39,717 nucleotides of DNA from Candidatus Saccharimonadota bacterium (GTDB lineage Bacteria > Patescibacteriota > Saccharimonadia > Saccharimonadales > UBA4665): the NCBI GenBank assembly GCA_027314885.1, contig DAHUZY010000004.1:1-39717 (forward strand). The letters are read 5' to 3'. The notes under the pieces were generated by a model. That model was not told where the DNA came from and ran no database searches. It was given only the letters and a program-made list of their open reading frames with translations. Made by a program: the position numbers and the translations under genes. Shown in pieces: positions 1 to 39,717 of the stretch (within the stretch, counting starts at the first letter, position 1; every line of letters starts with the position of its first letter).

Positions 1-558
1 CATAGTACCCATGAGTTTTGGTCCGGAATGAACTACCGTATCTATCTGACCGTTACCGGCGGCTTTGGCCGACCAACTGCCAAAGAATACCGGCACAGAC
101 TTTAAAAGCTCACCGGACTTGGTAGTACTCTGGCCCCTAAGCAGTCCTCTCTTTTTGGCCATGGCTACCGTTCGCTTCTTCATGGCTCCCAAGCTCATAG
201 TAGACAGCTGTTCAGTAGCCTCCGGGCCATAGTCCCACATCTTATCCCTGACGAAGATCCTAATGGCCTCAGCGATCTCATCATGCAATCGTTCGGCACA
301 TGGATAGTCGTATTGCTCCCATGCCCAAGCTAAGGCTGCCTCAGATTCAGCTGAATACTTTTTAGGCCGTCCAAGTTTAGGTGATGCCTTCCATTTGCTT
401 CGCTTCTGCTCTCTGGCAAATGCCCGGATTAATGACTTTCTAGGCATTTTAGTTACAGCCATAACATTAATTAGTATCTGGCCTTTTTGTTTCTTGTCTG
501 CCTTCAGATAGGCTGGGAGTTGATCCCTTATGATGTCGTGCTTCATAGTTCTCTTCAT
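1..558 (-). CDS. Integrase/transposase-like protein, C-terminally truncated by the window edge (MKRTMKHDIIRDQLPAYLKADKKQ...GRPKKYSAESEAALAWAWEQYDY...GQIDTVVHSGPKLMGTM)
   Basis: Manual reverse-strand translation from 558 gives 186 codons open to position 1. Not in the ORF track because it runs off the edge. 'GQIDTVVHSGPKLMGT' resembles the start of an integrase-core (rve/DDE) domain. Confidence 0.7.
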   Translation of the reverse strand, partial: MKRTMKHDIIRDQLPAYLKADKKQKGQILINVMAVTKMPRKSLIRAFAREQKRSKWKASPKLGRPKKYSAESEAALAWAWEQYDYPCAERLHDEIAEAIRIFVRDKMWDYGPEATEQLSTMSLGAMKKRTVAMAKKRGLLRGQSTTKSGELLKSVPVFFGSWSAKAAGNGQIDTVVHSGPKLMGTM

Positions 559-673
559 AGTGAGAATTACGGTAACACTATTAGTATCTAACCGGTACTA
601 TTTCGGTAACATTACTTTTTATCTAATGCGTATACCTATCAACTTACAGGTACTTGCTTTACAATGGGAGTCT

Positions 674-1039
674 ATGACGACTCTCTCAGTCGGTTCGGGG
701 TATGGAAGCTCTCAGTCAAACACTCAGAGTCCGCAGACTCTCGTCAATCCGACCGTCAATCCGACCCCAAATGCCACAACTGGCGGTAATGTGCAGCCGG
801 GTACTACAACCAGCCTGCTTAATGCATCCGCAAATGGTGTAAAGCTGCAGTCTATGCCACTGACGACTATTAACTTAAATAGCTCCACGCAACAAACTCA
901 ATCATTGCCAGCACCACCACGGCGTCCAGTGCGCCATGTGAACGGTGCACTTCTCGGCGTATGCATTGCACTTATTATCGTAGCTATTGCAATATTCTGG
1001 TGGATGACCAAGTCGTCTAAAAATACAACAAATTACTAA
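674..1039 (+). CDS. Hypothetical Thr/Asn/Pro-rich protein with a C-terminal transmembrane segment
   Basis: In-frame ATG at 674 inside the 530-1039 ORF; low-complexity N-terminus and TM segment LLGVCIALIIVAIAIFWWM. GGGAG lies just upstream. Confidence 0.6.
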   Translation: MTTLSVGSGYGSSQSNTQSPQTLVNPTVNPTPNATTGGNVQPGTTTSLLNASANGVKLQSMPLTTINLNSSTQQTQSLPAPPRRPVRHVNGALLGVCIALIIVAIAIFWWMTKSSKNTTNY

Positions 1040-1136
1040 TAATCTGCTTGCTAGCCCCAGTTAGTCCCGGTAGTATAGAGTTGACCTAACAAAATAAATA
1101 AAAAAGATAAAAAATAAATAAAAAGGAGAGGAACAT

Positions 1137-1226
1137 ATGAAAACAAGTGATGGCCTGGCTTTTGAGCTTGTTGGTAGGCCCGCCAGAAGACTTGCCTGGG
1201 TCGACCGTTTACTCAGACGTCTTTAG
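1137..1226 (+). CDS. Small ORF, 29 aa: MKTSDGLAFELVGRPARRLAWVDRLLRRL
   Basis: Strong SD (AAAAGGAGAGGAACAT-ATG) after an A-rich leader; amphipathic basic C-terminus. Below the ORF-track length cutoff. Confidence 0.5.
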   Translation: MKTSDGLAFELVGRPARRLAWVDRLLRRL

Positions 1227-1754
1227 ATTACAACACCGACAAGATGTTTGTGACACAAAGCTAAACTAGCAGTTACCGCATAGCACCATTAGTGTGCATG
1301 ACAGGATGAAGGCAAACGCTTTCTTGTCTATAGTGCCCACCTGTGCAACGACCGCCCCGAGTCCGGCGCATAACCAATGCCGACACTGAGCGGATCACGA
1401 TAATGAACCGCATAATTCATGGTAATAGTTTGCGCACTATTTCCATGCTCGCCGATAAAAGATAAAGCTCTATATAGTTGAAAACACAGTCTATGGCTAT
1501 GGGCCTGCTTGGTGTGGAGGTACTTGGGACGAAAACTTATTGCTCGAGATTATGGTGGAAGTAAAGTAGAATAATATCCAAACGTAACGGTAATAATGAC
1601 GTGCACAAAAAGGACACTCTCTGTGTCGGGTTAGACATAAATGGATGCAAAGACCGTCGTCGCTATAACACTAAACCACACATCCTTCACCCAGGCAGAG
1701 ACCGAGGGAGTATTAAAATAAAGAAATGAAACCAAGAGGTGCGTATCTTATCGT

Positions 1755-1997
1755 TTAGTCTATAAGAGAAGGGGGTAAATCTTCAGTACGCTGTTCATCT
1801 AATGCAGCTGCGTCGAGCTCGTTATCTATATACCGCAGTTCTCCTTCATGGACCCATCGCTCAACCCGACCTATTAATTTGCCGATAAGACTACCTTTTT
1901 CAATAAGTTCCTGAGCACGCATACAAGCCTCCTCTTCAACAGCACGTACTATGCGGAGATTCTCTGCACGCGAGGTCATATGTAATTTATACACCAA
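1755..1997 (-). CDS. Hypothetical protein (80 aa; alternative start at MTSRAENL)
   Basis: ORF with protein-like composition; no family recognised. Confidence 0.45.
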   Translation of the reverse strand: MVYKLHMTSRAENLRIVRAVEEEACMRAQELIEKGSLIGKLIGRVERWVHEGELRYIDNELDAAALDEQRTEDLPPSLID

Positions 1998-2291
1998 ACA
2001 AAATAATTTTACACTTAATCCAAAGATTTTTTCTGGATAAAGACCTTAACTATTGTGTCGACGCTTGTGCATAAGTAAGCCAACAATTTATTAAGTATGA
2101 AGCAATAGCGAAAGGCCTAGCTAGCAAGCCGTAAAAATAAGCATAAACAGTGTGGTAGGCATGACTTTGACGAAGGGGAACCATATTAAACCTGAACCGA
2201 TAGATATGTGGCAAATAGTGAAGACGTCAGACAAGAGACCACTGCAATCTAAACGAGCGGCGTTGAACCAGGTGACGGAAGAGCAGCTCGG

Positions 2292-2573
2292 CTATTTTAG
2301 GCTTACTTCTTTATCAACTCTTTCGCTTAGGTAAACTTTCATCAAGGACTGATAGGGCACGTCCTGGGAGTTGGCTATTTGTTTAATGCGCGCCAACAGC
2401 GGGGACGGTAGCCTTAATGAAATTGACTCAGTCGAGGGTTTGAGATTGGGAAATACAGTCAGCTTTGCTTTTGACCAATCCAGATACTCAGTAGAGTCAT
2501 GAGTAAGCCAAAACTCTCTTTCTTCCTCTTCATTTTTGAAGTCAGGTATCTTTTTCAAACTCTTCATATGCAT
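2292..2573 (-). CDS. brnA: BrnA/CopG-like antitoxin
   Basis: FKNEEEEREFWLTHDSTEYLDWSKA... plus a C-terminal CopG/RHH-like segment (ISLRLPSPLLARIKQIANSQDVPYQSLMKVYL); overlaps the upstream BrnT-like gene. Confidence 0.75.
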   Translation of the reverse strand: MHMKSLKKIPDFKNEEEEREFWLTHDSTEYLDWSKAKLTVFPNLKPSTESISLRLPSPLLARIKQIANSQDVPYQSLMKVYLSERVDKEVSLK

Positions 2574-2886
2574 CTCCTTCTGCTTGAGTCATATCTCGAA
2601 CCAAAATGACCCGAACCTTATTACCCCTTACTATAAAAGCAGCGAATAGTTTACGCCCCTCGTCTGTTTTTCCGTAGGCACCAAACCTAGTATCTCGCGG
2701 TCGCGAATGGCTTGGGTCTCTGATTGTGACGAGAGGTTGGTTACCAAACATTTCTTCGGCTTCTTTATACGTAACATCGTGCTTATGCAGGTTCTTGGGA
2801 ATATTACCTTCGTCCCATTCGAAAGAATGCGAGTCTGGCAGTATATCTATATGGTTAGTATATTGCAGCAATATACATTTTGTCAA
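2542..2886 (-). CDS. brnT: BrnT-family toxin (RNase)
   Basis: FEWDEGNIPKNLHKHDVTYKEAEEMF matches the BrnT signature FEWDxxKxxxNxxKHxVxFxEAxxxF; 32-nt overlap with brnA. Confidence 0.8.
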   Translation of the reverse strand: MTKCILLQYTNHIDILPDSHSFEWDEGNIPKNLHKHDVTYKEAEEMFGNQPLVTIRDPSHSRPRDTRFGAYGKTDEGRKLFAAFIVRGNKVRVILVRDMTQAEGDAYEEFEKDT

Positions 2887-2923
2887 TACCTTGTTCGTAT
2901 AGCAGAGTTAATAAACACAAGTA

Positions 2924-3000
2924 TGGTAGCGGCGAGTGGACTTGAACCACTGACCCCAGGCTTATGAGTCCTGTGCTCTAACCAGCTGAGCTACGCCGCC
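2924..3000 (-). tRNA. tRNA-Met (anticodon CAT), CCA encoded
   Basis: Reverse complement GGCGGCGTAGCTCAGCTGGTTAGAGCACAGGACTCATAAGCCTGGGGTCAGTGGTTCAAGTCCACTCGCCGCTACCA folds as a cloverleaf. CAT could in principle be Ile2 instead. Confidence 0.93.
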
Positions 3001-3093
3001 ACAATGATTCTGAAAAACTGAAACGCAAGGGGTAATATAGCACGATATATATCTGTTGACTAGATCCACCGCAACAAGGTTACAATAAAAGGT

Positions 3094-3999
3094 ATGGAAG
3101 GCGTAACTTTGCCAAGTAGAGGAAAATATGGAGTTGCCGTTAGCGGTGGCATAGACTCTGTTGCCTTATTACATCTTTTACATGAACACAGCCAGACCCA
3201 TCGGCAGCTCCATCTTGTTGTGGCTCACCTTGATCATGGCATGCGGCCAGATTCCGATGAAGATCGCCGTTTTGTCCAAGCCCTTGCGCACAGTTATGGC
3301 CTGCCGTTTGAACATGAGCGCATCAATCTAGGTCCAGGTGCGAGTGAAGCCGTCGCCCGTGAGGCACGTTACCAATTCCTGTATCACACAAAACAAAAAG
3401 TCCATGCGGATGCTATTTTCACGGCTCATCATCAGGATGATCTTATTGAAACCGCTATTATCAATCTGATACGAGGGAGTGGTCGTCGGGGGCTCACGTC
3501 GCTCGCCAACCGACCATCTCTGCTCAGGCCGCTGCTCGCTGTACCAAAGACCGAACTCCAGGCTTACGCGCAAACGCATAACTTATCCTGGCGCGAAGAT
3601 AGTACCAACCAAGACGATACATATCTGCGTAATTACATTCGCCACCATATTGTTCCTCGATTTTCTGTTACTGATCGAAGGCACCTGCTGATCATCATCA
3701 ACAATCTTACAAGCGTTAATCAGGCGCTGGATGAGCTGCTGACAAAACAGCTTAAAGAACAAACAACCCCGGGCACTGTTACCCGGTTATGGTTTAACAA
3801 CCTGCCACATGCAGTCGCTAAAGAGGTATTGGCAGCCTGGCTACGTGATCAGAGTGTCGCCAATTTTGACAAAAAAACCTTGGAGCAACTTGTGATTGCA
3901 GCCAAGACCGGCCGCCCCGGACGAAGGTATCCTATTAAAGGTAAGTGGAACCTGAAGGTTGAGACTACTCACCTGGCACTCTTGCATTTGGAGCGCTAG
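3094..3999 (+). CDS. tilS: tRNA(Ile)-lysidine synthase
   Basis: N-type ATP PPase motif AVSGGIDSVALL, LDHGMRPDSDED, AHHQDDLIETAIINLIRGSGRRGL. Confidence 0.95.
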   Translation: MEGVTLPSRGKYGVAVSGGIDSVALLHLLHEHSQTHRQLHLVVAHLDHGMRPDSDEDRRFVQALAHSYGLPFEHERINLGPGASEAVAREARYQFLYHTKQKVHADAIFTAHHQDDLIETAIINLIRGSGRRGLTSLANRPSLLRPLLAVPKTELQAYAQTHNLSWREDSTNQDDTYLRNYIRHHIVPRFSVTDRRHLLIIINNLTSVNQALDELLTKQLKEQTTPGTVTRLWFNNLPHAVAKEVLAAWLRDQSVANFDKKTLEQLVIAAKTGRPGRRYPIKGKWNLKVETTHLALLHLER

Positions 4000-4035
4000 G
4001 CAAAATCTACAAATAAAGCTATAATTAAAGTACCA

Positions 4036-5907
4036 ATGGACAGGAAACCGAACAACCAGGGCCGGCGTCCGGCACCCAATAATAACCGTCGTAATATAAA
4101 GAACTTCGGCTTTATAGCTCTTATTATTCTATTTGTCCTTATTATTTTCGCCGCCTATAACCAACCGAGTAACCTGAAACAGATCAGCGCTACTACTGCC
4201 ATGGCTAACAATAATGCGGGTAAATATAGCAGCATAGTGGTGAACGGAAACGAGCTGGAAATTACCCCCAAGGGACAAAATCACGCGACACTCAAGGCTT
4301 ATGTAGACCCGAATGCTGGCCTACAGGCACAAGGATTCAATATTTCAAAGTCGTCAGTGACATTTAAGCCGAGCACAAGCAGCAGCTCCACCATTATAAG
4401 TCTCGCAGAATCAATTATCCCAATCCTTCTCATCGGCGCGTTACTATACTTCATGCTGCGTAGCGCCCAGGGGCAAGGCAATCAGGCACTGAGCTTTGGT
4501 AAAAGCCGAGCACGTCTCTATGGTAATGAGCGTGACAAAGTCATGTTTAGTGAAATTGCCGGCTCAAACGAGGCCAAACAGGACCTAGAGGAAGTGGTTG
4601 AATTCTTGAAGTTCCCAAAGAAGTTTGCAACCATGGGTGCTCGCATACCGAAAGGCGTACTTTTAGTTGGCCCGCCAGGAACTGGCAAGACTATGCTTGC
4701 TCGAGCTGTTGCCGGAGAGGCAAATGTGCCGTTCTTCAGCATATCCGGTTCAGAATTTGTCGAAATGTTTGTTGGTGTCGGCGCTTCAAGAGTTCGTGAT
4801 CTATTTGCCAAAGCAAAGAAGAATGCCCCGTGTATCATCTTTGTTGACGAGATTGATGCTGTCGGCCGCCGCCGTGGTTCCGGCATGGGTGGTGGGCACG
4901 ATGAAAGAGAGCAGACCTTAAATCAAATACTGGTAGAAATGGATGGATTTGAGCAAGGCCAGAACGTCATCGTATTAGCTGCGACAAACCGCGCGGACGT
5001 ACTCGATCCAGCGCTGCTCAGACCTGGCCGGTTTGATCGCCGTGTTAACATCGATCTTCCCGACCGCAAAGACCGCGAAGCAATTCTAAAGGTTCATTTC
5101 AACAAGAAACCAATTGCAAAAAATGTCGACCTTGACGCACTAGCCGCCAAAGCCGCCGGTTCTTCAGGAGCTGATCTCGCGAATATTGCGAATGAGTCTG
5201 CTATCATTGCCGCCCGTAATTCGCATAGCCAAATCAGTCAAGCTGATGTAACGGAAGCTTTTGAACGTGTTGCTATCGGTCCGGAACGAAAGAGTAAGGT
5301 AATGACCGAAGCGGATAAGATGACAACAGCGTATCACGAGGCGGGACATGCGCTGGTTGGACACGTGCTGCCAGACAGTGACCCCGTTCATAAGGTGACT
5401 ATTATTCCGCGCGGTGGTGCAGGAGGTGTCACGTGGTTTATCCCCCCTGAGGATCGCAGCTTTGTATCACTGATTCAATTTAAAGATATGCTTGCCCGCG
5501 GTCTGGGCGGTCGGATAGCTGAAGAAGTAGTGCTGGGTAAGGACCGTATTACCACCGGTGCCAGCAATGACCTGCAAAAGGCAGCGGAGCTGGCAAGAGA
5601 TATGATCGTGAATCAAGGCATGGGCAAAAAACTGCGTGACCAGGTTTTCCACGTTGACGACGGCATGATGCTAGACCGTCTAGTTCACGAGCGTGAATAC
5701 TCAGATGAAACAGCAAAGATCATTGACGACGAAGTCGAAAGCTTAATTACTGAAGCGGCACACCGCGCCCGCGTAGTCATTAAGGGCAACCTGGACAAGC
5801 TTGAGGATCTCAAGAACCGACTTCTTGCAAAAGAAACAGTTGAAGCAGACGAAGTTACAGAATCACTGAAAGGTGCTAAACTTCCTGCGGCTGCTGCATT
5901 ATACTAG
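4036..5907 (+). CDS. ftsH: ATP-dependent zinc metalloprotease FtsH
   Basis: Two TM segments, Walker [15 protein letters not shown] region, HEAGH zinc motif. Confidence 0.97.
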
Positions 5908-5913
5908 ATGTAA

Positions 5914-7521
5914 ATGAATCCGGACGCTTCTGCCACTGTTAAGAAGAAACGACGTGTCAGTATTAGCAATATTGCTTTTCTGCTAATATCAACGTCATTC
6001 ATGGGTCAATTGCTTGGTTTTTTGCGTACCAAGCTGGTAAATGCTAACTTTCCGACAGTTGGCCCGCATAGTACCGATGCATACTTTGCCGCCTTTAACG
6101 TACCCGATTTGTTCTTCTTTACTCTAGCAGCCGGCGCTTTGGGCGTAGCCTTCATGCCGATTCTATCCGATCGCCTTCATAAAGGCGACAAGCAAGCAGT
6201 ATGGGAGTTGTCGTCTTCGCTGATGAACCTGCTCGCCATCGTGATGGCAGTAGTGGGTGTCATCATGCTCGTTTTTGCCCGACCACTTATTCAATATATT
6301 GTGGCGCCCGGCCTCAGTCCGGCCCAGCTTAATGACGCAGCAACTATCATGCGCTTTTTGGCATTCAACCCGCTGCTCTTTACTATCTCCGGGGTATTGA
6401 CCAGCATTGAACAAACTATGGGACGATTCTTTTTCTATGCTATTGCGCCCATCTTTTACAATCTATCCATCATATTCAGTATCTTTGTCTTTCGGCACAA
6501 CATTGGCATTGTGGGCCTCGGCATCGGAGCCTTTATTGGCGCAGTTGCGCAACTCGTTGTCGTTATTATTGGTCTTTGGAAGCTTGGTGTCCGCTGGCAT
6601 CCACGTATTAACTGGAAAAATAAAGACCTGCATCATGTCTTAAGAAACTTACCACCAAGGTCATTTGATCTCGGACTTGACCAGGTTGAGAGCATCGTAG
6701 AGACCCGCATTGCCAGCGGTCTCGGCAGCGGCAACATCACATATTACTCAAACGCATATATCTTAAGTACGGCCCCGATTTTGCTCTTTGGCGCTGGCAT
6801 TGCAACCGCAGCCTTCCCCCGGCTTAACGCCCGTCTCAGCCAGGGCCGTCCTGATCTTTTTCGCAAAGACTTCCTGACAGTTATGCGGGCCATGATCTGG
6901 ATAAGTGCGCCAATAGTAGTAGTCTGCTTTTTCGCCCGCGGTTACTTGGCCCGCATGATCTACTCTAGGGGTGGTCCCCAAATTGCAAGTGTCTTTGGAT
7001 TCTTGGGGCTAGCTATTTTCTTCAATATTATCTATGCTCTCATCTCGCGTTGGTTCTATGCACAAAAAGACACAAAAACACCACTAATTGTCTCTTTATT
7101 CGTCATTGCTTTAAACGTCTATTTAGCAATCACACTTGCTCGTCCACAACCGGTCGGCTATGGGGTTGATGGACTCGCCATGGCGCAGTCGATAGTAGCT
7201 ATGGTGCAGGTTATTATTCTGGGGGCCATTATGATCCGGCGAGACCGTAAGCTGCTCAATAAATATTTCTGGGATGGTGTCGGGCGAATCATATCCGTGA
7301 CGGGTTTCAGCGTTATAACTGCATATATTATGGTCTCATTTTATCCGCTCGGCGCGCGTGATCGTGGCGTAATTACGCTGGGCACCAAACTGTTCCTTAT
7401 TACCGCTGCTACCTTTGTAGTTCATGTGTTTGTATCAAATCTGCTGGGCCTAGATGAGGCTAAGCCGATAGTCAGGCGTATTCGCAAAATTGTCCTTGCA
7501 CCAATTCACCTGGACATATAG
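5914..7521 (+). CDS. murJ: Lipid II flippase MurJ/MviN family
   Basis: N-terminal SFMGQLLGFLRTKLV..., polytopic membrane profile typical of MurJ. Confidence 0.92.
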   Translation: MNPDASATVKKKRRVSISNIAFLLISTSFMGQLLGFLRTKLVNANFPTVGPHSTDAYFAAFNVPDLFFFTLAAGALGVAFMPILSDRLHKGDKQAVWELSSSLMNLLAIVMAVVGVIMLVFARPLIQYIVAPGLSPAQLNDAATIMRFLAFNPLLFTISGVLTSIEQTMGRFFFYAIAPIFYNLSIIFSIFVFRHNIGIVGLGIGAFIGAVAQLVVVIIGLWKLGVRWHPRINWKNKDLHHVLRNLPPRSFDLGLDQVESIVETRIASGLGSGNITYYSNAYILSTAPILLFGAGIATAAFPRLNARLSQGRPDLFRKDFLTVMRAMIWISAPIVVVCFFARGYLARMIYSRGGPQIASVFGFLGLAIFFNIIYALISRWFYAQKDTKTPLIVSLFVIALNVYLAITLARPQPVGYGVDGLAMAQSIVAMVQVIILGAIMIRRDRKLLNKYFWDGVGRIISVTGFSVITAYIMVSFYPLGARDRGVITLGTKLFLITAATFVVHVFVSNLLGLDEAKPIVRRIRKIVLAPIHLDI

Positions 7522-7559
7522 AGAGCTACCTCTGTTAAACTTTGCTATACTACATAGAC

Positions 7560-9338
7560 ATGCGCAAAGACCACATTCGTAACTTTTGCATTATTGCCCA
7601 CATTGATCACGGCAAATCAACGCTTGCCGACCGCTTGCTGGAGCTCACTGGTACAGTTGAAAAACGGCAGATGAAGGCGCAGCTGCTTGACCAGATGGAT
7701 CTGGAGCGTGAAAAAGGCATCACCATCAAGCTCGCGCCGGTGCGTATGAAGTATAAAGAGTACGAACTGAACCTGATTGATACACCAGGACACGTTGATT
7801 TTAGCTATGAGGTTTCACGCAGCCTGGCGGCGTGCGAAGGAGCATTATTGGTTGTTGATGCCAGCCAAGGGATACAGGCCCAAACTCTCTCCAATGTGTA
7901 CCTGGCCTTAGCAGCAGAGCTCGCTATTATACCGGTGCTTAATAAAATCGACCTGCCGGCTGCTAATGTGGCGAAGGTGAGTGCCGAAATAGTTAGCTTG
8001 CTCGGATGTAAACCAGAAGACATACTCCTTATTTCAGCTAAAACTGGTCAAGGTGTTGAGTCGGTACTAGAGCGTATCGTGAATGAAGTACCCGCTCCAC
8101 CACCGAGTCAAGAAACCGAAACCCGAGCTCTTATTTTTGATAGCCACTATGACGATTATCGGGGCGTCATTGTATATGTCCGGGTGGTAGATGGGTGTAT
8201 ATCGTCCGGTGATCATATAAAGATGATGGCGACTGGCGGAGGCGGTCAAGCGCTTGAACTCGGCAGCCTAAGACCAAACATGACGCCCGATAAAGTACTA
8301 TACGCAGGGGAGATCGGGTATATTGTCACTAATCTCAAGACTACCCACGATGCTAAAGTCGGTGACACTATCACGCTTGCGCGTTCGCCAAGTGCCGAGC
8401 CTTTACCGGGATATAAAGACGTTCAACCCTTCGTCTACGCGGGTTTTTTCCCAGAGAGCAATGAGCAGTACCAGGAATTAAAAGACGCTGTTGAAAAGCT
8501 CTCCTTAAGCGACTCGGCGCTCCGTTTTGAGCAAGAGAGCTCACCAGTGCTCGGCTTCGGGATGCGTATTGGCTTCTTAGGATTGCTGCATATGGACATT
8601 GTTCGAGAACGATTAGAGCGCGAGTACAACCTTAGTCTGATTGCAACCAACCCCTCGACCGATTACCGGATCCTTCTCATGAACGGGAAAGAGCTGGATA
8701 TTAAAAGTGCAGCTGACTTGCCAGATCAGAGTCAGGTAGAGGTTATTCGTGAGCCTTGGGTTAGAGGGGAGATTATCGTGCCAAAGGAATATGTGGGTGC
8801 AGTTATCCAGCTCATAGCGAATCGGCGTGGCCATCAGACAAATCTCAGCTACGTCGAAGGACGAGCGCTCGTGAGCTTTCAAGCACCACTTGCTAATTTG
8901 CTCACAGATTTCTACGATCAGCTAAAAGGTATCACCAGCGGCTACGGGTCCTTCAACTACGAGCTTGACGATTATCGGGCGGAAGATTTGGTAAGACTGG
9001 ACTTTTATGTTGCCGGCGAAAAGGTTGATGCGCTGTCCCTTATTGTCCACAGAAGTGAAGCCGATCGACTTGGCCGAAATACTGTCGGGCGACTTAAGAC
9101 GGTTATTCCTCGGCAAAACTTCCAGGTAGCGCTGCAAGCAGCTATTGGCGGGCATATTATTGCCAGGGAGGATATTTCAGCCTACCGCAAGGATGTAACG
9201 AGCGGCCTTTATGGCGGCGATGTCAGTCGCAAGAAAAAGGTGCTCGCCAAACAAAAAAGAGGTAAGGCTCGAATGAAGCGGTTCGGCAAAGTAGATATAC
9301 CCGCCGAAGCTTTCGCAGTGATGCTTAAACGTGATTAA
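7560..9338 (+). CDS. lepA: Elongation factor 4
   Basis: MRKDHIRNFCIIAHIDHGKSTLADRLLELTG plus the LepA C-terminal domain. Start refined to ATG 7560, 8 nt after TATACT. Confidence 0.97.
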   Translation: MRKDHIRNFCIIAHIDHGKSTLADRLLELTGTVEKRQMKAQLLDQMDLEREKGITIKLAPVRMKYKEYELNLIDTPGHVDFSYEVSRSLAACEGALLVVDASQGIQAQTLSNVYLALAAELAIIPVLNKIDLPAANVAKVSAEIVSLLGCKPEDILLISAKTGQGVESVLERIVNEVPAPPPSQETETRALIFDSHYDDYRGVIVYVRVVDGCISSGDHIKMMATGGGGQALELGSLRPNMTPDKVLYAGEIGYIVTNLKTTHDAKVGDTITLARSPSAEPLPGYKDVQPFVYAGFFPESNEQYQELKDAVEKLSLSDSALRFEQESSPVLGFGMRIGFLGLLHMDIVRERLEREYNLSLIATNPSTDYRILLMNGKELDIKSAADLPDQSQVEVIREPWVRGEIIVPKEYVGAVIQLIANRRGHQTNLSYVEGRALVSFQAPLANLLTDFYDQLKGITSGYGSFNYELDDYRAEDLVRLDFYVAGEKVDALSLIVHRSEADRLGRNTVGRLKTVIPRQNFQVALQAAIGGHIIAREDISAYRKDVTSGLYGGDVSRKKKVLAKQKRGKARMKRFGKVDIPAEAFAVMLKRD

Positions 9339-9358
9339 AACTGGTATACTTCTAGGCA

Positions 9359-10099
9359 ATGATTAACTCACTTGCCGAGAAACTGGCAACCTATGAGCCG
9401 TCAGCGGCGGCGGTAAAACTCGTGAACGAAACCCCAATTTTATTACTGGTCGGTCCGACCGGCGCAGGCAAGGACACACTGAAAGGCTATCTACTCAAAA
9501 CAGGTGCCTTCCATCACATTGTCTCTCACACCACGCGCCCACCGAGAATTAATCAAGGCAAGCTCGAAGAAAACGGGGTAGATTACCACTTTATTAATAA
9601 GGAGACTGCCGAAGAATTGCTAAACGAAAAGGCTTTCATCGAGGCAAAAGTATATAGCGGCAATCTATATGGTACTAGTATTGCTGAGATCCAAGCAGCT
9701 CATGATGAGCACAAGACAGCCATGACGGACATAGAGGTCCAAGGAGTAGCTGAATACAAAACTCTCGACCCGAGCGTTGTTGCGATTTTTATATTGCCGC
9801 CGGACTTTAAAACCTGGCAGCTAAGATTAAAACGACGTTACGGTGATGTGGTCGACGAGATCGATTACCTGAGACGTCTTAAGACCGCGCAGGAAGAACT
9901 GGAACAAATGCTCAACACCAATTACTACGTAGCGGTGATTAATGACGATCTAGAGACCACATTCCATCGCGTCGAGGATATTATGCGTGCTGCCAGAGAT
10001 CACAAACTTCTGGACGACCACACAGCCAGGACGGTTGCCAAGCGTCTCGCTCAAGATATACAAAATTACCTTGAGACCCATGACGAAGGCTCGAGGTAA
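9359..10099 (+). CDS. Guanylate kinase-like protein
   Basis: P-loop GPTGAGKDTL, SHTTRPPR, VDYHFINKE, G-N-LYGTS. Confidence 0.85.
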   Translation: MINSLAEKLATYEPSAAAVKLVNETPILLLVGPTGAGKDTLKGYLLKTGAFHHIVSHTTRPPRINQGKLEENGVDYHFINKETAEELLNEKAFIEAKVYSGNLYGTSIAEIQAAHDEHKTAMTDIEVQGVAEYKTLDPSVVAIFILPPDFKTWQLRLKRRYGDVVDEIDYLRRLKTAQEELEQMLNTNYYVAVINDDLETTFHRVEDIMRAARDHKLLDDHTARTVAKRLAQDIQNYLETHDEGSR

Positions 10100-10148
10100 G
10101 CTGTATGATAACGGTCTTGTGCAGGTTAACCACAGGCAGGACCACTAC

Positions 10149-10175
10149 CTAGCACTCTTGACTGCAGAGTGCTAA
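10149..10175. promoter_or_regulatory. CIRCE operator upstream of hrcA
   Basis: CTAGCACTC-N9-GAGTGCTAA; the N9 spacer holds the -35 (TTGACT), 17 nt before TACACT. Confidence 0.95.
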
Positions 10176-10193
10176 AATTATACACTAAAACGT

Positions 10194-10904
10194 ATGACGG
10201 AACGCCAGCAAAAGATATTGAGCGCTATTGTGGAACAATATGCCGAGGTAGCAAGCCCCGTCGGCAGTAATCTAATGGCAAAGCTGTTTAATGTCAGTTC
10301 AGCGACAGTTCGTGCCGAAATGGCCGAGCTTGAACATATGGGTTATATCATGCAGCCACACACCAGTGCTGGCCGGGTTCCAACCGACAAGGGCTATCGC
10401 TTCTACGTTAATAACTTAACCGAACCTGCATCAGATCTGAACAAACAGTTGCCCCGAAGCGAAAAAGCTCTATCCATCAGAGTCCACCAAGCTGGTGCAC
10501 CAGAGCGGACTATCAGAAATGCTGTCGATACACTCGTGGAACTTACCCACAACCTTGGACTGGCTACCATTAGCAACCAGCTTTATATGAGCGGTTTATC
10601 CAATCTGTTCGGACAGCCGGAATTTATTAACTCAGTCCAGGTGCAGCAAGTAGCCGGTCTGTTAGACAATCTAGAGCCGTGGCTCCGTGAAGCTGCTCCA
10701 AACGAGCCGCTGAGTGTTTACATAGGGCAGGAGAATCCCATTGGCCGAAGCGCAGGCTGCACCCTTATTATTAGCCGCTTCCGCAGCCCGTTTAGTGACC
10801 GTAGCTATATCGGCACGCTCGGACCGACACGACAGAGCTATCGTCAGGTAATGAATCTGGTTGCTCGCGCCGGACGCGAACTCGAGGAGACACTCTATGC
10901 CTAA
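10194..10904 (+). CDS. hrcA: Heat-inducible transcription repressor HrcA (short form, 236 aa)
   Basis: MTERQQKILSAIVEQYAEVASPVGSNLMAK...SSATVRAEMAELEHMGYIMQPHTSAGRVPTDKGYRFYV. Confidence 0.93.
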   Translation: MTERQQKILSAIVEQYAEVASPVGSNLMAKLFNVSSATVRAEMAELEHMGYIMQPHTSAGRVPTDKGYRFYVNNLTEPASDLNKQLPRSEKALSIRVHQAGAPERTIRNAVDTLVELTHNLGLATISNQLYMSGLSNLFGQPEFINSVQVQQVAGLLDNLEPWLREAAPNEPLSVYIGQENPIGRSAGCTLIISRFRSPFSDRSYIGTLGPTRQSYRQVMNLVARAGRELEETLYA

Positions 10905-11385
10905 GGCAAAGCAGCCTATTCATAAGAAGCAAGATGATACTCACATCTCTCAATTAGAGGGACAAGTTCAAGAGCTCACTGAGGCATTGCAGCGTGAGCG
11001 AGCTGACGCCATTAATTTAAGACGCCGGCATGATGAAGAAGTGGGCCGGATGCGCCAATACGCCACAATACAAGTAGCACGTGAGCTATTACCGGTAATA
11101 GACAACTTTGAGCGGGCACTTAAACATATACCGCAAGAGTTAGCCACAAATGACTATGTCAAAGGTGTTGCAACTATCGTTAAGCAGTTCGAGCAAGTAC
11201 TCGCTAAGATAGGGGTAGAACGTATTAAAACGGTGGGGGAGCAGTTTAACCCGACCTATCATGAAGCGGTCGGTATTGAAGAAGGTGATGGTCAGACTGA
11301 AGTAGTAAGCGAAGAACTGCAGGCTGGCTACACGTTAGGCGACGAGGTTATTAGGCACGCCATGGTAAAAGTTGTTCTCAAATAG
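10897..11385 (+). CDS. grpE: Nucleotide exchange factor GrpE
   Basis: LRRRHDEEVGRMRQYA...LLPVIDNFERAL...FNPTYHEAVG; ATG at 10897 overlaps the hrcA stop. Confidence 0.93.
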   Translation: MPKAKQPIHKKQDDTHISQLEGQVQELTEALQRERADAINLRRRHDEEVGRMRQYATIQVARELLPVIDNFERALKHIPQELATNDYVKGVATIVKQFEQVLAKIGVERIKTVGEQFNPTYHEAVGIEEGDGQTEVVSEELQAGYTLGDEVIRHAMVKVVLK

Positions 11386-11392
11386 ACTCGTT

Positions 11393-11725
11393 ATGCCTTA
11401 CGCAGAATTACCTTCTGGTACAGGAAACAAGTTTGAAGAACTTATACCCCAAGGCTGGGAAGCGTTACAGTTATTTAGCATATGCGCCAGGCGGGTGGCA
11501 GGAACGATGTTGCGACACCCCAGTCTGGTTTTTACCAATGAAGATAGTTCCCAATGGGAGCTGCTTGAAGATAAGCTCATTGTTGCAACAAATACCTACT
11601 GTCTTGAGAAAGAAATAGGTAGCGAAGTAATGCGCTTAGGCATGGCGGATGAGCTGGCTAACGTGCGGGAAAAATACAGTTTACCGCAAACCATGCCGGC
11701 TAAAGAGATGAGAAAAAAATTCTAG
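11393..11725 (+). CDS. Hypothetical protein in the hrcA-grpE transcription unit (110 aa)
   Basis: ATG 8 nt after grpE; protein-like composition; ends before the dnaK CIRCE. Confidence 0.65.
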   Translation: MPYAELPSGTGNKFEELIPQGWEALQLFSICARRVAGTMLRHPSLVFTNEDSSQWELLEDKLIVATNTYCLEKEIGSEVMRLGMADELANVREKYSLPQTMPAKEMRKKF

Positions 11726-11736
11726 ATCGCAGGGTT

Positions 11737-11763
11737 TTAGCACTCTTGACACTAGAGTGCTAA
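11737..11763. promoter_or_regulatory. CIRCE operator upstream of dnaK
   Basis: Perfect TTAGCACTC-N9-GAGTGCTAA; TTGACA (11746-11751)-N17-TACACT (11769-11774) promoter embedded. Confidence 0.97.
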
Positions 11764-11826
11764 TTTATTACACTAGCAGTAGTTACAATTGACTGCTAAA
11801 TATAATGGAAAGGTAAAAAAGTATAC

Positions 11827-13743
11827 ATGAGCAGAATCATAGGTATTGACCTCGGTACGACAAACTCGGCCATGGCAGTGATGCAGGCCGGTAAGCCTGA
11901 AATTATTACCAACTCTGAGGGTAATCGCACCACCCCGAGCGTAGTTGCAATCAATAAAAACAAGGAACGCCTTGTTGGTCAAGTTGCCCGCCGCCAACAG
12001 GTGACAAACCCAAAGAATACAATTTACGAAGTCAAGCGATTAATTGGCCGTAACTACAGCGACAAAGAAGTCCAGCGCGACCTTAAACTCATGGGGTATG
12101 AGATTGTTAAAAGCGGTAATGGCGTAAAGGTAAAAATGGGTGACAAAGAATACAGCCCTGAAGAAGTCAGCGCCATGATACTTGCAAAGCTTAAAGCAGA
12201 TGCAGAAGCTTTTCTGGGCGATAAAGTCACAGAAGCCGTCATCACTGTGCCCGCCTACTTCGACGACTCGCAGCGTCAAGCTACTAAAGATGCAGGTAAG
12301 ATTGCAGGTCTTGAAGTAAAGCGGATTATAAATGAACCGACTGCAGCTGCGCTTGCTTACGGTCTTGATAAAGGAGAAAAGAAAGACGAGAAAATTGCGG
12401 TCTATGATCTTGGCGGCGGAACATTCGATGTTTCCATATTGGAACTTGGTGATGGCGTCTTTGAGGTTAAGTCAACCAATGGCGATACGCATCTTGGCGG
12501 AGCCGACTTTGATCGGATTGTTATTAACTACTTTGCTGATGAATTTAAAAAAGAGCATGGTGTTGATATAACCAAAGATAACGCGGCAATGCAGCGGTTG
12601 CGCGATGAAGCGGAGAAAGCCAAGATTGAGCTTTCAACTGCCCAAGAAGTAGATATTAATCTGCCATTTCTTACTGCAGATGCTGAAGGACCTAAACACT
12701 TTGAGCACAAGCTCACCCGAGCAAAACTAGAAAGCCTGGTTGCTGAACTAATCGACAAAACTGCTGCTCCTTGCGAAAAGGCTTTGAAGGACGCCAAGCT
12801 GACCGCCTCGAACATAGATGCAGTGGTGCTGGTCGGTGGTATGACCCGCATGCCTGCTGTGCAGAAGAAAGTCAAGAGTATCTTCGGCAAAGACCCGATG
12901 AAGGGAGTCAACCCAGATGAAGTTGTTGCAGTCGGTGCCGCAATTCAGGGAGGCGTTCTACAGGGTGATGTGAAAGATGTACTACTGCTCGATGTAACAC
13001 CACTAAGCCTCGGAATTGAGACCATGGGTGGCGTTATGACCAAGTTGATTGAGCGCAACACAACGATCCCAACCTCAAAATCTGAGGTCTTCTCAACGGC
13101 TGCGGATAATCAGCCGCAAGTAGAGATCCACGTGGCTCAAGGTGAACGGGAAATAATAGACGGCAATAAAAGTCTCGGGCGCTTCATCTTAGATGGTATA
13201 CCTCCTGCCCCCCGCGGTATACCGCAGATTGAAGTTACCTTTAACATTGACGCCAACGGTATATTAAATGTAACTGCTAAAGACAAAGGTACGGGTAAAG
13301 AGCAGAGTATTACCATTAGCGGCTCTGGTAACTTAGATAAAAGTGAAGTTGAAAAGATGGCGAAAGAAGCGGAAACCCATGCCGAGGAAGACAAAGCTAA
13401 GAAGGAGGCGGTAGAAGCCCGCAACCTACTCGACGGTGCGGTCTACCAAGCCGAGAAGTTGCAAAAAGATAACGGCGATAAATTAAGTGAGGATGACAAG
13501 AAAACACTCCAAGAAGCTGTAGAGGCTGCTAAGAAGGTAATTGGTGACGACAAGGCAGATAGAGAAGTCCTAGAAGCTGCTGCCAAGGATTTGAATGACA
13601 AGATGATGCCGATCGGTGCCAAAATGTACGAACAAGCCACTGCGAGCGACGCGGATTCAGCTAACGACAAACCTGGTGACAAGGACGCCCCAAAGGACAA
13701 AGACGGTCCGATAGAGGGTGAGGTTGTCGACGAAAAGAAGTAG
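11827..13743 (+). CDS. dnaK: Chaperone protein DnaK
   Basis: [17 protein letters not shown]..., [14 protein letters not shown]-terminal substrate-binding domain. Confidence 0.98.
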
Positions 13744-13751
13744 GGTGAATA

Positions 13752-14078
13752 ATGAACGAGGCAGTCTTTAGTGAACTTGCCCTCACTTGTGGGAGCTGGC
13801 AAGAGGCGCAAAAGATCGCCGACCATCTGCTCGATAAACACCTTGTTGCCTGTGCAGAATTCATGGAGGTAAAGAGTCGTTACCGCTGGCATGGTACTCT
13901 CGCAGAAGGGGACGAAGTAAAACTTCTCCTGCAGACAACGACAGATAAATTCAACCAGATTGAAGCCGAGGTCAAAAAGCTACATAGCTACGAAACGTTC
14001 AACCTCCATGCAACCCCCCTCGCGCACGTTTCGCAAGCTGCCCAAGTTTGGCTCAGGCAAGAAACTACCAATAGTTGA
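13752..14078 (+). CDS. cutA: CutA1-like divalent cation tolerance protein
   Basis: HLLDKHLVACAEF...SRYRWHGTLAEGDEVKLLLQT...HSYETFNLHATPL, typical CutA1. Confidence 0.85.
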   Translation: MNEAVFSELALTCGSWQEAQKIADHLLDKHLVACAEFMEVKSRYRWHGTLAEGDEVKLLLQTTTDKFNQIEAEVKKLHSYETFNLHATPLAHVSQAAQVWLRQETTNS

Positions 14079-14092
14079 TAGAATGGAAGGAT

Positions 14093-15181
14093 ATGGCGAA
14101 GGCAGATTACTATGATACTTTAGGCGTCAGCAAAGACGCATCGGCCGATGAGATTAAAAAAGCATATCGTCGGGCTGCTGTAGAGCACCACCCGGATAGG
14201 GGTGGCGATGAGGCCAAGTTTAAAGAGATCAATGAGGCCTATGAGGTGCTCAAAGATGCAGATAAACGTCGGCGTTATGATCAGTTTGGTCATGCCGGAG
14301 TGGGTGGCAATGGCGGCGGCAATCCGTTTGGCGGCTTTGGCGGCGGTGCACAGAATGTCAACTTCGACTTTGGCGATCTGGGTCTCGGGGATATCTTTAG
14401 TAGCTTCTTTGGTGGTGGACAAACAAACCAGCGTCGACAGGCCCGGGGACGGGATGTGGAGGCAGGTGTTGAAATCAGCTTTGAGGAAGCAGTTTTCGGA
14501 ACAGAGGTAGATCTATCTCTCAACCTCAATGATCGCTGCGAACATTGTAATGGCAATACGGTAGAACCAGGATATGAGTTAAAGACTTGCGATCAATGTC
14601 AGGGCTCGGGACAAGTGGTGAGCGTGACGCGCACTATTTTTGGTAACATTCAGCAGGCGACTGTTTGTCCGAAGTGTCACGGCAGCGGTAAGATTCCGGA
14701 AAAAATCTGTTCGGTCTGTCACGGTAAGGGTACACAGTCAAAACGGCAAATAGTCCAGTTGAAAATACCAGCTGGCATTGATGACGGTTCTACCATTCGT
14801 TTGCGGGAACACGGCGAAGCCATTGCCAATGGACCGAAGGGCGACCTTTACGTAAACGTACGGGTTAAGCCCCATAAGAAATTTACCCGGGAAGGCGATC
14901 TGATTCTCAGTGAAGAGCATATTGACATAGTAGACGCGGCACTGGGAACTGAGATGGAGGTAGACACTGTTGATGGCCCGGTCCGCATGAAAGTGCCTTC
15001 TGGCACCCAATCTGGCTCGGACTTTAAGCTATCTCACCATGGCGTACCGCATCTAAAAAGTGGTGGTCGAGGAGCCCATATCGTGACTATTATTGTTGAT
15101 ACACCAACCAAGCTTAGCCGGCAACAGCAGGAATTACTGCGCAATTTTAAAGCTGGACAGAAGAAGCGCTCTCTTTTCTAA
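14093..15181 (+). CDS. dnaJ: Chaperone protein DnaJ
   Basis: J domain with HPD, G/F region, four CxxCxGxG-type zinc motifs; start refined to ATG 14093. Confidence 0.97.
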   Translation: MAKADYYDTLGVSKDASADEIKKAYRRAAVEHHPDRGGDEAKFKEINEAYEVLKDADKRRRYDQFGHAGVGGNGGGNPFGGFGGGAQNVNFDFGDLGLGDIFSSFFGGGQTNQRRQARGRDVEAGVEISFEEAVFGTEVDLSLNLNDRCEHCNGNTVEPGYELKTCDQCQGSGQVVSVTRTIFGNIQQATVCPKCHGSGKIPEKICSVCHGKGTQSKRQIVQLKIPAGIDDGSTIRLREHGEAIANGPKGDLYVNVRVKPHKKFTREGDLILSEEHIDIVDAALGTEMEVDTVDGPVRMKVPSGTQSGSDFKLSHHGVPHLKSGGRGAHIVTIIVDTPTKLSRQQQELLRNFKAGQKKRSLF

Positions 15182-15867
15182 GAACGATACGTGCCCTGAA
15201 CTCTGTGATGAGCTACTTTAACTGGCCTTAGCTCCTGCTCAGCACGTTCGAGCATTGAATTGGCTGTGTCACCAGGCTGGTATAGCGTACCACTGATAGA
15301 TATTCCAAAACCAAGCTCCTTCAAGTCTTGCCTGCCCTCAAAAGGGAGCGAAAGATCACTACTAAGGCGCGCTACAAATGTGCCCAAACGCTGTTCTGGT
15401 GACAAAGAAGCTACTGACGGATCTCGAGTGGTAAGTTCAGCAAAGACTGCGAACTCATCACCGCCAAGACGACTTGAATGGACATCATCTCCTCTACCCC
15501 AAGCTAGCAAATCGTCAGCTTGATCTTGATGGCGGGTGTGCTGTTTTAGTGTCGCTCCGATAGTTGCTAATACCTGATCCCCTTCAGCATGCCCGCCCGG
15601 ATGTTTATCGTTGATTGCCTTAAAACTGTCTACATCCCCTAAAAGCAGGGCATGCACTTGATGAGGCTGAGCATTCTCAAGTCTTCGATTAACCTTTGCA
15701 AGAAACGCCCGCTTGGTTAATAGCCCAGTAAGGTCATCGTGCGTAACCTCATGCCTAAGTCGCGCATTCTCTCGTTGCAGCCTTCGTTTGCTTAATGCAA
15801 GGCTACCCAGGCCTATAATCATCACGAGCTCGCGAGTAGGCAGGTGCCGACTTTCGTGTCGATTCAT
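15178..15867 (-). CDS. GGDEF-domain protein (putative diguanylate cyclase)
   Basis: DDLTGLLTKRAF...GDVDSFKAIND...GGHAEGDQVL...RLGGDEFAVF; short hydrophobic N-terminus; overlaps the dnaJ end by 4 nt convergently. Confidence 0.9.
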   Translation of the reverse strand: MNRHESRHLPTRELVMIIGLGSLALSKRRLQRENARLRHEVTHDDLTGLLTKRAFLAKVNRRLENAQPHQVHALLLGDVDSFKAINDKHPGGHAEGDQVLATIGATLKQHTRHQDQADDLLAWGRGDDVHSSRLGGDEFAVFAELTTRDPSVASLSPEQRLGTFVARLSSDLSLPFEGRQDLKELGFGISISGTLYQPGDTANSMLERAEQELRPVKVAHHRVQGTYRS

Positions 15868-15959
15868 AATGCAAATTATAGCATAAAATAGTCATCAAAA
15901 CAAGTATAAGATTTGGCACTTATACCATGAGTGTAGGTAAGCGTGGTATAATTCGGCGT

Positions 15960-16373
15960 ATGAGAGAGTTCATACGTAAGTACCGTTACGTAAGGTTTGT
16001 GAACAATTATATACAGAACTACCTTAGGAACAATTCAGACAAGTTCCCGCGTGTGTCGGAAGACACAATTATGATGCCGGGGTTCAAACCTCATAGAGCG
16101 GTTGATATGTATGTTAAAAAATCCGGGCTTGATGTTCATACGGTCAATGAAATAAGTGGCGATGCGTGCAACAGAGGCTACTTTGATACGAACAACGGTC
16201 AAGGTTTAAGGTTAACTGATAAAGGCAGGAAGCTACTCGATTTTCCCCTAGGTACGCTCGACGACTTTCTTAGTGAATACGGCAGTGCAATCTCGTTTTT
16301 AACTGGTGCATTTTTTGTAGCTGTAGTTTTTGGCCTAGGAAAATTAATAGAACTTATATGGCACTTGTTATAA
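15960..16373 (+). CDS. Hypothetical protein with C-terminal TM helix
   Basis: ATG at 15960 lies 7 nt after TATAAT (15947-15952), preferred over the listed 15927 start. Confidence 0.6.
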   Translation: MREFIRKYRYVRFVNNYIQNYLRNNSDKFPRVSEDTIMMPGFKPHRAVDMYVKKSGLDVHTVNEISGDACNRGYFDTNNGQGLRLTDKGRKLLDFPLGTLDDFLSEYGSAISFLTGAFFVAVVFGLGKLIELIWHLL

Positions 16374-16380
16374 TAGAAAC

Positions 16381-16473
16381 ATGAACAAGAAAGCCAAGCC
16401 CACCAATGAAATCACCAAAGAAGAGTTCTTCAAGGTGCTGAAAAAGGTGGCTCGGAAGTCCAAAAAGAAGTAG
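16381..16473 (+). CDS. Small basic protein, 30 aa: MNKKAKPTNEITKEEFFKVLKKVARKSKKK
   Basis: TATAAT (16369-16374) 6 nt before ATG; Lys-rich helical peptide. Below track cutoff. Confidence 0.55.
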   Translation: MNKKAKPTNEITKEEFFKVLKKVARKSKKK

Positions 16474-16621
16474 TTGTAAATTCCACATGGCTTGTCAAGG
16501 GTAATTTCGCTTGAGCGGTTTGACTGCTTAACTGTTGGGGGTTTATAATATGTCTTAATCGGTCTTTGGTAAGACGTTACAAGAGACTGACGGAGTTTTA
16601 CGACGATATCGACTAGCAGCC

Positions 16622-16642
16622 TTACCGCAATTAGGTGAATGA
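16622..16642 (+). repeat. 21-nt repeat copy A, TTACCGCAATTAGGTGAATGA
   Basis: 20/21 identical to 16773-16793. Confidence 0.9.
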
Positions 16643-16672
16643 ATTCTTTAATAGCTAGGCACGTGAAATTCA

Positions 16673-16712
16673 GCGAGGGTAAACTTACTGTTTGTAAGAG
16701 CCCTCGTTTTTA
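16673..16712 (+). terminator. Rho-independent terminator, branched stem
   Basis: GCGAGGG ... nested CTTAC-TGTTT-GTAAG ... CCCTCGT followed by TTTT. Confidence 0.75.
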
Positions 16713-16740
16713 ATTCTCTGAAAGTTTCCCCAGAATAACC

Positions 16741-16837
16741 AAAAAAGTCGGCTGTACTGGCCGACTTATTGGTTACCGCAATCAGGTGAATGAGCGAGCA
16801 TACTCCGGAAAGTATGCTACGAGCGTATGCTCGCTAA
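16741..16837 (-). ncRNA. Candidate small regulatory RNA
   Basis: Minus-strand promoter TTGCAT (16866-16871)-N17-TACAAT (16843-16848); tandem 5' hairpins; single-stranded 21-mer; terminator AAGTCGGC-CAGTACA-GCCGACTT-TTTT (16741-16767). Confidence 0.5.
16773..16793 (+). repeat. 21-nt repeat copy B, TTACCGCAATCAGGTGAATGA
   Basis: 20/21 identical to copy A. Confidence 0.9.
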
Positions 16838-16840
16838 CAG

Positions 16841-17798
16841 TTATTGTACACACTCCTGCCATACCATGCAACACACTATCCCATCTGGTGGCTTATATTT
16901 TTGTATATCTCTTATGCTTTTGCTACTTTTCCAAGCAATGCCCAGAACATAGGTTGATAGTCATTGCGGTGGCTGTACCTAAATGCATATTCATCCGCAT
17001 AAGCCTGCAAGTATTGAGGGTCTACATGGCGGTAAACCCCCTTAATCCCTCGCTTCATGTTTGACCATAAGTTCTCAACGTTTTGTGTATGAACTCTGCC
17101 TACAACATACTGTCGTTCACCATGATTAACCGTGTTATGCTCATAGCCCCGCCTGTTAAGTAATTTGTAAGAGCCATGCTCATCTGTGTAGACAATAGCA
17201 CTATTATCAACGCTTTTCTCAATCTCAGGTACAAGAACTCTAACGCCACTACTTTTAACATGACGTACTTTAGCTCTACCTTCACGCTCAACCATACCGA
17301 ATACAACTTGTTTGTTATGAGGCTTAGCAGTACTGCGACGTTGAGGGTTAGCTCCTAGATACATTTCATCTAATTCAACCTCGCCAGTTAAATTACTATC
17401 CTCATCATCGCTCATCATAGAGCGTATTTGATGAAACATACGCCAAGCCGTCTTGTAGGTTACGCCAAGCTCTCTCTCAAGCTGTTTAGCTGATATACCA
17501 GCTCTAGTGCTAGCCATTAGATAAATTGCATAGAACCATAGAGTAAGAGGAGTAGATGACTTATGAAAGATAGTGTCTGCTGTAGGGTGTACATGATGAC
17601 CACATACTTCACAGCTAAATGACTTACGAGTTTTCATTAAGTGGTGAGGCGTAATCTTTTTACAGACTTTACAGGTAATGCCGTCAGGATATAGATATTC
17701 TTTAAGCCAGATTAAACACGCCTGCTCATCTGGGAAGTCAGTTTGAAAGTCTTTAATTGTATACCTCATTGTTCTCATACTTACAGTATACACCCCTG
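16841..17798. mobile_element. Probable IS1595-type insertion sequence (boundaries uncertain)
   Basis: Single transposase ORF bounded by imperfect 18-nt direct repeats TTAYHGTAYACACYCCTG (16841-16858, 17781-17798). No clear terminal inverted repeat or TSD recognised. Confidence 0.4.
16912..17778 (-). CDS. IS1595-family (ISXO2-like) transposase
   Basis: N-terminal Zn-finger CKVCKKI...CEVCGHHVHPTADTIFHKSSTPL, ELDEMYLG, YTDEHGSY, NVENLWSNMKRGI; start refined to 17778 (MRTMRY), 6 nt after TATACT with TTGACA 17 nt upstream. Confidence 0.93.
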   Translation of the reverse strand: MRTMRYTIKDFQTDFPDEQACLIWLKEYLYPDGITCKVCKKITPHHLMKTRKSFSCEVCGHHVHPTADTIFHKSSTPLTLWFYAIYLMASTRAGISAKQLERELGVTYKTAWRMFHQIRSMMSDDEDSNLTGEVELDEMYLGANPQRRSTAKPHNKQVVFGMVEREGRAKVRHVKSSGVRVLVPEIEKSVDNSAIVYTDEHGSYKLLNRRGYEHNTVNHGERQYVVGRVHTQNVENLWSNMKRGIKGVYRHVDPQYLQAYADEYAFRYSHRNDYQPMFWALLGKVAKA

Positions 17799-17906
17799 AT
17801 TACCTACTGTCAAGGGATAATTGCCTAAGATTTTATTTGTGACTTTATCAAGGTTAAGCATAAACTACTTGCGGTATATTAATAATGGATTAATAATAAT
17901 AAAGCA

Positions 17907-18023
17907 ATGCGCCATCGTCGCTTAAACGAGTCCGGCTTTATACCACTCCTCATTACCATCTTATTGGTGGTCGGCGTACTGATCTATTTGGTATACATTC
18001 GTGTGCATCATGCCAAACACTGA
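17907..18023 (+). CDS. Small single-TM protein, 38 aa: MRHRRLNESGFIPLLITILLVVGVLIYLVYIRVHHAKH
   Basis: AT-rich -10-like TAATAAT just upstream; prepilin-like N-terminus and TM. Below track cutoff. Confidence 0.6.
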   Translation: MRHRRLNESGFIPLLITILLVVGVLIYLVYIRVHHAKH

Positions 18024-18095
18024 ATGATGCTGTGGCAAAAGGGATTGCTAAAATCTTGAAAAAGTGTTTCAATACTAACTCAACTCTATATTTCT

Positions 18096-18575
18096 ATGAC
18101 ACATCAACCCATTGTTATTGGACGCAGTGAATTCCTAAACTTTATAGGTATCGCTGCTCGTATACCAGCCAAGATAGATACGGGCGCCTATCATTCAGCG
18201 ATCCATTATGTTCATGCCCAAGAAATTGAGCGTGAAGGACTCAAGCTGCTTTATGCTGAACTGCTCGGTCACCCCAGCGCCCGGACTGTTTGTCCAATGG
18301 AATTTTCTGATTACAAGCTGGTCGCTGTCAGGAATTCATTTGGCACAACCGAGATACGGTATAAGGTGAGATTAAAAGTGAAGATTGGTTCTAAGCTTTG
18401 CTATGCTTCATTTACGCTCGCGAACAGAGCAAATAATTTAATGCCAGTCCTAATCGGCAGAGAACTACTCGGTAACCGCTTCTTGGTCGATGTTTCGCGT
18501 ACAGGTGTTGATCGCCGGCAACTACGAACATTGTATCGGCAACCACTGGTAACGCCACAAGAAAGTAAGGTGTAG
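18096..18575 (+). CDS. Retropepsin-like / RimB-type (ATP-dependent zinc protease family, PF05618-like) protein
   Basis: ARIPAKIDTGAYHSAIH ... PVLIGRELLGNRFLVDVS. Confidence 0.85.
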   Translation: MTHQPIVIGRSEFLNFIGIAARIPAKIDTGAYHSAIHYVHAQEIEREGLKLLYAELLGHPSARTVCPMEFSDYKLVAVRNSFGTTEIRYKVRLKVKIGSKLCYASFTLANRANNLMPVLIGRELLGNRFLVDVSRTGVDRRQLRTLYRQPLVTPQESKV

Positions 18576-18577
18576 AT

Positions 18578-19480
18578 GTGCGTATTGTAATTTTATCCAA
18601 AGGAGCTAAAAACTACTCCACGAGGCGCTTAAAAGAAGAGGCGCTTAAACGTGGGCATACAGTGCGGGTTGTTAACTACGCTAAGTGTTTTGTGACGCTT
18701 GAGAACGGCAATACCCAAGTGCACTATAAAGGTAAGGAGGTTCGGGGTGTTGATGCGGTTATTCCGCGCATTGCTACAAATCTTACCAGATATGGGTCAT
18801 CAATTGTTCGTCAATTTGAGACTCAAAATGTATTTACTGCCACCACATCTATATCTATTGTGCGGTCTAGAGATAAACTTCGATCAATACAGCTACTCGC
18901 GAAAGCGGGTGTCGGTATACCGAAGACAGTTTTTGCTCGTGAAACGGCTGACTTTAAAGGAGTGCTCGAGCAAGTCGGTGGCGTACCGGTTATTATTAAA
19001 GTGGTGCGTGGTACGCACGGCAACGGGGTGGTGTTAGCGGAGACCCCCAAAGCAGCTCTTGCGGTTATGCAGGCATTCTACGTAGAGGGGGTGAATTTCT
19101 TAGTACAAGAGTTTATTAAAGAAAGCGCAGGCGTAGATATCCGGGCCTTTGTCGTAGATGGCAAGGTTGTCGCCAGCATGATACGTCAAAGTCTTGATGA
19201 TGACTTTCGCTCTAATTTGCACCAAGGAGGCGAGGGTATAAGCGTAGAGCTTACGCCAAAAGAACGCCGTACGGCTGAACGGGCTTCTAAAGCAATGGGT
19301 CTAAGCATCTGTGGTGTTGACATGATGCGCAGCAACCGAGGGCCACTGGTGCTGGAAGTTAACGCAAGTCCAGGTTTTTCCGTTGAACAAGTAACCGGCA
19401 GTAACGTTGCAGAAGAGGTTATAAAGTATGTCGAGCACGCTGCGGTAACCCGACGGGATAAAGACAAAGTCGGTGCATAA
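18578..19480 (+). CDS. RimK-family ATP-grasp glutamate ligase (GTG start)
   Basis: MRIVILSKGAKNYSTRRLKEEA..., VIPRIATNLTRYGSSIVRQFE, ATP-grasp KVVRGTHGNGVVLAE, LVLEVNASPGF. Confidence 0.92.
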   Translation: MRIVILSKGAKNYSTRRLKEEALKRGHTVRVVNYAKCFVTLENGNTQVHYKGKEVRGVDAVIPRIATNLTRYGSSIVRQFETQNVFTATTSISIVRSRDKLRSIQLLAKAGVGIPKTVFARETADFKGVLEQVGGVPVIIKVVRGTHGNGVVLAETPKAALAVMQAFYVEGVNFLVQEFIKESAGVDIRAFVVDGKVVASMIRQSLDDDFRSNLHQGGEGISVELTPKERRTAERASKAMGLSICGVDMMRSNRGPLVLEVNASPGFSVEQVTGSNVAEEVIKYVEHAAVTRRDKDKVGA

Positions 19481-19518
19481 AACAGATACGATTATTATGC
19501 TCATGGTATTATGAAAGC

Positions 19519-20028
19519 ATGTCCTCAGTTATATTTTTGCTTGGTATAGTTCTGATACCGATTGCGCTTCTTATCTTCTTCAAAATTAACGCCACAATTG
19601 TATTTCTAAGTCTGTGCCTTGGTAATGTACTGACACAATTTGTGGCAAGTAGCGCTAATCCATTAAAGAGCTTCTTAAGCACTTCACCGGTCGTAACGGA
19701 CTTACACCCAAACAATAATTGGAAATTATTACTTTTACTATTGCCGGTAGTCATCAGTATGTTGCTTCTTGTACATACAGCAAAGAAGGGTTCTCACAAG
19801 GTGCTCGACATCATTATGTCAGTGGGCGTAGGTTTAGTTGGGGCGCTCTTGGCGGTACCACTTCTGCCTATGAGTACGGCACAGAATATAGTGAACAATT
19901 CCCTCTGGACCCAGCTTGCTAATCATCAGGCGGCTATTGTCAGCTTGAGTGCACTTATTTGTCTCATTGGTGTATATATGCAACGCACCAAGGGAGGTGG
20001 CGGCAAGCATGGCAAACACTTAAGTTGA
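19519..20028 (+). CDS. Hypothetical multi-pass membrane protein
   Basis: About five hydrophobic segments; TATTAT 6 nt before ATG. Confidence 0.65.
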   Translation: MSSVIFLLGIVLIPIALLIFFKINATIVFLSLCLGNVLTQFVASSANPLKSFLSTSPVVTDLHPNNNWKLLLLLLPVVISMLLLVHTAKKGSHKVLDIIMSVGVGLVGALLAVPLLPMSTAQNIVNNSLWTQLANHQAAIVSLSALICLIGVYMQRTKGGGGKHGKHLS

Positions 20029-20103
20029 GCCCACACTCAATTGACTTTTAATCAGAAAAACGGATAATGTAAGAAGTTATTTACTACCGGTAAGGTTATA
20101 TAT

Positions 20104-20180
20104 GGGCCCATAGCTCAGCCGGTTAGAGCACCTGCCTTTTAAGCAGGGTGTCGTGGGTTCGAATCCCACTGGGCCCTCCA
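20104..20180 (+). tRNA. tRNA-Lys (anticodon TTT), CCA encoded
   Basis: GGGCCCATAGCTCAGCCGGTTAGAGCACCTGCCTTTTAAGCAGGGTGTCGTGGGTTCGAATCCCACTGGGCCCTCCA. Confidence 0.97.
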
Positions 20181-20258
20181 AGAAAACTTTCTAGATGAAT
20201 ATTTTAGCTTACTGAATGCTTGTATCTGTTAAAAAGTTATAAATCCTACAGGCTGTAA

Positions 20259-20879
20259 TTAGATTTTAGAATCAAAAAATAACTTAGCGGAAGTATTAAC
20301 AAGCTCGGCGGCAGTTTTGTTTACTTTTTTTGAATACGCTTTGCTCATTTTATATCCATAAGTGTAAGCAAACCATCTCTGAGTATCTTTACCACCAAAA
20401 AACCAATCACTATGATTGTAATCCCTATTATCTAAGTTCTTCTTAGCTTTGTCTATTTCTTCTTGCTTGATTTTGACCTGGGCATATATAGGAGTTTTAC
20501 CGCTATATTCTTCTTCAAACAACGTAGCTAACCCCTCAGAAATCATTGCTTCACCAAGTGATAAACCATATCCTGGATTACGCCATCTCATGCAGTGATG
20601 CGTTTCATGAAGAATAGTTGATACCATATCTTCAACTGTAAAAGTTGTGAACTTAGGGTCTAGGCTGACGTAGATATTGTAAGGACCAGGCGAATAGCCC
20701 CCAATACCAATCTCTGGTATAACGTTCATTGGAGCATTGACGAAGATAACGTCAATTTTGTCAGCATTTAGCTTGTTGCGAATAATTTTTAAGCCTTCGC
20801 TAAAGCCTTCTTCTATTTTTCTAATAATCTCTGTCCCAAACTCGTTACTTGCATTTGAAATATATTTATTGATTGGCAT
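20259..20879 (-). CDS. Putative zinc metallopeptidase (DUF2268-like)
   Basis: HETHHCMRW ... EAMISEGLATLFEEEY (HExxH plus downstream E). Confidence 0.75.
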   Translation of the reverse strand: MPINKYISNASNEFGTEIIRKIEEGFSEGLKIIRNKLNADKIDVIFVNAPMNVIPEIGIGGYSPGPYNIYVSLDPKFTTFTVEDMVSTILHETHHCMRWRNPGYGLSLGEAMISEGLATLFEEEYSGKTPIYAQVKIKQEEIDKAKKNLDNRDYNHSDWFFGGKDTQRWFAYTYGYKMSKAYSKKVNKTAAELVNTSAKLFFDSKI

Positions 20880-20915
20880 AGATATACAGTAACATGCTAA
20901 ACGATATAACCCCTA

Positions 20916-21044
20916 CTAGGAATATATTGCATTCAACCTTTTCTTACTAAGTTGCTCTTGTCTATATAGATTATCTAGAAGTACCCTCCATCTAAGAAGT
21001 TCTTCAACCAAAATATATAACTTATTTCTTTGGTGGACCTCCAT
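20916..21044 (-). CDS. Microprotein family member 1 (42 aa): MEVHQRNKLYILVEELLRWRVLLDNLYRQEQLSKKRLNAIYS
   Basis: Manual translation; same length and reading frame as 24629-24757; -10-like TATATT 6 nt before ATG. Confidence 0.65.
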   Translation of the reverse strand: MEVHQRNKLYILVEELLRWRVLLDNLYRQEQLSKKRLNAIYS

Positions 21045-21072
21045 TTTGGTAATATATAACTACAGTAACTTC

Positions 21073-21480
21073 TTAGATTTTATGTGTCTTTGCAACTTTT
21101 ACAGCTACAAAGCTCAAACCATAAGTTACTATTCCTACACCAAAGAACAACGCCATCAACAATACCGCAGCATTATTTCCATTTTTCGCAGCAACTACAC
21201 CTGAAGAAAATGCACCTGCTATAGACAAAAAGCCAATCACTGGTTTTACGCCCAAAAGATGCGAGCTGCGTGAAGTGAGAATATGGGCAAACGAACCAAA
21301 CATTAAGCCAACGCCCAGTGCTATATGCGCAACAAGTATTGTTGTCTGCACAGCGCTATGCTTGTGCGGATTATAACCAATTACTGTCGTAAGCAGCGTA
21401 CCAAGTACAAACTCTGCTATTAGCATAATGAGCAACCAGGTGACTGCTCTCTCTACAATACGATACTTTCCATCTTTCAT
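21073..21480 (-). CDS. Hypothetical four-TM membrane protein
   Basis: Four hydrophobic helices; next to the SHOCT gene, same strand. Confidence 0.7.
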   Translation of the reverse strand: MKDGKYRIVERAVTWLLIMLIAEFVLGTLLTTVIGYNPHKHSAVQTTILVAHIALGVGLMFGSFAHILTSRSSHLLGVKPVIGFLSIAGAFSSGVVAAKNGNNAAVLLMALFFGVGIVTYGLSFVAVKVAKTHKI

Positions 21481-21482
21481 GT

Positions 21483-21722
21483 CTAATCTTCCTTTAAATC
21501 TTGTTTCACTTTGTTAAATTGTTCCTTGGTTATCTCGCCCTTGGCGTAACGAGCTTTGAGTATTTCAAGTGCGTCTTCGTTAGTACGATGGTGCCAATAT
21601 CCATGTCGCCAGCGGCCTCCCCACAACCAAAAGCGCCCAAAGACTAAGAAAATAACTAGAATAAATATGAACCACCCAATCGGCCACCAGAACCAGTGGC
21701 TGTTATTGAAATATGCTTGCAT
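21483..21722 (-). CDS. Membrane protein with C-terminal SHOCT domain
   Basis: TM plus DALEILKARYAKGEITKEQFNKVKQDL; SD AAAGGAG. Confidence 0.88.
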   Translation of the reverse strand: MQAYFNNSHWFWWPIGWFIFILVIFLVFGRFWLWGGRWRHGYWHHRTNEDALEILKARYAKGEITKEQFNKVKQDLKED

Positions 21723-21765
21723 GTTTTGCTCCTTTCGTTAGTTTTACTAAGAAGGGTCAACATGC

Positions 21766-21893
21766 AAAAAGCCTTACACGTCAACCCAGACCGGCTAAAT
21801 ACAATACCGGTCTGGAAATTTACGAATAAGGCTTGAAAAGTCTTACTTGGAGATACGGGCAAATACCCGATCTGTTCGGTGACCGAAGTCACC
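21766..21893 (-). promoter_or_regulatory. Structured 5' leader / attenuator-like element upstream of the SHOCT gene
   Basis: Hairpins on minus: GGTGAC-TTCG-GTCACC; AGAT-CGGG..CCCG-ATCT; CCAGACCGG..CCGGTCTGG nested in AAGCCTTA..TAAGGCTT followed by TTT. Confidence 0.6.
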
Positions 21894-22125
21894 TAAATAA
21901 ATTTCCTATACCATTGTACTATATTCAAGCGAAGCTAGAATTAGAGATCTCAATTATAAGTCTGAAATAATGGGACGTGATTTAATTAATTCGGTTGCTA
22001 CAGCGTTCACGATGGCCCTCCAAATATATTCAATGCAGCCTCATCACATTTCATAAAAATTTTATATATTTACATTAACTAAAGTGGGGTTTAAAGTTAA
22101 GTATAGATAAGATAAAAAGCAATAA

Positions 22126-23349
22126 ATGAAAAAACTGTCATATTTACTAGTAGCAACCTTATTCATTAGTTTCATAAATGCTCCATCTGTGTTTGCTGCT
22201 GGGTATACTTGGACTGATGTTACTGCATCAGGGGCTGAACATAACCTAGCTTGGCAATCAATAACCTCCAGCTCATCTGGCCAATACCTGGCGGCAGTAG
22301 CACACCCGGGTGATATCTATACCTCATCTAACTATGGAGCCAGCTGGACTGATGTTACTGCATCGGGAGTCGGACATAATCTAGTCTGGTTTTCCATTAC
22401 TTCAAACTCCACCGGCCAATACCTAGCGGCAGTAGCTATAGGTGGTGATATCTATACCTCATCTAACTATGGAGCCAGCTGGACTGATGTTACTGCATCA
22501 GGGGCTGAACATAACTTAAATTGGGTTTCCATTACCTCAAACTCCACCGGGCAATATTTAGCGGCGGTAGTGAGTAATGGTGATATCTATACCTCATCTA
22601 ACTATGGAGCCAGCTGGACTGATGTTACGCCATCAGGGGCTGAACATAACCTAGCTTGGCTTTCCATAGCTTCTAGTTCAACTGGCCAATACCTAGCGGC
22701 AGTTGTGCAAGGTAGTGGCGATATCTATACCTCATCTAACTATGGAGCCAGCTGGACTGATGTTACCGCATCAGGAGTCGGACATAACCTAAATTGGTAT
22801 TCAATAACTTCGGATTCTACCGGCCAATACCTAGCGGCAGTTGTGCAAGGTAATGGCGATATATATACTTCCTCTAACTATGGGGCAAGCTGGACTGATG
22901 TTACCGCATCAGGAGTCGGACATAACCTCAATTGGTATTCAATCACCTCCAGCTCATCTGGCCAGTATTTGGCAGCAGCTGTACTTGGCGGAGATATATA
23001 TACCTCCTCTAACTATGGAGCCAGCTGGACTGATGTTACTGCATCAGGGGCTGAGCATAATTTATTTTGGCAATCAATCACCTCCAGCTCATCTGGCCAG
23101 TATTTGGCAGCAGGTGTAAATGGCGGCGATATTTATACTGCCAATAACACTTCATTGGCTCCAGTCAGTTCAAGTAGCAGCTCTTCTCCTGCTTCTGCAC
23201 CTAACACTTCTACTCCCTCTGCTCCTAACACTGGCTATGGCCAACCTATACCCGCCACTACTAAGACTATTATCTATAGCTTAGCTTTAGGTTCGTTTAT
23301 AGCCTTAGGTTCAGGGCTATATTTAAGGAAGAGAAGCTTAAAAGACTAA
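22126..23349 (+). CDS. Secreted/anchored Asp-box beta-propeller-like repeat protein with APNTGYG-TM-basic tail
   Basis: Signal peptide MKKLSYLLVATLFISFINAPSVFAA; repeated SSNYGASWTDVTASG (Asp-box SxNxGxSW); Ser/Pro linker; SAPNTGYG, TM, LRKRSLKD. Confidence 0.88.
   Translation: MKKLSYLLVATLFISFINAPSVFAAGYTWTDVTASGAEHNLAWQSITSSSSGQYLAAVAHPGDIYTSSNYGASWTDVTASGVGHNLVWFSITSNSTGQYLAAVAIGGDIYTSSNYGASWTDVTASGAEHNLNWVSITSNSTGQYLAAVVSNGDIYTSSNYGASWTDVTPSGAEHNLAWLSIASSSTGQYLAAVVQGSGDIYTSSNYGASWTDVTASGVGHNLNWYSITSDSTGQYLAAVVQGNGDIYTSSNYGASWTDVTASGVGHNLNWYSITSSSSGQYLAAAVLGGDIYTSSNYGASWTDVTASGAEHNLFWQSITSSSSGQYLAAGVNGGDIYTANNTSLAPVSSSSSSSPASAPNTSTPSAPNTGYGQPIPATTKTIIYSLALGSFIALGSGLYLRKRSLKD
22210..23150 (+). 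repeat. Seven in-frame tandem coding repeats, period 135/138 bp
   Basis: TGGACTGATGTT occurs at 22210, 22345, 22480, 22615, 22753, 22891, 23026. Confidence 0.93.
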
Positions 23350-23481
23350 CTACTTTAGTTCGCTTACACTTAAATCTAAATCTATTTAATCTTTCGCTTT
23401 AATTTCCAACAAGACTAGTAAAGACAACTAGTCTTTCATTAAACTTAATTTAATAACGACAAGTATGGCTAAATGATTTTG

Positions 23482-23934
23482 TCATTTCTCAACAATATTT
23501 GGGGCACCCTTGCCAGTGGTTATTAACTTAAATAGGCTGTCGTTAATATAGTAATCCCAGGCAGGAGCGCATTTATCATAGCAGGCTATTGATGGCACCA
23601 ATCCTTTATGAGTAAACGTTAATAGAGTTTTATCGCCACTCTTAGTAATGTCAAAAACAATATCTGTGCCTGTCCATTCTTCTTTATCTTTCACAAAACT
23701 GATATGGCTACCTATAACATGCCATGTAACGTTTTTATTAGGTACTAGCTTGGTAATCTTTTGCTTAGAATAGTGAATATCCTGGTAACGATAAGTCCAT
23801 TCTGAACCTAATTTATCTGTAGCGCCTTCAATATTACCCGACCACCAGTCACGAACATTGATAACTGCATTAAAAACCTCAACTGGAGATTGCTTTACTT
23901 CAAACGTGATTGTCAGGTCATTTTGATTAGTCAT
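23482..23934 (-). CDS. SRPBCC/AHSA1-like domain protein
   Basis: ITFEVKQSPVEVFNAVINVRDWWSGNIEG...FTHKGLVPSIACYDKCAPAWDYYINDSLFKLITTGKG. Confidence 0.85.
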   Translation of the reverse strand: MTNQNDLTITFEVKQSPVEVFNAVINVRDWWSGNIEGATDKLGSEWTYRYQDIHYSKQKITKLVPNKNVTWHVIGSHISFVKDKEEWTGTDIVFDITKSGDKTLLTFTHKGLVPSIACYDKCAPAWDYYINDSLFKLITTGKGAPNIVEK

Positions 23935-23986
23935 ACATATAATAATAGCAGTGGCTTAAAAGTACATCCATAACTTATAACTCCCA

Positions 23987-24076
23987 CTAGGAATATATTG
24001 CTTTCAACCTTTTCCTGCTAAGTTGTTCTTGGCATATAGATTATCCAGAAGCACTCTCCATCTAAGAAGTTCATTG
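23987..24076 (-). pseudogene. Frameshifted copy of the microprotein family
   Basis: ELLRWRVLLDNLY retained; 1-nt deletion relative to copy 1, then out of frame, yet nucleotide similarity continues to TTCCTAG. Confidence 0.6.
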
Positions 24077-24140
24077 TTGCCTATCTCATAGGAGTTACAA
24101 TACATACACAGACTTTGTATTATTGTTATATAATATACTC

Positions 24141-24359
24141 ATGAGAAGCAATACATCATATACCGCTATTATTGAACAGGACGCAACCACAGGATATTAT
24201 GTGGCCTATATTCCCGATTTACCTGGAGCTCATACTCAAGCAGAAACATTAGAAGAATTAAAAGATAATTTAAAAGAGGTTGTCGAGTTAGTGCTTGAAG
24301 AAAATCCTAAAGGTAGACCAGAATCATACTTTATAGGCACACAACTAGTGACTATTTAG
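24141..24359 (+). CDS. hicB: HicB-like antitoxin
   Basis: YTAIIEQDATTGYYVAYIPDLPGAHTQAETLEELKDNLKEVVELVLEE; start refined to ATG 24141, 6 nt after TATAAT. Confidence 0.92.
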   Translation: MRSNTSYTAIIEQDATTGYYVAYIPDLPGAHTQAETLEELKDNLKEVVELVLEENPKGRPESYFIGTQLVTI

Positions 24360-24368
24360 GTAAAGATT

Positions 24369-24596
24369 ATGGGTAGCGATTTACCTGTTTTAAAGCCAAA
24401 AGAAGTGGTAAAAATTCTCAACAATCTTGGCTTTAAGTTGGTTAGACAGAAAGGCTCACATCAACAATTTCGTCATTCTGATGGTAGGGCCACTACTGTG
24501 CCCATGCATAAGTCCAGGGATTTATCGCCTATTCTACTAAGGCAAATTTGTAAGGATATAAACCTTACTACTGACGAGTTTTTAAAAACTAAATGA
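24369..24596 (+). CDS. hicA: HicA-like toxin (mRNA interferase)
   Basis: VVKILNNLGFKLVRQKGSHQQFRHSDGRATTVPMH. Confidence 0.92.
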   Translation: MGSDLPVLKPKEVVKILNNLGFKLVRQKGSHQQFRHSDGRATTVPMHKSRDLSPILLRQICKDINLTTDEFLKTK

Positions 24597-24628
24597 ATTG
24601 TTACCTCTTAAACAGCGTATAACCCTCA

Positions 24629-24757
24629 CTAGGAATATGATGCATCCATCCTTTTCTTGCTGAGCTGTTTCTGCCTATATAAATTATCCAGAAGCACTCT
24701 CCACCTAAGAAGTTCCTGGGTGAAAATATATAACTTATTTCTTTGGTGGACCTCCAA
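24629..24757 (-). CDS. Microprotein family member 3 (42 aa, TTG start): LEVHQRNKLYIFTQELLRWRVLLDNLYRQKQLSKKRMDASYS
   Basis: Same length/frame as 20916-21044; TAAATA 6 nt before TTG. Confidence 0.6.
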   Translation of the reverse strand: MEVHQRNKLYIFTQELLRWRVLLDNLYRQKQLSKKRMDASYS

Positions 24758-24794
24758 ACTTACTATTTAGCAAGCTGCTTGTTAAAATGACGCT

Positions 24795-25763
24795 ATGATA
24801 AGTGATGAAATTATAGCTCTTGCAAGAAATATTAGTCCAAATCTTGAGCCGAACTTAATATCCTTACTGCAAGGTGGTTTTAGTTCTCAGGCATATAAAG
24901 TAAGCCCAAAAGATAGTGCGCCTTTCGTATTACTTGTCGAAAGAGAAGGTGGTGTAAGCAATCAAGATTATGGACTGGCTTATGTGGTTCTGACTCTTCT
25001 CAAAGAACATAAATATAGATATTCTCCAAAAGCGCTATGGTTAAATGACAATCACACGGCTTTAGCCATAAGTTATTTTGACGGAACGGTTTCTAATAAA
25101 GCCAACCTAAATAATTTAGATACAGAAAAATTAGCCATCCAGGTTATAGATAGCTTGTTAGACACATCAGTTATTGCTTTGGAAAAGTACAAACAATTAG
25201 CCAAAGAGTATGGTGTAACTCAAAATCCTATAGAGACCTCTAAAGAGGGAGCTAAACTTTACGGTACTGAGTGGCTAGAAATTGTAGAACATTCATGTCC
25301 TGACAAAGATATTATTGACTGGTTAAAACCAAGAGTCGAGCGTTCAGTCAGGTTGATTAACGAAGCTAAAGAACATACGCCTACTTTCGGGCACGGTGAC
25401 CCCAGTAACCCTAATATATTAATCAAGTCAAACGGTGATTTTATGTTGGTAGACTGGGCTTCGGCCAAATTTCATACATCAGGTCCAGAGTTTTTTGTCG
25501 CCTATACTACGCATTTAACTGACTTCATGAAACCCTATAGAGAAGTGCTCATAAAACATGTAGCCAATATGCTAAATATCCCTGTAGGTGAATTTAGAGA
25601 TAGAGTGACCAACTTTAGGTTAGCTTCGGAAGTTTTTGATGTTAACTGGGCGGCTATGATGATGGCCAAGGTTAATTCTGGTGAAACAAAAGGCGATGTT
25701 GATGAATTGCGCAAGATAGCCCATGAACGTATTAAATTATACGAACAGGATTTTGAAACTTAG
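24795..25763 (+). CDS. APH-family phosphotransferase
   Basis: FGHGDPSNPNILIKSNGDFMLVDWASAKF (Brenner-type motif and DW). Confidence 0.85.
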   Translation: MISDEIIALARNISPNLEPNLISLLQGGFSSQAYKVSPKDSAPFVLLVEREGGVSNQDYGLAYVVLTLLKEHKYRYSPKALWLNDNHTALAISYFDGTVSNKANLNNLDTEKLAIQVIDSLLDTSVIALEKYKQLAKEYGVTQNPIETSKEGAKLYGTEWLEIVEHSCPDKDIIDWLKPRVERSVRLINEAKEHTPTFGHGDPSNPNILIKSNGDFMLVDWASAKFHTSGPEFFVAYTTHLTDFMKPYREVLIKHVANMLNIPVGEFRDRVTNFRLASEVFDVNWAAMMMAKVNSGETKGDVDELRKIAHERIKLYEQDFET

Positions 25764-25855
25764 TGATAAAGTTCGAAATCCGTACCTATAATACCCCTCC
25801 AACGCTCCATTTCATCAACCAGGGAGTGTAAATTATCTGTGCGCTGCACCTCCAA
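25760..25855 (-). CDS. Divergent microprotein family member 4 (31 aa, TTG start): LEVQRTDNLHSLVDEMERWRGIIGTDFELYH
   Basis: Aligns gap-free with members 1/3 over LV-[ED]-E-x-x-RWR. Confidence 0.4.
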   Translation of the reverse strand: MEVQRTDNLHSLVDEMERWRGIIGTDFELYH

Positions 25856-25936
25856 TTTAAGGTCATATACGACCACAATAACTTCTTAGTCATGAACAGA
25901 AATCCAAGAACCAGTCTATACCCCGTTAATTAATAG

Positions 25937-27172
25937 CTAGTTAAGTATAGGCTGGTGTTTGTATATTAAGACTATGCCTACACCAGTTGATACTACTCCT
26001 ACGGTCGCTATTATGTAAACGAATGGGCTAAAAGTAGATGGCCTACCAAAGCCTGTATTAGGTGCATTCGGTGAGCTGGTAGTATTATTTATGGCTATGG
26101 AAGTGCTGTTGCTGTTTGTAACTACCGGATATGGTGTTACGTAAGCATAGTAGACGCCATTTAATATGCTTGAATTATGCTGGCGCTGGCCGCCTAAGAC
26201 ATAAACATAATTGTTATAGGTTACAGCTGTAGCTGAATCTAGAGCTTGAGGTAAGCTGTTAGGACTAGTAGTCCAGCTGCCAACCGTGCCGTCGCTGTTA
26301 AGAGCTGCATAGTAGACATTGCTTTGATCGCCATTAGTGCCATTGTAACCACCCAAAATATAGACATTGCCGTTAACTGTAACAGCGTCTTCACCCCATA
26401 ACTCTTGAGGAAGGGTATTGGAATCTGTTAACCAGCTACCGACCGAACCATCACTGTTTAACTTAGCGAAATAAATGGTATTAAGTATGCTGCCAGTAGT
26501 TTCGCCGCCAAAAACATAGACATAGCCATTAGCTGTTACAGAAGCAGCAGTATCCAAACCTTGAGGTAAAGTGCTTGGGCTAGTAGTCCAGCTACCGATT
26601 GATCCATTGCTGTTAACCTTGGCATAGTAGACAGTATTGTTTTCAGTTCCACTATACCCACCAATTACATATATATAACCGTTATCTACGACTGATGTTG
26701 CGTCATCAAGTATTGATGGAAGTACCGTGCCATATGTCCAGTTACCGATTGACCCATCGCTGTTTAGCTTGGCATAAAATGTTGCTTGGGTAAAGTTGAT
26801 ACTGTTATACCCACCCATTACATAAACGTAGCCGTTATAGGTAACTGCGGTGATTCCTGATAGATTTAGCGGTAAAGTGCTTGGGCTAGTAGTCCAGCTA
26901 CCGATTGATCCATTGCTGTTAACCTTGGCATAGTAAGTGCTGTTGAGATAATTACCGACGCTGCCATAACCGCCAATTTCATAAACGTAGCCGTTATAGG
27001 TAACGGCCGCTGCCCCTTGGACCCCTTGAGGTAAAGTGCTTGGGCTAGTAGTCCAGCTACCGATTGATCCAGGTGCTGCTGCAAATACTGTAGGTGCTAT
27101 TAAAATAGATGCCAAAAGGACAGTTGTTAGCCAAAGACTGGCTCTCTTTAAATGCTTATTCAAGTACTTCAT
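25937..27172 (-). CDS. Secreted/anchored Kelch-like beta-propeller protein with APNTGFG-TM tail
   Basis: Signal peptide MKYLNKHLKRASLWLTTVLLASILIAPTVFAA; repeated AVTYNGYVYVxGGY...YYAKVNSNGSIGSWTTSPSTLP; NAPNTGFG and TM. SD AGGAG before ATG 27172. Confidence 0.88.
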   Translation of the reverse strand: MKYLNKHLKRASLWLTTVLLASILIAPTVFAAAPGSIGSWTTSPSTLPQGVQGAAAVTYNGYVYEIGGYGSVGNYLNSTYYAKVNSNGSIGSWTTSPSTLPLNLSGITAVTYNGYVYVMGGYNSINFTQATFYAKLNSDGSIGNWTYGTVLPSILDDATSVVDNGYIYVIGGYSGTENNTVYYAKVNSNGSIGSWTTSPSTLPQGLDTAASVTANGYVYVFGGETTGSILNTIYFAKLNSDGSVGSWLTDSNTLPQELWGEDAVTVNGNVYILGGYNGTNGDQSNVYYAALNSDGTVGSWTTSPNSLPQALDSATAVTYNNYVYVLGGQRQHNSSILNGVYYAYVTPYPVVTNSNSTSIAINNTTSSPNAPNTGFGRPSTFSPFVYIIATVGVVSTGVGIVLIYKHQPILN

Positions 27173-27248
27173 CTTACTCCTACGCATAAGTCTTTATTTA
27201 ATTATAATAAAATAGACAATTATAGTTTGCAAGTATATCCTTGTATAT

Positions 27249-27455
27249 TGAGGACTATACTGCAATTATTGAACAAGACGCAACCACAGGGTTTTATGTG
27301 GCTTATATTCCTGATTTACCTGGTGCACACACCCAAGCAGCAACACCTGAAGAACTCAAAGATAATATTAAGAGGTCGTTGAGCTTGTACTAGAAGAAAA
27401 CCCTAAAAGTAAACCAGAATCATACTTCATTGGCAATCAACTTCTAACTATATAG
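27249..27455 (+). pseudogene. Decayed hicB copy without adjacent hicA
   Basis: YTAIIEQDATTGFYVAYIPDLPGAHTQAATPEELKDNI, then frameshift; downstream frame EVVELVLEENPKSKPESYFIGNQLLTI; initiator region degraded. Confidence 0.85.
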
Positions 27456-27545
27456 CCACAAACATATGAGTAGTGAGTCTTCTGATAAAGATATATACTT
27501 CTTCAGTCACTTTGTGATCCCTGCCACTGTATAATCATTTTTACC

Positions 27546-28475
27546 ATGGAAGATTTTAGCGATCGCATTTACAGGTATTTCTTAAACCACTATCCAGAAT
27601 TATCCATAGAACAACAATTTCATTTTGCGAACCGGCTGTATTTATGGAGCCAAGAAGCTGAAGCCAAGCGACTGCTCGATAATTTACGCCCTCAAATCAC
27701 GAGCAACGGAAATGTATTGGCAGCGATTCATCAAGTCATTGAAGATAGAAAAGAAACAAAATCTGCAAAGAACGATCTTGCTCAGCGGCGCAGCCCATAT
27801 TTTAAAAAATACCCTCTGCAGAGAACATGTCTTGCTGCATTATTTAGGATCATGATACTCAAGACAGTTTATTCTATAGACGCTAAACAACATTTCTATG
27901 AGTGCTTTGATAAAAAAACGGTAGAGTTTTATAGAATAATGCTCCTTGACGATTCACAAGCCATACGAATCTTTTCTACTCATGCAGTTAACTTTTTATA
28001 TTTGTATCAAATAGTCATTAAACAGGAACATACAGAATCTATTGCAACGCGGATCTTTAAAATTGGCCAAGAAGGCTATAACCAGAATGACCCAATAGAG
28101 CTAAAGTTACTCATGTACTTATATACTCACTGCATCATTGGCGAATCGCTGTTTTATTATCGCAACGTAGAAAGCAATCGAGCTGTCTATGATGAGATGA
28201 TAGGTTATCTCGAGCGCATTATAGAGAAGCACTTCAAAAAGATAAGCTTAGATAACAAATTGGAATTTCTGGTTTGTGCAAAAATCTTAGGATTTGATTC
28301 TGCCCACACGTCAGCAATATTTGATGAAGCACGCATGTCGCTCGCATCCCACGGTACTTATTTGGTTGACAAATATAATGTTCATACCAAAAGCACCCCA
28401 ATAAGCCTGGGGGCTTCAGAACACCGCAACACACTCTTCTTAATGGCGTGCCGCCCATTCAGGCCCTTAACGTAG
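27546..28475 (+). CDS. Hypothetical helical protein (309 aa)
   Basis: Long ORF, TATAAT 10 nt before ATG; no family recognised. Confidence 0.7.
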   Translation: MEDFSDRIYRYFLNHYPELSIEQQFHFANRLYLWSQEAEAKRLLDNLRPQITSNGNVLAAIHQVIEDRKETKSAKNDLAQRRSPYFKKYPLQRTCLAALFRIMILKTVYSIDAKQHFYECFDKKTVEFYRIMLLDDSQAIRIFSTHAVNFLYLYQIVIKQEHTESIATRIFKIGQEGYNQNDPIELKLLMYLYTHCIIGESLFYYRNVESNRAVYDEMIGYLERIIEKHFKKISLDNKLEFLVCAKILGFDSAHTSAIFDEARMSLASHGTYLVDKYNVHTKSTPISLGASEHRNTLFLMACRPFRPLT

Positions 28476-28548
28476 GTCATACTTTTTAAGGATTGGGTTT
28501 TGAAGTGTTCTTTTTGTTTCATCAAGCTTAGCCTAAAATATAGAAACA

Positions 28549-29433
28549 ATGGAAAACAAATTATATGGAGGAATTGAAGCAGGTGGAACTAAATTTGTCT
28601 GCGCAATTGCAAAGTCCCCGATAGATATTCTCAGTCAAGTGACTATTGATACCACCACTCCAAGAGAGACGCTTCAAGAGGTGATCGCTTTTTTTAGAAG
28701 TGGCTCGCGTGTCGGCAGCTTAGGTATTGCATCTTTTGGTCCGCTTGATTTAAATGAGCACTCTCCAACTTACGGCTCTATTACGACTACACCAAAACCT
28801 GGTTGGCAAAATGTCAGCCTACTCGATGAACTAAAGGGAACCTTGAACACCAATATCGCTATTGATACAGACGTGAATGCCGCAGCGCTAGGCGAACACC
28901 TATACGGAGCCGGCATGGGGGTAGATAACATGATTTTTCTTACTGTAGGAACGGGGATTGGCGGCGGTTTTATTGCGAGGGGCGAAATTTTCAAAGGTCT
29001 GTCGCACCCAGAAATAGGACATACCTTAATCCCTCGTTTAAATGGGGATGATGTCCAAAGCTCTTGTCGGTATCACAATAATTGCCTCGAGGGTCTCGCA
29101 AGCGGAACTGCTTTGAAGGCACGAGCTGGGCAAGCGGCAGAATATATCCAAGACGAAAATGTGTGGGAGGTAGAAGCAAAATATTTAGCGTATGGAATAA
29201 GTAATATTATCCTTACTGTTATGCCGGAGAAAATCATTATTGGTGGCGGCGTGATGAAACACAAAGGATTGATTGAAAGGGTGCGTGATCACCTTATAGA
29301 TACCCTCAACGGCTATATTAATTTGCCCATAGTTAATGAAGACATTGAACAGTATATTGTTTCCCCGTCACTTGGTGCCTTAAGTGGTGTAACCGGAGCC
29401 CTCGTACTTGCTGCCAGCAGCCCTCATGATTAA
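28549..29433 (+). CDS. ROK-family sugar kinase (fructokinase-like)
   Basis: GGIEAGGTKFVCAI, DTDVNAAALGE, TVGTGIGGGFI, HPEIGHTLIPR. Confidence 0.9.
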   Translation: MENKLYGGIEAGGTKFVCAIAKSPIDILSQVTIDTTTPRETLQEVIAFFRSGSRVGSLGIASFGPLDLNEHSPTYGSITTTPKPGWQNVSLLDELKGTLNTNIAIDTDVNAAALGEHLYGAGMGVDNMIFLTVGTGIGGGFIARGEIFKGLSHPEIGHTLIPRLNGDDVQSSCRYHNNCLEGLASGTALKARAGQAAEYIQDENVWEVEAKYLAYGISNIILTVMPEKIIIGGGVMKHKGLIERVRDHLIDTLNGYINLPIVNEDIEQYIVSPSLGALSGVTGALVLAASSPHD

Positions 29434-29465
29434 GTAACACTAAGACTTTTGCTATCATCAGATAT

Positions 29466-29912
29466 ATGAAGACTCGTTTTAAGTTAACCCCCGCTGTTTA
29501 TCTATTTCTCAGACGGGATAATCAAATCCTACTTCTAAAACGTGCTAACACCGGCTACCAAGATGGGCTGTACGGCGTGCCCGCAGGCCATATTGATGGT
29601 GGTGAGCTTGCCATGGCAGCAATGTGCAGAGAAGCCAAAGAAGAAGCAGGCATTGATATAAAAGAAGATGACTTACGGCTTGTGCACGTGACGCATCGTC
29701 TCAACGGTTCTCCAGAGCAAGAAAGAATAGATTTGTTTTTTGAGTGTGAAAGTTGGAGGGGGGTAATTACCAATAAAGAGCCTGAAAAATGTGATAATTT
29801 AAAGTGGTTTCACATCGATGGACTGCCAACTAATATGATTCCCCACGTACGAATAACTTTGGAAAAATCACTACAGGGGCATTACTACTCAGAGTACACA
29901 TTTGAGCCTTAA
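29466..29912 (+). CDS. Nudix hydrolase
   Basis: Nudix box GHIDGGELAMAAMCREAKEEAGI. Confidence 0.93.
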   Translation: MKTRFKLTPAVYLFLRRDNQILLLKRANTGYQDGLYGVPAGHIDGGELAMAAMCREAKEEAGIDIKEDDLRLVHVTHRLNGSPEQERIDLFFECESWRGVITNKEPEKCDNLKWFHIDGLPTNMIPHVRITLEKSLQGHYYSEYTFEP

Positions 29913-29941
29913 GCAAATCCCCGTTAAATTAAAGTGCCCTT

Positions 29942-30637
29942 CTAGCCAACAGTTGTTTTGAACAAGTGGCCGATTGCGAAAGTGGCAGCCATTGCAAGCG
30001 CACCACCAATTACCACCCGGATAACTGCTCGGCGCCGGGAAGCGTCACCAACAACTGCACTCAAGTAGCCGGTTATGCTGAGAGCTGCGAGCACGGCGAT
30101 AAACGTTATAGTAACTCGTAAATTTTGGCGTACTATAAGAATAGCGAGCAGTGGGATTACGCCTCCGACAGTAAAGGACAATAACGAAGCAATGGCGGCG
30201 TGCCATGGATTATTTAGGTCTTCTTCGTCCAAATTAAGCTCTGCCTCAAGGTGTGCTTTAAGGGCATCATCTTTGGAAAGCTCTTTCGCGACAAGTTGAG
30301 CAGTCTGAGCACTCAGTCCTTTCGACTCATACGCTCTGGCGAGGCCTGCTAGTTCATGCTCAGGGTCTTCCTTTAGACGGATCTTCTCCTGGTTGATGTA
30401 GGATCTCTCGGAATCACGTTGGCTGCTGACAGAAACATACTCACCAACTGCCATGCTCAATGCACCAGCTGCCAGGCCAGCTATGCCAGCAGTAATAATT
30501 GTTCCACGGTGAGAGGTAGCACCAGCAACGCCGAGAGCAATACTCGCAACAGACACAATGCCGTCGTTCGCTCCAAGCACTGCAGCACGCAGCCAGTTCA
30601 GCCTGGTATTTGATAGTGGATCGTCACTATTTGCCAT
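29942..30637 (-). CDS. VIT1/CCC1-family transporter
   Basis: LRAAVLGANDGIVSVASIALGVAGA...AGLAAGALSMAVGEYVSVSSQRDSE. Confidence 0.92.
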   Translation of the reverse strand: MANSDDPLSNTRLNWLRAAVLGANDGIVSVASIALGVAGATSHRGTIITAGIAGLAAGALSMAVGEYVSVSSQRDSERSYINQEKIRLKEDPEHELAGLARAYESKGLSAQTAQLVAKELSKDDALKAHLEAELNLDEEDLNNPWHAAIASLLSFTVGGVIPLLAILIVRQNLRVTITFIAVLAALSITGYLSAVVGDASRRRAVIRVVIGGALAMAATFAIGHLFKTTVG

Positions 30638-30778
30638 AATCTTTCCTAGTTAGTATAAGTCATAGTATATAAATAGGGACATTAAATAAGCTACACTTTA
30701 AGTGCCTCTGTGGATATTCATAATCATTATCGACCGTATTGTCATCAAGACCTCGCCTGACTACGCGGTGGCTGCTGC

Positions 30779-31222
30779 TTATTTAGTATTTGGAAGACGA
30801 CGTATTAATTCACAGAACTCAGTGGTAAACTTAAATTCCATCTCCTTGGCTGCTTCACGAGGAGTGAACCAAGTATAGGCATCCTCGTTACTTTCTGGGT
30901 CCAGTGTAATCTTAGTCGTTTCCGGTAGGTCGACTTCATAAATTACGAAGATAAGCGGCACACGTGTACCGCCTACAGAAATAGTAATTTTAGTGAGCAG
31001 CGTCACCAGCTGCTTGGGCGTACCTTCATAGGTAACGCCAAGTTCTTCGTTTAGTTCCCGTTGCAAGGTCTCAGAAAATACTTCACCCCTATCTACCCGC
31101 CCGCCGGGTAGATCCCAGTGAGCAGCGTTACCACTGAACTCAGGGATATGAACCATTAATATCCTGCCAGCTGCATTACGAATAAGGGCTTTAATCCCGA
31201 CCTGAAACAGCTGCACCGACAT
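30779..31222 (-). CDS. Nudix hydrolase
   Basis: GGRVDRGEVFSETLQRELNEELGV. Confidence 0.92.
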   Translation of the reverse strand: MSVQLFQVGIKALIRNAAGRILMVHIPEFSGNAAHWDLPGGRVDRGEVFSETLQRELNEELGVTYEGTPKQLVTLLTKITISVGGTRVPLIFVIYEVDLPETTKITLDPESNEDAYTWFTPREAAKEMEFKFTTEFCELIRRLPNTK

Positions 31223-31251
31223 AAAATAATATTACCAGCTATACTGTCCTC

Positions 31252-31788
31252 ATGCAGCTATACGCGATTCGGCATGCCCGCACCAGCTCAAATGAACGGC
31301 AAATAATCAACGGGCAATATGATGACGAGATCTCCGCGGGCGGACGCCAAGAAATCCCGCTGCTGGTAGAAAAACTCCGTCCGCATAAGTTCGACACTAT
31401 CTATTCATCACCGCTTAGGCGTGCCATGGGGACAGCATTGCCCATTGCCGAGGAGCACAATGTCGACATAAATGTGGACCGGCGCATTATAGAAGTGAAT
31501 ATGGGATCTTTTTCTAACAAGCCGTACGATTCAATGGTTCCAATTTTCGGTAAAACCTCTTCCGAACTGCTTGATACGTATGAATATGACTTAAGGAAAT
31601 ATGGCGGAGAGTCGGCCGAGGAAGTACGCGCGCGGGTTAACTCTTTTATGGGCGAGCTTAAGACCGCTAATTACGCGGCGGTTTTAGTGGTGACGCACGG
31701 CGGCATTATCCGCTGGCTACACTATCTCATTAATGGTCGAAAAACCGGTAAAGTACCAAACCTGAGCATACATAAGTTCTTGCTCTAA
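31252..31788 (+). CDS. Histidine phosphatase (phosphoglycerate mutase-like)
   Basis: YAIRHARTSSNE (RHG-like RHA), SSPLRRAMGTA, VVTHGGIIR. Confidence 0.9.
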   Translation: MQLYAIRHARTSSNERQIINGQYDDEISAGGRQEIPLLVEKLRPHKFDTIYSSPLRRAMGTALPIAEEHNVDINVDRRIIEVNMGSFSNKPYDSMVPIFGKTSSELLDTYEYDLRKYGGESAEEVRARVNSFMGELKTANYAAVLVVTHGGIIRWLHYLINGRKTGKVPNLSIHKFLL

Positions 31789-31911
31789 AAAACCACAAGC
31801 CAATAATCTTGCTAACGAGCAAAAATATTGTAGTAACAATTTTTACATACGAACGGAGGGTCCGCGCTTAGACTATTAATAAAGGCAAATACTAACCAAG
31901 AGGAGGACCCG

Positions 31912-32316
31912 ATGAGTAGGGTATTGCTTGTATTGTCTGCGCTCAGTCTGTTGATTCTTATGGCAGGTACTGCGCTGGTGCCACAGAATCCTGTTTTCTG
32001 GCTGGCTACCAACAGCGGCCTCTATCAGGTTATACGAGGTGTGTTGGCGGTCATTCTTCTTGCTCAGAGCGTAACTGAGCCGCCACGGCACTGGTTATTA
32101 AGGGGATTGGCGGGAGTCGTATCCATTGGCATTGTTGCTTGGGTGGTCGTAGTTGCCTACTTAGGCAGTATGCTGTTCCTCGATGTAATCAGTTTGCTGG
32201 CCGCTGCTTGTGCGATTGGCGTCACGGCAATGGAATCAGCCGCTTTACCGCATAGCCCCGCCCCCCCATCACTCCTAAGTATCACCTTAAACATCACCAA
32301 ATATAACTTGATATAA
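31912..32316 (+). CDS. Hypothetical membrane protein
   Basis: Three to four hydrophobic segments; SD AGAGGAGG. Confidence 0.6.
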   Translation: MSRVLLVLSALSLLILMAGTALVPQNPVFWLATNSGLYQVIRGVLAVILLAQSVTEPPRHWLLRGLAGVVSIGIVAWVVVVAYLGSMLFLDVISLLAAACAIGVTAMESAALPHSPAPPSLLSITLNITKYNLI

Positions 32317-32350
32317 TATATATAAAGTAACTAAAGAGAGAAGCTCAACA

Positions 32351-33082
32351 ATGAGTGGTCATAGTAAGTGGTCAACAATTAAACGCCAGAAGGGTGCAAA
32401 AGATGCTGCTCGCGGTGCAGTCTTTACGAAACTCGGTAACGCGATAGCGATCGCCGCTCGCAGTGGAGCTGACCCTGATACTAATTTTTCTCTACGCCTA
32501 GCCATAGATAAAGCCAAGGCTGCCAATATGCCAACTGCCAATATTCAGCGTTCGATTGACCGAACTAAAGATAAAAGCTCCGATCAACTCCAAGAAGTGC
32601 TCTACGAGGGTTATGGCCCAGGCGGCGTGGCTATTTTAGTAGAGTGCACAACAGACAATATTAATCGTACCTATCCGGATGTGAAGCTTGCCTTCACCAA
32701 GCACGGGGGAGCGATTGCTGAGAAAGGAGCAGTAGCTTTTCAGTTTGATCGCAAAGGTCTCATTCGTGTACCGGCCGGTGGTGATGAAATATTATTGCAG
32801 GCTCTCGATGCCGGCGCTCAGGATGTACAGGAAGAGGGTGGTGAGACGCTGATCTACACCGATCCCAAAGCCCTCGCCAGAGTCCGGGATAGTCTAATAA
32901 GCGGTGGTCAGTCAATCAGCGAGGCGGAACTGACTTACGTACCAAACAACACGGTCACTATTACCAATCGCGACACAGCCTCTAAAACCGTCCGCTTGAT
33001 GGATGCGCTGGAGGCGCTCGATGATGTCAGTACTACCCATGTCAACTTTGATATCCCCGAAGACATAGCCTCACAGCTCTAG
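32351..33082 (+). CDS. yebC: YebC/TACO1-family protein
   Basis: MSGHSKWSTIKRQKGAKDAARGAVFTKL. Confidence 0.97.
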   Translation: MSGHSKWSTIKRQKGAKDAARGAVFTKLGNAIAIAARSGADPDTNFSLRLAIDKAKAANMPTANIQRSIDRTKDKSSDQLQEVLYEGYGPGGVAILVECTTDNINRTYPDVKLAFTKHGGAIAEKGAVAFQFDRKGLIRVPAGGDEILLQALDAGAQDVQEEGGETLIYTDPKALARVRDSLISGGQSISEAELTYVPNNTVTITNRDTASKTVRLMDALEALDDVSTTHVNFDIPEDIASQL

Positions 33083-33114
33083 GGCTGTAGGATCTACAGT
33101 GGTAAGCTAGCACT

Positions 33115-33618
33115 ATGAGAATTATTGGGATTGACCCGGGAACTGGCATATTGGGTTTTGGTATCATTGAGGCAACCTCGGGCAAGCCGAAGCTAGTAGA
33201 TGGCGGCGTCATCCGTACTCCCGCAAAAGAAGACGATGCGAAACGGCTGCAGACTATTTATGAAGAACTAACTGACATTATCGCAGCGAGCCAGCCTGAA
33301 TATATGGCGGTAGAGAAACTGTTCTTTGCGCAGAATGTCACTACAGCCATGACTGTTGCGCAGGCCAGGGGAGTCGTCTTACTGGCTGGCCGTCAAGCAC
33401 AATTGGAGATTCATGAATATACCCCGCTACAAATTAAGCAAGCCTTGACAGGATATGGCCGGGCAGAAAAGAAGCAGATTCAAGAAATGGTGCGAGTGAT
33501 CCTTAAGCTGAAGACAGCCCCCTCACCTGATGATTGTGCAGATGCCTTTGCAGCGGCCATTACGCACCTCATGATGACCCAAAACCCTATTCAGTCATCC
33601 TCGCGGCATATGACATAA
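33115..33618 (+). CDS. ruvC: Crossover junction endodeoxyribonuclease RuvC
   Basis: IGIDPGTGILGFG, VEKLFFAQNVTTAM, DDCADAFAAAITH. Confidence 0.96.
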   Translation: MRIIGIDPGTGILGFGIIEATSGKPKLVDGGVIRTPAKEDDAKRLQTIYEELTDIIAASQPEYMAVEKLFFAQNVTTAMTVAQARGVVLLAGRQAQLEIHEYTPLQIKQALTGYGRAEKKQIQEMVRVILKLKTAPSPDDCADAFAAAITHLMMTQNPIQSSSRHMT

Positions 33619-33625
33619 TGGGATC

Positions 33626-34213
33626 ATGATTGCAACACTTACCGGCGTCGTCAGCGAAAAGACTGCAGATATGGTTATCCTGGAAGCAAGCGGAGTCGGT
33701 TACGGCCTATTCGTTACTGCTGATGACTATAGCCACTTAATAGTCAAAGACAAGGTAAAAGTGTACATCTATGAATATATCCGTGAGCAGGCTCACGATC
33801 TCTTTGGCTTCTTGGAAAAGGACACGAAGGCACTCTTTGAGCAGCTATTGGCTGTCAATGGGGTCGGCCCGAAAATGGCGCTGGCTATTTTAAGCATCGC
33901 TTCTGCCCAGGCGCTCCGCCACGCTATAGCCGACGCCGATGTTGCCTTCATAACCCAGGCAAACGGCGTCGGTAAACGTCTGGCCGAAAGGGTAGTGGTG
34001 GAATTAAAAGATAAAGTCGGTTTGCATGCTGCAGACCTAGGATCTTCTACTCTTCTAAGTGCCGAATCGCGACTTCTGTCTGACGATGCGGTTGCAGCAC
34101 TGGTATCACTTGGCTACAACGTTGCCGATGCAGCCAAAGCCTTGCAGCCTGTAGATAAGACTTTGCCGACCGAAAAAAGAGTCACACAAGCCTTAAAAAG
34201 GATGCCGTCGTGA
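33626..34213 (+). CDS. ruvA: Holliday junction DNA helicase subunit RuvA
   Basis: MIATLTGVV..., LLAVNGVGPKMALAIL, VGKRLAERVVVELKDK. Confidence 0.95.
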   Translation: MIATLTGVVSEKTADMVILEASGVGYGLFVTADDYSHLIVKDKVKVYIYEYIREQAHDLFGFLEKDTKALFEQLLAVNGVGPKMALAILSIASAQALRHAIADADVAFITQANGVGKRLAERVVVELKDKVGLHAADLGSSTLLSAESRLLSDDAVAALVSLGYNVADAAKALQPVDKTLPTEKRVTQALKRMPS

Positions 34214-34215
34214 AC

Positions 34216-35028
34216 ATGCCGACCATTAAACTAAAAGACGGCACAAGCATACCACAAATTGGTCTCGGACTCTGGCAGATACGTGATAGTGATATATTTC
34301 AGCAAGCATTTTCAGCGGCGCTCAATGCGGGGTATCGGCACTTTGACAGCGCCCAAGAATATCATAATGAACAGCTGCTTGGCAAAGCCTGGCGCACGAG
34401 TGGCTTAAAACGCCAGGAATTATTCCTCACTACTAAGATCAGTGTTCGGCACTTTCGGCCCAGCTCGCTGAAAAAGAGTTTTGAAGAGTCTTTACAGAAG
34501 CTGCAAACTGACTACGTTGACCTGCTGTTGTTGCACTTTCCCGTACCCGTATTGCGTAAGCAGGCTTGGCGTGTGCTCGAAGAGCTTCATGCTGCTAAGC
34601 GAGCCCGTAATATTGGAGTAAGTAACTACACAATCCGGCATCTGGAAGAGATGCAAGGATACAGCCAACAAGAGCCGGCAATTAACCAAGTCGAATTGCA
34701 TGTATTTCTGCAGCAACCGGAACTTCTAACATACTGTCGCAAGCGGCATATCGCTATTGAGGCGTATTCACCACTTGCTCATGCACGAGTCATGGACGAT
34801 CCGGTTGTACAGAAAATAGCCGATAAGCACCATAAAACCTATGCACAAATTCTGCTGCGCTGGCTGGTCGAACAACAAACAGTTATCTTGCCAAAGTCAG
34901 TTACTCCGAGCCGAATTAAGGAAAATATCGAGGTCTTTAGTTTTGTTTTAGATGAAGCCGACCGAGCAGCTCTAGCTCGTCAAGACAAAGATCTGAGGAC
35001 CTGCTGGAGTCCGGTACATGTTCCCTAA
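34216..35028 (+). CDS. Aldo/keto reductase
   Basis: PTIKLKDGTSIPQIGLGLWQI...HFDSAQEYHNE...TTKI...IGVSNY...LPKS. A GTG at 34210 is an alternative start. Confidence 0.95.
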   Translation: MPTIKLKDGTSIPQIGLGLWQIRDSDIFQQAFSAALNAGYRHFDSAQEYHNEQLLGKAWRTSGLKRQELFLTTKISVRHFRPSSLKKSFEESLQKLQTDYVDLLLLHFPVPVLRKQAWRVLEELHAAKRARNIGVSNYTIRHLEEMQGYSQQEPAINQVELHVFLQQPELLTYCRKRHIAIEAYSPLAHARVMDDPVVQKIADKHHKTYAQILLRWLVEQQTVILPKSVTPSRIKENIEVFSFVLDEADRAALARQDKDLRTCWSPVHVP

Positions 35029-35055
35029 GCAGGGCGCGGAGTATACTAAGAACAC

Positions 35056-36084
35056 ATGATTGATCGAATTGTAAATGCGAATGCCAGTGATGAGGAGCCC
35101 CAGGAAGTTGAACTGGAAGCAACTCTCAGACCCAGGGACTTCAAAAATTACATTGGCCAGGAACGCCTGAAGCAAAATATCCAGCTGGCTATTACTGCCG
35201 CCAAAAAGCGAGGGGAACCACTAGATCATGTCCTGCTGCATGGCCCGCCCGGACTTGGGAAAACTACTATGGCAAGCGTTATTGCGCACGAAATGGGAGC
35301 CCAGATTCGCATTACTTCCGGTCCGGCTATTGAACGGGCCGGTGACCTGGCGAGCTTACTAACTAATTTGGAAAACGGTGACATCTTATTCATAGATGAA
35401 ATCCACCGCTTGAATCGTAACGTTGAAGAAGTACTCTATTCAGCCATGGAAGATTTTCAATTGGATATTATGATTGGGAAAGGCCCCTCAGCCCGTTCGC
35501 TCCGACTAGATTTACCGAAGTTCACTATTATTGGCGCAACCACACGAACCGGTTCCTTGGCTGCCCCGCTGCGTGATAGATTCGGCATGATTCACCGGCT
35601 GGATTTCTATACACCTGAAGAAATTGAGCAGATACTTATGCGCGCCGCCCACATTTTAAACGTCGCCATAGACAATGTGGCAGCCCAGACGTTAGCGAAG
35701 CGGGCCCGTCTTACGCCCCGTATCGCGAATAGACTTCTAAAGAGAGTGCGTGACTATGCTGATGTCAACGGCGACGGCATGATTAACGAGACAACTAGCC
35801 GTCAAGCACTGAAGCTGCTCGACATCGATGAACTTGGTTTGGATAGCGCCGACCGCAGTCTACTGCTTGCGATCATGGACAACTATGACGGTGGTCCGGT
35901 TGGCCTTGATACTCTGGCTGCTCTCACGGCAGAAGAGCGGGGAACGATTGAAGAATTTTACGAGCCGTATCTTATGCAGATCGGCTTACTAGAGCGGACA
36001 CCCAAAGGCCGCAAACTGACGCCAAAGGCGTATAGGCACCTAGGTAGAACATCTAGCCAAGACAGCCAGGCGGCACTGCTTTAA
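35056..36084 (+). CDS. ruvB: Holliday junction DNA helicase RuvB
   Basis: [18 protein letters not shown]..., [38 protein letters not shown]. Confidence 0.97.
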
Positions 36085-36581
36085 TTGGTGCTGTGGATAA
36101 TTAACTGCTTTTTGCCGTTCACGGTACCCTCGTACGTTGTGACTAAGGTGTACTCGGCGCAGGTAGTATCATTGCTTTCGCAACTGCTTATGCCATTAAT
36201 CTGGGTAGGTTCGTATGCATATGCGTCGGCCTGCGGAGTGGCAACCAGTTTTTCGCTTTGCGTGCGGCTAGAGGGATCGATCAGCAGCTGAGGATTAAGA
36301 TGTGGCATATTTTTAGCGAGCCAGGAAGGATTATTCATATCGGTTCGACTCGGATAGTGGCCGTTCTTAGGATTGTTATAGTACTCTTCAAGTTGCTGGT
36401 GGATGGTTTCTAGGTTATTTTGCCTGGTTAAGTTACGGTTCTTTTGCTGAATCCCCCCGTACGTCATGACCACCAGGATAATCAGCACCACCAGTACGGC
36501 AATTACGATAATAAGCTCAAATATCGTGAAACCTTGTTCATCCTGAGAAAGTCTTTTATGTAGTGTATTGAGTGATTTCAT
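36081..36581 (-). CDS. Type IV pilin-like protein
   Basis: Prepilin motif [23 protein letters not shown]; stop overlaps the ruvB stop by 4 nt. Confidence 0.88.
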
Positions 36582-36656
36582 GTGTGTCTTGACCAATATG
36601 CCTAGGTTTGATTATAGGCATAAGTGTTTTAGATAATCAATTGTCTTTATCCACCA

Positions 36657-38450
36657 TTATTGACTGCCTAGAACTTTCAGCACTTCTGCGAACGATATTT
36701 GTCCGCGCAATGCCTTAATGAGTCCGTCCAGTCGTAAGCTCATCATGCCTGCCTTTATAGCCGCTCGGCCAAGCTCGTCTGTCGACTGTTTTCGATTGAT
36801 TGATTTCTCGATAACCTGAGGAACAAGCACTTCAAAAATACCTGTCTGGCCCCGGTAGCCTGTGTAATTGCACATTTCGCAACCACCCTGATGTGCGCGC
36901 CAGAGATACTTAATGGTTCGGTTGGTGGTGCTGAGGTCTTGTATGCCCCCTCCCTTAGGGTCGGAACCAATGCCTGCCATAACGGCGCTTTTTTCCAGTT
37001 CATGTAGCTGCCGCCAGCTGATATCATAACTATCAAGAAGCTTATTGAGTTGGCTCATTTGAGTGCGCCCGAGTGCAAAACTTTCCCGGCAATTTGAGCA
37101 TAGCACTCGGATCAGTCTTTGCCCCACAACTGCCCGCACCGTGCTGAGCAGCATAAACGGCTCAATGCCGATGTCAAGCAAGTGCCGCAAAGCACCTGCA
37201 GCGCTCCCTGCATGCAGGCTGGAAAGTACCACATGTCCGCTTGCAGCCGTTTGTATCGCCGAAGAACCGGCAAGAACATCCTGCGCAATGTTTACCATAA
37301 TGATATCGGGATCCTGGTTCTGCACACTTTTGAGCATGGTGTCGATGGCGTCAAGGGTCGCAAACTCTAAATGTAGCTGCTGAATACCGTCAACTCGATA
37401 CTTTGGCCGTTCTTCAATAGTGAGCACTGAAGTGTCACTAGTTTTCAATACATGAATAAGCTCAAGCAGGGTAGTGGCCTTGCCTGAGCGTCGCGGACCG
37501 GCAACGAAAACAACACCTCGGCTGTGGGTAGTGGCTTGCCGAAGCTGGCGCAAACTATTCCCCCATAAACCCAGTGCAGGCAAACCGAGAGTAGGTGCGT
37601 TCATTGGCACTATGTGCAGTAAAGCCTTCTCACCGTTGATGGTTGGCACAATTGAGACCCGGATCTCGTAGCTTTGTTCACTACTCGTTAGCCTCCAATT
37701 CCCGTTTTGGTGAGTACTGTGCTCGTGTAGCTGTATGTCAGCCAGACTCTTAATGTAGGCAAGCAAGGGGGTTAAAGAACTATGCGGCAACTTGTAGCCT
37801 TCGCGTAGGCGTCCGTCAATGCGCCAGCGTATCAACACATGGTCATCCTGAGGCTCTATGTGAATGTAACTACTGCCGGCTAACAGCGCTCCTTGAATGA
37901 TATGGTTAAGGCTTTCGGTTATTGACGGATGATCAACTAGGTCTGAAGTCTCGTGGGCAAAGTAGGCCATGGACGAGTGAGACATCACCGGCCCTGGAGC
38001 GTATTGGTTAAGTGCGGCTTTAAGTCTGCTCGGGCTGGTAACATGGAGTTTGATGTCACCAAGGTGCTTATTAAGATAATCAACAGCAGTTGCATCTGAA
38101 GGGTCGGCTATTGCAACAAGCGCAGTACCGTCTTCATCGACTGAGAATACGACTGCACTATGCCGACGTGCGACCGACTGGGGCAGGCGAGCGAGAAAAC
38201 GTGCCGACACACCTTCAGGCGGTAGATCGACAAAAGGAAGGTCCACCGCTTCAGCATAGGCTCGAGCAAGGTCGGCCTCACTCATTAGATCATGTTGTAC
38301 GACCAGATCCTGCAGCGGCTTCTTGGTCTCCAGTGATGCCCGCCGTAAGACCGAAATATCCTCTTCGCTATAACCGAGCGTATCTTTGAGCAGACTCTCA
38401 ACGAAGGCATCCGAAATGCGCATAGTTCCCACCCTTGCTTGTAGCGACAT
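36657..38450 (-). CDS. PilB/GspE-like secretion ATPase with degenerate nucleotide-binding motifs
   Basis: N-terminal MshEN-like region, SSYIHIEPQDDHVLIRWRIDGRL, tetracysteine CSNC...CEMC; Walker A-like GPRRSGKA, Walker B-like DPDIIMVNIAQD. Confidence 0.88.
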   Translation of the reverse strand: MSLQARVGTMRISDAFVESLLKDTLGYSEEDISVLRRASLETKKPLQDLVVQHDLMSEADLARAYAEAVDLPFVDLPPEGVSARFLARLPQSVARRHSAVVFSVDEDGTALVAIADPSDATAVDYLNKHLGDIKLHVTSPSRLKAALNQYAPGPVMSHSSMAYFAHETSDLVDHPSITESLNHIIQGALLAGSSYIHIEPQDDHVLIRWRIDGRLREGYKLPHSSLTPLLAYIKSLADIQLHEHSTHQNGNWRLTSSEQSYEIRVSIVPTINGEKALLHIVPMNAPTLGLPALGLWGNSLRQLRQATTHSRGVVFVAGPRRSGKATTLLELIHVLKTSDTSVLTIEERPKYRVDGIQQLHLEFATLDAIDTMLKSVQNQDPDIIMVNIAQDVLAGSSAIQTAASGHVVLSSLHAGSAAGALRHLLDIGIEPFMLLSTVRAVVGQRLIRVLCSNCRESFALGRTQMSQLNKLLDSYDISWRQLHELEKSAVMAGIGSDPKGGGIQDLSTTNRTIKYLWRAHQGGCEMCNYTGYRGQTGIFEVLVPQVIEKSINRKQSTDELGRAAIKAGMMSLRLDGLIKALRGQISFAEVLKVLGSQ

Positions 38451-38607
38451 TACTGTTCACACTGTATCCTTATATGTTATTCTATCAGTCACTCAGTGAA
38501 AACGTAAGCACATATATGCTGATGAGCAGGTTTCTCTTCAGGAAGTTAAATAACTATAAAATCTGTCTTAATATAAGGTGCTCACTGCAAACAGGCGGTA
38601 CATATAA

Positions 38608-38623
38608 TGGTACACTAGTACCA
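38608..38623. promoter_or_regulatory. Dyad TGGTAC-ACTA-GTACCA overlapping the end of the putative recA -10
   Basis: 6-4-6 inverted repeat starting at the last T of TATAAT (38603-38608). Confidence 0.5.
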
Positions 38624-38655
38624 AGCGATGGGCGGATAAAGGAGGAGAGGTTACT

Positions 38656-39699
38656 ATGGTACAAAAAACAAACGAGCCAAAACAAGCAGTAGCAAAAGAC
38701 AGCGATACTACGGGCAAATTGAAAGCGCTTGGTTTAGCGCTCGAGACGATCGAGAAACAGTTTGGCAAGGGTTCTATTATGAAGCTTGGAGAGGCGCACA
38801 CTACCGTTGTCGAGACAATTCCTACCGGTGCCCTCAGTCTTGATCTGGCGCTCGGGGGCGGTATACCAAAAGGCCGAGTCGTCGAAGTCTATGGGCCTGA
38901 ATCCTCTGGCAAAACAACACTCACCCTGCATGCGATAGCCGAAGTACAGCGAGCGGGCGGTACGGCTGCATTCATTGATGCTGAGCATGCCCTGGACCCA
39001 GCTTATGCCAAGCGTATCGGTGTCGACGTTGCTAATCTGCTTTTGAGCCAGCCGGATAACGGCGAACAGGCACTAGAGATTGTAGAAACTCTGGTGCGCT
39101 CTAATGCGGTCGATCTGATTGTGATTGACTCGGTTGCCGCGCTGGTGCCAAGGGCCGAAATTGAAGGTGACATGGGTGATGCGCTGCCCGGCTTGCAGGC
39201 TCGACTGATGAGTCAAGCGCTACGTAAACTTACATCAGTCATTAGCCGCAGTAAGGCCACAGTCGTCTTTATTAACCAGATACGGATGAAGATTGGGGTT
39301 ATGTTTGGCAACCCTGAGACTACTACGGGTGGCAATGCACTAAAATTTTACTCCTCGGTACGAATGGATATTCGCCGCATTGGCCAAATTAAGGCTGGAG
39401 AAAGTATTATCGGTAACCGTACGAGAGTAAAGGTGGTGAAGAACAAAATCGCTCCACCGTTCCGGCAAGCTGAGTTTGACATCATGTACAACGAGGGTAT
39501 CAGTAAGAGCGGCGACGTGCTTGACCTGGCTGTCTCTGCCGGTATTGTCGAAAAGTCAGGAGCCTGGTACGCCTATCAAGGAGAAAAAATAGGACAAGGA
39601 CGTGAAGCTGCAAAGTCATATCTTGACGAGCATCCAAAAGTACTGAAGGAGATTGCCGACAAAGTCCGGGCTCATGAAGCTATGCATAATGCTGCATAA
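38656..39699 (+). CDS. recA: Recombinase RecA
   Basis: [71 protein letters not shown]. Confidence 0.98.
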
Positions 39700-39717
39700 C
39701 CCTGTACGCAGAAAGAA

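Follow-up and report, generated by a model that had tools for sequence, protein, structure and literature searches.

The short minus-strand open reading frames (ORFs) repeated within 20.9-25.9 kb of the analysed DNA stretch (39,717 nucleotides, here called the window) are very probably detached 3'-terminal coding pieces of a large serine recombinase (LSR) gene that carries attP within its own coding sequence. Each piece would encode a C-terminal tail of 33-42 residues, and LSR-less derivatives ending in such tails would have piled up at the gene for tRNA-Lys.

Four related repeats lie on the minus strand of this region (Table 1). The earlier note had described them as real repeats with two intact ORFs, and indeed copies 1 and 3 are both intact 42-residue ORFs with a protein identity of 81%, their match being far above chance (E=4e-19). 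The frameshift that it had seen in a further copy is the single-base deletion of copy 2, where in addition unrelated sequence stands in place of the first 11 codons, an arrangement common to three other genomes. Its divergent 31-aa member corresponds to copy 4 (ORF 25855-25760). The proposed shared core LV-[ED]-E fails for copy 3, which reads FTQELLRWR at this place. A check for repeats elsewhere in the genome had also been suggested; a search of the 929-kb assembly revealed no convincing copy beyond these four, and gave one weak match to the A2 profile (C33:25112, E=0.004). Relatives of the repeat, the search for which had been suggested as a check, were found across the Saccharimonadales: the repeat matches at E<=1 in 44 of the 93 genomes of the family, and the A2 profile at E<=0.01 in 99 of the 393 genomes of the order. 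In these relatives the element often occurs several times on one contig strand, about 0.6-3 kb apart, with accessory genes between. Searches of Pfam, NCBIfam, PHROGs and PDB with the tail returned nothing meaningful, and a 590-aa open frame in G056, considered as a longer host protein, proved to be a primase-like protein matched by chance.

Table 1. Features of the cassette array and its tRNA anchor in the window.
Feature	Position	Strand	Description
tRNA-Lys(UUU)	20104..20180	+	array anchor; 3' end ..CCCTCCA, followed by A, supplies the core; ARAGORN/Rfam
DUF2268 Zn-protease-like gene	20259..20879	-	cargo of the first cassette; Pfam E=1.5e-26
Copy 1	20905..21044	-	tail ORF 21044-20916, ATG..TAG, MEVHQRNKLYILVEELLRWRVLLDNLYRQEQLSKKRLNAIYS and stop, plus conserved 3' edge
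Left end of next cassette	21045..21085	.	CTAAGAAGTTACTGTAGTTATATATTACC in ORF orientation; supplies the -10-like box; inner limit approximate
SRPBCC/AHSA1 gene	23482..23934	-	cargo; adjoins a different element in G030
Copy 2	23976..24079	-	decayed tail; 11 leading codons replaced and one nucleotide deleted; hicAB-linked in four genomes
hicB-hicA toxin-antitoxin genes	24141..24596	+	cargo; Pfam HicB_lk_antitox, HicA_toxin
Copy 3	24618..24757	-	tail ORF 24757-24629, TTG..TAG, LEVHQRNKLYIFTQELLRWRVLLDNLYRQKQLSKKRMDASYS and stop, plus 3' edge
APH-like phosphotransferase gene	24795..25763	+	cargo; Pfam PF01636 E=6e-6
Copy 4	25760..25855	-	second Lys-type tail subtype, shortened; 31-residue ORF, LEVQRTDNLHSLVDEMERWRGIIGTDFELYH and stop

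Every intact ORF has its start precisely where 6-9 nt repeat the 3' end of a tRNA, in the window that of tRNA-Lys. The 5' edge of the Lys-type elements, TTGGAGG, is the reverse complement of the 3' end of tRNA-Lys(UUU); elements of other genera have the edge TTGGTGC, which matches the tRNA-Gly 3' end in reverse complement, and left ends of cassettes there abut tRNA-Gly(GCC). The array region begins directly at tRNA-Lys(UUU) in seven relatives, and in the window, too, the first cassette comes after this tRNA gene. The apparent start codon consists of one neighbouring base and the TG from the complement of CCA, and it varies (ATG, TTG, GTG, CTG, also CTA and CCG) because its first base is whatever precedes the tRNA-derived TGG. 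No conserved start codon, promoter or ribosome site is shared among the regions upstream of the elements; this upstream DNA is part of the adjoining cassette, and a terminator-like hairpin is frequent in it. The -10-like boxes pointed out in the earlier note are present, but they differ between copies and are part of the neighbouring cassette's left end; a block similar to the one next to copy 1 is also found beside copy 4 (25856-25896) and beside other Lys-type elements. Direct repeats matched to the element class lie about 90 nt apart, one in the ORF and the outer one past the stop codon at the 3' edge of the element (20905, 23976 and 24618). They read GTTATA in Lys-type elements, GTTTACAC/GTTACAC in Gly-type elements and TTTACACT/TTAACACT in the copy-4 subtype, and are possibly recombinase contacts.

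The repeats are coding and under purifying selection, as the earlier note had maintained against their reading as a non-coding repeat. Diversity by codon position amounts to 24/24/52%, and dN/dS in the ORF frame (Nei-Gojobori) comes to 0.25 among the Lys-type copies (n = 23) and to 0.20 among the Gly-type copies (n = 40), well away from the value near 1 that would have spoken against a protein; the frame is open in 18 of the 23 and 36 of the 40 copies, respectively. Other frames show dN/dS of about 1 or above, except for one frame on the opposite strand with the same wobble position, which is interrupted by stops in 12 of 23 Lys-type and 31 of 40 Gly-type copies. A conserved RNA fold, sought with RNAalifold against column-shuffled controls, was not detected (z -0.95 to 0.37), so that RNA structure is not better conserved than the reading frame. 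The strong synonymous bias and the lack of a conserved fold, together with a protein motif that is kept across tRNA targets with different core sequences, make it highly improbable that the element is a non-coding recombination end (attC-like or an att arm) or an RNA element with an incidental frame, even though it marks the cassette end, its first bases copy a tRNA 3' end, and the direct repeats and the conserved 3' edge past the stop suggest a function at the DNA level as well. Purifying selection on the frame is equally expected for an LSR tail as for a microprotein gene. In cassettes without an LSR, some 80-90% of the tested copies preserve an open tail, which we count against its reading as an LSR tail.

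Judged from sequence comparison, the ORF closes what appears to be a mobile cassette. In an all-against-all comparison, several segments shared among cassettes common to several genomes end at the ORF-start edge of the element, and the same cargo (hicAB, the SRPBCC/AHSA1 gene, the DUF2268 protease and others) adjoins different elements in different genomes. The first cassette of the window also occurs in G039, where the segment 21041-20293 corresponds to L038:6444-7193. Cargo that is mostly antisense and neighbours that are shuffled recall cassette arrays of the integron type, driven by a tyrosine recombinase, but no integron integrase was found, the genomes usually hold one Xer-like enzyme and none lies in the array of the window, no attC arms were seen, and the anchor is a tRNA end used by LSRs; we therefore regard this origin as scarcely conceivable. 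Inverted R''/R' arms were sought at the element ends and none were found, and the survey for a tyrosine recombinase as the driver yielded, for the most part, one Xer-like enzyme in each genome or larger elements that are unrelated.

Several further features of the window were observed. A second, diverged hicB (27256-27455; 80-84% DNA identity to 24159-24359) was seen as a DNA repeat only. The stretches 22126-23349 and 25937-27187 encode repeat-rich, surface-type cargo proteins with BNR repeats and Kelch repeats, whose C-terminal regions (..APNTG..) are alike and precede a hydrophobic segment. A transposase-like gene lies near the array (16912-17793), its ISXO2/IS1595-type resemblance being judged by eye, and CIRCE-like inverted repeats (TAGCACTC-N9-GAGTGCTAA) are located at 10150-10187 and 11738-11775, upstream of an hrcA-like gene and dnaK.

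LSR genes at many of the tRNAs concerned run into the tRNA, and their last codons are tRNA antisense. The enzyme of one relative (L094) matches PF00239 (E=7.4e-17) and the A118 integrase (4kis, E=1.8e-4, residues 201-344), and PF07508 matches are present at such loci; this agrees with the make-up of an LSR, which has a resolvase catalytic N-domain and a recombinase/zinc-ribbon region and is about 500 aa long. One LSR family ends inside tRNA-Gly(GCC) in the phase N(TG G), for example with ..KKDAEASSNSF-LVRVRRL and a stop, and this is the phase of the tail in every case read. When the 393 genomes were searched with one LSR from tRNA-Gly(GCC) and the results compared with the tail matches, 28 pairs of LSR and tail within 12 kb were obtained on shared contigs, and in 27 of them strand and order were the same: tRNA, LSR, cargo and tail follow each other, with LSR and tail on one strand. 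The 28th pair involves a second, partial LSR in G028; a second LSR that lies beside a Lys-type tail in that genome was also considered as a natural LSR-tail fusion and rejected, being out of frame. When 33 loci with LSRs of this kind were scanned in six frames, leaving strand and position free, a pan-tail profile gave 29 tail matches, all 29 on the LSR strand.

The phase of the tail across the core is that of the LSR in 18 of 19 testable cases, with all three phases covered, although the profile was built partly from tails that were later refound and some of these had first been picked in the LSR phase. Phase 0 is used at tRNA-Arg (WYTT..RRWREIL; WYTTTPEVYTQLKQEGRRWREIL..), phase 1 at tRNA-Gly, tRNA-Lys(TTT) and tRNA-Glu, and phase 2 at tRNA-Lys(CTT) (TGGVSIYKL..RRWRDI; TGGVSIYKLKPFLDEIRRWRDI..); the single exception looks like a frameshifted extra copy. 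Such agreement is very unlikely to have arisen by chance, each match having a probability of about one in three, with the reservation that related islands are not independent. The protein motif E..RWR......Y is kept while core sequence and phase change with the LSR, which is hard to explain other than by an origin from the LSR. Tails at LSR islands include relatives of those in the window: one on tRNA-Lys(TTT) in G373 is 48% identical to copy 1, and full-length relatives of the copy-4 subtype occur at LSR islands on tRNA-Lys(TTT) in G028 and G041.

The earlier note had interpreted the repeats as a family of free-standing microprotein genes. Leaderless genes of this kind, for instance for a recombination accessory factor carried by every cassette, would account for the selection on the frame, for the -10-like boxes found about 6-8 nt before the NTG in some copies and for a frame that stays mostly open in LSR-less cassettes. 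They would not account for a variable start codon that lacks a common promoter or ribosome site and often has a terminator directly upstream, for a frame that follows the LSR phase at each tRNA, or for a strand and order that are fixed relative to the LSR. We regard this interpretation as quite improbable, since the ORF has no fixed start, its "-10" comes from the neighbouring cassette and its frame is in the LSR phase.

In favour of an LSR tail, the strand and order of LSR and tail and the identity of their phases place attP inside the LSR gene. Before integration, with the element circular, the recombinase frame would continue across the core, that is the 6-9-nt copy of the tRNA 3' end, and on through the tail codons. 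On inserting there, the element would restore the tRNA, and the LSR would come to lie next to it, its last codons now read from tRNA antisense (e.g. ..LVRVRRL and stop), with the tail left at the far end of the island beside the other copy of the core. Cassettes that lack an LSR but share the right end, and whose left end bears a terminator, were presumably moved in trans by LSRs, and in the window such derivatives, consisting of one or a few cargo genes and the same tail-bearing end, have probably accumulated in tandem at tRNA-Lys. The window contains no LSR, and none of this family was detected in its genome at E<=1e-20; the array therefore looks orphaned, a legacy. The LSRs elsewhere in G000 were examined as the source of the array and dismissed; they end in tRNA-Pro and tRNA-Glu, away from it. 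A contiguous gene of LSR and tail, as expected of the circular form, was not found in the searched genomes, many of which are draft MAGs. Several LSRs abut the end of another element, none of them in frame with a tail of this family; some LSR islands have no exact core copy or no tRNA in reach. A different LSR at tRNA-Lys in G050 has no tail of this family, and viral contigs yielded neither the tail nor an LSR of this family.

Tail splitting may extend to other LSRs. Another group of LSRs runs across tRNA-Gly in phase 0, and phase-0 tail-like sequences (WCSIVDVFQTAAIDAQEDYKLKHLVEQFQLSG..) lie beside other islands, which suggests that the principle is wider. Beside the phase-1 LSRs of L268, L276, L284 and L290, phase-0 sequences look like a different family of tails (WC.., ..L.EL.E..QL..). 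Their phase is that of other tRNA-Gly LSRs, and they are a possible second example. At L116 and L122 (G000:C39, G090:C12) an element at tRNA-Pro has an LSR whose 3' end overlaps the tRNA, and next to the LSR are two genes, one with a Phage_integrase domain. In L265, L266, L271 and L276 the antisense of the last ~15 LSR codons (..KKDTEVS..) forms a hairpin and T-run right after the tRNA 3' end. This structure could terminate the tRNA transcript, and the 3' end of the LSR may thus combine three roles, those of coding sequence, att arm and tRNA terminator.

An AlphaFold model of the window tail with 15 relatives is one helix spanning residues 2-41 (pLDDT 89); the single-sequence model of the LSR had too low a confidence to be of use (pLDDT 41). 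The exchange of C-termini would give the enzyme two forms, one circular and the other integrated, and our best guess, offered tentatively, is that this serves to control directionality or stability. The circular element would express an LSR with the helical tail, the integration form, and the integrated element an LSR with the short tRNA-encoded end, a locked or otherwise altered form; such a switch would replace or supplement a separate directionality factor. It is conceivable, though somewhat speculative, that this integration-dependent exchange is a built-in directionality switch, that stranded tails still act in trans, and that the arrays, driven by LSRs, parallel integrons.

Self-splitting recombinases, described as a peculiarity of archaeal tyrosine enzymes, thus appear to occur among serine recombinases in a widespread bacterial group. 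Splitting would affect more than one tRNA target and use each of the three phases, and integration would hence rewrite the C-terminus of the enzyme, which offers a testable idea of how it could sense its own integration. For the streamlined Saccharibacteria, the arrays may represent an integron-like route to collect single genes, e.g. toxin-antitoxin pairs. Our analysis also constitutes a warning that a conserved "small protein" encoded close to a tRNA gene can turn out to be a piece of a recombinase.

In the open literature (most subscription papers lay outside the search), we found no report of a serine recombinase with attP in its own gene, or of such a system in Saccharibacteria. Elements that lack a recombinase, are flanked by att sites and are stacked at one tRNA gene are familiar as CIMEs and from tandem island accretion. 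The arrays described here resemble them in all these respects, but their unit is often a single gene and their right end carries a fragment of a recombinase gene. With integrons they share tandem small cassettes, each with a related recombination end, that are shuffled between genomes and include toxin-antitoxin genes. They differ from integrons, which are defined by the attC fold and the integron integrase, in that their coding part shows no conserved fold, in the lack of an integron integrase (the only tyrosine recombinases are Xer-like or unrelated, none of them in the array), in being anchored at tRNA 3' ends and in that their repeated end encodes a protein tail.

In mycobacteriophage BPs, attP lies inside the repressor coding sequence and integration removes 33 C-terminal residues, including an ssrA-like tag, which alters the behaviour of the protein (PMC4557955). 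The likeness consists in an attP within a coding sequence and in the trimming of a C-terminus by integration; the split gene, however, is the repressor there and the recombinase here, and no degradation tag was recognised in the LSR tail, which is predicted as one long helix. The SSV-type "suicidal" integrases have attP inside the recombinase gene, are of the tyrosine type and have been described as exclusively archaeal; they are inactivated by the split, and their rescue in trans by related enzymes has been discussed (PMC8371274). As in those integrases, integration would split a recombinase gene that holds attP and leave a fragment at each end, and two in-phase parts of one frame are found separated (phase 18/19, strand 29/29, geometry 27/28). 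The enzyme here lacks the tyrosine recombinase catalytic domain of the SSV-type family: it is a bacterial serine recombinase that would lose only its C-terminal tail, receive a tRNA-encoded one instead and keep its catalytic domain whole.
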